Origin: an uncultured Pelagibacteraceae bacterium
GTDB lineage: Bacteria > Pseudomonadota > Alphaproteobacteria > Pelagibacterales > Pelagibacteraceae
NCBI GenBank assembly: GCA_902558815.1
Contig: CACEFF010000003.1
Span: forward strand, 28,723-92,722
Direction: 5' to 3'
Length of the DNA stretch: 64,000 nucleotides
In this document: piece by piece, positions 1 to 64,000 of the stretch
Layout: the number at the start of each line of letters is the position of its first letter
How positions within the stretch are numbered: the stretch's first letter is position 1
Notes under the pieces: model-generated
Told to the model about the DNA's origin: nothing
Seen by the model: the letters and a program-made list of their open reading frames with translations, nothing else
Database searches by the model: none
Translations under genes and position numbers: made by a program

Positions 1-2223
1 AACTTCTTTTGCAGTCTTGATTACAAGATTTTTCATTATTTTAATTTCAGCTTCAGTAGAAACCAAAGGAATCATTATTTCTGGAAAAGCAAATTTCTGT
101 TTGTTCTTTTTAAGATCAGATAAAGCCTCAAAAATTGCTCTACATTGCATTTCATAAATTTCTGGAAAAGAAATACCCAATCTACATCCTCTATGTCCAA
201 GCATAGGATTTTGTTCGTGAAGCTCATCTATTCTAGACTCTACTTCTTTTTTGTCTGTACCAACAACTTTAGCTACCTCAGATATTTCTTTATCAGATTT
301 GGGTAAAAACTCATGTAGTGGTGGATCTAATAATCTAACTGTAACCGGAAGACCATGCATAATTCTAAATATCTCCATAAAATCTTTTTTTTGGTGAGGT
401 AAAAGCTTTTCTAAGGCTTTAGCTCTATCTTCTTGAGTTTTTGATAAAATCATTTCTCTTACTGACAAAATTCTTTCTTCATCAAAAAACATATGTTCAG
501 TTCTACAAAGACCTATTCCTTCTGCACCAAAATCTCTAGCTGTTTTAGTATCTGAAGGAGTTTCAGCATTAGTTCTAACTTTGAGTTTTCTAATATCATC
601 AGCCCAGCTCATTAATTTTGAAAAATCTCCTGATATTTCTGGTTTAACTGTTGGAACATTTCCTAAAATTATTCTTCCTGTAGACCCATCTATTGTAATT
701 ATATCTCCCTCTTTAATTTCGCTGAATGTTGTTTTGAAGGTTTTATTCTCGTAATTAATGTCAATTTCACTTGAACCAGAAACACAAGGTCTTCCCATCC
801 CTCTTGCTACTACTGCAGCATGACTGGTCATACCACCTCTTGCTGTCAAAATTCCTTTAGCAGCATGCATTCCTTGAATATCTTCTGGGGATGTTTCAAT
901 TCTTACTAAAATAGTATCTTGCATCATATCATTCAATCTTTCAGCTTCTTCAGAGGTAAAAACAACTTTACCACTAGCTGCTCCTGGGGATGCGGGTAAA
1001 CCGTTTGCAATTACTTCTATAGGACTTTTTTCATCTAAAGTTGGATGTAGTAATGTGTCTAAAGAATTTGGATCAATTCTTAAGATGGCATCATTTTTAG
1101 AAATTAACTTTTCATTAACCATATCAACTGCAATTTTTACAGCTGATTTTGATGTCCTTTTACCTGAACGAGTTTGTAGTATCCAAAGTTTTTTCTTTTC
1201 AACAGTAAATTCAACATCTTGCATATCTTTATAATGTTTTTCTAATTTTTTTAAAATCTTACGTAATTCCTGGTAAACTTTTGGCATAGATTCTTCCATA
1301 GATAACTCTATAACTTTAGCCTCTTTTTTTGCTTTTCTAGTTATGTATTGTGGTGTTCTAGTTCCTGCTACAACATCTTCACCTTGTGCATTAATTAAAT
1401 ACTCTCCATAAATATTGTTTGAGCCATCAGAGGGATTTCTTGTAAAAACTACACCTGTAGCACAATCATTTCCCATATTTCCAAAAACCATACTCTGAAC
1501 ATTGACAGCTGTTCCCCATTCAGCAGGAATTTGATTTAATTTTCTATAAACTTTTGCTCGATTACTTTCCCAAGATAAAAACACTGCACTAATTGCGCCT
1601 AATAATTGTTCATTTACATCTTGAGGAAAATCTTTATTTGTTTTTTCTTTAACTGTATTTTTAAAATCTTTAATTAAACCATCCCAATCTGCCTCATTAA
1701 GTTCAGTATCCAGCAATACGCCTTTTGTTAACTTATAGTTTTCAATTAACTCTTCAAAATGATAGCTCTCTACTCCCATAACAACATTGCTATACATTTG
1801 TATAAATCTTCTGTAACTATCTTTGGCAAATCTACCATTGGATGACTTATTCGCTAAAGCAATTACAGTTTTATCATTTAAGCCAAGATTAAGAATTGTA
1901 TCCATCATGCCAGGCATAGAAACTCTAGCACCAGATCTGACAGATAATAAAAGAGGATTTTTTAAATCTCCAAATTTTTTAGATACATCTTTTTCTATTA
2001 TTTTTAACTCTTTTTTAATTTGGCTAATAAGTTTTGAGTTTAATTTCTTTTTATCTTTATAAAAAATTTCACAAACTTTTGTTGAAATTGTAAAGCCTGG
2101 TGGCACAGGAAGTCCCATTCTTCCCATTTCTGATAAATTAGCACCTTTGCCACCCAAGAAATTTTTAGGTTTTTTAATTTTCTTTGAGTCTTTTGACTTA
2201 AAATTTATAATCAATTTATTCAT
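1..2223 (-). CDS. ppdK: Pyruvate, phosphate dikinase (partial, C-terminus beyond left edge)
   Basis: Translated by eye on minus strand from ATG at 2223: MNKLIINFKSKDSKKIKKPKNFLGGKGANLSEMGRMGLPVPPGFTIST..., then GGMTSHAAVVARGMGRPCVSG (phospho-His swivelling domain) and the PEP-binding TIM-barrel segment; open to position 1. Confidence 0.95.
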   Translation of the reverse strand, partial: MNKLIINFKSKDSKKIKKPKNFLGGKGANLSEMGRMGLPVPPGFTISTKVCEIFYKDKKKLNSKLISQIKKELKIIEKDVSKKFGDLKNPLLLSVRSGARVSMPGMMDTILNLGLNDKTVIALANKSSNGRFAKDSYRRFIQMYSNVVMGVESYHFEELIENYKLTKGVLLDTELNEADWDGLIKDFKNTVKEKTNKDFPQDVNEQLLGAISAVFLSWESNRAKVYRKLNQIPAEWGTAVNVQSMVFGNMGNDCATGVVFTRNPSDGSNNIYGEYLINAQGEDVVAGTRTPQYITRKAKKEAKVIELSMEESMPKVYQELRKILKKLEKHYKDMQDVEFTVEKKKLWILQTRSGKRTSKSAVKIAVDMVNEKLISKNDAILRIDPNSLDTLLHPTLDEKSPIEVIANGLPASPGAASGKVVFTSEEAERLNDMMQDTILVRIETSPEDIQGMHAAKGILTARGGMTSHAAVVARGMGRPCVSGSSEIDINYENKTFKTTFSEIKEGDIITIDGSTGRIILGNVPTVKPEISGDFSKLMSWADDIRKLKVRTNAETPSDTKTARDFGAEGIGLCRTEHMFFDEERILSVREMILSKTQEDRAKALEKLLPHQKKDFMEIFRIMHGLPVTVRLLDPPLHEFLPKSDKEISEVAKVVGTDKKEVESRIDELHEQNPMLGHRGCRLGISFPEIYEMQCRAIFEALSDLKKNKQKFAFPEIMIPLVSTEAEIKIMKNLVIKTAKEV

Positions 2224-4288
2224 TATTTGCTTTTAGCAACCTAAAATTTATAAAATTTTGAAAGGTTTTACATAACATATTAATAAGTTCCAATCTGTTT
2301 TTTTTTAAAGTTTCATTTTCTTCGTTAACTTTAACATTGTCAAAAAACTCAAATATCTCCTTCTTAGCTCCTGCTAAAATTGACAATGATTCTTCGAAGT
2401 TTTCATCATTATTAATATTTGAATAATACTTCTTAATCTCATTTATCTTTTTAAATAAATTCTTCTCAAAATCAGTTTTAAAAATACCAGGATCAGTTGC
2501 ATTATTCATTTCAATTTTGCTTTTTTCGAGTTCACCATCTAGAATATTAGATGCTCTTCTATAACTTGATGTAATATCAAGTCCTAATTGATTATTTATG
2601 ATCTTGTTAAGGCTATTAGCTTTTTCATAAGATGAAAATAATTTGTTAAGTGAAAATGATGAAATTGTAGCATCAATTATATCAAAACGAATCTTTTTTT
2701 CTTTCATATAATATCTAAATCTATCTTTTAAAAAGTTATAAAGTTCTTTTTGTATATCTTGATTTATAAATTTGTACCCCTGATCTTGATACAAACTTGA
2801 AGAGTAACTTAATAAATCATTCACTTTTAAATTTATCTTATTTTCAATTATAGTTCTAATAATACCGAGTGTTACTCTTCTTAAAGCAAATGGATCTTTT
2901 GAGCTTGTAGGTTTTTCATTAATCCCAAAAAATCCAACTAAGGTATCAATTTTATCAGCAACAGATAATGCAATGCTAAAAGGTTTTTTTGGAATTTTCG
3001 AATCTAGGCCAATAGGTAAATATTGTTCTGTTATTGCTAAAGAAATTTCTTTGTCAAATCCTTGGTAGGCTGAAAAATATCCACCCAAAATACCTTGTAG
3101 CTCAGGGAATTCTCCAACTAAGTCAGACATTAAATCTGTTTTACAAATTGATGCTGACAACTCTACTTTTTCTTTACTAATTAATAATTCATCTGAAATC
3201 ATACCACCCAATTTTCTCATTCGTTGGACTTTGTCGAAATATGACCCTAATCCTTTAAAAAAACTCATTGATTTTAAATCAGATACTTTTTTAACTAAAT
3301 TTTGAGTTTTGTCTTTATTCCAAAAAAATTCTGCATCACTAAGTCGAGCATCTACAACTCTTTCATTTCCAATTTTTATCAATCCTTTTTGATCTTTTTT
3401 ATTTGAAATAATCAAGAATTCATTTGTAATTTCACCTTTATAATCAAAAGTTGGGAAATATTTTTGATGTGACTCCATAGTTAATATTAAAATTTCTTTT
3501 GGAATACTTAGAAACTTTTTATCAAAACTGCATAGCAAAATGTTAGGATTATCAACTAAGTTTGTTACTTCATCTAATAATTTTTCATTTTCTTTAATAG
3601 TTAATTTTTTTTTAATAAGTATTTTTGAAAATTCTATCTTTATTAATTCCTTCCTTTTATTTTGGTCAATAATTGTTTTATGTTTTTTGAAATATTTTGC
3701 ATATGATTTAAAATCAATAAAAGATTTTTTTTTTTCTTCAAAATCTTTATCTATGTAGGTTAAATTTGAAGATGAAATATGATGGAAATCAAAATTGATT
3801 ACTTTCTTATCAAAAACTGACAAAATAGATTTTAAGGGCCTACCCCAATTAAGGTCAAATTCTCCCCATTTCATTGATTTTTTCCATTGATAGCTCTCAA
3901 GTAATTTTGGGACATGCTCTATCAATAAATCATGAGTTTTTAATAATTTGGATTTTGTTTTATAAAAATAAAACTCACCTTTTTCAGTTTTATCTTTAAA
4001 TAGGTCTTTTTTATCTATTTTATTTGATCTTATAAAACCTTCCAGAGCTTGTTCGGTTGTATTAGTCTTTGGTCCTTTTATATTTTTAGATGTTATTTTT
4101 ATTTGTTTATCTAAACCTTCAAAAACGACAACTAATCTATTGGGTGTTGATAATGAAAAATATTTTTTTGATTTAATTGATTTTTCTAAAAAAAATTTTT
4201 GAAATTCCGCTAAAAGTTTCTCACGAAAATTTTTTTGGAGTCCTGCTGGAATTTCTTCACTGAATAACTCTAAAAAAAATTCTGCCAT
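2216..4288 (-). CDS. glyS: Glycyl-tRNA synthetase beta subunit
   Basis: 690 aa ORF starting MAEFFLELFSEEIPAGLQ, typical GlyS N-terminus; adjacent to glyQ. Confidence 0.96.
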   Translation of the reverse strand: MAEFFLELFSEEIPAGLQKNFREKLLAEFQKFFLEKSIKSKKYFSLSTPNRLVVVFEGLDKQIKITSKNIKGPKTNTTEQALEGFIRSNKIDKKDLFKDKTEKGEFYFYKTKSKLLKTHDLLIEHVPKLLESYQWKKSMKWGEFDLNWGRPLKSILSVFDKKVINFDFHHISSSNLTYIDKDFEEKKKSFIDFKSYAKYFKKHKTIIDQNKRKELIKIEFSKILIKKKLTIKENEKLLDEVTNLVDNPNILLCSFDKKFLSIPKEILILTMESHQKYFPTFDYKGEITNEFLIISNKKDQKGLIKIGNERVVDARLSDAEFFWNKDKTQNLVKKVSDLKSMSFFKGLGSYFDKVQRMRKLGGMISDELLISKEKVELSASICKTDLMSDLVGEFPELQGILGGYFSAYQGFDKEISLAITEQYLPIGLDSKIPKKPFSIALSVADKIDTLVGFFGINEKPTSSKDPFALRRVTLGIIRTIIENKINLKVNDLLSYSSSLYQDQGYKFINQDIQKELYNFLKDRFRYYMKEKKIRFDIIDATISSFSLNKLFSSYEKANSLNKIINNQLGLDITSSYRRASNILDGELEKSKIEMNNATDPGIFKTDFEKNLFKKINEIKKYYSNINNDENFEESLSILAGAKKEIFEFFDNVKVNEENETLKKNRLELINMLCKTFQNFINFRLLKANNE

Positions 4289-4289
4289 T

Positions 4290-5171
4290 TTAAACTTGTG
4301 TATTAATCCAAATTGCAGCAGCTGATTTTGTAATCTCTCTTATTCTTCCAATGTACTCTGCTCTTTGCGCTACACTAATTACACCTCTTGCATCTAAAAT
4401 ATTAAATACATGACTTGCTTTTAGACATTGATCATAAGCTGGTAGAGAGATTTTTTTTTCAACTAATGATTTAGCTTCTTTTTCAAACATATTAAACATT
4501 TTAAGAAGGTTTTCTGTATTAGCATGTTCAAAGTTATATGCAGAAAATTCCTTTTCAGATTGATAAAAAACTTCTCGGTATTCGACATTTTCATTGTTCC
4601 AAATTAAATCATATACATTTTTTTTTTCTTGAGTGAACATACAAATTCTTTCTAAACCATATGTTATTTCAACTGAAACTGGCTTGCATTCAAAACCAGC
4701 CATTTGTTGAAAATATGTAAATTGAGTTATTTCCATACCATCACACCATACTTCCCAACCAAGACCCGCAGCTCCCAGGGTTGGGCTTTCCCAGTCGTCT
4801 TCAACAAATCTGATATCATGATTTTTATGATCAATACCAATTACTGATAAACTATTTAAATATAGTTTTTTTATATTTGATGGTGAAGGTTTAATGATTA
4901 CTTGAAATTGATAATAATGTTGAAGTCTATTTGGATTGTTCCCATATCTTCCATCTGTTGGTCTTCTTGAAGGTTGTACATATGCAGCTTTCCATGATTT
5001 AGGTCCAAGAGATCTTAAGGTAGTTGCTGGGTGAAATGTTCCAGCTCCAACCTCTATGTCGTAAGGTTGTAAAATTACACAGCCATGTTTGCTCCAAAAT
5101 TTCTGTAAATTAAAAATTGTATCTTGGAAAGTTTGGAATTTTGGTTTCTTTTTAATATTTTTAGAGACCAT
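4290..5171 (-). CDS. glyQ: Glycyl-tRNA synthetase alpha subunit
   Basis: [43 protein letters not shown]...[36 protein letters not shown] at 5171 preferred over the ORF-track start 5195. Confidence 0.96.
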
Positions 5172-5967
5172 ATCTTTGCCATACTGATTTTTCATCTAAT
5201 ATATTTGCGAGTTGGTCTACATGGTCATTTGAAGATGATAATTTTTTACTTAACCAGCCTTTTGATTTTTCAAATTTTTTGATTACTACATCTTCTCCAA
5301 ATTTTTCTTTTAATATTTGGTTAGCATCTCCAATTTCATCAACTAAACCCAAATCTTTTGCTTTACTACCAGACCAGAATTCTCCAGAAAATAATTCTAT
5401 ATCTATTTTTTTTAATTTAGAACCTCTACTTTTTTCAACAACTTCAATAAAATCTTTATGTAAATCTAATTGAATATTTTTTAATCTTTCTATGTCTTCT
5501 TTTTTTTCTTCTAAGAAGGGATCTAATGTACTTTTGTTTTTACCAGCGGTATGCACTCTCCTTTCAACACCAATTTTTTTTATTAACTCTGTAAAACCAA
5601 AAGAAGAATAAATAACACCTATAGAACCAATAATAGAACTTGAGTTTGCATATATTTCGTCGCCAGCACACGCAATCAAATAGCCTCCAGAAGCAGCAAC
5701 ATCTTCAGCAAAGACTATTACTTTTTTTTTATTTTTTTTAGCTTGTTGTCTTATAAAATTATATATCAAATGAGACTGAACTGGCGATCCACCAGGTGAA
5801 TTTATAGTGATCGCAACACAGGGTGCTTTTTTTACTGAAAATGCTTTTGAAATAATACCCTCTTGACCTGAAAAATCTATACCTTGCTTAAACTTTCCCA
5901 CATTTCCAATCACACCACTTAATTTAATATGAGGAATGATTTTTTTCTTTTTTAAAAAGGAAAACAT
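5161..5967 (-). CDS. S49 family (SohB/SppA-like) signal peptide peptidase
   Basis: [19 protein letters not shown] and [33 protein letters not shown] (catalytic Ser/Lys regions of S49 proteases). Confidence 0.9.
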
Positions 5968-6082
5968 TTTTAATCTTTATAGAATTTTTAATTGAATATA
6001 AAGACACCTTATAATTGAAGATTCAGGTGCGTCAATTGATAAGTAATAAATATAAAGTTATTATACTAGTTTGTTCTCATAT

Positions 6083-7096
6083 ATGGGAACAGTTATTCAG
6101 CTTAAAAACCAAATTAATAATTCTTATTTTCAACTTAAAGACTCAGTCGAGAATAAATTATTATTAGTTGAAGAAAAAATTAAATCAAAGCTATTGAGTG
6201 ATGTTGAATTAGTTCAAAAAATGACAGCATATCACCTTGATACAGGTGGTAAAAGATTAAGAGCTTTACTAACCTTAGGATCTGCCAAAATGTGTGGTTA
6301 TTCAAAAGGCACAAGGGATATTAATTTAGCAGCTTGTGTAGAATTAATTCATGCTGCAACTTTAATGCATGATGATGTGATAGATAATGGTTCCTTAAGA
6401 AGAGGAAAAAAAACGTTGAATAAAATTTGGGATAATCACTCGTCTGTATTAGTTGGAGATTATTTACTGAGTAGATGTTTTGAAATGATGGTAGAAGATG
6501 GAAATTTAGAAGTTTTAAAATTATTATCTTCAACATCTTCGAAGATTGCTCAGGGTGAAGTATTGCAACTTCAACATAAAGGTGAGGTTGATATGCTAGA
6601 AGAAACATATCTTAAAATTATATCTGCAAAAACTGCAGAGTTATTTGCGGCTGCTACAAAAGTTGGAGCAATTTTATCTAATGTAAAAAATAAAGAAAAA
6701 GAGGCATTAGAGTTTTATGGAAGAAACCTAGGTTTAACATTTCAAATTGCTGATGATACTCTAGATTATAATTCTGAATTAAAGTTATTCGGAAAAAAAA
6801 TCGGTCAAGATTTTTATGAGGGAAAAATTACACTGCCTGTTATTTTATTATTTCAAAAAGCAAATAATCAAGAAAAGGAAAAACTAAAAGATATTTTTTC
6901 AAAAAAAATTAGAAATGAAATAGACTTGGATTATTCTTTATCATTAATAAAAAAATACGATGTAATAAAATCATGTTATCATAAAGCTGAACATTACATT
7001 AATCTAGCTTCTAATTCTTTATCATTATTTAATGATTGTGATGAAAAAAAAATTCTTGAAAGTCTGACCTCTTTTAGTTTGGCAAGAAATTTTTAG
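6083..7096 (+). CDS. ispB: Octaprenyl/polyprenyl diphosphate synthase
   Basis: DDxxD motifs: LMHDDVID and FQIADDTLDY; GGKRLRALLTLGSAKMCGY. ATG at 6083 preferred over TTG at 6071. Confidence 0.92.
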   Translation: MGTVIQLKNQINNSYFQLKDSVENKLLLVEEKIKSKLLSDVELVQKMTAYHLDTGGKRLRALLTLGSAKMCGYSKGTRDINLAACVELIHAATLMHDDVIDNGSLRRGKKTLNKIWDNHSSVLVGDYLLSRCFEMMVEDGNLEVLKLLSSTSSKIAQGEVLQLQHKGEVDMLEETYLKIISAKTAELFAAATKVGAILSNVKNKEKEALEFYGRNLGLTFQIADDTLDYNSELKLFGKKIGQDFYEGKITLPVILLFQKANNQEKEKLKDIFSKKIRNEIDLDYSLSLIKKYDVIKSCYHKAEHYINLASNSLSLFNDCDEKKILESLTSFSLARNF

Positions 7097-7719
7097 GGAC
7101 TCAAAAGACTTTTAATCCAAATACTTTTTTCATTTAAGCTATATTTTAATCTCTCATGTATCCTATTTTCACCATCTAACCAAAATTCAATACTCAATGG
7201 TTTTAAATTCCAGCCTGACCAATGATTAGGTCTTGGTACATTATCTTTGTCTTTATATTTTTTTTTAAAATTTTCTAAAGCATTTAAAAGTTCTTCCCTA
7301 CTTTCTAAAGTGCTGCTTTGTTTAGAAGCCCAAGCTCCAATTCTACTTTCATATGCTCTAGTATTATAATAATCATCAGCAACTTTATCGTCTACCTGTT
7401 TTAAAATTCCAGTAATTCTTATCTGTCTCAACAAACTTTTCCAATGGAAGCACATTGTTGCATTTGGATTCTCTTTTATCTCATTTCCTTTTTGACTATT
7501 GAGATTTGTGTAAAATACAAATCCATTTTTATCAAAACCTTTGAGAAGAACCATTCTCACAGAAGGAATACCATCTTTACTTGCCGTTCCTAAAGCCAAA
7601 GCATTAGGATCATTTATTTCATTACTTTTTGCCTCAGCAAACCATTTTTCAAATAATTCAAATGGGTCGTCAAGATCTAAAAAGCACTTATCAAGCCCTA
7701 ATGAGTTTTTTTGATTCAT
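7093..7719 (-). CDS. pdxH: Pyridoxamine 5'-phosphate oxidase
   Basis: PSVRMVLLKGFDKNGFVFYTNLNSQKGNEI ... RIGAWASKQSS ... WLDGENRIHERLKY. Confidence 0.95.
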   Translation of the reverse strand: MNQKNSLGLDKCFLDLDDPFELFEKWFAEAKSNEINDPNALALGTASKDGIPSVRMVLLKGFDKNGFVFYTNLNSQKGNEIKENPNATMCFHWKSLLRQIRITGILKQVDDKVADDYYNTRAYESRIGAWASKQSSTLESREELLNALENFKKKYKDKDNVPRPNHWSGWNLKPLSIEFWLDGENRIHERLKYSLNEKSIWIKSLLSP

Positions 7720-7752
7720 AATTTAAACAAAATAATCTATATAATATAAATA

Positions 7753-8835
7753 ATGTCATTTAATACTTTTGGAAAGTTATTTCGTTTCACTACTTGGGGA
7801 GAGTCCCATGGGCCAGCTATTGGCTGTATTATTGATGGTTGTCCACCATTAATAAAGCTAAAAGAACAGGATATTCAAAAAGAATTAGATAAAAGGAAAC
7901 CAGGACAATCAAAGTTCACAACTCAAAGAAAAGAAGGTGATAAAGTTCAGATACTTTCTGGGGTCTTTGAAGGTATGACTACTGGCACACCAATATCCCT
8001 AATAATTTATAATGAGGACATGAGATCAAAGGATTATAAAGATATTAAAGACAAATTTAGACCTGGACATGCTGATTTTACCTATTTTAAAAAATATGGA
8101 ATTAGAGATCATCGAGGAGGAGGAAGATCCTCTGCTAGGGAAACAGCTGCTAGAGTTGCAGCGGGTGCAATAGCTAAAAAAGTTTTAGAAAAAAAATTAG
8201 GTAAAAAATTTAAAATTTCTGCCGCTGTCACACAACTTGGTATTCTTGGTTGTGACACTACAAAATGGAATGATAAAATAATTTATAAGAATCCATTTTT
8301 TTGCCCTGATAAATCAATGCTAAAAATATGGGAAAAATATTTATTAAGTATAAGAAAAGCAGGCTCCTCTTGTGGTGCTATAATTGAGGTAAGAGCCAAT
8401 GGAATTCCAGCAGGATTAGGAGCACCAATTTATTCAAAATTAGACTCCGATATCGCCTCTGCTATGATGAGTATTAATGCAGTCAAAGGAGTAAATATTG
8501 GTTCTGGAATGAATTCAGCTCAGTTATCTGGAGAAGAAAATTCAGATGAAATTTCACAAACTAAGTCAAAAATGAAATTTGATTCAAATAATGCTGGAGG
8601 AATACTTGGAGGTATTTCATCTGGACAAGAAATAGTTGTATCATTTGCTGTAAAACCCACATCCTCAATTCTAAAAAGTAGAAAAACAATTAATAAGTTT
8701 GGAAAAAATACAACTATTTCTGTAAAAGGAAGACATGATCCTTGTGTAGGGATAAGAGCAGTACCAGTGGGGGAGGCCATGCTCTCATGTGTTTTACTAG
8801 ATCATTACCTAATGAATAAAGGACAGTGTAGTTAA
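7753..8835 (+). CDS. aroC: Chorismate synthase
   Basis: [21 protein letters not shown] ... [39 protein letters not shown]. Confidence 0.97.
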
Positions 8836-8840
8836 TATAA

Positions 8841-10754
8841 TTATTTTTGCTTTTGCAAAACAATATTTGAATTTAAAACATCCAAAATTTTTTCTTCAAT
8901 TGAATTAGCGTCTAGATTAGCAATTTTATACATATTTTCTGGTGTATCCTGATCAATAAAAATATCTGGAAGTGTTAGGGATCTAAATTTCAAATTATTA
9001 TCCATCAGTCCTTTTTTTGATAAAAAATCAACTACGTGTGATCCAAATCCTCCGATGGATCCTTCTTCTATAGTTATTATTGCTTCATGAGTAGTAGCTA
9101 ATTGCCAAATGAGGTTTTCATCTAAAGGTTTTGCGAATCTCGCATCCACTACTGTTATATTAACTCCCTTTTTTTTCAAATTTTCTGTCGCTTTTAATGT
9201 TTCATTAAGTCTTGCTCCAAAATTTATTATGGCTAATTTTTTTCCTTCTTGAATAATTTTAGATTTACCTATCTCTATCTTTTCATCAATCGAAGGTAAG
9301 GCAGATCCTAAACCAGTTCCTCTAGGATATCTAAATGCACAAGGTCTATCATTAATTTCAGTTGAAGTATTAATCATTCTTACTAGTTCAGCTTCATCAC
9401 TAGCTGCCATTACTACAAAATTAGGTAATGTTGATAAATAAGTTGTATCAAAACTTCCAGCATGAGTAGGTCCATCAGCACCAACTAGACCTGCTCTATC
9501 TATTGCAAATCTGACTGGTAAACTTTGAATTGCCACATCGTGTACTACTTGATCGTAAGCCCTCTGAAGAAATGTAGAATAAATCGCAGCATAAGGTTTA
9601 TAATTTTCAGTTGCTAGGCCTGCAGCAAATGTAACAGCATGCTGTTCTGCAATACCAACATCAAAAGTTCTTTCTGGAAATTCTTTTCTGAAAATATCAA
9701 GACCTGTTCCATCAGGCATTGCTGCAGTTATAGCAACTATTTTACTATCTTTCTTAGCGTGCTGAAGCAAAGTATTTGCAAATACTTTTGTATAAGATGG
9801 CAATTTACTTGAACTTTTTGATTGTTCACCAGTCTTAACATTGAATTTTGATACACCATGGTAATTATCTTTTGCTTTTTCTGCAAATGAATATCCTTTA
9901 CCTTTTTTAGTTTTAATGTGAATCAAAATTGGCCCCTCATATTTTGAGTCTCTAGCATTCTTTAAAATAGGAATTAAAGAACCTAAATCATGTCCATCTA
10001 TAGGACCAATATAATAAAATCCAAGAGAACTAAATAAAGTTCCACCTGTTACTGCTGATCTCAGTAAATCCTCTGCTTTACCAGCTTTTGCACTAAATCT
10101 TTTCGAAAATGCGGATGTGATTAATTTAATAGTTTCTCTTAAACTAAAATAAATTTTTCCTGAAAAAATTTTGGCCAAATATGTTCCCATTGCTCCAACA
10201 GGTCTTGCAATCGACATATCATTATCATTTAAGATGACAATCATTTTAGTTTTTGATGCACCTGCATTATTCATTGCTTCATAAGCCATGCCCGCACTAA
10301 TAGCTCCATCACCTATCACTGCTACTACATTATCAGATTTATTTGATAGTTTATTTGCCTCAGCTATTCCTAAAGCTGAAGAGATTGATGTTGAACTATG
10401 TGCTGCTCCAAAAGTATCATATTCACTTTCGGCTCTTTTTGTAAAACCAGATAAACCACCACCTTGTCTTAACGTTCTAATTCTATCTCTTCTTCCAGTC
10501 AAAATTTTATGAGGATAACATTGATGGCCCACATCCCATATAAGTTTATCACTAGGGGTATTGAAAATATAATGAAGAGCGACTGTTAATTCAACAACAC
10601 CTAAACTTGCTCCTAAGTGACCACCAGTAACAGACACTGCATCTATCATTTCTTCTCTTAATTCGTCAGCTACTTTTTGTAATTTTGTTTCTGGTATTTT
10701 CTTCAAATCTAATGGAAAATTTATTTGATTTAAAAATTCGTATTCTTTTTTCAT
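8841..10754 (-). CDS. dxs: 1-deoxy-D-xylulose-5-phosphate synthase
   Basis: [47 protein letters not shown] ... [18 protein letters not shown]. Confidence 0.97.
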
Positions 10755-11623
10755 TTATTTCTATTTAAAATATATTCTAATGTTTCAGATAAATTTTTTG
10801 ATTTAGAACCATATTTTTTTAGTTTGTTATTTATTTTTAAAATTAATTTATTGGCATATTTAATAGTATTTTTATGTCCTAGTAAACTAATTAGAGTCGC
10901 TTTACCTTTTTTTTTATCTTTTCCAGTTTTTTTCCCTGCAACTAATAGGCTTCCTTTATTATCAATCAAATCATCAGCTACTTGAAATAATAATCCAATT
11001 TCAGCTCCTATGTTTTCAAATTTCTTAATTTCTTTTTTGTTTCTTTTTTTAATTATTAATGGTGCAGCGCAGCAAAAACTAAAAAGTTTTCCTGTTTTTT
11101 TAATTTCCATTTCAACAATTCTTTTTTTTGAAATCTTTTTGTGTTCAAAACTTAAGTCAAGATATTGGCCTCCAGCTATACCAAGATGTCCTGAACTTTC
11201 AGAAATTTTATTAATTAAATTAATCTTAGTTTTTTCTGATACATTTAAATCTTTATGGCTTAAAATCTCATAAGCCATAGTTAAAAGAGAATTACCAGCT
11301 AGCACAGCTGTAGACTCACCAAATTTAATATGTGTTGAAGGTTTACCTCTTCTAACAGAGTCATTGTCCATACAGGGTAAATCATCATGAATTAATGAAT
11401 ATGCATGAATACATTCAACTGCAGAACCTATGATAACTAATGACCTATAGTTTACTTTAAATAACAAACCAATATCAATTAAAATTTTTGATCTTATTTT
11501 CTTACCTCCAGAAAATAAACCATATTTCATAGGTATAATTAACTCAGATTTTTTTTGTTTTTTGATGAATCTTTTTAAAAAAAGATTTGTATCTCTTGCA
11601 ATTCTATTTAATCTTTTTTTCAT
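10751..11623 (-). CDS. ispA: Geranyl/farnesyl diphosphate synthase family
   Basis: [49 protein letters not shown]; downstream of xseB and upstream of dxs. Confidence 0.93.
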
Positions 11624-11858
11624 TCTTTTTTGAGGTTATTTTCAAAATATTTTCTTTTGTTTTTTCACTAACACTTTTAATATCTTTTTGAAATTTTTTT
11701 TCTATTATATTATTAAGTTTTAATAAATTTTGATAACTTTGTATTGAATTCTCTAAATCTTTTTGATTTTCTAAATCCTCTATCATCCTATTGGCCTCTT
11801 TAGTTAAATCCTCAAGAGATAAAGAATTATAATCGTTTGGTAAATTTTTATCTTTCAT
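11604..11858 (-). CDS. xseB: Exodeoxyribonuclease VII small subunit
   Basis: 84 aa; SLEDLTKEANRMIEDLENQKDLENSIQSYQNLLKL; conserved xseB-ispA-dxs order. Confidence 0.8.
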   Translation of the reverse strand: MKDKNLPNDYNSLSLEDLTKEANRMIEDLENQKDLENSIQSYQNLLKLNNIIEKKFQKDIKSVSEKTKENILKITSKKNEKKIK

Positions 11859-11878
11859 ATAATACTCTCAGATAATAC

Positions 11879-12811
11879 ATGAAAATTAATCTTGCAAATA
11901 TTAAAAAAGCCAAAAAAATCTTAGATAAAAGTGAATGTGTGGCAATACCTACTGAAACTGTATATGGATTAGCTGGCAATGCTTATTCAGATAAAGCGTG
12001 TAAAAAAATATTTAAGCTTAAAAAAAGACCAAGGAATAATCCTCTCATAGTTCATTATTACAATCATCAAAAGCTAAAAAAAGATTGTGTTTTTAATAAT
12101 AACTTTATCAAGTTATATAAAAGATTCTGCCCTGGCCCAATCACATTTATTCTTTATTTAAAAAAAGGTTCAAAGATTTCTAATTTTGCCACTAACAACA
12201 AAAAATCTTTAGCAGTTAGGTTTCCAAAACATCCAGTGACAAGAAACTTATTAAAGGAACTAAATTATCCACTAGCTGCCCCTAGTGCCAATTTATCATC
12301 CAAAGTTAGTGCTGTAAGTTCAAATGATGTTAGAGATGATTTTGGCAAAAAGATTAGATATATATTAGAAGGAGGAAAATCATCTATTGGTCTCGAATCA
12401 ACAATAATTGATTTAAGAAATAAACCAAAAATATTAAGATTAGGTGGTTTAGAAACTTCGTTAATTCAAAATGTATTAAATAAAAAAGTTTTAATAAATA
12501 ATAATCCTTTAAAAATATCTTCTCCTGGTCAATTTAAACTTCACTATTCTCCAGGTATTCCTGTAAGATTAAATGTAAAAAAAGTAAAAAAAGGTGAAGC
12601 TTTTTTATTAATGCGAAAAAAAAGAATAGATAAATCGAATTATTTTTTTTTATCAAAGAATGGGAGTTTAAAAGAAGCTGCAAGAAATTTATATGATACT
12701 CTTAGGAAAATAAGTAAAAATAATTATAAATCTATAGCTGTTGGTAAAATTCCCAACAAAGGATTAGGCAAAACCATTAATGATAGATTAAAGAGAGCTT
12801 CAAAATTTTAA
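11879..12811 (+). CDS. L-threonylcarbamoyladenylate synthase (Sua5/YciO/YrdC family)
   Basis: CVAIPTETVYGLAGNAYSDKACKKIFKLKKRPRNNPLIVHYY ... PLAAPSANLSSKVSAV; stop TAA overlaps next ATG by 1 nt. Confidence 0.93.
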   Translation: MKINLANIKKAKKILDKSECVAIPTETVYGLAGNAYSDKACKKIFKLKKRPRNNPLIVHYYNHQKLKKDCVFNNNFIKLYKRFCPGPITFILYLKKGSKISNFATNNKKSLAVRFPKHPVTRNLLKELNYPLAAPSANLSSKVSAVSSNDVRDDFGKKIRYILEGGKSSIGLESTIIDLRNKPKILRLGGLETSLIQNVLNKKVLINNNPLKISSPGQFKLHYSPGIPVRLNVKKVKKGEAFLLMRKKRIDKSNYFFLSKNGSLKEAARNLYDTLRKISKNNYKSIAVGKIPNKGLGKTINDRLKRASKF

Positions 12812-13545
12812 TGAAAGTTCCACTCGAAATAATAGAATTGTCAAAAGTTTACAATAAAAAAGAAGCTGTAAAAAATATTTCTTTTAAAATAAATTACAAT
12901 GAGATTATAGGTATCCTTGGTCCTAATGGTTGTGGAAAAACTACTACTATAGGAATGATATTAGGTCTCTTAAAACCATCAAACGGTAAAGTGTTAATAA
13001 ATGGAGTTTCAATTGAACAAAAAAGAGTAGAGTTATTGAATGATTTAAACTTTATTTCTCCTTACATAGAATTACCAAAAAAATTGTCTGTAAAACAAAA
13101 TTTGGAAGTTTATGGCAGGCTTTACGATGTAAAAAATCTTAAATCAAAAATTGAAGAGCTCATTGAAAAACTTAGGCTTAATGAAATCATAAATAAAATT
13201 ACTGGTGAACTTTCCTCTGGTCAAAAAAATAGAGTAAGTCTTGCCAAATCAATAATTAATAACCCAAAAGTATTACTTTTAGATGAACCAACTGCGTCTT
13301 TAGATCCTGAAACTGGAGATTTTGTTAGAAGGTTTTTAGAAGATTATCAAAAAGAAAATAAGGCATCTATTTTACTTGCTTCACACAACATGATTGAAGT
13401 AGAAAGATTATGTTCATCTGTTTTTATGATGAAAAATGGAGCTATTATAGATCAAGATAGTCCTAAGGAATTAATTAAAAAACACGGACGAAAAAACTTA
13501 GAAGAAGTTTTTTTAAAACTCACTAGGGAAAAAAATGAATTTTAA
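12811..13545 (+). CDS. ABC transporter ATP-binding protein
   Basis: Walker A GPNGCGKTTT, signature LSSGQKNRVSLAKSI, Walker B KVLLLDEPTASLDP. Confidence 0.95.
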   Translation: MKVPLEIIELSKVYNKKEAVKNISFKINYNEIIGILGPNGCGKTTTIGMILGLLKPSNGKVLINGVSIEQKRVELLNDLNFISPYIELPKKLSVKQNLEVYGRLYDVKNLKSKIEELIEKLRLNEIINKITGELSSGQKNRVSLAKSIINNPKVLLLDEPTASLDPETGDFVRRFLEDYQKENKASILLASHNMIEVERLCSSVFMMKNGAIIDQDSPKELIKKHGRKNLEEVFLKLTREKNEF

Positions 13546-14326
13546 CAAAATGTATGGCCTTTTTTTAAGACATTTTTTTCTAATCAAAAGCTCTTTGCCA
13601 AGGATTTTGGATCTTATTTACTGGCCTACTATACAAATAATTCTTTGGGGTTTTATTTCAAAATTTTTTTCAATCTATAGTAATTATTATAACGATACTC
13701 TTGGTGTAATTCTTACTTGTGCAATACTTTATGACATTCTTTTTAGATCAAGTATTAGTTTCAATATGCTATTCTTAGAGGAAATATGGAGTAGAAATTT
13801 TACTAATTTATTTATAGCTCCCTTAAAGCTTAAAGAAATAATCATAGCACTAATTTTTACAGCTTTAGTAAGAACGCTGATAGGGTTAGTACCAGCAATT
13901 CTTTTAACTTCACCATTGTTTGGTGTTTCAATCTTAAAGCTAGGCTTTCCTCTACTTTTGCTATTTTTGAGTCTATATATATTTGGAATAACCTTAGGCT
14001 TATTCGTAAGTGCTGGACTTATAAGGTTTGGTCCATCTTTTGAAAATATCGCTTGGTCTTCTTTATTTCTGTTAGCTCCTTTAGGCTGTATATATTATCC
14101 AATCGAAATACTTCCCAATTTTTTTCAAATAATAGCTAAAGGTTTGCCTTTGGTTTATATTTTTGATGAAACAAGAAATATTTTATTAAATGGTTCTATT
14201 AATTACCAGAATTTAAAATATGCTTATTTTTTAAATTTGATTTATTTAGCAGTAGGAATGTTTTTATTTTATTTTTCTTTTTTGAAAGCACGAGTTAAAG
14301 GAACTCTAATAAATATGGGTGAATAA
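13535..14326 (+). CDS. ABC-2 type transporter permease
   Basis: Six-TM hydrophobic protein overlapping the ATPase gene by 11 nt; ABC-2 (NodJ-like) pattern. Confidence 0.85.
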   Translation: MNFNKMYGLFLRHFFLIKSSLPRILDLIYWPTIQIILWGFISKFFSIYSNYYNDTLGVILTCAILYDILFRSSISFNMLFLEEIWSRNFTNLFIAPLKLKEIIIALIFTALVRTLIGLVPAILLTSPLFGVSILKLGFPLLLLFLSLYIFGITLGLFVSAGLIRFGPSFENIAWSSLFLLAPLGCIYYPIEILPNFFQIIAKGLPLVYIFDETRNILLNGSINYQNLKYAYFLNLIYLAVGMFLFYFSFLKARVKGTLINMGE

Positions 14327-14403
14327 TGGCGCGCCTGCTAGGAGTCGAACCCAGAACCTCCTGATCCGAAGTCAGGCGCTCTATCCAGTTGAGCTACAAG
14401 CGC
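14327..14403 (-). tRNA. tRNA-Arg (anticodon TCG)
   Basis: Reverse complement GCGCTTGTAGCTCAACTGGATAGAGCGCCTGACTTCGGATCAGGAGGTTCTGGGTTCGACTCCTAGCAGGCGCGCCA; complete cloverleaf, anticodon loop CTTCGGA, CCA encoded. Confidence 0.97.
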
Positions 14404-14426
14404 ATATGATATTAATATAACATTTT

Positions 14427-15407
14427 ATGGAAAAAAAAATAAATTTGATTGTCGGAGATGAAGATAAAAACCTTCGTGTTGATGTTTTAATCAACAAAAA
14501 ACAAAATGAAATCAGTAGAACTAGAGTAAAAAGTTTGATTTTAAATAAAAAATTAAGATTGAATAACAAAACTATGGAAGACCCTTCTAAAAAAGTTTTT
14601 TCAGGTGATATTTTAGAGTTAATAATACCTCCACCAAAAAAAGCTTCTATCAAGCCTTATAAATACAAATTAGATATAGTTTATGAAGATGAGGATTTAA
14701 TTATTATAAATAAACCTGCGGGAATAGTAATGCATCCTGGGGCTGGAAATTTTGATAACACGATTGTGAATGCTCTAATGAATTATGATAAAAATTCTTT
14801 ATCAAATATTGGTGATGAACTTAGGCCAGGAATAGTACACAGAATAGATAAAAATACTTCAGGTTTAGTTGTGATTGCAAAAAACAATCAATCACATGAA
14901 CATCTTTCAATACAGTTTAGTAAACATTCGATAACTAGAATTTATCAATTACTAATTTGGGGAAAAATTAGACCTTCAAAAGGAAAGATTGTAACTTTAA
15001 TTACTAGAAGCTCTAAAAATAGACAAATGATGCAAGTAAGTAATACCAAAGGAAAAAAAGCAATTACAAATTATAAAACGGTGGAAATTTTTGAAAACAA
15101 ACATATTCCAACTTTAAGTTTGTTAGAATGTAAACTGGAAACTGGAAGAACACATCAGATTAGAGTGCATATGAATTATTTGGGTAATAGTATAGTTGGA
15201 GATGATAAGTATAAAAAAAAATTCAAAAAAATTAAAAATATTGATCCAATGCTTGAAAAAAAACTCATAAATCTAAATAGACAGTTTCTTCATGCTAAAA
15301 CCATAGGTTTTATTCATCCAAAAAAAAATGAGAAAATGATATTTAGCTCAATTTTGCCACAAGATCTTGAAATAATTTTAAAAATGCTAAGAAATACAAG
15401 TAAATAA
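14427..15407 (+). CDS. rluD: RluA-family 23S rRNA pseudouridine synthase (RluD-like)
   Basis: S4 domain then IINKPAGIVMHPGAG ... LRPGIVHRIDKNTSGLVVIAKN (catalytic HRIDxxTSG). Confidence 0.92.
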   Translation: MEKKINLIVGDEDKNLRVDVLINKKQNEISRTRVKSLILNKKLRLNNKTMEDPSKKVFSGDILELIIPPPKKASIKPYKYKLDIVYEDEDLIIINKPAGIVMHPGAGNFDNTIVNALMNYDKNSLSNIGDELRPGIVHRIDKNTSGLVVIAKNNQSHEHLSIQFSKHSITRIYQLLIWGKIRPSKGKIVTLITRSSKNRQMMQVSNTKGKKAITNYKTVEIFENKHIPTLSLLECKLETGRTHQIRVHMNYLGNSIVGDDKYKKKFKKIKNIDPMLEKKLINLNRQFLHAKTIGFIHPKKNEKMIFSSILPQDLEIILKMLRNTSK

Positions 15408-15447
15408 ATTATTGAAAAAAATGAAATATTAATTAGATAAACTGTCT

Positions 15448-18442
<2,995 letters not shown>

Positions 18443-18443
18443 T

Positions 18444-19775
18444 TTATCTGATCTTTTTTGAAATAATGTCTAAACAGTGATTAAGTAGTTTTTTATTTTG
18501 ACTCTCTCCCATAATTCTTATCTTTGACTCTGTGCCTGATTTTCTTACTAATATTCTTCCCTGTTCTTTCATTAATTTTTCAGCAACTTTAATAGATTTT
18601 TTTACTTCGGGCGTATTAATAATCGTCTTTTTTTTTACTTCAATATTTTTTAATATTTGAGGGATTTTTTTAAATCTATTAAAAAATTCACTAGCCTTTC
18701 TTCTTTTTCTAATAGCAAATAATACTTCTAAAGACACTAATAATCCATCTCCAGTAGTTGCAAATTTACCAAGAATAATATGTCCAGATTGTTCTCCCCC
18801 TAAATTAAATTTATTTTTTTGCATTTTTTCTTTCACATATCTATCACCCACATTAGCACGAATAAATTTTATTTTTTTATATTTAAAATATTTTTCTAAG
18901 CCATAGTTTGACATTAAAGTACCAACCACACCTCCCTTAAGCATCTTTTTACTTTTCCATCTTGTTGCTAAAGCAGCAATTATTTGATCACCATCAATTA
19001 TATTGCTCAACTCATCACACATAATAACTCTATCAGCATCTCCATCTAGGGAGATTCCTAAGTGAGCTTTATATTTTTTTACTGCGTTCCTTATATTGTT
19101 AGGAAAAGTTGAGCCACATTTTTTATTTATATTTAAACCATTGGGTTTTACGCCTATTGGGATTACTTTTGCTCCTAAAGATCTAAATAACTCAGGTCCT
19201 GCCTTGTATCCTGCTCCATTAGCACAATCAATTACAATCTTGAGTCCACTAAGATTGAAATCTTTTGTAAAATTTTTTTTTAGAATTTTGAGATAGTCAT
19301 GTGTTCCAGTCTCTAGTCTTTTTACTCTTCCTAGTTTTTCTGAATTAGATAAATTTTTATTAATCTTTTTATCTATCAAATCTTCAATTTTCTTTTCTAT
19401 TTTATCAGATAATTTCATTCCATCTGGACCAAATAGTTTTAGTCCATTGTCATGGTGTGGGTTATGAGAGGCTGTAATCATTATTCCCATATTCGCTTTC
19501 ATGGTCTTTGTAAGCATAGCTAAGCCATTAGTAGGTAGAGGTCCTAAAGTGTAAACATGCATTCCTGCAGACGCTAATCCTGAAACTAGTGCTGGCTCTA
19601 AAGTATAGCCAGACAACCTAGTATCTTTAGCAATAATTGCTGTTTGTTTCTTTTTTTTTTGTGACTTAAAATATGTTCCTGAAGCTAGACCGAATTTAAA
19701 GAACATATCACCATTTATATTTTTGCTATTTACAGCTCCTCTGATTCCATCAGTTCCAAAGTATTTTTTAGGCAT
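18444..19775 (-). CDS. glmM: Phosphoglucosamine mutase
   Basis: KYFGTDGIRGAVN ... GIMITASHNPHHDNGLKLFGPDG ... LDGDADRVIMCDE. Confidence 0.97.
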   Translation of the reverse strand: MPKKYFGTDGIRGAVNSKNINGDMFFKFGLASGTYFKSQKKKKQTAIIAKDTRLSGYTLEPALVSGLASAGMHVYTLGPLPTNGLAMLTKTMKANMGIMITASHNPHHDNGLKLFGPDGMKLSDKIEKKIEDLIDKKINKNLSNSEKLGRVKRLETGTHDYLKILKKNFTKDFNLSGLKIVIDCANGAGYKAGPELFRSLGAKVIPIGVKPNGLNINKKCGSTFPNNIRNAVKKYKAHLGISLDGDADRVIMCDELSNIIDGDQIIAALATRWKSKKMLKGGVVGTLMSNYGLEKYFKYKKIKFIRANVGDRYVKEKMQKNKFNLGGEQSGHIILGKFATTGDGLLVSLEVLFAIRKRRKASEFFNRFKKIPQILKNIEVKKKTIINTPEVKKSIKVAEKLMKEQGRILVRKSGTESKIRIMGESQNKKLLNHCLDIISKKIR

Positions 19776-20827
19776 TAATTTTCTATCAATTTTTTAAAAA
19801 CTTTGACTCCCTGTAATATTTCATCAACCTCATGGACTCTTAAAACTTGCACTCCTTGCATCATCAAAAAAATTGATGAAGCAACAGTTCCTCCAGTTCT
19901 ATTTTTTGTATCATTTTTTCCAGATAATTCTTTTATAAATTTTTTTCTTGAATTACCAACAAGTATAGGAAAACCAAGTGAATGGAAAATAGTAATATTA
20001 GTTATTAAATTCATATTATGTTTCAATTTTTTTCCAAAACCTATGCCTGGATCAATAATTATATTATTATGTTTTATTCCTATAGACCTTAAAAACTTAA
20101 TTTTTTTTTCGAAAAAATCGTAAATATCTAATAACACATTTTTATAATTTGGATTATTTTGCATATTTTCAGGTGTTCCTTTTGTATGTTGGATAACAAA
20201 AGGAATTTTATATTCCTTTAAAATATTTTTTGTTTCGACATCATAATTTAATCCTGAAACATCATTTATAATTCTTATACCAAGTTTGATACCTTTTTTC
20301 ATAATTTTTGATTTTCTAGTGTCTAATGAAACAGTAATTTTAGGACAGATGGATTTTAATAATTTGTTAATTCTATTCCACTCAACTTTTTCATTTACCC
20401 CTTTAGAACCAGGTCGTGTCGATTCTCCACCAACATCTATTATATTCGCACCTGATTCATACATCAGTTTAGCTTGCTTTATTGCTTTATCGTTACTATT
20501 AAATTTTCCACCATCAGAAAAACTATCTGGAGTGAGATTTAGTACACCCATTATATTAGGTGACTTAGAAAAATCTAAATTGGAAAAATTTTTTTTTTTT
20601 GAAGTTATCTTTTTTATGTCATGAATTATTTTTTTTTTTAATAATTTAGGTAAAGTATTTAGTTTATTGATTGAAATTTTTTTTCTAGATTTTCTCGAAA
20701 TTATTTCTAATTGATCAAAAGAAATCTTATCATTACCATTTAGAGGTAGTGATTTTTTTTTTTTAACTAAATTCTTTGATAGATTTCCATAATAGAAATT
20801 ACACACTCTCGTGTAATATCTTAGCAT
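19775..20827 (-). CDS. folP: Dihydropteroate synthase
   Basis: IMGVLNLTPDSFSDGGKFN ... GANIIDVGGESTRPGSKGV ... IIDPGIGFGKK. Confidence 0.95.
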   Translation of the reverse strand: MLRYYTRVCNFYYGNLSKNLVKKKKSLPLNGNDKISFDQLEIISRKSRKKISINKLNTLPKLLKKKIIHDIKKITSKKKNFSNLDFSKSPNIMGVLNLTPDSFSDGGKFNSNDKAIKQAKLMYESGANIIDVGGESTRPGSKGVNEKVEWNRINKLLKSICPKITVSLDTRKSKIMKKGIKLGIRIINDVSGLNYDVETKNILKEYKIPFVIQHTKGTPENMQNNPNYKNVLLDIYDFFEKKIKFLRSIGIKHNNIIIDPGIGFGKKLKHNMNLITNITIFHSLGFPILVGNSRKKFIKELSGKNDTKNRTGGTVASSIFLMMQGVQVLRVHEVDEILQGVKVFKKLIEN

Positions 20828-20832
20828 TAAAA

Positions 20833-22734
20833 TTAATGAACAATTTTCGGTTTTAGTCCCATGGCACCCATAGCGGAACTTTTATCATCTTCGACTTTTA
20901 AATCTTGTTTATCTGCAGGATATATATTTTTATTTATTATATTTTCGATTTCTTCACCTGTTAAAGTTTCGTAAGTTATAAGCGCTTTGGCGATTTTATG
21001 TAAATCTTCAATTTTATCAGTTAAAATCTCTTTTGCTTTATTATAGCCCTCATCAACTAACTTTCTTATCTCCTTATCAATTTTTTGAGCAACTTCTTCT
21101 GAAACTGATTGTGTTTGAGTTACTGATCTCCCTAAAAAAACTTCTTCTTGATTTTCTCCATATTCAACTGGTCCCATTTCTTCACTCATTCCATATTTGG
21201 TTACCATTGCTCTAGCAAGTTGAGTTGCTTGATTAATATCTGATCCACTTCCTCCACCAGCCCCTGTTGAAATATTATCTTTTCCAAAAATTACTTCTTC
21301 AGCAACTCTTCCACCAAAACAAACTGCCAATCTAGCTTTCAAATATTTAATAGAATGTCCGTGTTGATCTCTTTCTGGTAAGTTCATAACCATACCTAAT
21401 GCCCTACCTCTTGGAATAATTGTTGCCTTATGGATTGGGTCATAACTCGGCATGTTAAAAGAAACCAAAGCATGTCCACCTTCATGATATGCAGTTAATT
21501 TCTTTTCATCTTCTGTCATAACCATTGAGCGTCTTTCAGCTCCCATCATTACTTTATCTTTGGCCTCTTCAAAATCATTTAAAGTTACTATTCTTTTATT
21601 TTTTCTTGCTGCCAAAAGAGCCGACTCATTAACTATATTAGCAAGATCTGCTCCTGAAAATCCTGGTGTCCCTCTTGCGATTGTTCTTAAATTTACATCA
21701 GGGGCCATTTTAATTTTTTTTACATGCACTTTTAAAATTTTCTCTCTTCCAATTATATCTGGATTTGAAACTACAACTTGTCTATCAAATCTACCTGGTC
21801 TTAATAAAGCTGGATCTAGAACATCTGGCCTATTCGTTGCTGCAATTATTATAACTCCCTCATTAGTATCAAAACCATCCATTTCAACTAGTAACTGATT
21901 AAGAGTTTGTTCTCTTTCATCATTACCTCCACCTAAGCCTGCTCCTCTACTTCTTCCTACTGCATCAATTTCGTCAATGAAAATTATACAAGGAGAATTT
22001 TTCTTCCCTTGCTCAAACATATCTCTAACTCTTGATGCTCCAACTCCTACAAACATCTCTACAAAATCGGAACCTGAAATAGTAAAAAACGGAACTCCTG
22101 CTTCTCCAGCTATTGCTCTAGCTAGTAGTGTTTTACCAGTACCTGGTGGTCCAACTAATAATGCCCCTCTTGGTATCTTTCCACCAAGTCTACTAAATTT
22201 TTTTGGATCTTTTAGAAATTCTACTATTTCTTCAACTTCTTCTTTAGCTTCTTCAACTCCCGCAACATCGTTAAAAGTTACTTTACCTTTTAATTCATTC
22301 ATCATTTTAGCTTTTGATCTTCCAAAGCCCATTGCACCACCCTTACCTCCTTGCATTTGTCTCATAAAAAATATCCAAACGGCTATTAATAAAAGCATAG
22401 GAAACCATGACAGTAAAACACCAAACAAGGATGGCATCTTCTCATCAATAGGAGCTGCGGAAATGCTAACACCCTTATCAGAAAGTTTTTCAATTAAATT
22501 TGGATCATTTGGAGAATACGTTGTAAAGCTTTTTCCATTCGAATAAACACCCTTAATATTATTACCTTGAATTTCTACTTTTAAAACCTCTCCATTGTCA
22601 ACAGAAGTTAAAAATTCTGAGAATATAACTTTGCTACCCTCTCTAACATTTGACTGAGGATTCTTGAACATGTTATATAGACCAATAGTCAAAAAAACTA
22701 TTATTGCCCACATAGCTATATTTTTTATATTCAT
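20833..22734 (-). CDS. ftsH: ATP-dependent zinc metalloprotease FtsH
   Basis: Walker [18 protein letters not shown] region, HEGGHALV zinc motif, N-terminal TM segments. Confidence 0.98.
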
Positions 22735-22768
22735 GATTATAAAATAAGAATTATTATAAATTAAACAA

Positions 22769-22791
22769 GTGGCAATTTAGTATAAAGCCAC
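22769..22791 (-). terminator. Possible hairpin terminator downstream of tilS
   Basis: GTGGC...GCCAC inverted repeat (22769-22773 / 22787-22791) with a weak T-rich tail on the minus strand. Confidence 0.35.
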
Positions 22792-22797
22792 ATTTAT

Positions 22798-23826
22798 TTA
22801 ATGTTCTTTTGAGATAATTACTGTCTGATTAACCTTTTCAATGATACAGCCCCCCAATGTTGTTCTTATTATCTGATTTTGTTCAAAATCACCCATAATT
22901 TTATCTATCTTTTTTCCTCTTACTGAATAATATTTTTTACCAATTTGCCTTATTGACTCCGAAAGAGATCGAAAAATTACCTCATGTGGCTGTTGAAAAA
23001 ATTTTTTATTTAAAACTAGCTTGTTATCTTTTTCTAAGTAAAAAGAATTATGTAACAAATTTTCTTTTACATAATAATTTACGACTGTATTAGAATATTT
23101 TAGATTTTTTATCGTTTTAAGTAATTTGTTTTTATCTAAACCATTTATCTTAAGTTCTTCAATTAATTTTCTAATTTTTATTCTCAAATATTTTTCATCC
23201 TTATTTGATGGGTCTTTAACATAAAAATTAAATACTTTTTCTGAAAGAAAAATTAAATCCTCTTTTTTTTGGTTAAGTAGGGGTCTGATTAAATTTATAT
23301 TATCTATAATATCGATTTTATCTAATGAAATTAAACCTTTCAATCCACTTCCTCTTAACATTCTTATAAAAAAATTCTCAAATAAATCATCTTGATGATG
23401 CCCAAGTAATAAATCTTTAATCTTAAATTTATTACATTGTAGAAATAATAACTTATATCTGTTAGATCTTGCTAAAGATTGAATACTATTAGAAGGTTTT
23501 TTTCCTTTCCAGGTTAATATTTCTGCTAAAATTGAGTTTTGTTTTAAAATTCGCTTCACTAGTTTCGCCTCTTTAGTTGACTCCTTTCTTAGTTTATGGT
23601 CCACAATAAAGAACTTCACTCTTAGTCTTTTTTTTATTGAATATATTTTAGATAAAAAAGCTAGCGCCATACTGTCGGGACCACCTGAGACAGCTACAGC
23701 AAAATTTTCATTAATCTTTAATGATTTTTCAAATTCATTATAAATTTGATTAATCTTTCTATTTTTTAACTTATTTTTTAAAAGTTTAGGAATTTTGATT
23801 TTTACACTCGAATTTTTGAGACTCAT
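22798..23826 (-). CDS. tilS: tRNA(Ile)-lysidine synthetase
   Basis: FAVAVSGGPDSMALAFLSKIY (PP-loop) ... LLGHHQDDLFENFFIRMLRGSGLKGL. Confidence 0.93.
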   Translation of the reverse strand: MSLKNSSVKIKIPKLLKNKLKNRKINQIYNEFEKSLKINENFAVAVSGGPDSMALAFLSKIYSIKKRLRVKFFIVDHKLRKESTKEAKLVKRILKQNSILAEILTWKGKKPSNSIQSLARSNRYKLLFLQCNKFKIKDLLLGHHQDDLFENFFIRMLRGSGLKGLISLDKIDIIDNINLIRPLLNQKKEDLIFLSEKVFNFYVKDPSNKDEKYLRIKIRKLIEELKINGLDKNKLLKTIKNLKYSNTVVNYYVKENLLHNSFYLEKDNKLVLNKKFFQQPHEVIFRSLSESIRQIGKKYYSVRGKKIDKIMGDFEQNQIIRTTLGGCIIEKVNQTVIISKEH

Positions 23827-24787
23827 ATTTAGCTTTTTGGATCACAGACTGATTTGCTTTAGGATATTGTTTTTCTACACCATTAATCATCTTACACCCT
23901 TGATCTTTTTCTCCAATCTGAACCATAGATACACCAAGCTTTAACAAATTTATAGGAGCTTTTTCACCTTTTGGATATTTTTGATAACCTTCTAAATATG
24001 CTGAAGCTGCATCTGTATAAAGTTGCCTTATTCTAAAAGTTTCTGCATACCAATATTGAGCGTTACCAGCTAATTCATGTTCTGGATTTGCATTTACAAA
24101 TTCTCTAAATGCTCTTTCCGCAGTTGAATAATCCCCAACTTTTAAAAAACTTGTCGCAAATTCATATTGTTTTTCTGCTGACTCATTTGGAAGAATTGTT
24201 TCCTCAGCTTGGAAGTTTTCCGTTACAACTGTTGCTGTAGTTTCTATAGATTGAGTTTGTTGAGACGTTTCGTTAGTGTTTGAGTCTTTATAAGATATTG
24301 ATCCTAAATCTTGTGGTTGCGAACTACCTGGTAAATCTTCAGTTTCAGTGCTTTCTGTTTTTTTAACAACTTTCTTATTTGTTTCACCATCAAAAAAACT
24401 ACCCTCTAAATTTTGGAATCTTGCTTGGTTGTCAGCTTGAACTTTTGATACTCTGTTAGATAATTTATCCAATTTAAAATTTATTTCTTCAAATTTATTT
24501 GTTAGTTGTTGAAATTGATTCTCTATTTCAGAAAGTTTTAACAAATGTCGAGTTAAAATGTCTTCTGAATATTCATTTGTATTTATATTAGAACTATTAT
24601 TATTTTCAGATTCTAATTGAATTGAGCCAGAATAAACTGCTTTTTCTAAAGTTTTAATATCTTTTTGAATCTGTTCTAAAGTTTCATAAATATTATGATT
24701 GTCAGCAAAAGAAAATGTAGAAAAAAATAAAAAAAAATTTATTAAAAATACAAAATTGTTTAATTTTTTTTCAGCAAAAAATTTCAT
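23786..24787 (-). CDS. cpoB: Cell division coordinator CpoB / YbgF-like TPR protein
   Basis: N-terminal signal peptide, coiled coil, C-terminal TPR-like AEKQYEFATSFLKVGDYSTAERAFREFVNANPEHELAGNAQYWYAET; directly downstream of pal. Confidence 0.88.
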   Translation of the reverse strand: MKFFAEKKLNNFVFLINFFLFFSTFSFADNHNIYETLEQIQKDIKTLEKAVYSGSIQLESENNNSSNINTNEYSEDILTRHLLKLSEIENQFQQLTNKFEEINFKLDKLSNRVSKVQADNQARFQNLEGSFFDGETNKKVVKKTESTETEDLPGSSQPQDLGSISYKDSNTNETSQQTQSIETTATVVTENFQAEETILPNESAEKQYEFATSFLKVGDYSTAERAFREFVNANPEHELAGNAQYWYAETFRIRQLYTDAASAYLEGYQKYPKGEKAPINLLKLGVSMVQIGEKDQGCKMINGVEKQYPKANQSVIQKAKYESQKFECKNQNS

Positions 24788-24814
24788 TATTTAGGTTATG
24801 ATTAAAATAATGGC

Positions 24815-24854
24815 AAAAAAAAGACCCTAAATCTTCAATGGATTGAGGGTCTTT
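24815..24854 (-). terminator. Rho-independent terminator after pal
   Basis: Minus-strand AAAGACCCT(N17)AGGGTCTTT followed by a T run (stem arms 24820-24828 and 24846-24854). Confidence 0.85.
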
Positions 24855-24867
24855 AAATTTTTAAAAA

Positions 24868-25386
24868 TTAATTTGCTTTTACTGTTACTGATCTTCTGTT
24901 TTTAGACCAAGCTAAAGGGTTTGATCCTGAATCTACTGGTCTTTCTTTTCCGTAACTTAAAACAGAAATTCTGTCAGAAGAAATTCCATAGGTCATTAAG
25001 TAATCTTTAGCTGCATTTGCTCTTCTTTCGCCTAGAGCTAAGTTATACTCTCTTGTTCCTCTTTCGTCAGCATGTCCCTCTAATACTATAGTAATTTTAG
25101 AATTTTTTCTTAACCATGCTGCCTGTTTTCTTAATGTCTCTCTAGATGCAGTTGTTAAAACTGATTCATTTGTTGCGAAGAAAACTCTATCAGGAACACC
25201 TGAAGCTAAATACTCAACTGTATCTGTTCCAGTATAAACGTCACCCTGCATTTGTCCTGTTTGTTTTTGCGTCGCACAAGCTGAAAGCGCTAAACAAGCA
25301 ATAGTTATTAAAAAAGCGTTCTTTAGAATTTTGTTTAGTTTCATTATTGCTCCTTGATCAATATTTCTTATTGGTAACTTTTTCAC
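24868..25386 (-). CDS. pal: Peptidoglycan-associated lipoprotein
   Basis: Lipobox LSACA; OmpA C-terminal ITIVLEGHADERGTREYNLALGERRANAAKDYL. Confidence 0.95.
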   Translation of the reverse strand: MKKLPIRNIDQGAIMKLNKILKNAFLITIACLALSACATQKQTGQMQGDVYTGTDTVEYLASGVPDRVFFATNESVLTTASRETLRKQAAWLRKNSKITIVLEGHADERGTREYNLALGERRANAAKDYLMTYGISSDRISVLSYGKERPVDSGSNPLAWSKNRRSVTVKAN

Positions 25387-25430
25387 AACTAGATAGATGT
25401 TTCAAGTTAAAAAATCAAGATAAATAGTGT

Positions 25431-26771
25431 TTAATTACTTAATAATGATGACCATGATGGGTCTGATGCATCAGTTGGGGTATTTACTAGCCTTTCATTA
25501 TATCCAGTCAAATCAATGGACCATAATTTAGCAGAAAATCCTTCACCTTTGTCATCTGTTTTAGTTTCTCTATAAAAAATTAAAACTCTTCCGTTTGGTG
25601 ACCATGATGGTGCCTCCTGATAAAAATTTTCAGTCAATAGTCTTTCTCCACTTCCATCAGTTCTCATAACACCAATATAAAACTTACCCTTATGTAATTT
25701 AGTAAATGCTATTAAATCTCCTCTTGGAGACCAAACAGGTGTTCCATACAAACCCTTTCCAAATGAAATTCTTTTAACATTGCTGCCATCACTTTTCATA
25801 ATATATATCTGCTGATATCCACTTCTGTCAGAATTAAAACAAATAAATTTTCCGTCTGGAGAATAAGAAGGTGATGTATCAATCGAAGGATGATTTGTAA
25901 TTTTTTCAACAATTCTATTTTCTAAATCCATTGTGTAAATGTCAGAATTTCCATCCTTAGCAAAACTCATAATTATTTTTTTTCCTTCTGGAGAAAATCT
26001 AGGAGCAAAAGTCATGCCAGGAAAATCACCAACAACTTCTTGCATTCCTGTTTCTATATCAAGCAAGTAAACTCTCGGTAAATTTCTAAAATAAGAGAGA
26101 TATGTAACCATTTGACTTGTTGGATTAAATCTGGGTGTTAGTACAAGTTCATTACCCAAAGTTAAAAACTTATTATTTTCACCGTCCTGATCCATAATAG
26201 CTAATTTTTTAATTCTTCTAGTTTTAGGACCTTCTTCTGCTACATAAATAATTCTTGTATCAAAGTAGCCTTTCTCTCCAGTCAATCTCTGATATACCTT
26301 ATCAGTAATTATATGACCAACTCGTCTCCAATTATTTGGTACGGTTGTAAAAGCAAGTGCCATCATCTCTTTTCCAGCAAGAACATCCCATAATCTGAAT
26401 TCAACTCTCAATTTATTGTCAATAAAATTTACTTTTCCAGTTATTAATGCTTGGGCTTTAATTAGATTCCAATCTTCAAAACGTGGTTTTAGATTAGCGA
26501 TATCTGGTGCTTGAAGAAAAGCATCTTTGTCTAGTGGATTAAACAAACCTGATGTTTTAAGGTTATTTTCTACAACTATAGAAATTTCCGATCCAATATT
26601 CTTTTTTTTTAAAATTTTTTCAAAACTTTTTTTCGAATTTTCATCAATAGATAATGGAGAAACTGCTATTGGAAGTGGATTTAAATTACCTCTAGTAATA
26701 TCTACCTCGATTAAAGCAAACGCTTTTAGTGGTAAAATAACAAATAGAATAACAAATAAAAATCTTATCAC
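25431..26771 (-). CDS. tolB: Tol-Pal system beta-propeller protein TolB
   Basis: Signal peptide; repeated WD40-like [44 protein letters not shown]. Confidence 0.95.
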
Positions 26772-26780
26772 AAAATTATA

Positions 26781-27590
26781 TTACCCTTCTAGCATCTCTC
26801 TTGCATCAAAATTTAACTGTAATTCTTTCCACCTTTCGTAGCCTGTTGTGGGTACTCTTAGTGGTTGACATAATTTAACTGCTCTTAGAGCACTCTCTGC
26901 TAAAACTTTATAAAATCCTTGACCTGGTTTATTCATTCTGGCGTGATCTAAAATTTCTGATTGTGAAACTGTTCCATCAGGATTTAATTGAAGTTTTATT
27001 CTAACTAATAGATTTTCATTATATGGTAACCCTAAAGGAATACTCCAACATCCAAATATTTGAGCCTTCAGTGCATCTTCCTCACTCAAAGATAATCCTA
27101 GATTTTCTAGGTTCTTTTGTTGGTCTTGAGTTATTTTGTCGGTTTTATTTATTTTTTCAGCATTTTCGACTTTTGATTTATCAATTAATGCAGCAATATT
27201 ATTTGGATCAAACAACTCTTTTTTCTCAAATTCAGACACTTGCTTGACTTCATTATCAATCTTTTCAGGATTTTGTTTATCCTCTTTCATTTCTTCCACT
27301 TTATTTAATTTATCTTCTGGCATAGGAACTGCGTCAGGCTTAATTTTTTTTACTTTTTTTGGTGGTGCTTGCTCCGAAACAAGTTTTTTCTCTTTTTCTT
27401 TTATCTTTTCAATTGTTTTTTTTGCTTTTGGCGCAAATGGAATATTTGTTTTATCTGTGATCTGTATTAATTCTATTGAAACTATGGGTGGAAGATCAAT
27501 AGGTTTTTTTGCTAAAAATGGTAAACTCATCGCTGTGATCATAATTAATATTAAATGTAAAGCAGAAGAGATAATTATACTTCTATTCAC
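26781..27590 (-). CDS. tolA: TolA-like cell envelope protein
   Basis: N-terminal TM, Lys/Glu-rich linker, C-terminal GCWSIPLGLP...VRIKLQLNPDGTVSQSEILD; position between tolR and tolB. Confidence 0.85.
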   Translation of the reverse strand: MNRSIIISSALHLILIMITAMSLPFLAKKPIDLPPIVSIELIQITDKTNIPFAPKAKKTIEKIKEKEKKLVSEQAPPKKVKKIKPDAVPMPEDKLNKVEEMKEDKQNPEKIDNEVKQVSEFEKKELFDPNNIAALIDKSKVENAEKINKTDKITQDQQKNLENLGLSLSEEDALKAQIFGCWSIPLGLPYNENLLVRIKLQLNPDGTVSQSEILDHARMNKPGQGFYKVLAESALRAVKLCQPLRVPTTGYERWKELQLNFDAREMLEG

Positions 27591-27596
27591 TTCTAT

Positions 27597-28013
27597 TTAC
27601 CTTTCTTTATATGGTTCTGATATAAGTGCTACTTTAGTAAATCCTGAGCCAGACAATAGCCCCATAATTTCTAATACTCTTCCATAATTTATTGTTTTAT
27701 CACCCCTTACATAAATTCTTGTATCTGTTCTATTTTTTGAAACAGCTAAAACTTTTGCAATAATTTTTTCATATTCTACTTTAGACTCCTGAATAAATAT
27801 CTCTCCCTTTGAATTAATAGACAAAGTAAGAGGCTCTGTCTCTTCTGGAAGAGAGTCGGCCGAACTTTCGGGCAAATCTACCTGAACTCCAACTGTTAAT
27901 AATGGTGCTGTTACCATGAAAATAATTAAAAGAACTAACATAACATCAACAAAGGGAGTTACATTTATTTCGCTCATTGGGTCTTTTGATGAACGATTTA
28001 ATTTAAAAGCCAT
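27597..28013 (-). CDS. tolR: ExbD/TolR family protein
   Basis: SEINVTPFVDVMLVLLIIFMVTAPLLTVGVQVDLPES. Confidence 0.95.
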   Translation of the reverse strand: MAFKLNRSSKDPMSEINVTPFVDVMLVLLIIFMVTAPLLTVGVQVDLPESSADSLPEETEPLTLSINSKGEIFIQESKVEYEKIIAKVLAVSKNRTDTRIYVRGDKTINYGRVLEIMGLLSGSGFTKVALISEPYKER

Positions 28014-28014
28014 T

Positions 28015-28689
28015 TTAAATTATTGTTAAAAATCTTCTTGAAAAATTTTCTAACTTTTGTGAGTATTTAATTGAGTCGTTATTAAATTTGTTATAAGCAA
28101 TTACAGCAGGAATAGCAGCAAGTAAACCTAACGCTGTCGCAAAAAGTGCTTCTGCAATCCCAGGTGCAACTATAGCTAAGCTTGTGTTTCTTGAGATAGC
28201 GATTGATTGAAAAGAGTTCATTATGCCCCAAACTGTTCCAAATAAACCAATAAAAGGTGCAGTTGAACCAACTGTTGCTAAAAAAGTAAAACCTTTACTT
28301 ATTTTAGACATTTGTTTTTCTATTCCTGTTTCCAACATTATTGTCATTCTATTATTTAAATCTGTTTTAGATTTTCTTTTTAACAAATTTTGCATCGCAT
28401 CTTTAAAAACAAGTGCCATCGGATCTTCAGTGTTTGATGGTAGATTATTATAAAAAGACTCAGCAGATTTAGAATTCCAAAACTTTATTTCAAATTCTTC
28501 AGTAGATAAATTTATTTTTTTAAATAATCTTAGTTTTTCAATAATAACAGCCCATGAATAAACAGAACAAGCTATTAAGATGATAATCACAGATTTTACT
28601 ATGATGTCTGCTCTTATAAATAAATTCATCAATGAAAAGTCAGCACTCGAGGCTAAACCTACTGCTTGAGTCGAAATATCAGCTTCCAT
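28015..28689 (-). CDS. tolQ: MotA/TolQ/ExbB proton channel family
   Basis: FLATVGSTAPFIGLFGTVWGIMNSFQSIA...APGIAEALFATALGLLAAIPAVIAYN. Confidence 0.95.
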   Translation of the reverse strand: MEADISTQAVGLASSADFSLMNLFIRADIIVKSVIIILIACSVYSWAVIIEKLRLFKKINLSTEEFEIKFWNSKSAESFYNNLPSNTEDPMALVFKDAMQNLLKRKSKTDLNNRMTIMLETGIEKQMSKISKGFTFLATVGSTAPFIGLFGTVWGIMNSFQSIAISRNTSLAIVAPGIAEALFATALGLLAAIPAVIAYNKFNNDSIKYSQKLENFSRRFLTII

Positions 28690-28740
28690 GAGATCTTCTC
28701 ACACTTAAATGTGTCATGATTTTGTCTTAATATTTTCAAA

Positions 28741-29235
28741 TTAATCATCAATTTTACAAGTTTCATAATAAAAACTTGCAATTAAAATAGCATCAGCTTT
28801 ATTTGAATCTTTTTTTTTTGATAATTGAGATGAAAAATACGGAAATATTTCTATAGCTCTTGTCCTACTAGCATCTTTCTCCGAATTTATAAGATTAAAA
28901 TATTTTTTCCATTTTGCTGGTCTAACAAAATACATAGGTAATTGCATAGCTGAGCAGATGCCTTTCAAAATTCCAAATGATTGCCCAAAATTGAACATGC
29001 TGGTCACTCCTTGTCCTGGCATTGCGGACACTTGTTCAATCACAACTCTTATTTCTTGGCTTTTACTTACATTCATTCTTTTAGAAATTTCATTATAAAT
29101 TTGTGACCCATTAACTTGCTTTTTATTTTTTTTTCCCTCTGTCATTGTGGGCATTTCAATAACATCATGGATTTTACCATCTTCAAAGAAACAAATCGAT
29201 CCAGATATCCCAGGGTCTATTCCAATAATTAACAT
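28741..29235 (-). CDS. RuvC-like Holliday junction resolvase (phage-type RNase H fold)
   Basis: IIGIDPGISGSICFFEDGKI ... VVIEQVSAMPGQGVTSMFNFGQSFGILKGICSAMQLPMYFVRPAKWKKYF ... KADAILIASF; D/E/D acidic residues of the RuvC fold. Confidence 0.75.
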   Translation of the reverse strand: MLIIGIDPGISGSICFFEDGKIHDVIEMPTMTEGKKNKKQVNGSQIYNEISKRMNVSKSQEIRVVIEQVSAMPGQGVTSMFNFGQSFGILKGICSAMQLPMYFVRPAKWKKYFNLINSEKDASRTRAIEIFPYFSSQLSKKKDSNKADAILIASFYYETCKIDD

Positions 29236-29238
29236 TAA

Positions 29239-29961
29239 TTACTTTCCAAATTCAACATTTGAATAAATATTCTGAACATCATCATCTTCTTCCAATGTTT
29301 CAAAAAAGTTAATCAAATCCTCATTCTTTTCTTTTGAAATTTTGACATTGATTATTGGATACCATTCAATATCTGTTGATATAAAGTTATTAATTTCTTT
29401 TTCTAGCTCTTTTTTAACATTATAAATTTCATTAACTTGACATTGAATTTCATGAAATTCATTATTAGATTTGCACTCATCCGCACCTGCATCAATAGCT
29501 AATTCAAAAATACGATCGTCAGATATTTCTTTTTTATCTACCTTAATTATACCTAATTGATTAAAATTATGTGATGCAGAACCTTTGGTTCCAAGAGTGC
29601 CTCCAGACTTTTGAAAAATGGTTCTAATAGAAGAAGCAGTTCTATTTTTATTATCTGTAAGAGCTTCAACAATAACTGCAACTTTTTCAGGACCAAAGCC
29701 CTCATATCTTAAATTTTCATAATTTGACTCTGTGTTGACTGATGATTTATCTATTGCTCTTTCAATATTATCTTTTGGCATATTTGCAGATCTTGCTGCT
29801 TGAATCGCTGATCTTAATCTTGGATTCATCCCAGGATCTTTATCACCTAATTTTGCAGCAACAGTTATTTCTTTAGATAATTTTGAAAAAATTTTAGACC
29901 TCTGTTTGTCAGCTTTGCCTTTTTTGTGTTTAATGCCTGCCCAATGAGAATGTCCTGCCAT
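29239..29961 (-). CDS. yebC: YebC/PmpR family transcriptional or translational regulator
   Basis: MAGHSHWAGIKHKKGKADKQRSKIFSKLSKEITVAAKLGDKDPGMNPRLR. Confidence 0.97.
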   Translation of the reverse strand: MAGHSHWAGIKHKKGKADKQRSKIFSKLSKEITVAAKLGDKDPGMNPRLRSAIQAARSANMPKDNIERAIDKSSVNTESNYENLRYEGFGPEKVAVIVEALTDNKNRTASSIRTIFQKSGGTLGTKGSASHNFNQLGIIKVDKKEISDDRIFELAIDAGADECKSNNEFHEIQCQVNEIYNVKKELEKEINNFISTDIEWYPIINVKISKEKNEDLINFFETLEEDDDVQNIYSNVEFGK

Positions 29962-29968
29962 AAATCAA

Positions 29969-30769
29969 CTAATTTTTACTTAACTGACCTCCAAAAATAT
30001 AACTATAAACTTTATTAGCCAATCCAGTTTCTATATTACAATCTACAATAACTCCACTTAAAGTAGCATCTCCCTCCGCTGGATAATGTTTGATAGAATC
30101 TTTTTTCATAAACCTGTTTATTGAATTAATTTTATTCATTCCTATAACGGAGTCATAATCTCCACACATTCCAGCATCTGTTTGATAAGCTGTACCATTA
30201 TTTAAAACTCTAGCATCATTAGTTGGTATGTGGGTGTGAGTTCCAACTACAAGTGTTGCCTTGCCATCAAAATAATGTCCAATAGCATTTTTCTCACTTG
30301 TAATTTCCCCATGGAAATCAACTATAAGAAAATCATAATCTTCCTTTAATTTATAATTTGCCATAAACTTTTTTGCTGTTTCAAAAACATCATCACATTT
30401 CTTCATAAAAACATTTCCCATTAAATTAAGAACACCTATCTTTAAATTTTTTGTAGTATAAATTTCAAAACCTTTTCCAGGTGCTGGTTCAAACAAATTT
30501 TTGGGTCGAAGTAATCGATTTTCTTTATCGATAAAACTCATTATATCTTTTTGATCCCAGACATGATTTCCAGTTGTAATTACATCAACACCACATTTAA
30601 AAAAATCCTCACAAATTTCTTTTGTAAGTCCCACCCCAGTTTCATCAGCATTTTCAGCATTAACTATTACAAAATCAATTTTGTTAATTTTTACTTGATT
30701 TAAAAGATTTTCTTTTATCTTTGAAGAGCCTGAAATTCCCACAACATCTCCTAAAAATAGTATTCTCAT
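29969..30769 (-). CDS. YmdB-like metallophosphoesterase (TIGR00282 type)
   Basis: MRILFLGDVVGISG ... VIVNAENADETGVGLTKEICEDFFKCGVDVITTGNHVWDQKDI. Confidence 0.9.
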   Translation of the reverse strand: MRILFLGDVVGISGSSKIKENLLNQVKINKIDFVIVNAENADETGVGLTKEICEDFFKCGVDVITTGNHVWDQKDIMSFIDKENRLLRPKNLFEPAPGKGFEIYTTKNLKIGVLNLMGNVFMKKCDDVFETAKKFMANYKLKEDYDFLIVDFHGEITSEKNAIGHYFDGKATLVVGTHTHIPTNDARVLNNGTAYQTDAGMCGDYDSVIGMNKINSINRFMKKDSIKHYPAEGDATLSGVIVDCNIETGLANKVYSYIFGGQLSKN

Positions 30770-31308
30770 ATAATTTTCTTTTCTGTAATAATAAAATCTA
30801 ATTTCATGTCATTTTTTTTGATAGGTACTTTTTTAATTTTTTGAAAAGAATAGGATAATCCAATTATTACAATTTTTTTTCTTTTCTTATTTTTGTGTAT
30901 ATATCTATCATAAAATCCTCCTCCATAACCCACCCTATTTAAATATTTGTCATATGCTACAACAGGAACTAATAGAATATTTGGATATACAGTCTTTTTA
31001 GAAGTTGGTTCTGGGATACCATATTTATTGATTGTAAGAGGATCTTTGGTTGACCAACGTTTAAAATCCATTTGATGTTTTTTTTTTATTTTTGGTAATG
31101 AAATAATGTTATTTTGTTTTTCAAACTTTTTCAAAATCTCTATTGCATCTATCTCATAATTATAAGGATAATATCCACCAATAATTTTATTTTTTATTTC
31201 CAATCTTTTTAAAACTTTAAGAATTAATTGAAAATTAATCTTTGAACTTTTAGGTTTATTTTGCCTTCTTATTTTTAATATTTTTTTTCTTATTTCGGAT
31301 TTATTCAC
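30766..31308 (-). CDS. 5-formyltetrahydrofolate cyclo-ligase
   Basis: LLVPVVAYDKYLNRVGYGGGFYDRYI; beside zapA as in many proteobacteria. Confidence 0.88.
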   Translation of the reverse strand: MNKSEIRKKILKIRRQNKPKSSKINFQLILKVLKRLEIKNKIIGGYYPYNYEIDAIEILKKFEKQNNIISLPKIKKKHQMDFKRWSTKDPLTINKYGIPEPTSKKTVYPNILLVPVVAYDKYLNRVGYGGGFYDRYIHKNKKRKKIVIIGLSYSFQKIKKVPIKKNDMKLDFIITEKKII

Positions 31309-31316
31309 AAAAATTT

Positions 31317-31760
31317 TTAAGATATATTATCTGAATTTGCTTTTTCTACAAAATTTGAAATTTCATTCGCAGTTTCATCAATTAATTTTTCATAATTCTT
31401 TTGATTCATTTCAATTTCTTCTTTAAGCTTATAATGATTTTCTTTTAACAAATTAATTTCATCCTCTTTTTTATCTTTATATTCGTAAATTAAAGATTTA
31501 AGCTCTTTGAATTTATTAGAAAGTTCTTTTAATTCATCCTTTTTTTGTTCAACTTTTTTTTTTGTCTCATAATATTCATCCATTACTTTCACTGCAGTAA
31601 TTAGCAAAAGTTTATTTTCTCCTAAATTTCCTAAATCATTTTTAAGAGTGTTAAATTTTTGATTAATTTGAATTAGTAATTCTTCTAAGTGCTCTTCTTG
31701 TCCATCTTCACAAGATAACAAAAACTCTTTTCCATTAAATTTGATACTTACGTTTGCCAT
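31317..31760 (-). CDS. zapA: Cell division protein ZapA
   Basis: ANVSIKFNGKEFLLSCEDGQEEHLEELLIQINQKFNTLK plus C-terminal coiled coil. Confidence 0.85.
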   Translation of the reverse strand: MANVSIKFNGKEFLLSCEDGQEEHLEELLIQINQKFNTLKNDLGNLGENKLLLITAVKVMDEYYETKKKVEQKKDELKELSNKFKELKSLIYEYKDKKEDEINLLKENHYKLKEEIEMNQKNYEKLIDETANEISNFVEKANSDNIS

Positions 31761-32071
31761 TTATCAATTTCATCTATTAGAGTATCTGTTTCTTGATTTA
31801 ATTCATCAATTTTTTCTGAAAATTCAATTTGTTTTTTTTGTTCTATTTTTTCAAAATTTTGAAATTCATCCAATTTTTTACTTAAATTGTTATAATCATC
31901 TAATAAAATTTTATATTTGTCTTCTAATTCCTGTTTTTCAATTTCTAATTGATTTTTCTGTGAACTCAAATTTTCAATGTTTTTTTTTAAATCTGGGTTT
32001 TTGAGATTTAAATTTTTTAATTTTGTTAAGGCAAAATTTAGTTTTTTTTCTTTTTCGATCACAGAATTCAT
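31748..32071 (-). CDS. Small coiled-coil protein upstream of zapA (ZauP-like candidate)
   Basis: 107 aa, almost entirely heptad-like; overlaps zapA by 13 nt. Confidence 0.6.
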   Translation of the reverse strand: MNSVIEKEKKLNFALTKLKNLNLKNPDLKKNIENLSSQKNQLEIEKQELEDKYKILLDDYNNLSKKLDEFQNFEKIEQKKQIEFSEKIDELNQETDTLIDEIDKWQT

Positions 32072-32126
32072 ATATATATAAATATATTATTAAATTGAAT
32101 CTTCTTAGTCTAGACAGGATAACTTT

Positions 32127-34070
32127 TTGAGCAAACTTTATAAAGAATTAGCTAATTGTATTAGATTTTTGTCTATAGACGCTGTTCAAAAAGCTAATTC
32201 GGGACATCCAGGTATGCCAATGGGGATGGCTGATGTTGCAACAGTTCTTTTTAAAGATTTTTTGAATTTTGATCCTAAAAATCCAAATTGGTTAAATAGA
32301 GACAGATTCGTTCTTTCTGCAGGTCATGGTTCTATGTTGCTTTACTCTCTTTTATATTTAACTGGTTATAAAAGTATTTCTTTAAATGATATAAAAAATT
32401 TTAGACAACTTAATTCAATTTGTGCTGGTCACCCAGAATATCACCCCAATTCAGGAATAGAAACCACTACTGGTCCTTTAGGCCAAGGAATATCAAATGC
32501 TGTTGGCTTTGCTATATCAGAAGAAATTTTAAAAAAAAAAATTGGAAAAAATAAAATTAATCATAAAACTTATGTTCTGGCAGGTGATGGATGTTTAATG
32601 GAAGGAATAAGCCACGAGGCATTAAGTCTTGCTGGACATCTAAAATTAAAAAATTTAATTTTACTTTTTGATAACAACTCTATTTCAATTGATGGTCCTA
32701 CTAGTCTTGCAGTTTCAGATGACCATGAAAAAAGATTTAAAAGTTATGGTTGGGATTACATAAAAATTAATGGTCATAATTATAAAGAAATATATAAAGC
32801 TTTAAAGAAAGCTCAAAATTCTAAAAAACCTTTAGCTATTTCATGTAAGACAACAATTGGTTATGGATCACCAAATAAAAGTGGCAAAGCTTCATCCCAT
32901 GGAAGTCCTTTGGGAGAAGAGGAAATAAAATTAGTTAGAAAGAAACTAAAATGGAAACATGAACCTTTTGAAATTCCAATCAATATATTTAATGAGTGGA
33001 AGAAAATTGGAAATAAAGCTCATCAAAAAGCTAAAAAGTATAAAAATATATCCAAAAAAAAAATTGCTGATGATAAAATTTTAAGTTCCTTTAAAAGTTC
33101 AATCAAAAAATTAAAAGATAATTATATCAATAACCCTAAACCAATCGCAACAAGAAAATCATCAGAAATGTTTTTAGAGTTGGTATCTAAATTACCAAAT
33201 CTTATCGGTGGTTCGGCTGACTTAGCGGGATCAAATAATACAAAAACAAAGGACCATAAGATAATAAAGCCAGGTATTTTTTCTGGTAACTATATCCATT
33301 ACGGAGTGAGAGAACATGCTATGTGTGGAATAATGAATGGAATCGCTCTTCATAGTGATTTAATTCCTTATGGAGGAACCTTTTTGATATTCAGTGATTA
33401 TTGTAAACCTTCAATAAGATTAGCGGCAATGATGAAACAAAGAGTAATATATGTTTTCACTCATGATTCAATTGGTTTAGGAGAAGATGGTCCAACTCAT
33501 CAGCCAATTGAACAATTAACAAGCTTGAGATCGATTCCAAATTTAAATGTTTTTAGGCCTGCTGATTTAATAGAAACTTTTGAATGTTGGCAATTAGCAA
33601 TCGAAAATAAAAAAACTCCAAGTGTAATTGCATTAACAAGACAAGGAATCGGGCCTGTGAGGGAAAGAAATTCCTCTAAAAATGAGTCAGCTTCAGGTGC
33701 ATATGAAGTTTTAAGGACGTCTAATAGTATCAAAGCCACAATATTATCTAGCGGTTCAGAAACTAGCTTAGCATGTGATGTAAGTCACAAATTAGCCACA
33801 GAAGGCATCTATTCCAAAGTAATATCTATGCCATGTCAGGAATTATTTGATCGGCAAAGTCTTGATTATAAAAAAAAAATTTTAAATGAAACAGAAATAA
33901 TTGTATCTATAGAAGCATCAGAGACAAGTTATTGGAAAAAATATACAGGTATGAATGGATTAAATTTTGGAATTAATGATTTTGGAAAAAGTGCACCATA
34001 CAAAAAAATATATAATCACTTCAATTTAAATTCAGATTTAATAGCTAAAAAGATTAAAGAAAAAATATGA
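32127..34070 (+). CDS. tkt: Transketolase
   Basis: [29 protein letters not shown] ... [22 protein letters not shown]; starts at TTG with AGGAT upstream. Confidence 0.97.
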
Positions 34071-35074
34071 AAATAAAAGTTGGAATTAATGGAATGGGCA
34101 GAATAGGGAGGATGATTGTCCGAGCTATTTTTGAGAGTAAAAATAAGAATATAGAAATAAAACATATTAATAACAGAACAAATACCGAAACATGTTCTAA
34201 CCTTTTAAAATACGATTCAATTCATGGAAGATTTAATGCAAAAGTAAATTTTGATAAAAACCATCTACTTATTAATAAAAATAAGATTACTTTTAGCCAA
34301 GAAGCAGATTTAAATAAAATTAATTGGAAAAAATTTGATGTTGATTATGTTTTTGAATGTACTGGTAAATTTAATTCAAAAGATGAATTATTATCCCACA
34401 TTAAAAATGGTGCAAAAAAAGTTATTGTTTCAGCTCCATGTAAAAACGCTGACAAGACAATTGTATTTGGGGTTAATGAAAACAAATTAAAGAAAAAAGA
34501 TAATATTATTTCTGCTGCGTCTTGTACAACAAATTGTCTCGCTCCAGTTGCTCATATTTTAAACACGAATTTTGAAATTAAAAAAGGTTTTATGACAACC
34601 ATTCATGCATTTACTAGTGACCAAAGAATTTTAGATAATTCTCATAAAGACCCAAGAAGAGCTAGATCTGCAAGCCAATCAATAGTACCTACTTCGACTG
34701 GAGCATCAAAAGCAATAGGCGAAATTATACCTTCACTTAAGGGTAAAATAGAAGGTGTAGCAATGAGGGTACCAACACCAAACGTTTCTTTAATTGAATT
34801 AGTTTTTTGTACTAAGCAAAATTTAAGTGTGGAAAAGATAAATTCATCATTTATGGATTTTAGTAAGAAACAAAAAAGTAAGATTATAGAGGTTACCAGG
34901 GAAAAACTTGTATCTATTGATTTTAATCATAACCCTGCTTCAGCAATTATTGATGGGTCGCTAACAAATGTTGTTGGAATTGATATGGGTAAAATTTCTG
35001 CTTGGTATGATAACGAGTGGGGTTTTTCTAATAGGATGTGTGATATTGCTGAATACCTCCATAAGATTTCTTAA
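34067..35074 (+). CDS. gapA: Glyceraldehyde-3-phosphate dehydrogenase
   Basis: [19 protein letters not shown] ... [18 protein letters not shown] ... [14 protein letters not shown]. Confidence 0.97.
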
Positions 35075-36252
35075 TGAACAATATAAAAGATCAAAAAAAT
35101 CTTTCTCAAAAGATAGTTTTATTAAGATTAGATTTAAATGTACCCCTTAAAAATAAAAAAATTATTGATCAAACAAGAATTGATAAAATACTACCTGTAA
35201 TTAATTTTTTACTTCAAAAAAAATCTAAAATAGTGATCATTGCACATGTTGGAAGACCTAAGGGAAAAACTAATGAAGATTTATCCTTAAAACCAATTTG
35301 TGAAAATTTAGAAAAAAAAATAAAACAAAAAATTAGATTAATTAATGAAAATGTTTTTAATTTAAAAAAAGAGGATTTATTTAAACAAACAAAAGATCAA
35401 ATAGTTTTACTAGAAAATATCAGATTCTATATAGAAGAAGAGAAAAACGATTTAGATTTCTCAAAACATTTAGCAAAACTTGGAGATTTATTTGTTAATG
35501 ATGCATTTTCTTGTTCTCATAGATCACATGCCTCAGTTTGTAATATTACAAAATTTATACCATCTTTTGCAGGTCTACAGTTAGAAACAGAATTAAATGC
35601 ATTAAAAAAAGTAACTTCCGAAATAAAAAAACCAATTACTTGTATTATTGGAGGATCGAAAATCTCAACAAAGATTGAGGTAATCAAAAATTTAATCCCT
35701 AAATTCGATAATATTATTATTGTAGGAGGAATGGCTAACAATATTTTAAATTACAAAGGAAATAGTATAGGAAAATCAATTAAAGAAAATAATTGTGAAC
35801 CAATTATAGAAGAGATTTTTAAAACTTTAAAAATTCATTCATGCTCTTTAATTTATCCGATAGATGTTTCTACTGGAAAAAAAATGGATGACAGTTCCCA
35901 AGTTAAAGAACTAAATCAAATTGAAAAAGATGACTTTATTTTAGATATTGGGCCAAAAACTATTAATAAAATAATTAATACAATTGAAAATAGTAAAACT
36001 ATTTTGTGGAATGGTCCAGCTGGTTATTTTGAAAATCCAAATTTTGCTACTGGAAGTTTGGAGATTGCAAAAAAAATTATAGAAAAAAATAAAAAAGATT
36101 TAATTTTTTCAGTTGTTGGAGGAGGTGATACGATAGCTCTTTTAAACAAAATTGAAGCACTAAATAATTTTAATTTTGTTTCAACTGCTGGTGGAGCATT
36201 CTTAAATTATCTTGAAGGAAAAGAACTTCCTGGTATAAGGGCCCTAAAATAA
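35074..36252 (+). CDS. pgk: Phosphoglycerate kinase
   Basis: VLLRLDLNVPLKNKKIIDQTRIDKILP ... VVGGGDTIALLNK...STAGGAFLNYLEGKELPGI. Confidence 0.97.
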   Translation: MNNIKDQKNLSQKIVLLRLDLNVPLKNKKIIDQTRIDKILPVINFLLQKKSKIVIIAHVGRPKGKTNEDLSLKPICENLEKKIKQKIRLINENVFNLKKEDLFKQTKDQIVLLENIRFYIEEEKNDLDFSKHLAKLGDLFVNDAFSCSHRSHASVCNITKFIPSFAGLQLETELNALKKVTSEIKKPITCIIGGSKISTKIEVIKNLIPKFDNIIIVGGMANNILNYKGNSIGKSIKENNCEPIIEEIFKTLKIHSCSLIYPIDVSTGKKMDDSSQVKELNQIEKDDFILDIGPKTINKIINTIENSKTILWNGPAGYFENPNFATGSLEIAKKIIEKNKKDLIFSVVGGGDTIALLNKIEALNNFNFVSTAGGAFLNYLEGKELPGIRALK

Positions 36253-36253
36253 T

Positions 36254-37261
36254 ATGTCTGAATTAAACAATATAGCTCTTGAGATTCTTGGAAATGGAAA
36301 GGGGATTTTGGCTGCAGACGAAAGTACAGCCACAATGACTAAAAGATTAGAGAGTGTTAATGTTCAATCAAATGCAGAAAATAGATTACGTTTTAGAGAG
36401 ACTCTTTTTAGCTCAGGTGGTATGTCAGAATGCATCGGAGGAGTGATTTTATATGATGAAACTATAAAACAGACAACCTCAAAAAAAATTAAAATTCCTG
36501 AACTTATTTCTAGTATGGGATCCCACCCAGGTATAAAGGTTGATACTGGAGCTAAAGTTTTAGCAGGTTCCCCCAACGAAAAAATTACAGAAGGACTCGA
36601 TGGACTTAGAGAAAGATTAAAAGAATACTACAAACTTGGAGCAAAATTCACAAAATGGAGAGGTGTATATACCATTTCAAAAAATCACCCAAGTGAACTA
36701 TCAATACAATCCAATGCTCATGCTTTAGCAAGGTATGCTGCATTAGTTCAAGAATGCAATATGGTTCCTATAGTAGAACCTGAAGTGTTAATGGATGGTG
36801 ATCATTCGGCTAAAGATTGTCTAAATAAAACTTCTGAGGTTATAAAAAAATGTTTTGATGAACTTATTTTACATAAAGTTGAATTAAAAGGAGTTATTTT
36901 AAAACCAAATATGATTTTAGCAGGAACAAAATCTACAAATAAAATCTCTAGTGAAAAAGTTGCAAAATTAACTTTGGAATGTTTGAAAAGTTCTGTCCCA
37001 TCAGAAGTTCCTGGTATAGCTTTTTTATCTGGTGGACAATCTGAAATAGAGTCGACAGAAAATTTAAATTTGATAAATCAGCTCAATAAAACAAATTTTA
37101 TTATGAGCTATTCTTATGGAAGAGCTTTGCAACAAAGTGCTCTTAAATTTTGGTCAAAGAATATAGAAGATGTTGAAGGTACTCAAAAAGTATTTAATCA
37201 CAGGGCAAAAATGAATACATTAGCTGCTCAAGGAAAGTGGTCAAAAGAAATTGAGAATTAA
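36254..37261 (+). CDS. Class I fructose-bisphosphate aldolase
   Basis: GKGILAADESTATMTKRLESVNV ... ILKPNMILAG ... PGIAFLSGGQSEIEST (class I Schiff-base aldolase). Confidence 0.95.
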   Translation: MSELNNIALEILGNGKGILAADESTATMTKRLESVNVQSNAENRLRFRETLFSSGGMSECIGGVILYDETIKQTTSKKIKIPELISSMGSHPGIKVDTGAKVLAGSPNEKITEGLDGLRERLKEYYKLGAKFTKWRGVYTISKNHPSELSIQSNAHALARYAALVQECNMVPIVEPEVLMDGDHSAKDCLNKTSEVIKKCFDELILHKVELKGVILKPNMILAGTKSTNKISSEKVAKLTLECLKSSVPSEVPGIAFLSGGQSEIESTENLNLINQLNKTNFIMSYSYGRALQQSALKFWSKNIEDVEGTQKVFNHRAKMNTLAAQGKWSKEIEN

Positions 37262-37865
37262 TAAAAAAAAATTTATTTATCTTATTTCCCCTAACAAAAT
37301 AAATAAGTCTTTTTATGAAGATTTAAGTGAAATATTAAGATTAAAAAAAGTTAGTTTTTTTCAATTAAGATTGAAAGACACTCCCTTTAAAAAAAAGTTA
37401 TTTATTGCAAAAAAGATAAAAAAAATTTGTAAAAAATTTAAAACAAAATTTTTAATAAACGATGATGTTTATCTTGCTAAAAAATTGCATTCTGATGGCT
37501 GTCACTTAGGACAAAAAGATATGGATCTAACAGAAGCAAGAAAAATTTTGAAGAAAAAGATTATAGGCATCACATGTCATAACTCTTTAAAATTAGCTAA
37601 GTCAGCTATTAAAAAAAATGCTGATTATTTAGCTTTTGGAGCATTCAATATTTCAAAGACAAAAAAAATTAAGTACATAGCAAGTATAAATTTATTAAAT
37701 AAGATTAAAAAGATAACAAATACTCCTATTGTTGCTATTGGTGGCATTAATTCAAATAATTATAAAAAACTCCTATTGAATAAAGCTAACTTTTTAGCTA
37801 TTTCAGGCTACGTTTGGAAAAATAAAAATTTAAAACCCTTAGATGCAATTAAAAAATTAAAATGA
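37251..37865 (+). CDS. Thiamine phosphate synthase family (ThiE/TenI-like)
   Basis: FFQLRLKD ... FLINDDVYLAKKLHSDGCHLGQKDMDLTEARKIL ... GITCHN...ADYLAFGAF...TPIVAIGGINSNN. Confidence 0.8.
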   Translation: MRINKKKFIYLISPNKINKSFYEDLSEILRLKKVSFFQLRLKDTPFKKKLFIAKKIKKICKKFKTKFLINDDVYLAKKLHSDGCHLGQKDMDLTEARKILKKKIIGITCHNSLKLAKSAIKKNADYLAFGAFNISKTKKIKYIASINLLNKIKKITNTPIVAIGGINSNNYKKLLLNKANFLAISGYVWKNKNLKPLDAIKKLK

Positions 37866-38422
37866 AAATAAACGCCAGTGAAATAAGAGTTGGAATGTTG
37901 CTTGAGTATAAAAATGATTTATGGCAAGTACTTAAAACTCAACATGTTAAACCAGGCAAAGGTGGAGCTTTTGCTCAAATCGAAATGAAAAGTGTAAATA
38001 AGAATACTAAGCTTAATGAAAGATTTCGATCAAGTGAAACAGTAGAAAAAGCGTCATTAGAGGAAACTAGCTTTAATTTTCTTTACGATGATGAAAGTAA
38101 ATATTTTTTTATGAATCCAAAATCTTTTGAACAAATTGAGATAAAAAAAGAAGTTATTGGTGAAAAAGGAAAATTGTTAACAGAAAATCTTGGAGTTATA
38201 ATTAGTTTTTATAATGAGTCCCCTATTGCAGTAGAATTACCTAACCAAGTAACTTGTGAAATAAAATCAACTGATGCAGCTCTTAAAGGCCAAACTGTCT
38301 CTTCTTCTTATAAGCCAGCCATATTAATAAATGGTTTGAATATTCTGGTTCCTCCATTCATTGAGTCTGGTGATAATGTTATTATTGACACAAGAAACCT
38401 AGAGTATGTAAAAAAAGTTTAA
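37862..38422 (+). CDS. efp: Elongation factor P
   Basis: MKINASEIRVGMLLEYKNDLWQVLKTQHVKPGKGGAFAQIEMKSV. Confidence 0.96.
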   Translation: MKINASEIRVGMLLEYKNDLWQVLKTQHVKPGKGGAFAQIEMKSVNKNTKLNERFRSSETVEKASLEETSFNFLYDDESKYFFMNPKSFEQIEIKKEVIGEKGKLLTENLGVIISFYNESPIAVELPNQVTCEIKSTDAALKGQTVSSSYKPAILINGLNILVPPFIESGDNVIIDTRNLEYVKKV

Positions 38423-38426
38423 TAAA

Positions 38427-39167
38427 ATGAATTCTATTTCTGCAAATCTTAATATTATGATTAAAGCGTGTGAAAAAGCTTCTAAAATTCTTATAAGAGA
38501 TTTTGGAGAAATTGAAAAATTACAAGTATCAAAAAAAGGTCCTTCAGATTTTGTAACTAATGCGGACTTAAAAGTAGAAAAAATAATTATTGAAGAATTA
38601 GAAAAAGCTAGACCAAATTTTTCTTATATTAGTGAGGAAAAAGGTGTTAAAAAAAATAAAGATGTCAACAATACTTGGATAATTGATCCTATAGATGGAA
38701 CTGTAAATTTTTTACATGGAATTCCTCATTTTGCAATATCAATAGCTTTAAAATCTAATAATGAAATAATTTCAGGATTAATTTATGATCCTATAAAAGA
38801 TGAGATGTTTTTTGCTGAAAAAAATAGTGGAGCTTTTTTAAATAACCAGAGAGTAAGAGTTTCTAATAAAAATAATATTAATGATTGTTTGTTTGCATTT
38901 GGTGGTAATTTAGAAAATAAACCTGATATTCCAAATAGAAAATCTGGCTGTGCTGCTCTTGACATGGCTTATGTTGCTACTGGTAGATATGATGGATACT
39001 TTCAAAAAAATTTGAATTTGTGGGATATTGCATCAGGTATAGTTTTAATTAAAGAAGCGGGAGGAATAATAAATGAATTAAACCTAGACAAACTCAATAA
39101 TCTAAAAGTAATTGTCTCAAATCCAAATATAAATGTAAAATTTCAGGAAAAAATACTTAACTTTTAA
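38427..39167 (+). CDS. suhB: Inositol monophosphatase family protein
   Basis: [40 protein letters not shown] ... [18 protein letters not shown]. Confidence 0.94.
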
Positions 39168-39202
39168 TTGTTTTAAAAAAATCTTTTGTTATAAGTCTCC
39201 AA

Positions 39203-39433
39203 ATGAAAAAAAAAATACATCCAAATTACCATAAAATTAAAGTGGAAATGACTGATGGAACTCAATTTGAAACAAAATCTACATGGGGTAAAGAAGGTGA
39301 CTTACTTAAATTAGAAATTGATCCAAAATCCCATTCTGCTTGGACCGGTGGAAAACAAAAACTAATGGACAAAGGAAGAATAAGTAAATTTAATAAAAAA
39401 TTCCAAAACTTTAAATCAGAAAAAAAAAATTAA
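39203..39433 (+). CDS. rpmE: 50S ribosomal protein L31 (Cys-free form)
   Basis: [54 protein letters not shown]. Confidence 0.95.
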
Positions 39434-40000
39434 ATGTCAAACGCACCTTTGATGCCAATGGCAACTGCTATGTGGCTTGTTGAAAATACAACATTAACTT
39501 TTAAACAAATAGCTGACTTCTGTAAATTGCATGAGGTTGAAGTACAGGGCATAGCTGATGGAGAAGTTGCAAAAGGTATTAAAGCATACAATCCAATAAT
39601 ATCAGGACAATTATCCAGAGAGGAAATAGATCTTTCTTCTAAAGATAAAGATAGACCCCTTCAAATTAAAAGCTCTGATATTGAAATATCAAATACAGAA
39701 AAAAAAATAAAAAAATATGTTCCGTTGTCGAAAAGACAGGATAAACCAGACTCAGCTCTTTGGCTACTTAGACAGCACAACATTCTTAAGGACTCACAAA
39801 TTGCAAAACTAGTAGGAATAACAAAAAACTCTGTAACATCAATTAGAAATAAAAGTTATTGGAACTTTAATAATCTCAACCCAAAAGATCCAGTGGCATT
39901 AAACTTATTTTCCCAAAAAGACCTTGGAGATGCTATTGCTAAAGCAGAAAGAAGAATTAAAAGAGAGAAGAAAGAAAAAGAAAAAGCTAAACAAGGGTAA
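39434..40000 (+). CDS. DUF1013 / TrcR-like cell-cycle transcriptional regulator
   Basis: APLMPMATAMWLVENTTLTFKQIADFCKLHEVEVQGIADGEVAKGIKAYNPI; alphaproteobacterial family. Confidence 0.85.
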   Translation: MSNAPLMPMATAMWLVENTTLTFKQIADFCKLHEVEVQGIADGEVAKGIKAYNPIISGQLSREEIDLSSKDKDRPLQIKSSDIEISNTEKKIKKYVPLSKRQDKPDSALWLLRQHNILKDSQIAKLVGITKNSVTSIRNKSYWNFNNLNPKDPVALNLFSQKDLGDAIAKAERRIKREKKEKEKAKQG

Positions 40001-40078
40001 TAAAATTGAAAATCATGTATAAAATTAATAGACATAAAATTATAAAGATGATATCCACTCATTTTTTTGGAGGTATTT

Positions 40079-40273
40079 ATTAAAATAGAAGTTAAAGATA
40101 ACAACATTGAACAAGCTCTAAGAGTTTTAAAGAGAAAACTTCAGAGAGACGGGTTTTTTAAAGTAATCAAACTTAAAAATACCTATGAAAAACCTTCTGA
40201 GAAAAAAAAAAGAATTTTACAGGAAAACATCAAAAGAGTTAAGAAAATCAATAAGCTTAAAAATAGAATTTAA
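40079..40273 (+). CDS. rpsU: 30S ribosomal protein S21, probable ATT start codon
   Basis: KIEVKDNNIEQALRVLKRKLQRDGFFKVIKLKNTYEKPSEKKKRI; ATT at 40079 lies 5 nt after GGAGG (40069-40073); the track's TTG at 40067 overlaps that GGAGG. Confidence 0.85.
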   Translation: MKIEVKDNNIEQALRVLKRKLQRDGFFKVIKLKNTYEKPSEKKKRILQENIKRVKKINKLKNRI

Positions 40274-40279
40274 GTATAT

Positions 40280-40356
<77 letters not shown>

Positions 40357-40358
40357 AA

Positions 40359-41060
40359 TTAAGCAATCTCAAATTTTGATTTTTTACTATCAATTAAAAA
40401 TGCTTTTACTGTATCAACTGTTAGCTGATCAAACGACTTCCCAAATTTTTCTATTTTCTCTATAATTGAGGGTGGAATAGTTATTATATGACAACCTATT
40501 TCTTTAGATTGCATATAATTATATGGTTCACGAACACTTGCCCATAAAATTTCCACATTTTTAAATTTTTTTGCTAACAAAATACTTTTTCTAAATTCTG
40601 GAAGAGGGTCTTTTCCAACATCTGCTGCTCTTCCAGCAAATATTGAAATTATAACTCTGGTTTTCTTGTTTATTACATTTAGAATTTTTTGAGTTTGTTT
40701 TGCTGAATAAACAGCTGTAATATTAAGTTTAATATTTTTACTATTCAATTTCTTAATTACTTTACCAGTAAATTGTTTCTTTGAGTTAATTATTGGAACT
40801 TTAACATAAACATTTTTTCCTAAATCATTAATCTTCATCGCTTGGTTCAGCATAGATTCATGGTCATCACCAAATACTTCAAATGAGATGGGCTTATTTC
40901 TGCAAATTTTTAAAATTTTTTTACAATAACTTTGATAGTCTTTAGCACCTGCTTTTCTCATCAAACTAGGATTTGTTGTAAATCCTTTAACAATCTTTTT
41001 TTTATTAAATTTTTTAATTAATCCTAATTCAGCAATGTCACAAAAAATTTTTGTTTTCAA
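40359..41060 (-). CDS. Transaldolase-like (FSA/TalC-type) protein
   Basis: KIFCDIAELGLIKKFNKKKIVKGFTTNPSLMRKAGAKDY ... LNITAVYSAKQ...ISIFAGRAADVGKDP. Confidence 0.85.
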   Translation of the reverse strand: MKTKIFCDIAELGLIKKFNKKKIVKGFTTNPSLMRKAGAKDYQSYCKKILKICRNKPISFEVFGDDHESMLNQAMKINDLGKNVYVKVPIINSKKQFTGKVIKKLNSKNIKLNITAVYSAKQTQKILNVINKKTRVIISIFAGRAADVGKDPLPEFRKSILLAKKFKNVEILWASVREPYNYMQSKEIGCHIITIPPSIIEKIEKFGKSFDQLTVDTVKAFLIDSKKSKFEIA

Positions 41061-41067
41061 TTGATAC

Positions 41068-42465
41068 CTATAAGTTTTTTGTAATATCTTCTGTCATTTT
41101 TTTTGCGTCAGAAAATAGCATTAAAGTATTTTCTTTATAGAAAAGATCATTATCAATTCCAGCATACCCAGGAGAAAGACTTCTTTTGACAAATAGAACT
41201 GATTTACACTTTTCAACATCTAAAACTGGCATTCCATAAATTGGGCTTTGAGGATCTGTTTTCGCAACAGGATTAGTAACATCATTAGCTCCTATAACAA
41301 AAGCAACATCAGCATTAGCAAAATCATTATTAATTTCTTCTAATTCAAATACTTCATCATAAGGAACATTCGCTTCTGCTAGAAGTACGTTCATGTGGCC
41401 TGGCATCCTACCTGCAACAGGATGAATTGCATAAGAAACTTTGATATCATTCTTCTTTAAGGTATCTACCATCTCTCTTAACGCATGTTGGGCTTGAGCA
41501 ACAGCCATACCGTAACCAGGAACAATAATTACAGACGATGCATTTTTCATTAAAAATGCTGCATCATCAGCGTTTCCACTTTTAACTGGCCTTTGTTCTT
41601 TATCTTGGTTGTTTGAAGACTGTTCTGTTGCACCAAAACCACCTAGAATTACGTTAAAGAAAGAGCGGTTCATGCCTTTGCACATGATATAAGATAAAAT
41701 AGCACCTGAAGAACCAACAAGAGCACCCGTAATTATTAAGGCAGTATTTTCTAATGTAAAACCAATTCCTGCTGCTGCCCAACCTGAATAAGAATTGAGC
41801 ATTGAGATTACAACTGGCATGTCTGCACCACCTATTGGAATAATTAACAGAAAACCAATTAAAAAAGAAACAGCCAATAATATCCAAAATAAACTAGAAG
41901 ACTGTGTTGAGCAAAGTAAATATATTAAAATTATAATAGAAATTAATATTAAGGCATTAAGTGGATGTTGTCCCTTAAAGGTAATTGGTGAGCCAGACAT
42001 AATTCCTTGAAGTTTTAAGAAAGCAATTATTGAACCTGAAAATGTTATTGCACCAACTGCTGCTCCAATAGACATCTCTATTAAGCTTCCAAGTTTAATA
42101 TTTCCTGGTGTTCCTAAATTGAATGCTTCTGGGTTCAAAAATGCTGAAATTGCAACAAAGACTGCCGCAAGTCCAACAAGACTATGAAAACCAGCAACAA
42201 GCTCTGGCATTGCGGTCATAGGTATTTTATAGGCAATGATTGCACCTATCAACCCTCCAACCGAAAGGAATACTAAAACTAAAATAAAACCATTTGAAAA
42301 GTTTCCAATAGATAAAAATGTTACACTTATTGCAATTATCATTCCTAAAATTCCAAAAAAGTTACCCTGCCTAGATGTTTCTGGTGAAGATAAACCTCTA
42401 AGAGCAAGGATAAATAACACCCCTGAAACTAAGTAAAAAATTGCAGATAAATTTGCGGAAATCAT
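41068..42465 (-). CDS. pntB: NAD(P) transhydrogenase subunit beta
   Basis: SVIIVPGYGMAVAQAQHALREMVDTLKKNDIKVSYAIHPVAGRMPGHMNVLLAEANVPYDEVFELEEIN. Confidence 0.97.
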   Translation of the reverse strand: MISANLSAIFYLVSGVLFILALRGLSSPETSRQGNFFGILGMIIAISVTFLSIGNFSNGFILVLVFLSVGGLIGAIIAYKIPMTAMPELVAGFHSLVGLAAVFVAISAFLNPEAFNLGTPGNIKLGSLIEMSIGAAVGAITFSGSIIAFLKLQGIMSGSPITFKGQHPLNALILISIIILIYLLCSTQSSSLFWILLAVSFLIGFLLIIPIGGADMPVVISMLNSYSGWAAAGIGFTLENTALIITGALVGSSGAILSYIMCKGMNRSFFNVILGGFGATEQSSNNQDKEQRPVKSGNADDAAFLMKNASSVIIVPGYGMAVAQAQHALREMVDTLKKNDIKVSYAIHPVAGRMPGHMNVLLAEANVPYDEVFELEEINNDFANADVAFVIGANDVTNPVAKTDPQSPIYGMPVLDVEKCKSVLFVKRSLSPGYAGIDNDLFYKENTLMLFSDAKKMTEDITKNL

Positions 42466-42776
42466 TATTTTTTATCCTTTTTCTTTTTTTTATACATCGC
42501 AAGCATTCTTTGTGTTACTAGAAATCCGCCAAAAATATTGATAGCAGCAAGTGATATTGCTAAAAAACCAAATATACTTGATGTGTTAAATATATTTTCA
42601 GAATTACCTGCTAAACCAGCAATTATTGCACCAACTATTATTACTGAAGATATTGCATTAGTTACTGACATTAGTGGTGTGTGCAATGATGGTGTTACGC
42701 TCCACACAACATAATAGCCGATAAAGATTGAAAGAATAAAGATACTTAATCTGAATATAAATGGGTCTATTTCCAT
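42465..42776 (-). CDS. NAD(P) transhydrogenase subunit alpha part 2 (membrane)
   Basis: YYVVWSVTPSLHTPLMSVTNAISSVIIVGAI...GFLAISLAAINIFGGFLVTQRMLAMYKKK. Confidence 0.95.
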   Translation of the reverse strand: MEIDPFIFRLSIFILSIFIGYYVVWSVTPSLHTPLMSVTNAISSVIIVGAIIAGLAGNSENIFNTSSIFGFLAISLAAINIFGGFLVTQRMLAMYKKKKKDKK

Positions 42777-42779
42777 AAT

Positions 42780-43868
42780 TTATTTAATGAGTGTTTTATT
42801 AATTATTTCATCTTCTAAATTAATATCAATTTTTTTGTTTTCTTTATCATACAAATTTAAAACAAAATTAAATACATTTTTTGCATATAAGCTGGATGCT
42901 GAGATTGGGAGTTTGTTGAGAATATTGGTTTCACCTAAAATTTTTACTCCATTTTTATCAACAACATTGTCAACTTGAGTGAATGCTGTATTGCCTCCTT
43001 GAATTGCCGCTAAATCATATATTACTGATCCAATTTGCATATTTTTTATCATATCTTCTTTAATTATAATTGGCGCTTTTTTACCTGGTATTAAGGCTGT
43101 GCAAATTACTATATCAATTTTTTTCAAGGTTTCACTTAATAGCTCTTCTTGTTTTTGTTTAAAATCCTCTGAAGCTTCTTTTGCATAACCTCCTTCAGTT
43201 TCTAAATTTTCTGCACCTTTGACAACTAAAAATTTTCCTCCTAAACTTTCTACCTGTTCTTTTGAAGCTAATCTTACATCGGTAGCAAACACTATTGCTC
43301 CCATTCTTTTTGCTGTTGCAATAGCTTGAAGTCCAGCTACTCCTGCTCCAACAACTAATACTTTTGCAGCAGGGATTGTTCCAGCTGCAGTCATCATCAT
43401 TGGAATAGCTTTTTCAAATTTGGAAAATGACTCTACTACTGCTTTATATCCAGCAAGATTTGCTTGTGAGGAAAGTATATCCATAGATTGGGCTCTTGTA
43501 ATTCTTGGGAGTAGTTCCAGTGAAAAAATATTAATTTTTTTTTTTGAAAGAGCTTCAATTTTATCTTTATTATTATATGGATTAAGTGAACCAATTATTA
43601 TTTGATCTTGTTTCATGGATGAATTTTTATCATCAGATAATAAACCTACTTGAACAATAATATTCGCTTGATTAATAATTGCTTTTTCATCTTTAGATAT
43701 TTCAGCACCCACTTCAATATAATCCTTATCCTCGATACCAAGATGTTTTCCATAGTTTTCTGATAATAAAACTTTAAATCCAAGTGATATATATTTTTTC
43801 GCAATTTCTGGAGTTATTGCAATTCTTTTTTCAATTTTCTGATTTTCTGAAACTGAGGCTAATATCAT
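42780..43868 (-). CDS. pntA: NAD(P) transhydrogenase subunit alpha part 1
   Basis: EKRIAITPEIAKKYISLGFKVLLSENYGKHLGI ... VLVVGAGVAGLQAIATAKRMGAIVFATDVR. Confidence 0.97.
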   Translation of the reverse strand: MILASVSENQKIEKRIAITPEIAKKYISLGFKVLLSENYGKHLGIEDKDYIEVGAEISKDEKAIINQANIIVQVGLLSDDKNSSMKQDQIIIGSLNPYNNKDKIEALSKKKINIFSLELLPRITRAQSMDILSSQANLAGYKAVVESFSKFEKAIPMMMTAAGTIPAAKVLVVGAGVAGLQAIATAKRMGAIVFATDVRLASKEQVESLGGKFLVVKGAENLETEGGYAKEASEDFKQKQEELLSETLKKIDIVICTALIPGKKAPIIIKEDMIKNMQIGSVIYDLAAIQGGNTAFTQVDNVVDKNGVKILGETNILNKLPISASSLYAKNVFNFVLNLYDKENKKIDINLEDEIINKTLIK

Positions 43869-43877
43869 TTGAATAGT

Positions 43878-43988
43878 TTACAATAAGAATATTGCCATTA
43901 GAACTAAAACAATCACTACAGCGACAGTTCCCCACAACACAAATTTTGTAAAATTATTCCAAGTATTTTTATGGTCATCATTATCCAT
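43878..43988 (-). CDS. aa3-type cytochrome c oxidase subunit IV-like small membrane protein
   Basis: 36 aa, not in ORF track: MDNDDHKNTWNNFTKFVLWGTVAVVIVLVLMAIFLL; soluble N-terminus plus one TM, TW..F.K...WG pattern, next to pntA. Confidence 0.7.
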   Translation of the reverse strand: MDNDDHKNTWNNFTKFVLWGTVAVVIVLVLMAIFLL

Positions 43989-43996
43989 AAAAAAAA

Positions 43997-44122
43997 TTAT
44001 TTCTGTCTAGCTTTAAATTTTGGGTTTATCTTATTAATTATATAAACTCTACCTCTTCTCTTTACCATCTTTGAGTTGAGATCTCTCTTTTTTATAGATT
44101 TTAGTGAGCTTTTAATTTTCAT
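43997..44122 (-). CDS. rpmJ: 50S ribosomal protein L36 (Cys-free form)
   Basis: 41 aa, not in ORF track: [41 protein letters not shown]. Confidence 0.95.
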
Positions 44123-44129
44123 AATTTAA

Positions 44130-44245
44130 TGCCGGCAACGTCCTACTCTTCCATGTCTTAAGACAAAGTACCATCGGCGCAGAAAGGCTTGACTTCCGAG
44201 TTCGGAATGGGATCGGGTATAACCCTTTCGCAAAAATCACCGGCA
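44130..44245 (-). rRNA. rrf: 5S ribosomal RNA
   Basis: Reverse complement TGCCGGTGATTTTTGCGAAAGGGTTATACCCGATCCCATTCCGAACTCGGAAGTCAAGCCTTTCTGCGCCGATGGTACT...GGAAGAGTAGGACGTTGCCGGCA; helix I TGCCGG/CCGGCA and conserved CCCATTCCGAACTCGGAAGT. Confidence 0.97.
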
Positions 44246-44250
44246 GAGCT

Positions 44251-44278
44251 TTTATACATACAAAAGTAATAATGTAAA
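44251..44278 (-). promoter_or_regulatory. Putative sigma-70 promoter of 5S rRNA
   Basis: Minus-strand TTTACA (44273-44278), 16-nt spacer, TATAAA (44251-44256), about 6 nt before the mature 5S 5' end. Confidence 0.6.
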
Positions 44279-44370
44279 GATGCTTTTATACTGATATTTA
44301 AGTAATTTTAAGAATATTTTGTATATTTAAATTATCTTATATAACCGCTTAATATAATGCAAAAATAATT

Positions 44371-45798
44371 ATGATAATTTCAAAATCAATAAATAAAAAA
44401 GATTATTATATCAATAAAACTCAAACTTTTTATGAAAATAATACAGAAAAAAGAATTAGTTTTTTAAAAAGAAATCAATTTTTTTATACTGAAATATCGA
44501 AAATTTTAAAAACAATTATTAGTAGAAATGATTTAAATTTTTTTTTTTGTTGCGGAAATTCTAATATAGTTAATGGATTTGATAAAAGTAAAACTTTTGT
44601 TCAAGAAATTAATGAAGATATTCTATTAATTTTTGATCAAAAAATAAATACATTTAAAAATGATGAAATTGATTTCAAAAAATTTAAAAACATTGTTATT
44701 GCTGACATTGAACACCAACTAAATCCTTTAGATAATCTAAAAGAACTCTTAAAAAATATAAGTGATGACTCAAATATAGTTATAATTTCAAAAAGTTTAA
44801 TATGGTCAGGATTAATTAAATTAGTTAAATTTTTTTTTAGAGGAAAATTTACTTCTGAATATAACTATTTGCCTTTCAATTACATCAAAAACTTAATTGA
44901 CGTAAGCAATTTTGAAATAATTAAAAATGAAAAAGGAATTATTTTCCCTTTTAATATTCCATTTCTAACTTCAATACTTAATAGATTATTTCGATTACCA
45001 ATCTTGAACTTTTTTTGCATGATGAATTTTACTGTAATAAAAAAAAAAATAACAAATAATAAAGATGATCTTAAAAAAAAAATTTCAATTATAATTCCAT
45101 GCAAAAATGAGGAAAAAAATATCAAAATAATTGAAAAAAATATTTATAAGATTGGTAACAAGACCGAATTTATATTTGGTGATGACAAATCTACTGATAA
45201 TACACTTGGAGAAATAAAAAATATAAAGATTCAGGATGAAAATATAGAAATTAGAACTTATGAGGGACCAGGCGTTTGTAAGTCAGAAAATGTTTATAAA
45301 GGAATTGAAAATGCTACAGGCGATATAATAGTTATATATGATGCTGACTGCACAGTATCTTTAAAAGATGTTGAAATATCTTTAAAAGTTCTTTCTGAAA
45401 CTAATGCCGATTTTGTAAACTGTACTAGAATGATTTTTCCTCAACAAAAAAATGCAATGAAAACTTTTAATTTTTTAGGAAATGTTTTTTTTGCACAGCT
45501 GTTTAGTCTTTTTTTTAATAAAAAGATAACTGATACTCTTTGTGGTACTAAAATATTTTATAAAAAAGATTGGGAAAAATTAAAGATGTCATTCAAAGTT
45601 TCAAAAATTAAAGATTTATGGGGTGATTTTGATTTATTAATTAGCGCCTATAAAAATAATCTTAAGATAATTGAAGTGCCTGTTAATTACTATGATCGAG
45701 TTGAAGGTGAAACAAAAATGAAATCAGTATTTAAGAATGGCCTAAGAATGTTACTTATTACAATAAAATCATTTTTTAAATTAAGAATAGACTACTAA
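44371..45798 (+). CDS. Methyltransferase-like N-terminal domain fused to family 2 glycosyltransferase
   Basis: N-terminal degenerate SAM-MTase-like fold (about 220 aa), then KKKISIIIPCKNEEKNIKIIEKNIYKI...IFGDDKSTDNTLGEI...DIIVIYDADC. Confidence 0.8.
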   Translation: MIISKSINKKDYYINKTQTFYENNTEKRISFLKRNQFFYTEISKILKTIISRNDLNFFFCCGNSNIVNGFDKSKTFVQEINEDILLIFDQKINTFKNDEIDFKKFKNIVIADIEHQLNPLDNLKELLKNISDDSNIVIISKSLIWSGLIKLVKFFFRGKFTSEYNYLPFNYIKNLIDVSNFEIIKNEKGIIFPFNIPFLTSILNRLFRLPILNFFCMMNFTVIKKKITNNKDDLKKKISIIIPCKNEEKNIKIIEKNIYKIGNKTEFIFGDDKSTDNTLGEIKNIKIQDENIEIRTYEGPGVCKSENVYKGIENATGDIIVIYDADCTVSLKDVEISLKVLSETNADFVNCTRMIFPQQKNAMKTFNFLGNVFFAQLFSLFFNKKITDTLCGTKIFYKKDWEKLKMSFKVSKIKDLWGDFDLLISAYKNNLKIIEVPVNYYDRVEGETKMKSVFKNGLRMLLITIKSFFKLRIDY

Positions 45799-46814
45799 TT
45801 TTTTTTTAATTTTTTTAGCAAAATAAAATACGTAGAAGTATATAGAATAATATTGAAGATTATTAACATCAATTGAAAATCGGTATCACTTGGATTTTTA
45901 GAAGCAAAAAATATAATTAAGAAATTATAGCTATTTATAATATGGGAAATCGCTAAATTCGCATTAATTTTTTTTTTTAAAAAATTTTTATTTAAATAAA
46001 TAAACATTAATTGGTGTAAATGTTTTGGGTCCGCTAAAAGAGGTGACTTTTTTTTAATATTCATTTTTCTTAAAATGGAGAATAAGTTTTCAAAACCAGG
46101 GTACCAAAGTAATAAAATTATAAAATATGGAGAAATAGTATTATTACTATTAAAAATTGAGATTAATAAGAAAGAGTAAAAAAAACCAAAAATATAAGCA
46201 CCATTATCTCCTAAATAAAGATTATTAAAAAAATTCAATAAATAAATTACTAAAATAAATAAGATCCATATCAAAAAAACATCTGAGTCTAGCCCTATAG
46301 ATCTATAAAGTTCCATTTGAAAAATAAAAAGACTTACTATTAAATAATAACCTACAACAAGTGTATTTAATCCATCTAAAAAATTTGACCCGTTCACAAT
46401 GATTAAAATACAGAAAGATACAAAAAGATAACTAACAACTTTTTTGCTCAAAATTTGATCTAAAATATCTATTCGTGTGTCTATAATTTTTAAATCAAAA
46501 CTTATTACAAAAATTAGAATTATTATTGATTGCAAAAGAAGTCTTAATTTTGCAGATTTTAAAATTTTAAAATCAGAAAATAGCCCAATTAAAAAGATCA
46601 GGGTTAAAAAAATTAAATATTTTAGAAAAGGTTGAAAAAAAATTAAAAAAAAACCACAAATCAAGAACAAACCCCCTGTTAATGGTATTGATTTAATAGT
46701 GGCAAGCTCCTGATGTTTATCGCCAGAAAAACTTGGTAAAATATTTTTTTTAATAAAATATGAATTAATCAAATAAACTACAATTAGAGAAATAAAGAAA
46801 ATTATATAATTCAT
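45795..46814 (-). CDS. Glycosyltransferase family 4 (MraY/WecA/WbpL-type) sugar-phosphate transferase
   Basis: Multi-TM; TGGLFLI, NGSNFLDGLNTLVVG, NLYLGDNGAYIFGFFYS, DPKHLHQLMF. Confidence 0.88.
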   Translation of the reverse strand: MNYIIFFISLIVVYLINSYFIKKNILPSFSGDKHQELATIKSIPLTGGLFLICGFFLIFFQPFLKYLIFLTLIFLIGLFSDFKILKSAKLRLLLQSIIILIFVISFDLKIIDTRIDILDQILSKKVVSYLFVSFCILIIVNGSNFLDGLNTLVVGYYLIVSLFIFQMELYRSIGLDSDVFLIWILFILVIYLLNFFNNLYLGDNGAYIFGFFYSFLLISIFNSNNTISPYFIILLLWYPGFENLFSILRKMNIKKKSPLLADPKHLHQLMFIYLNKNFLKKKINANLAISHIINSYNFLIIFFASKNPSDTDFQLMLIIFNIILYTSTYFILLKKLKKN

Positions 46815-46818
46815 CTAG

Positions 46819-47556
46819 TTATTTAATTAAAGAATTTAAACCTAAAATAAAAAGATAATAAAGCGATACAAAAAAGTTCATTTTCATATATTTTCTATAA
46901 ACTCTATATCCATCAATAATTTTTTGAAAATTATTTGAGGAAAGTGAATTTTTAGACTTCCTCCAAAAAGTTAATGGCTCATTTATTCCCATTAATTTTT
47001 CACCAGTTTTTATAATATTTAACCAAAGAACAAAATCTTCTTTAGTTGTTATATTTGGGAAAGAATTTTTCTTTAATAATTTTTTATTTATCATTACAGT
47101 GGATAAACCAATATCACATGATTTTAATAAATCTTTAAAATCTAAAATATTTCTACTTTTCTTTATTGAAAGAGTCTCTTTTTTTTGATTCACAACGTAA
47201 TATGATGTGTGGGAAAAATTTATCTTCTCTCTAATCATAAAATTTAGTTGTTTTAATAGTTTATCGCTATGCCAATAATCATCAGCATCTAAAAAAGCAA
47301 TAAATTCTCCCTTAGCGCATACAATTCCATTATTTCTAGAAAAGCCAGCTCCACAATTTTTCTCATTAATCAAAATCTTTGTATTAGTTTTATCATTAAC
47401 TAACTCTTTTAGATATTTTAGATCATCTAAATTTTCATCATCATAAATGATTATTATTTCGTAATTTTTATATGATTGATTATTGATTGAATCTAAAGTT
47501 TCAGCAATAAATTCCTTTTTTTTAAAATAAGGAATAATTATAGATATAAGTTCCAT
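46819..47556 (-). CDS. Glycosyltransferase family 2
   Basis: LISIIIPYFKKKEFIAETLDSINNQSYKNYEIIIIYDD ... FIAFLDADDYWHSDKL. Confidence 0.92.
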   Translation of the reverse strand: MELISIIIPYFKKKEFIAETLDSINNQSYKNYEIIIIYDDENLDDLKYLKELVNDKTNTKILINEKNCGAGFSRNNGIVCAKGEFIAFLDADDYWHSDKLLKQLNFMIREKINFSHTSYYVVNQKKETLSIKKSRNILDFKDLLKSCDIGLSTVMINKKLLKKNSFPNITTKEDFVLWLNIIKTGEKLMGINEPLTFWRKSKNSLSSNNFQKIIDGYRVYRKYMKMNFFVSLYYLFILGLNSLIK

Positions 47557-47609
47557 ATAAATTGAGCTTGAATATTATTAGAATTATAACATAAGTTGCA
47601 ATTAATTAA

Positions 47610-48704
47610 ATGAAACAAAAAAAAATAGTCATCTTTATGCCCTCCATTGAAGGTGGTGGTGTTGAAAAAAATTTTTTTTTGATAAGTAATTTTTTAAGTT
47701 CTAAATTTAAAGAAATCAAGCTAGTAACATCGTCAAATAATACTCAAAAAATTAGCAAAAAAGTTGAGATAAAAAGTTTTAAATTATTAAATTTTTTACA
47801 AAATAGATCATTAAAAATTTTATTTAGTAGTCTTCTATTGTTTTTTGAATTACTTAAAAATAGAAATGTTATAGTTTTAAGTTTTCAGGCAAACTTATTT
47901 GCAATTTTAGTGGCAAAATTTTTTAGAACTAAAGTTATCATTAGATTAAATTCATCTCCCTCGGGTTGGCTTTATAAAAATTGGAAAAGAAATTTATTTC
48001 GAGCAATTTACTCTTTATCTGATTTAATCATTGTCAACAGTTATGAATTTAAAAGAGAACTTTGGAAGAAACACAAAATTAAATCATACTGTATTTATAA
48101 TCCACTTAACAAAAGTGAAATTATTAAAAAATCAAAAATGAAATTAAAAATTAATCCATATAAGATAAAAGGTGCATTAAAGATTTTAAATATCGGCAGA
48201 TTAGTTGATCAAAAAGATCATCTAACTCTTTTGAAATCAATTTGTTTGATTAAACAAAAAATTAAAGTTGAATTGATAATCTTAGGAGATGGTATTAACA
48301 AAAGTAAACTGGAAGACTTCATTGTAGAGAATAAGCTTGAAAAAATTGTCAAAATAATGAGCTTTAAAAAAAATCCATTTCCCTACTTAAGATTATCTGA
48401 GCTATTTGTTTTAACATCAAAGTACGAAGGTTTACCAAACGTTCTGCTTGAAGCAATGGTACTTAAAAAATTCATCATATCAAGTAATTGTCCAACAGGA
48501 CCAAATGAAATTTTAGATCGTGGAAACAATGGAATTCTTTTTAAAACTGGTTCATACAAACTATTAGCAAAAAAAATTATCGAATATTCAAAAAATAAAA
48601 AAAGATTCAGAAAAAAAATTCAAAATTCATATGGTACATTGAATAGATATAATTTTAATGTTAAATTGAATGAATATTTTATTCAAGTAAAAAGGTTTTT
48701 TTAA
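47610..48704 (+). CDS. Glycosyltransferase family 4 (GT-B)
   Basis: MPSIEGGGVEKNFFLISNFL ... ILNIGRLVDQKDHLTLLKSI ... LSELFVLTSKYEGLPNVLLEAMV. Confidence 0.92.
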   Translation: MKQKKIVIFMPSIEGGGVEKNFFLISNFLSSKFKEIKLVTSSNNTQKISKKVEIKSFKLLNFLQNRSLKILFSSLLLFFELLKNRNVIVLSFQANLFAILVAKFFRTKVIIRLNSSPSGWLYKNWKRNLFRAIYSLSDLIIVNSYEFKRELWKKHKIKSYCIYNPLNKSEIIKKSKMKLKINPYKIKGALKILNIGRLVDQKDHLTLLKSICLIKQKIKVELIILGDGINKSKLEDFIVENKLEKIVKIMSFKKNPFPYLRLSELFVLTSKYEGLPNVLLEAMVLKKFIISSNCPTGPNEILDRGNNGILFKTGSYKLLAKKIIEYSKNKKRFRKKIQNSYGTLNRYNFNVKLNEYFIQVKRFF

Positions 48705-49411
48705 AAGTTTTTTTGATTTTTAAATATTACTTCGTATCCTTTTCTTAAGATCATCTTATTTTTTGAAATTAATTTAAATCCATTTTTTACAAAAAAGAAA
48801 TTCAGTTTTTGAAAATCGTAATTTTTTATCAATGAATCATCATAGTGATATTCAAGTAAAATAATATTAGTCTTTTTAATGTAGTTTTTTAAACCCTTCA
48901 AAACATTAAACTCATGCCCCTCGGTATCAATTTTTATAAAGTCAATATTTTTAATTTTATGATCTTTAAGAACTTTAAACAAAGTTTCTATTTTTACATG
49001 AATTTTATTTTTATAAATTGAATTTTTAAAATAAAATAATCCAATTACAAATTTTTTTATCATCGTGTAAAACGATTTATTATTGATATCATTAATTGTG
49101 GACATAGATGAAATATGACCAATATTTAATTTTGCTGAACTAGATTTATCACCTAAAGCCATTTCAAATATTTTTAAGTTTTTCTTTTTAATTTTTTTAA
49201 GTTTTTTTATACAATTTGGATTAGGTTCAAATGCAAAAATTTTTTTTACATTAAATTTATCGGAAATAATTTCTATCATTTCTCCATTATGTGCACCAAC
49301 ATCAACATAAATTTCAATATTTTTTTTTAAATTTTTTTTTAAAATATTTAAATTCTTATTTTGTATGAAATTATCTAATTCATTCAATACAATATTTATA
49401 ATGTTTTTCAT
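48701..49411 (-). CDS. FkbM family methyltransferase
   Basis: YVDVGAHNGEMIEIISDKFNVKKIFAFEPNPNCIKKLKK ... IDFIKIDTEGHEFNVLKGL. Confidence 0.92.
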   Translation of the reverse strand: MKNIINIVLNELDNFIQNKNLNILKKNLKKNIEIYVDVGAHNGEMIEIISDKFNVKKIFAFEPNPNCIKKLKKIKKKNLKIFEMALGDKSSSAKLNIGHISSMSTINDINNKSFYTMIKKFVIGLFYFKNSIYKNKIHVKIETLFKVLKDHKIKNIDFIKIDTEGHEFNVLKGLKNYIKKTNIILLEYHYDDSLIKNYDFQKLNFFFVKNGFKLISKNKMILRKGYEVIFKNQKNF

Positions 49412-51075
49412 CTTTGAAAAAAAATATAATTATTAACAATCTTTACATCCCTCTCAGTGTTTGAACATGGAGTCGGTGTTGCCCAGCAATAACCATTGGT
49501 CGTATACATGTAAGTTACATTATTAAAACTAAAACTTTCATATTTTTTATCAATTACAGTGTAAAATGGAAAACTATCAAATTTATATTGATCGTTTCGA
49601 TTGAATTCAAATTCTAATCTTAAAACATTTTTTGTATTAAAAATGATTACAATTAAAATAATGAAAAAATTAGTTATTTTATTAATATTTATTTTGGTAT
49701 TTTTAATAGAATAAAAATACAAAAATATTGATGTTAAAAAAATTGTTACAGGTAAATATCCTCCATATCTTAAAGATGGATGTTTAAAAAACCAAATTAA
49801 TAATGCTAAAGAGCTTATAAAAATCAATATTTTTCTTACTCTGACCAGATCATTCTTTAAATTAAGTTTTTTATTAAAACTGAAGAATATAATTAAATTA
49901 ATTAAGATAACTATAAACAAGTAATCTGAAACTTTACCCACAAAATAATTTTTGTACCAGTTGGTAACCCAGTTTAAACCTTTAATATACTCATTCAAAT
50001 TTTCGACTTTATAATTTGGACTTGCTCCAGCTTTTGCCCACGACTCAAGCCAAATATTATTTCTATTGATTTCCTGTAATTCTAAGGACCAAAAAAACTT
50101 ATCACCTATACAAGTAATTTCGACTGGATATATTACACAACCAGTATTTATAAAATTGTGAATAATAAATAAAATAATAAAAAATAAATAACAAATAATT
50201 GCATTTAGATTGAGATTCTTATTTTTTAATGGATTTAACTTTAATTGATAGAAAACAAAAGGTATCAATAAAAAATAAATTAAGAAATAAACTTTAAAAG
50301 AGAAAACTATCAATAATAAAAAAATATTAAAGTATAGATTTTCAATTTTTTTATCATTTATTAAAATATTTATTAAATTAATAATAATAACAAACAAAAT
50401 AATTTGACCGGCAATATCTGTTCCATATTCTGAAAGTCTAGTAAATTTAATATTTATTATTGTTAAAAATATTAATGATAATAAAAAAATTATATTTTTC
50501 TTTTTAAGATTTTTTATAAGATTATCCAATAATATGTAATTTACAAAAATTAGAATTAAATAGTTTGGTAAATTAAACAAAAAATACTTCAACCAAGGTA
50601 AAAATTTTAATGAATTTAAAAAAAGTAAAGCTGAGTGATGTCTATAACCATAATTTAAAAGACCCATACCAAATGAAACTTTGTTTTCAGATAAACTTAG
50701 AGCAAAAGGCAAATGATAATAAGGAAAGTCGTCATGATTTTTGGAAATTATGAAAAATAAAAAAGTAAAAAATGTTATTAAAAATAATAATCTTAAATTT
50801 TGATAATCAATCTTTTTTTTACCAACGAAAAATAAAAATAAACCAATAGTTAAAATCAAAACATTATGTAATGAATTGTGTGATATAAAAAAACTAGTAA
50901 AATATGATAGTACAATAAGAAAAAAAATTCCTAATAGCCCTAATTGACCATAATTAACAATAGATGCACCTTTAAATATTAAATTATTAAAAAATTTTCC
51001 GTAACCAATATAAGATAGCCCAAATAATAGAATTAATAAAAAAATTGATATTATTTCAAAAAAGTGAATTATCAT
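49408..51075 (-). CDS. Polytopic membrane protein (LIC_10190-like; glycan-locus GT-C/polymerase-like)
   Basis: 555 aa, many TM segments; HDDFPYYHLPFALSLSENKVSFGMGLLNYGYRHHSALLFLNSL. Confidence 0.6.
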   Translation of the reverse strand: MIIHFFEIISIFLLILLFGLSYIGYGKFFNNLIFKGASIVNYGQLGLLGIFFLIVLSYFTSFFISHNSLHNVLILTIGLFLFFVGKKKIDYQNLRLLFLITFFTFLFFIISKNHDDFPYYHLPFALSLSENKVSFGMGLLNYGYRHHSALLFLNSLKFLPWLKYFLFNLPNYLILIFVNYILLDNLIKNLKKKNIIFLLSLIFLTIINIKFTRLSEYGTDIAGQIILFVIIINLINILINDKKIENLYFNIFLLLIVFSFKVYFLIYFLLIPFVFYQLKLNPLKNKNLNLNAIICYLFFIILFIIHNFINTGCVIYPVEITCIGDKFFWSLELQEINRNNIWLESWAKAGASPNYKVENLNEYIKGLNWVTNWYKNYFVGKVSDYLFIVILINLIIFFSFNKKLNLKNDLVRVRKILIFISSLALLIWFFKHPSLRYGGYLPVTIFLTSIFLYFYSIKNTKININKITNFFIILIVIIFNTKNVLRLEFEFNRNDQYKFDSFPFYTVIDKKYESFSFNNVTYMYTTNGYCWATPTPCSNTERDVKIVNNYIFFQR

Positions 51076-51092
51076 ATGGCTTAAATATACTA

Positions 51093-52373
51093 ATGAATTT
51101 TATTATCAAAGATATAAATCAGCTAAAAAAGATAACTATAATAGACAGAATTACTCTGTTAATTTACTCTTTTATTCCAATCTTTCTTATAATTGGTACT
51201 GGAGCAAGTGAATTAGCTATTATAATTTTAAGTTTAAAATTTTCTATAGACTTTCTATTTCTAAAAAAAATAAAATTTCATAATAAAGAACTTATTTATT
51301 TTTTGTTATTGATCTATTTATCATTAATTATAAATTCATATTTTTCAGTAAATTTAGAAAATTCTTTTTTAAGAAATATTCTTTTTTTCAAATATATAAT
51401 TTTTATAATCGGTACTATAGATTTTTTTACAAAAAGAGAATTGGCATTTACTTTAGTTATAAAAATTTGGACAATAATTTTAATTGTATTTTCAATTGAT
51501 CTTTTTACTCAATTCTTAACACAAAAAAATATGATTGGTATTGAGTCGCCATTAAAATACCATCGCCTATCGGGCTTTATGGGTGATGAACTAAAGGCAG
51601 GAGCGTTAGTTTTATCATTCTGTTTTATCATTTCAGGTTATTTTATAAATCATAATAAATATAAGTTGTGGGGTTTAATCTTGCTTTTTCTTTTTATAAT
51701 AACAATTTTTATTACAGGAGATAGATCAAATTTTTTAAAATCAATATTAATATTCTCTTTTTTAATATTTTTTATAGATAGAAAAATTATTAAGCAAACA
51801 ATAGGATTATCTTTAATTTCTATAAGTCTCATCACAATAGTTATTTTAACTAATCAAGTATTTAAAGAAAGATTTCAAAATAAAATGTTAAATGAATTAA
51901 AACAAAATGAATTTAATATTAACAAGTTTATTAAACAAACTGAATATGGAAAAATTTATAATTCTGCTTATGAGTTATTTTTAGAAAAAAAAGTATTTGG
52001 AGTTGGAAACAAAAATTACAGAATTTTATGTGAAAAAGATTATAAAAATAAATATTCATTTAAAAAAGAGATAAAAAATCCAAAATGTAATACTCACCCA
52101 CATCAAATTTATTATGAAATTTTGTCAGAACATGGAATATTTGGCTTAACAATTCTGATTATATGTTTGCTAGGATTTGTATATACAAATTTTGCAATTG
52201 TTTTTAAAAAACGAAATTTTTTATTAATTTCACTTTTTTTTTCAATTCTAATAGTTTTTGTACCTTTATTACCTGGAGGAAGTTTTTTTACAAGTTTTAA
52301 TGCATCAATGTTTTGGCTTAATGTTAGTTTTTTTTATTCATATAAAAATTTATGTATTAAAACAAAATATTAG
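51093..52373 (+). CDS. O-antigen ligase/polymerase-like membrane protein (Wzy/WaaL family)
   Basis: Multi-TM; LKYHRLSGFMGDELKAGALVLS ... GDRSNFLKSILIF ... CNTHPHQIYYEILSEHGIFGLTILI. ATG 51093 preferred over 51045. Confidence 0.85.
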   Translation: MNFIIKDINQLKKITIIDRITLLIYSFIPIFLIIGTGASELAIIILSLKFSIDFLFLKKIKFHNKELIYFLLLIYLSLIINSYFSVNLENSFLRNILFFKYIIFIIGTIDFFTKRELAFTLVIKIWTIILIVFSIDLFTQFLTQKNMIGIESPLKYHRLSGFMGDELKAGALVLSFCFIISGYFINHNKYKLWGLILLFLFIITIFITGDRSNFLKSILIFSFLIFFIDRKIIKQTIGLSLISISLITIVILTNQVFKERFQNKMLNELKQNEFNINKFIKQTEYGKIYNSAYELFLEKKVFGVGNKNYRILCEKDYKNKYSFKKEIKNPKCNTHPHQIYYEILSEHGIFGLTILIICLLGFVYTNFAIVFKKRNFLLISLFFSILIVFVPLLPGGSFFTSFNASMFWLNVSFFYSYKNLCIKTKY

Positions 52374-53145
52374 CTATTCTCGTAAAATAGTAGTCTAGAG
52401 TTCTAATTTTTTTTTTATTTACAGTTTCATAATAATCAAAACCTTCAAGTCTTCTTTTAAACCAATTAGAATTAAATAATGAAAAATTTTTATTACTTTC
52501 ATTATCATCATGTTGAAAATAATAAGTTAATTCATTGTCTAAAAAAAAGGCATTTTCTCTAAATTGGTCTGATAAAGCAGCAATTCTAAAATCTAGAGTT
52601 GTTAAAGGAAATTTTTTTTTAAAAAGTTTACCAATATTTTTTTTAATAGTTTTTCTTTTTACTGAAATACAACTTTGAGGAGGAAATAAAGGCCATTTAT
52701 TTTCCCTAAAACTGTAATTTTTTTGATTTCTACTAATTATACCTCTAAGATTTATTATTTTAGGTCTATCAAATAGAAATTCTAAGTTTTTATATTTTGA
52801 AAAATAATAATCAATTTCTTTAAGTTTATTTTTTTTTAAATAATCATCTGAGTCAAGAAAACATATTATTTCACCTCTTGATTTAATAAAACCCTGATAA
52901 TAAGTATTAAGTTGATAGTATGTATTAAATTTTGAAATATTCTTTTTTTTTTTTGTTTTAATTAGTTCTAATTTTTTTTTAAATTTTTTAACTTTTTCTA
53001 GAGAGTTGTCAGTTGAATTATCATCAACAAAAATTATTTCAAAACGACTTTTTATATTTTGTGATAGACATGAATTAATACATCTCTTCAAATATTTTTC
53101 ACCATTATAATTAGCAATTAATATTGAAATTTTTATTTTTTTCAT
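52357..53145 (-). CDS. Glycosyltransferase family 2
   Basis: ISILIANYNGEKYLKRCINSCLSQNIKSRFEIIFVDDNSTDNS ... EIICFLDSDDYLKKNKL. Confidence 0.92.
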   Translation of the reverse strand: MKKIKISILIANYNGEKYLKRCINSCLSQNIKSRFEIIFVDDNSTDNSLEKVKKFKKKLELIKTKKKKNISKFNTYYQLNTYYQGFIKSRGEIICFLDSDDYLKKNKLKEIDYYFSKYKNLEFLFDRPKIINLRGIISRNQKNYSFRENKWPLFPPQSCISVKRKTIKKNIGKLFKKKFPLTTLDFRIAALSDQFRENAFFLDNELTYYFQHDDNESNKNFSLFNSNWFKRRLEGFDYYETVNKKKIRTLDYYFTRIANILF

Positions 53146-53170
53146 TTAACTTCTTTTAACTGACACTAAC

Positions 53171-54295
53171 ATGTATTCCAAAAAAAAAGTTAAATTATTT
53201 ATTTTCCAACCTTACCCAAAATTTGGAGGAGCTGATAGATCTATAATTAAATTAATTAATGGATTAAATTTTAGTGATATTACTCTTATTAGTCTATCAA
53301 AATGTTATTATAGTCAATATTTAAATAAAAAAATTAAATATAAAATTTTAAGAAGCAAAAGAACTCTTTATTCTATTTTCGAATTAAGAAAATTTATTCA
53401 AGAAAGAATTTCTAAAAAAAGTTCTAAAAAAAACATAATTATTTCTAATCAAAATTTCGCTAATGTTATAACAATTATTTCACTTAAAAAGATAAGAGAG
53501 ATAAAAAAAATACTTATAGAGAGAAATCATTTAGATGAATTAAGATTTTATAAAAATATTAGAGATTATATTAAAAAAAAGGTTATATTGATTTTGATAA
53601 AGATCTATTACTCAAAAAGTGATGCGATAGTAGGCATTAGTAAAAAGTTAAGTATAGATTTAGAAAAATTCATTAATTCAAAAGTTTCAACTATATATAA
53701 TCCATCTTTTGAAGATAAAATTATAAGAAATAATAGGGAGAAAAAAATAAAGATAAGAAAAAATAAAAAAATAATTTTAAATGTTGGTTTTTTTGAAAAG
53801 CAAAAAGATCAAATCACTATTTTAAAATCAATTAGTATTTTAAAGAATTATTATAAAAATTTTTTACTAATTCTCATTGGTCGGGGATCTGAATATAAAA
53901 ATTTAAATAAATTTATTAAGGATAATAATCTAAATAAATTTGTAAAAATTTATAAAAATATAGAAAATCCAAACTTATTTTATAAAAAAGCCGATTTATT
54001 TATATTAAGTTCAATTTATGAAGGCTTGGGTAATGTTTTAGTTGAAGCTCTAAAAAACAATTGTCCAGTTATTACATCAAGCTGCAATTCTGGGCCAATG
54101 GAAATCATTGGAAATGGCAAATATGGTGATTTTTTTTTACCACGTGATCATAAAACTTTAGCAAAAAAAATTTTAAACCATTTTCAGAATCCAAAACGAT
54201 TAAAGAAAAAGTTAAAAATACCATCAAGTCATTTAGAAAAGTTCTCACTAAAAAAAAATATAGATAATTTCAGTGAGTTATTTAGAAGAGTATAA
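53171..54295 (+). CDS. Glycosyltransferase family 4 (GT-B)
   Basis: IFQPYPKFGGADRSIIKLINGL ... ILNVGFFEKQKDQITILKSI ... ADLFILSSIYEGLGNVLVEAL. Confidence 0.92.
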   Translation: MYSKKKVKLFIFQPYPKFGGADRSIIKLINGLNFSDITLISLSKCYYSQYLNKKIKYKILRSKRTLYSIFELRKFIQERISKKSSKKNIIISNQNFANVITIISLKKIREIKKILIERNHLDELRFYKNIRDYIKKKVILILIKIYYSKSDAIVGISKKLSIDLEKFINSKVSTIYNPSFEDKIIRNNREKKIKIRKNKKIILNVGFFEKQKDQITILKSISILKNYYKNFLLILIGRGSEYKNLNKFIKDNNLNKFVKIYKNIENPNLFYKKADLFILSSIYEGLGNVLVEALKNNCPVITSSCNSGPMEIIGNGKYGDFFLPRDHKTLAKKILNHFQNPKRLKKKLKIPSSHLEKFSLKKNIDNFSELFRRV

Positions 54296-54297
54296 TC

Positions 54298-55404
54298 TTA
54301 ATTTATTATCTCTTGAATTTTTTTTAAAAAATAATCTTTTCCTATTGATGAATGACAATCTTTTAAAATATCTCTAGAGTTATTAACTAATTTTTTTCTT
54401 AAATTAATATCATTTATTAATGTTTCTAAGTTATGGTTTAGCTTTTTAAAATCTAAATCATAAGATAAATAAGTTTCACCATCATGATAAATGTTTGGCC
54501 ATGTCTCAATATTAGACATATCAGATGTCATAAATGCTGCTCCACATATAGTTGCTTCAAATTCTCTATAACATACCTCTCCCCAACCGTATGCTCCTAC
54601 AGATACTTTAGAGTTTCTCAAAACTTGATAATATTTTTTTTTGTTAAATCTTCCTTCAATAATTTTATTTTTACTTTCGAAATCTCTTAAGATTTCCTTA
54701 AGTTTTATTCTTTGATAACCTACAGAATTTCTATAGAAATTAGTATTCATTAAAGAAAGAAAATCATTTTTATGCTTATCATCATTCCAATTTTGATAAA
54801 AAGGTAATTTCATTTTGAAATTTTTTTGATTTAAATATTTAAATTTTATTAATTCAAAAAAATAATCTAATTTTGTAAAATTTATATAATTAAAGAAAAA
54901 GGCAACACCCAAATTCCATCCTAATATCAATTTTGAAAGATGTGAACTATCAAGTAATTCTTGATCATACTCCTCAAAATCTTTCAAATTGTATTTTTTA
55001 ATGTAATGATCGCTATAAAATCTACCCCCTCTAAGCTTTTTAAAATAAGTTTTTTTATCTTTATAGAATTGTTTTTTTATATATTTTTTTATAAATGGAA
55101 GAACCTCAAATTGAGTTGTTCCTGCACTATCTCTCATATCAAACCAATATAAATTTTTATTTTTTAAACATAATTTTTTTAATAAGTTTGTATCTACTCG
55201 ATTATTAATTTCTGGGAATGATCTTGAATTTAAGAACAAGTGATCAGCATCAAAAAATTTGTCATTCATGGATGAAAAAAAATTTACTTTAATATTAAGA
55301 TCTAATAAATCCTTTTGAAAAATAAAAAACCAATTCCAAAAACCATAAAATAAACCCAATCTTCTCGCTTCTTCATTAATGAGAATATGAATTTTTTGTT
55401 TCAT
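54298..55404 (-). CDS. Glycosyltransferase family 1/CgeB-like protein
   Basis: VSVGAYGWGEVCYREFEATICGAAFMTSDMSNIETWPNIYHDGETYLSYDLDFKKLNHNLETLI, typical GT-B C-terminal sugar-nucleotide site arrangement. Confidence 0.6.
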   Translation of the reverse strand: MKQKIHILINEEARRLGLFYGFWNWFFIFQKDLLDLNIKVNFFSSMNDKFFDADHLFLNSRSFPEINNRVDTNLLKKLCLKNKNLYWFDMRDSAGTTQFEVLPFIKKYIKKQFYKDKKTYFKKLRGGRFYSDHYIKKYNLKDFEEYDQELLDSSHLSKLILGWNLGVAFFFNYINFTKLDYFFELIKFKYLNQKNFKMKLPFYQNWNDDKHKNDFLSLMNTNFYRNSVGYQRIKLKEILRDFESKNKIIEGRFNKKKYYQVLRNSKVSVGAYGWGEVCYREFEATICGAAFMTSDMSNIETWPNIYHDGETYLSYDLDFKKLNHNLETLINDINLRKKLVNNSRDILKDCHSSIGKDYFLKKIQEIIN

Positions 55405-55444
55405 AATAAATATTTTATATATAAGTTACTTTGCAATTTATTAA

Positions 55445-56107
55445 ATGATAAAAAAAATAATAAATCTAATAACTTACATCCTAAGATATTATTCAATAAT
55501 TAATACAAAATATAAAGTTTCTGCCCAAATAAATTTTGGGTCAAGTTTATCAAATATCTTCTTCCAGAAAAAATTAAGAAAATGTAAATTCTATTTAGAA
55601 TATGGTGCTGGGAATAGTACACTTTTAGCAAATAAAATTAACAAGAAATACATTTCAATAGAGGCAGATAAAAGTTTTTTTAATTACCTTAAGTATAAAA
55701 TGAGAATTAGTAATCTTGAATATATCGATATAGGACCAACTAAATATTTTTCTTACCCAATATTTCCCTACTTTATGATTCAGAAAAAAATAATATTTTA
55801 TTGTAATTATATAGAATCTTTTTTTAACAAAACAAAAAATATTCCAGATCTGATATTGATAGATGGGCGATTCAGAGTTAATACAAGCTTACATATATTA
55901 AGTTTCTTATCTAAAAAAAAAATTAAATACAAAACAACTATAATTATAGATGATTATGTAAGTCGAAAAAATTATAAGGTTCTAGAAAAAATTGTGAATA
56001 TAAGAAAAATAGGTAGATTTGGTGTAATCGAATATAATCACCTTAAAAGATTTTCAAAAATAAAAATTGAAGATTTAATTCATAGATCAAAAAAAGATTT
56101 TATCTAA
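55445..56107 (+). CDS. Putative SAM-dependent methyltransferase-fold protein
   Basis: FYLEYGAGNSTLLANKINKKYISIEADKSFFNYLK ... PDLILIDGRFR (motif I-like GAGNST and acidic motif II). Confidence 0.5.
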   Translation: MIKKIINLITYILRYYSIINTKYKVSAQINFGSSLSNIFFQKKLRKCKFYLEYGAGNSTLLANKINKKYISIEADKSFFNYLKYKMRISNLEYIDIGPTKYFSYPIFPYFMIQKKIIFYCNYIESFFNKTKNIPDLILIDGRFRVNTSLHILSFLSKKKIKYKTTIIIDDYVSRKNYKVLEKIVNIRKIGRFGVIEYNHLKRFSKIKIEDLIHRSKKDFI

Positions 56108-56113
56108 TTACTT

Positions 56114-57133
56114 TTAAATAGCTCTATTCTTAAAATATTCTTTATAAATATTTATAACTTTTTTTTTCATTGGTATTTCAACAAGTTTAAAAGATAGAAC
56201 TGACAAAAATAAAGTAATAAGAAAAGCTACAATTACAGATAAATTTTCATATCCTAAATTATTAAATTCTCTTATAATTATAATTCCTATAGCATTATGT
56301 AACAAATACCACGAAAATGAAATAAGACCAATTTTTGTTAAAAAATTAAGTTTTATGTTAAAATTAGATTTTAAAAGTAACGAAGTAAATAAAATTAAAA
56401 AAATAAAATAAATTTCATTTCCCGAGTATCTTTCATTAATAAAAATGTTTATTAAAGCAAAAAAAGAAATAATTAAATATGATTGAAAATTTTTATTTTT
56501 AACATTGAATAACATCAGTCCAATCAAAAAGAAATTTGCATGGGGTGAGATTGAGGTAAAAAAGATAATTGATTTATCATCAAATAATAAAATTAAATTT
56601 AAAATGATTGAGAATAAAATCCAAGCTAATATAGCTTTATTCAAATTTTTGAAGATAAAATATAAAGCGCCGAAAAAAATATAAAATTTTAACTCAACAA
56701 TTAATGCCCAATAAATTCCATCAATATATTTAAAATTTAACCCAGGTATAAAATTTGCAAATATCAAGTTCATGAAACCCGTCATCCAATCAACTTCTCT
56801 TCCTGGTAAATCAAAGAATGTGTAAAAAACTAAAGTAATCAGACCACAGAATACATATGGTGGATATATTCTTGCAAATCGTCTTACTAAGAATTCTATG
56901 TAATTGGAAGTTTTGACAATAGTCAATGCAATACAATAACCACTAATTACAAAAAATATATCAACTCCAGACCATCCATAACTTGAGATATTAAGAGACC
57001 AGTTATCTGATCTTAATAAATATTCAGGAGAGTAGTGAAAGGTATAATGAAAAAAAACTACGAATAAAATAGCTATACCCCTCAATATATCTATATTTTT
57101 TATTCTATTATAAGATTCAACATTATTGTTCAT
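56114..57133 (-). CDS. Acyltransferase family 3 (OafA/YrhL type)
   Basis: RIKNIDILRGIAILFVVFFHYTFHY ... GWSGVDIFFVISGYCIAL ... FLVRRFARIYPPYVFCGL. Confidence 0.94.
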   Translation of the reverse strand: MNNNVESYNRIKNIDILRGIAILFVVFFHYTFHYSPEYLLRSDNWSLNISSYGWSGVDIFFVISGYCIALTIVKTSNYIEFLVRRFARIYPPYVFCGLITLVFYTFFDLPGREVDWMTGFMNLIFANFIPGLNFKYIDGIYWALIVELKFYIFFGALYFIFKNLNKAILAWILFSIILNLILLFDDKSIIFFTSISPHANFFLIGLMLFNVKNKNFQSYLIISFFALINIFINERYSGNEIYFIFLILFTSLLLKSNFNIKLNFLTKIGLISFSWYLLHNAIGIIIIREFNNLGYENLSVIVAFLITLFLSVLSFKLVEIPMKKKVINIYKEYFKNRAI

Positions 57134-57136
57134 AAT

Positions 57137-58700
57137 TTAGTTGCTATTTTTTAAACAAGATTGAGGTATCAATATTCCTTTCCTTTTGTGATCAAAAGAA
57201 TATGGAGCTTCAATTAATTTATAATTCTTTAAATCATAATTATTTTTAAAATAAAAAATATCTCTTATATCAATTAAAATTATCAAACTATCATTGGTCA
57301 ACTTATTTTTGATCAAACTTTTAATATCGACGTCATAATGACGTAAAAGAATTTCATGATATCTCTCATTTTTGATAAAATATAAATATTGATTGGATTT
57401 AAAATACTTATTTGCAATCATATAAATAAATACATCATTTGTGTAATTAACAAATTCTTTAACATTTTTACATTGTTCTTCGATTAACATAATATTTTGA
57501 TCAAAAAAATTGATTGTTGACCAAGTTCTTGGACTCCATTTTTGAGAAATAAAATAATTAATATTTTGATTAATTTTATTATCTTCTAATTCAGAAAATC
57601 GCGGAAAAAACTTGTTATTTTCAGTTTTAATTGGAATCGCAATATTGCAAAATAATTGTAATAATATCAAATAAGATACTAGTTTTACATGTTTAATTTT
57701 AAATTTTTCTAAAAAATAAAAGATAGATATTATTCCCACTACTGGTCCAGTTGAAAATCTAAAGATAGTAGGATTGTGGATCGTTGAAAAAAATAATAAT
57801 AATGAAATTATTGAAATTAAAAATATATCATTTTCTTTATCAGAAAAATTAATTCTTTTTATCTTTTTAATTAAAAAATTAATTATTATTAAGTAGAAGT
57901 ATTATTAAAAAAATATAAAAGTATGTCTGTGTAAATATATTTTTTGATAGTAAAATTTTAAAATATTTAATTGATAGATTTATTAAGTTAGTATCATATA
58001 TCTCAAAAAAAGTACTATTTAGCATGAAAGTTTTGATCCAAAATTTATGCAATGAGAAAGTAGATAAATAGAGATGAAAACAAACTAAAGGCAAGATAAA
58101 GCCAAAAATACAAAATAAAATTTTTTTATTTTTATAAAATTTATTTAAAAAAATTTGAAGAAATAATATGATTACACTTAAATAAAGAAAATTTTCATAT
58201 ACAAGAGAGGCTAAAGACAAAACAAATCCAAACAAAAATATTCCTAGATTTGATCTATCGGATAAAAAAAATAATGACAAAACCAGTAAAAAATAAAATT
58301 GGTAATTATACCAAGGATGGTTTGCAAATGGATGTAGCAGAAAAATGAATAAGCAAATTAATAAAATGTTTGAGAGATTTAAATATTTTTTAGCTGTTAG
58401 GCAAATTATGAAATTTCCAATGGTAAAAAAAAATGAAGAGGTATATAAAAGATAAATAACATTTTTTTCAAATATAGATAAAACAACTGACTGAGTTAAT
58501 GTTGAAAGAAAACCATAATGAATGAAAAAATCCTTATAAGGCAACATATTATCTTTTGTCAAATCAATTGCACTTTGAGCTACTAGCCCCCAATGCATTG
58601 AGTCGTAGATAAATTGTGCCTGAAAAAAACTTCCAAAATTACCTATCAGAAAAAAGATTAATAATATTAAAATTAGATTATTCTTATTTAGTTCATACAT
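57137..58700 (-). pseudogene. Split polytopic membrane protein (glycosyltransferase-like), probable single gene interrupted by a frameshift
   Basis: ORFs 57879..58700 and 57137..57739 are in different frames; the downstream frame stays open upstream of its listed start to about 57901, reading ...INFLIKKIKRINFSDKENDIFLISIISLLLFFSTIHNPTIFRFSTGPVVGIISIF. Confidence 0.65.
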
Positions 58701-58706
58701 TAAAAT

Positions 58707-58979
58707 TTATTTTTGGATGTTTAGACGATTAATAACCGGTTGATATTTAGTCAAAATTTTATTTATCAAATTTGAGTAGTAATCAATTTCTTCTTCGGTT
58801 AATTCCTCCTCACTGGCTTTCTCTAAAAAATCATCTATTCTTAGAAATATAAAATTGTTAAATCTTTCTGAATTTAAAAATGAAATAATTTTGTTTTCTG
58901 CATAACTTTTTACAAAATTAAAAGAATATATTAACAAAATTAATACAGTAAAAATTAATAATATATATTTTGTTTTCAT
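58707..58979 (-). CDS. Small hypothetical protein with N-terminal TM/signal anchor
   Basis: 90 aa MKTKYILLIFTVLILLIYSFNFVKSYAENKIISFLNSERFNNFIFLRIDDFLEKASEEELTEEEIDYYSNLINKIL; 6 nt before the next minus-strand gene. Confidence 0.55.
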   Translation of the reverse strand: MKTKYILLIFTVLILLIYSFNFVKSYAENKIISFLNSERFNNFIFLRIDDFLEKASEEELTEEEIDYYSNLINKILTKYQPVINRLNIQK

Positions 58980-59034
58980 TGCTATAATGAATATATTATC
59001 TTTTAATAAAAAAATATAAAAATCTTAATTTTTG

Positions 59035-59190
59035 ATGTTTAAAAAAAAAATAAATTTTCGCAGAAGAAATTTCATAAATATTAGTCTAAAAAGTTTGATT
59101 TTTTTTGGATTATTTTTTTCGATAAACAAAAGTGAAGTAGATATACCAAAAAAAAAACTTAGTTGGATATTAAGTATCAGCGACCTATGA
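59035..59190 (+). CDS. 51-aa Tat-signal-like peptide upstream of GMC oxidoreductase
   Basis: Not in ORF track. MFKKKINFRRRNFINISLKSLIFFGLFFSINKSEVDIPKKKLSWILSISDL*; RRNFI plus hydrophobic stretch; TGA overlaps ATG 59187 as ATGA. Confidence 0.6.
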   Translation: MFKKKINFRRRNFINISLKSLIFFGLFFSINKSEVDIPKKKLSWILSISDL

Positions 59191-60617
59191 TACTAGATGA
59201 TAACACTATTCACGATATATCATATGACGCTATAATTTGTGGAAGTGGACCTGCGGGAGTAAGTTTAGCAATTGATTTGGAGAGAAGTGGAATTAAATCT
59301 CTTATAATTGAAGCAGGAGATGAATTCTATAGTGAAGAGGCTCAAAAAAAATATATTGGTAAAGTGGAAGGAAGCTTTCCAAAAGATTTGAGTTTGCTTA
59401 GATTAAGTCAATTTGGTGGTACTACTGGACATTGGGGTGGAGTATGTAGGCCTTTAGATGATTATGATTTTAATCAATGGCCAATAAACAAAGAAGAATT
59501 AAATAAATTCAAAATTCCTACTAGTAATTTTTTAAACATCAAAAACAATTTTGGAGAAAAACAATTAAATTCTAATTTAAAAATTATTGAATTTTTACAA
59601 TCTGATTTAAGAATTTATGAAAAATATTACGAGTACATAAAAGAGTCTAAAAATATATTTTTAATCTTAAATACCTCAATAACTGATATTGTCTTAAATG
59701 ATAAATCAGTCAAATCTATTTTTATCAAAACACCTTTTAAAAAAATTGCCATTAAATCAAGACTATTAATTCTAGCTTGTGGCGGAATAGAAAATTCTAG
59801 ATTACTTCTTTGGTTTAGGGAAAAGAATAAAAATTTTCTTAAAGATTCACCGATAGGAAAATATTGGATGGAACATCCATTTAAACTAATAGGCTCAGGT
59901 ATTGCAAACTTTGCAAAGGTAAGGGAAAAATTTAAAAACGATTTCTATGCTTTTGATAATTTCAGAAACTGGGGAAATTTTACTGTTAGCTTAGCTCCTA
60001 CAAAAAAAATGATAAAAAAAAAAGACATATTAAATTCTGGAGTTTTTTTAACACTGCACGACAGGGACAACACCTCATTAAAAAATAATATAAAAGATTT
60101 GTTATGTGTAGCTCCAAAACTGTCTACTAAAATAGTAGATTTATTTAATAAAAAGTTATTATGTGGATTAAGCGTCAGCTCATCATGGGAACAAGATGCA
60201 GAAGTATTTAACAAAATTACTTTAACTAAAAAGATAGATCATACTGGAATACCAGAAATTAAACTTGATTATAAAATCTCAGAAAAAACTATACAAACGG
60301 CTAAAGAAATGGTTAGTCAAATTGGTGAATACTTTATTTCTAATGATCTTGGAAGAATAGCTTTTGATCAAAATATAATGGAAAGAAAAAATTTTCTTTC
60401 TGATGCTGGTTATCATCACATTGGGGGTACAAGAGCAGGTTCAGACGAAAATCTATCAGTAGTCGATGAAAACTTGAAAGTATTTGGAATGGAAAACTTT
60501 TATGTCCTTGGCAGCTCAGTATTTCCAAGTGGAGGGCACGCAAATCCAACTTATACCATAGTACAATTATCATTTAGATTATCTGCGCATTTAAAGAAAA
60601 AATTATTAGAAGTTTAA
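59187..60617 (+). CDS. GMC family FAD-dependent oxidoreductase
   Basis: YDAIICGSGPAGVSLAIDLERSGIKSLIIEAG ... GGTTGHWGGVCRPL ... YHHIGGTRAG ... LGSSVFPSGGHANPTYTIVQLSFRLSAHL. Confidence 0.9.
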   Translation: MILDDNTIHDISYDAIICGSGPAGVSLAIDLERSGIKSLIIEAGDEFYSEEAQKKYIGKVEGSFPKDLSLLRLSQFGGTTGHWGGVCRPLDDYDFNQWPINKEELNKFKIPTSNFLNIKNNFGEKQLNSNLKIIEFLQSDLRIYEKYYEYIKESKNIFLILNTSITDIVLNDKSVKSIFIKTPFKKIAIKSRLLILACGGIENSRLLLWFREKNKNFLKDSPIGKYWMEHPFKLIGSGIANFAKVREKFKNDFYAFDNFRNWGNFTVSLAPTKKMIKKKDILNSGVFLTLHDRDNTSLKNNIKDLLCVAPKLSTKIVDLFNKKLLCGLSVSSSWEQDAEVFNKITLTKKIDHTGIPEIKLDYKISEKTIQTAKEMVSQIGEYFISNDLGRIAFDQNIMERKNFLSDAGYHHIGGTRAGSDENLSVVDENLKVFGMENFYVLGSSVFPSGGHANPTYTIVQLSFRLSAHLKKKLLEV

Positions 60618-61325
60618 TTTCTTTTTTATTTTCCAAATCTTCAAAAGACCAATTAAAGAAATCAATATCTCTTTAGTCGTCACATTACTAGTTCCTTTAA
60701 CCCTGTTAACAAAAATTGTACTAACTTCATCAATTTTAAATTTGTTATAATACAATTGCATTAATATTTCTGATAACACAATATATCCATCACCAATTCT
60801 ACCACAATTTTTAATTACAAAATTTGCTGCATTACTAGAATATATTCTATATCCATTCGTATAATCGCTTATTGGTACTTTGAGTAAAAACTTTGTTAAT
60901 TTGTTTGAAAAAAAAGATAATATTTTTCTTTTTAAAGACCAATTAATTATTTTACTATCCTGCTTATATCTGCTTGAAATTAACATATCTAAATTATTTT
61001 TTTCAAAATAATCTATATTATTTAGAAGCTCATTTGGATTATGAGATAAATCTGCATCCATCTCTATTATCATCTTTATATCAATATTAAGATTGAAAAT
61101 ATGTTTTATTCCAAAAAGAACAGCTGATCCTCTGCCTTCTTTTTTTTTTCTATTTAAATAAATTATATTGAAGTTTTGTTTTTTTATTTCTTTTTCAAAA
61201 CTATCTTCTGAGTCATCAACAATTACAATTATTAAATCTTTAATTTTGCATTTAGCTATTGCTTCAAGTAAAACATTTATATTTTCATATTCGTGATAAC
61301 AGGGAACTACTATGAATTTATTCAT
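60606..61325 (-). CDS. Family 2 glycosyltransferase, dolichol/polyprenyl-phosphate mannosyltransferase type
   Basis: IVVPCYHEYENINVLLEAIAKC ... IVDDSEDSFEK ... IIEMDADLSHNPNELLNN ... YTNGYRIYS. Confidence 0.9.
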   Translation of the reverse strand: MNKFIVVPCYHEYENINVLLEAIAKCKIKDLIIVIVDDSEDSFEKEIKKQNFNIIYLNRKKKEGRGSAVLFGIKHIFNLNIDIKMIIEMDADLSHNPNELLNNIDYFEKNNLDMLISSRYKQDSKIINWSLKRKILSFFSNKLTKFLLKVPISDYTNGYRIYSSNAANFVIKNCGRIGDGYIVLSEILMQLYYNKFKIDEVSTIFVNRVKGTSNVTTKEILISLIGLLKIWKIKKKLNF

Positions 61326-61329
61326 AACA

Positions 61330-62115
61330 TTAAACTAATTTAACTTTTGCTTTTTTTATTTTATTTATATTTGCGACTGAAACATTTATTTTACTGTTAG
61401 AAAACACATATTTTTTCTTACTTATATTTTTATATATAAATTTTTTAATCGAAATTCCTTTTCCTGATCCAATATTATATGTCCCCCTAAGTCTTTTCTT
61501 ATAAACTTGAAAAATAATCTTTATTACTTTTTCTGCATTTGAAAAATCTCTGATACAATTACCGTTTTCAATATAAATTTTTTTTGACTTAAGTTTTCTT
61601 ATTTTTTCTTTTATAGATGGATAAAGAAAAGGTTTCTTTTGCATATTATGAAATATGCTAAAAATTCTTCCGATAAAATAATTAAAATTTTTATTTTTAT
61701 TAGATTTTATTATTTTTTCGCCAATTAATTTTGTTTTTCCATAATATGAAATTGGATGAGTTACAGATTTTTCTGTAATTGGTTTTTTTGAGAATTTATA
61801 AACATGAGATGTACTCGAAAAAAATAAAAAAAAATTTCTGTTACTCTGATTTATAGATTTAATAATATTTTCAACTCCTAAAATATTGGTATTATAAGTT
61901 TTTTTTTTATTTGTGTTTGATTTTTCAACTGAAGTGTATGCAGCAAAATGAAAAATATAATCAATATTTTTTTCTATTTTTAACCAATCTTTGATATTTC
62001 TTATTTTAGTAATATCTCCATAAAAATTTGAGTACTTAATTTTTTTTTTTTTTAATTCCTTAATTAGTAATTTTCCTAAAAGACCTGTACTTCCTGTTAT
62101 TCCTATTTTTTTCAA
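61330..62115 (-). CDS. NAD-dependent epimerase/dehydratase (extended SDR)
   Basis: IGITGSTGLLGKLLIKELKK, FFSSTSHVY, PISYYGKTKLIGEKII (YxxxK). Confidence 0.88.
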   Translation of the reverse strand: MKKIGITGSTGLLGKLLIKELKKKKIKYSNFYGDITKIRNIKDWLKIEKNIDYIFHFAAYTSVEKSNTNKKKTYNTNILGVENIIKSINQSNRNFFLFFSSTSHVYKFSKKPITEKSVTHPISYYGKTKLIGEKIIKSNKNKNFNYFIGRIFSIFHNMQKKPFLYPSIKEKIRKLKSKKIYIENGNCIRDFSNAEKVIKIIFQVYKKRLRGTYNIGSGKGISIKKFIYKNISKKKYVFSNSKINVSVANINKIKKAKVKLV

Positions 62116-62154
62116 TGTAATAATGCTATATGGTTGTTATAAATATACTTAAAT

Positions 62155-63177
62155 ATGAAAAAAAAAATAGCTATCATTTTTGGTGTAACAGGTCAAGATG
62201 GTTTTTATTTATCAAAACTTCTCCTAAAAAAAAATTATATTGTTCATGGAATTAAAAGACGATCTTCCTCTGTTCCAACTAAAAGAATTGAAAAATTTTT
62301 AAATCAAAAAAACTTTATAGTTCATTATGGAGACATTACAGATACATCGTCAATTCAAAATTTGATTAGTAGTATCAATCCAGATGAAATTTATAACTTA
62401 GCTGCTCAATCACATGTTGGTGTATCATTTTTTACACCATTATTTACTGCTAATGTAAATGCAATAGGTGTTTTAGCTATTCTAGAGGCCATCAAAAACC
62501 ACAAAAAAAGGATTAAGTTTTATCAAGCTGGAACTTCAGAAATGTTTGGAAAAACAAAAGATAAATTTCAATCAGAAAAAACAAACTTTAATCCTCAAAG
62601 CCCATACGGAACAGCTAAAGTTTTTGCTCATCAAATAACTCAGAATTATAGAGATGCATATAATATATTTGCTGCTAATGGAATTTTATTTAATCACGAA
62701 AGTCCAATGAGGGGCGACAACTTTGTTACAAAAAAAATAGTTAGCTCTTTAACAAAGATAAAATATGGTAAACAAAAAAAATTGGTTTTAGGAAACTTAT
62801 ACGCTAAAAGAGATTGGGGGCATGCATCTGATTATGTAGAAGCAATTTATAAAATTCTGCAACAAAAAACACCTGATGATTATGTTATTGCTACAGGTAA
62901 AGACTATACTATTAAAGAATTTGTGAATAAAACTGCAAAAATTCTTAATCTAAACATTAATTGGAAAGGGAAAGGCCTTAAAGAAATTGGAATCGATAAT
63001 AAAGGTAAAACAATAATAATTGTTGATAAAAAATATTTTAGGCCATTGGAGGTTGATTATCTTAAAGGAAATGCATCAAAAGCCAAAAAAATTCTTAAAT
63101 GGAAGATGAAAAATAATTTGAATGACTTAATAAAAGAAATGATTAAACATGAATTAAACGAATTAAAAATAAATTAA
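62155..63177 (+). CDS. gmd: GDP-mannose 4,6-dehydratase
   Basis: IIFGVTGQDGFYLSKLLLKKNYIVHGIKRRSSSVPTKRIE ... NLAAQSHVGVSF ... SPYGTAKVFAHQIT ... FNHESPMRGDNFVTKKI. Confidence 0.94.
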   Translation: MKKKIAIIFGVTGQDGFYLSKLLLKKNYIVHGIKRRSSSVPTKRIEKFLNQKNFIVHYGDITDTSSIQNLISSINPDEIYNLAAQSHVGVSFFTPLFTANVNAIGVLAILEAIKNHKKRIKFYQAGTSEMFGKTKDKFQSEKTNFNPQSPYGTAKVFAHQITQNYRDAYNIFAANGILFNHESPMRGDNFVTKKIVSSLTKIKYGKQKKLVLGNLYAKRDWGHASDYVEAIYKILQQKTPDDYVIATGKDYTIKEFVNKTAKILNLNINWKGKGLKEIGIDNKGKTIIIVDKKYFRPLEVDYLKGNASKAKKILKWKMKNNLNDLIKEMIKHELNELKIN

Positions 63178-64000
63178 TTATTTAAAAATTTTAAAAACTT
63201 TTTAGCTCTAATTTCCCATGAATAATTTTTTGCTGTCTTAAGTGCATTCTTTTTCATATAATTATACTTACTTGGATTAGCTAAAATTTTATAAATATTT
63301 CTTTTCCAAGAAACCAAATCTCTGTTACTTATTATGACGGCGTTCAAATTATTTTTTAATATATGACCATATGCTTTAAGTCTAGATGCAATAATTATAT
63401 TTCCAGCAGCCAAATAATCAAACATTTTTAGTGGTGAAATATATTTAGAAATTTCTAAGTTTTGAGATTTTACCATTACCCTATTCTGATAGGGCATCAA
63501 TGCAATATGATATCTTTTCAAAACTGAATGAACTTCACTATATTTCAATTTTTTCTTCAAAATTATATTCTTATTTTTTATTATAAAATTTCTATCTTTC
63601 AAAACGGAAAAATCACCATAAATATGGAAGTCAATACCTGGTAAAATCTTTGATAACTCAGAAATAATTTCAATTCCCTTACCTTGATAAAAACTACCAA
63701 TATACACACAAGACTTTTTAAAAAAAAAATTATTATTTTTTTTATTTAAGATATCTGCACCATCGTCAAGTATTATATATTTTTGATTATAAATTTTCAA
63801 ATCACGAATTAGTGATCTATTAATAAGAATAAACGAAATATTCTTTTTAAAGGAAGTTAACATTAACATCTTGAAAAAAAATTTTGAAAAACCTGTTATA
63901 TTATGATGAATTTCAAGAGTATTTTTCTTATTCAAAAATGAGAGAAAAATTGAACAAAAAATACTTCTTCCAATAATATAATCACCTTTTTTATAATTCT
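63174..64000 (-). CDS. Glycosyltransferase family 4 (GT-B), 5' partial at right edge
   Basis: VYIGSFYQGKGIEIISELSKI ... SPLKMFDYLAAGNIIIASRL; frame remains open upstream of the listed 63935 start (NYKKGDYIIGRSIFCSIFLSFLNKKNTLEIHHNITG). Confidence 0.88.
   Translation of the reverse strand, partial: NYKKGDYIIGRSIFCSIFLSFLNKKNTLEIHHNITGFSKFFFKMLMLTSFKKNISFILINRSLIRDLKIYNQKYIILDDGADILNKKNNNFFFKKSCVYIGSFYQGKGIEIISELSKILPGIDFHIYGDFSVLKDRNFIIKNKNIILKKKLKYSEVHSVLKRYHIALMPYQNRVMVKSQNLEISKYISPLKMFDYLAAGNIIIASRLKAYGHILKNNLNAVIISNRDLVSWKRNIYKILANPSKYNYMKKNALKTAKNYSWEIRAKKFLKFLNN

Follow-up and report, generated by a model that had tools for sequence, protein, structure and literature searches.

A short twin-arginine gene overlapping a GMC oxidoreductase gene in an uncultured Pelagibacteraceae bacterium, and its candidate role as a minimal Tat hitchhiker subunit

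The window considered here, that is, the whole 64,000-nucleotide stretch of DNA that was analyzed, is from an uncultured Pelagibacteraceae (SAR11) bacterium and carries, on its forward strand, a short open reading frame at 59035..59190 (51 aa plus a TGA stop codon). This mini-ORF is absent from the existing annotation, i.e., as a gene it has been overlooked, and its protein, which starts and ends as MFKKKINFRRRNFI...WILSISDL and in full reads MFKKKINFRRRNFINISLKSLIFFGLFFSINKSEVDIPKKKLSWILSISDL, matches nothing in Pfam or NCBIfam. Its parts, from N- to C-terminus, are a twin-arginine motif, R9-R10-R11-N-F-I, of a Tat-type n-region (59059..59076), seen both in the sequence and in pooled relatives; a hydrophobic h-region, LIFFGLFFSI (59095..59124), seen as well in the hydropathy of relatives; and then, within the roughly 20 aa which follow the signal, a C-terminal tail, WILSISDL (59164..59187). 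The tail is an instance of what is described here as the W-x-L-x3-D element, a proposed docking element given its conservation and its profile match to full-size small subunits. The TGA (59188-59190) overlaps the ATG, beginning at 59187, of the gene which follows, and this ATGA stop/start overlap (59187..59190), along with the spacing seen in relatives, points to translational coupling.

That following gene (59187..60617, forward strand) encodes the mini-ORF's partner, a 476-aa GMC oxidoreductase. Its family membership is indicated by a GMC_oxred_C domain (Pfam, E=5.8e-20), by an FAD-binding GxGxxG motif (GSGPAG, 59241..59258, with G19 and G21 conserved), by a presumed catalytic histidine, and by a fold match. 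The histidine, His410, lies in an HHIGGT(R) region (60411..60431) and is invariant in alignment A1, while N453 (60543-60545) is nearly invariant in that same alignment. From what is known of the GMC family we presume these two to be the catalytic His/Asn pair. As to fold, the closest matches for an AlphaFold model of a homologue (L104) are the fructose dehydrogenase large subunit and pyranose oxidases. Ahead of its GxGxxG motif the protein has only 18 residues, too few to accommodate its own signal peptide; the start is similarly close to this motif in relatives, with the catalytic partner there also being signal-less.

Neighboring genes in the window encode an O-antigen ligase, GT2 and GT4 glycosyltransferases, an acyltransferase 3, a GDP-mannose dehydratase, and an epimerase. 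The sequence-only reading of this DNA had described a 51-aa ORF with an RRRNFI motif, a hydrophobic stretch, a short remainder, and an ATGA at 59187-59190, with this ORF preceding a GMC gene lacking its own signal and the two lying together in a glycan island, all of which is as found here. Divergent from the mini-ORF is a 90-aa ORF (58707-58979, reverse strand) which has an N-terminal membrane segment and which occupies the same divergent place, at 44-49% identity, in the closest SAR11 relatives (L099-L101, L103, L104). Beyond it, and also on the reverse strand (57137-58700), is a gene for a protein of about 520 aa with multiple membrane passes. That gene is split by a frameshift at ~57,870-57,915 but is intact in L099, and the frameshift may represent sequencing error, phase variation, or a pseudogene.

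A search of the GTDB collection passed 563 relatives of the GMC protein in one scan, of which the best 80 were kept and examined. These were retrieved using an alignment as query; a single-protein query of genome contigs and viral contigs retrieved none, and from viral contigs the alignment query returned distant GMCs only. Directly upstream of the GMC gene in 73 of the 80 best loci is an ORF fitting the pattern '[RK]R ... W-x-L-x3-D-(0-3)-stop', as applied to reading-frame segments of 38 aa or more. Three more were recognized by eye, i.e., in L115, with a tail of WFFDINDL, in L130, where the upstream region is masked but the tail is present, and in L102, which is at a contig edge but again with the tail present, such that the mini-ORF is kept in 76 of these 80 loci. 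In L122 and L140 the region is cut by a contig edge, and L146 is the sole locus among the 80 with no mini-ORF detectable upstream. In L162 a Tat-type ORF (MRYTRRLFLIVGLG...) directly precedes the GMC gene without possessing a W-x-L-x3-D tail, and may be a divergent form or instead an unrelated escort.

As a control, the same pattern was applied to all 7,558 reading-frame segments of these same 80 loci, resulting in 74 matches, 73 of them directly before the GMC gene, which places the association of mini-ORF with GMC far beyond chance. The remaining match is in L178, where a second Tat mini-ORF, ending SRWIVRAEDL, is found 161 bp after the GMC gene and may begin a second pair in tandem. The mini-ORF is a real, conserved gene. 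The earlier suggestion of a coupled Tat mini-subunit is borne out by its conservation along with its GMC partner in these 73 loci of 80; a lack of conservation of RRxFI or of the reading frame, which would have told against that suggestion, is not what these loci show.

Within the host's own family a GMC match was seen in 22 of 297 genomes, and for the 15 relatives L003-L017 (38-63% identity), whose loci were inspected by eye, a short ORF ends at the GMC start in all except L017. In wider searches the arrangement recurred in other parts of the phylum, with hosts including SAR11, SAR86, Rhodobacterales, Halomonas, Burkholderiales, and Pseudomonas. The Nitrospira member is from one MAG and the Myxococcales members are likewise all from one MAG, so that both of these phyla need confirmation. 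An intact mini-ORF is present in Halomonas sp. PA16-9. The upstream ORF of Azospirillum thermophilum carries a hypothetical-protein annotation, with the assigned start leaving out the twin-arginine region that would be expected. Gene spacing is tight: among 72 relatives, 67 have values from -11 to +2 nt. In L053 and L057, by contrast, the mini gene is found downstream of the GMC gene and retains the same tail, which thus is not a by-product of start-codon overlap.

Among those 72 relatives the small partner carries a twin-arginine pair, as RR in 63 and as KR in nine (including some SAR11 members), with the second position after the pair being F (45) or L (17) and a hydrophobic stretch then following. 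This is a Tat-type signal upon the small partner rather than upon the enzyme, and the host genome possesses a TatC gene (E=1.5e-72). Between the end of the scored hydrophobic window and the tail W there are, at the median, 20 residues, and the segment before the tail is basic in SAR11 while reading approximately vvvNGWiLkrsDl elsewhere. The proteins end with W-x-L-x-x-x-D plus zero to two residues, one residue following the D in 56 of the 72. In a set of 37 tail sequences from other genomes, a set which overlaps with the best 80, the W is found in 37/37, the L in 35/37, and the D in 36/37. The most conserved part of the mini-protein is, as judged from these alignments, its C-terminal W-x-L-x3-D tail rather than its signal.

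The same tail is seen in larger proteins. Beside more distant GMCs (L067, L068, L069, L073, L080, L093) are full-size Tat small subunits of 109-137 aa which end DGW[VIL]LxRxEA, with a consensus of ...vvlDGWvLaRtEArLcALaal. These are unnamed, that is, Pfam and NCBIfam provide no family for the two tested, and a PDB search with a profile of the full-size subunit gave nothing significant, nor was a PDB sequence relative found for the mini-protein. Like the mini form they have a Tat signal, a DGW[VIL]LxRxE tail, and an adjoining GMC gene; unlike it they have a middle region of about 60 aa, absent from the mini-protein, along with a longer C-terminus. The W-x-L-x3-[D/E] of the full-size tail is found also in the mini-protein. 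With hhalign, the full-size tail matches non-SAR11 minis at a probability of 86-88% (E 3e-6 to 5e-6, over 15-16 columns), a value which falls to 12.7% with SAR11 minis pooled in, and this link of mini to full-size is one of about 15 aligned columns. In a tree of 70 GMCs, those partnered with mini subunits, with full-size subunits, or with neither cluster by group (six label changes, with no shuffle as low), and the window GMC falls within a well-supported SAR11 mini clade. Most simply, the mini form would be a full-size subunit minus its middle, though the reverse direction, i.e., full-size from mini, may instead apply.

Other short or Tat-bearing partners of redox enzymes were considered as well. 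Proteins of Gluconate_2-dh3 (PF13618) resemble the present case in that a Tat-bearing small subunit adjoins a GMC subunit, and a kinship with gluconate 2-dehydrogenase small subunits had been suggested, but that suggestion was not supported: there is no Pfam match at E<=1 and the hhalign probability is 0.1%. A PF13618 match in this genome (G000:C3:40275-40463) is below cutoff at 19.7 bits, contains an in-frame stop, and was taken as chance. For the FAD-SLDH small subunit (PF12318) there similarly is no Pfam match at E<=1 and hhalign gives ~1% or less, a weaker negative since the family's side of that comparison consists of two sequences only. Formate dehydrogenase region TAT target proteins (TIGR02811) are alike in being very short Tat-signal proteins beside a redox enzyme, but both the enzyme and the tail are different, and the match, from one protein, runs through the signal and is below cutoff, at 14.8 bits vs. 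48.45. In the open literature searched, no paper on the mini-family was found.

Together these observations make it likely, in our estimation, that the mini-ORF encodes a minimal Tat hitchhiker, or escort, subunit of the adjacent GMC oxidoreductase, one for which the tail would dock, the Tat system would export, and the enzyme would be active within the periplasm. Coupling of the genes would result in mini-protein and GMC being made together, with the GMC folding and taking up its FAD in the cytoplasm. The W-x-L-x3-D tail, probably as a small beta-hairpin, would then bind the folded GMC, the twin-arginine signal would carry the resulting complex through the Tat translocase, and the periplasmic GMC would there oxidize an alcohol, probably on a sugar.

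Such a hairpin is seen, at low confidence, in predicted structures. AlphaFold2 was applied to mini-GMC fusions of two relatives in which one stop separates the frames, that stop being read as Gly (L104, SAR11, and L124, an Alphaproteobacteria MAG), with a structure alignment consisting of same-frame fusions plus GMC rows. Mean pLDDT was 87.1 and 89.9, respectively, with the GMC part well folded. In both models a signal helix is followed by a short hairpin, with the tail W in its second strand, but the pLDDT there is low, ~53-65, and neither model places the tail confidently on the GMC.

There are precedents for escort by a Tat-bearing partner. In the FAD-glucose dehydrogenase of Burkholderia, a GMC subunit without a signal has the Tat-bearing gamma subunit as its hitchhiker; the C-terminal tail of gamma, which is hydrophobic and includes Gly157-Phe158-Trp159, contacts the catalytic subunit, forming a lid over the interface (PMC6719666). 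That system is like the present one in combining a small Tat protein, ending in a Trp-containing tail, with a signal-less GMC. It differs in that the gamma subunit is built of five helices, with a length well above 100 aa, and operates together with a haem c subunit and a 3Fe-4S cluster. By analogy, the mini-protein would have kept just the two small-subunit parts which the escort model needs, i.e., the signal and the Trp-containing tail. In E. coli hydrogenase and PaoABC, unlike here, the signal is found on a full-size subunit, and one that is cofactor-bearing. For both the hydrogenase small subunit and PaoABC, partners lacking a signal are exported by way of the signal that one subunit carries (PMC10924467, PMC4273604).

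From a different perspective, the mini-protein could be mainly a membrane anchor or accessory subunit, e.g., one serving electron transfer to quinone, with its Tat-type signal uncleaved and export only a partial role. Of the 72 relatives, only 19 show a clear AxA-like cleavage site, and the post-signal part in SAR11 is basic and short; cofactor-binding residues are nevertheless absent, with only those ~20 aa following the signal. This we view as unlikely, and an anchoring role in any case is compatible with an escort role.

A regulatory leader peptide or coupling device, that is, an ORF whose amino-acid product is irrelevant, could explain why the ORF sits so tightly against the GMC gene, its stop overlapping the start, but is largely refuted, and has very little probability, as motif and tail are conserved at the amino-acid level, dN/dS is well below 1, and the gene sits after the GMC in L053 and L057. 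Nei-Gojobori estimates for the mini-ORF are dN 0.02 / dS 0.34 (L085-L086), dN 0.05 / dS 0.43 (L083-L084), dN 0.11 / dS 0.27 (L016-L041), and dN 0.17 / dS 0.55 (L006-L007), and while single values are rough since the sequences are short, all of those from close pairs point to purifying selection. For pairs further apart, among them those involving the window, dS is saturated or high and dN is 0.26-0.64.

It is about equally improbable that both frames are one gene, with programmed frameshifting or stop readthrough fusing a Tat signal to the GMC: in many loci the frames do overlap, by a few bases, and in some loci they are the same frame with a single stop between, but offsets vary (-11, -4, -1, 0, 1, 2, 9, 18, 19, 43), as does the stop codon (TGA, TAA, TAG), the GMC has its own start codon, and gene order is reversed in L053 and L057. 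That the ORF is instead what is left of a larger small subunit, in decay and functionless today, had been raised earlier, and full-size relatives of 109-137 aa do occur beside related GMCs, but this is scarcely credible, appearing already to be contradicted by conservation data, i.e., a widespread family whose short form is kept across several classes, a near-invariant tail, and purifying selection in close pairs.

Returning to the escort reading, we consider it reasonably probable, if less so than the role of the single ORF, that these proteins constitute an unnamed, widespread micro-hitchhiker family, consisting of an export signal and a ten-residue docking tail, derived from a larger subunit minus its middle, and possibly the smallest natural escorts of folded enzymes. 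As to substrate, SAR11 pairs are often in glycan regions. Outside of SAR11, some have glycosyltransferase or sugar-nucleotide type genes nearby (L125, L132, L141, L165) and often they are amid housekeeping genes (L124, L137, L156, L158), in both cases as read from N-termini. In L139 (4569-7522) the pair is beside DprE1/DprE2-like genes and a UbiA-type prenyltransferase, also as read from N-terminal sequence only, a setting which hints at lipid-linked arabinose chemistry. A sugar alcohol or a lipid-linked sugar is a reasonable guess, no more, as to what is oxidized.

If this reading is correct, then a Tat escort needs only a signal and a short docking motif. The pair would represent a compact natural system for the study of Tat complex transport and of the folding check that precedes export, and the mini-protein a possible tag for exporting folded enzymes. 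There would be, too, an overlooked gene beside many GMC genes otherwise read as cytoplasmic (563 relatives, with the best 80 examined). For SAR11 in particular, it suggests that glycan islands can encode a periplasmic oxidase.
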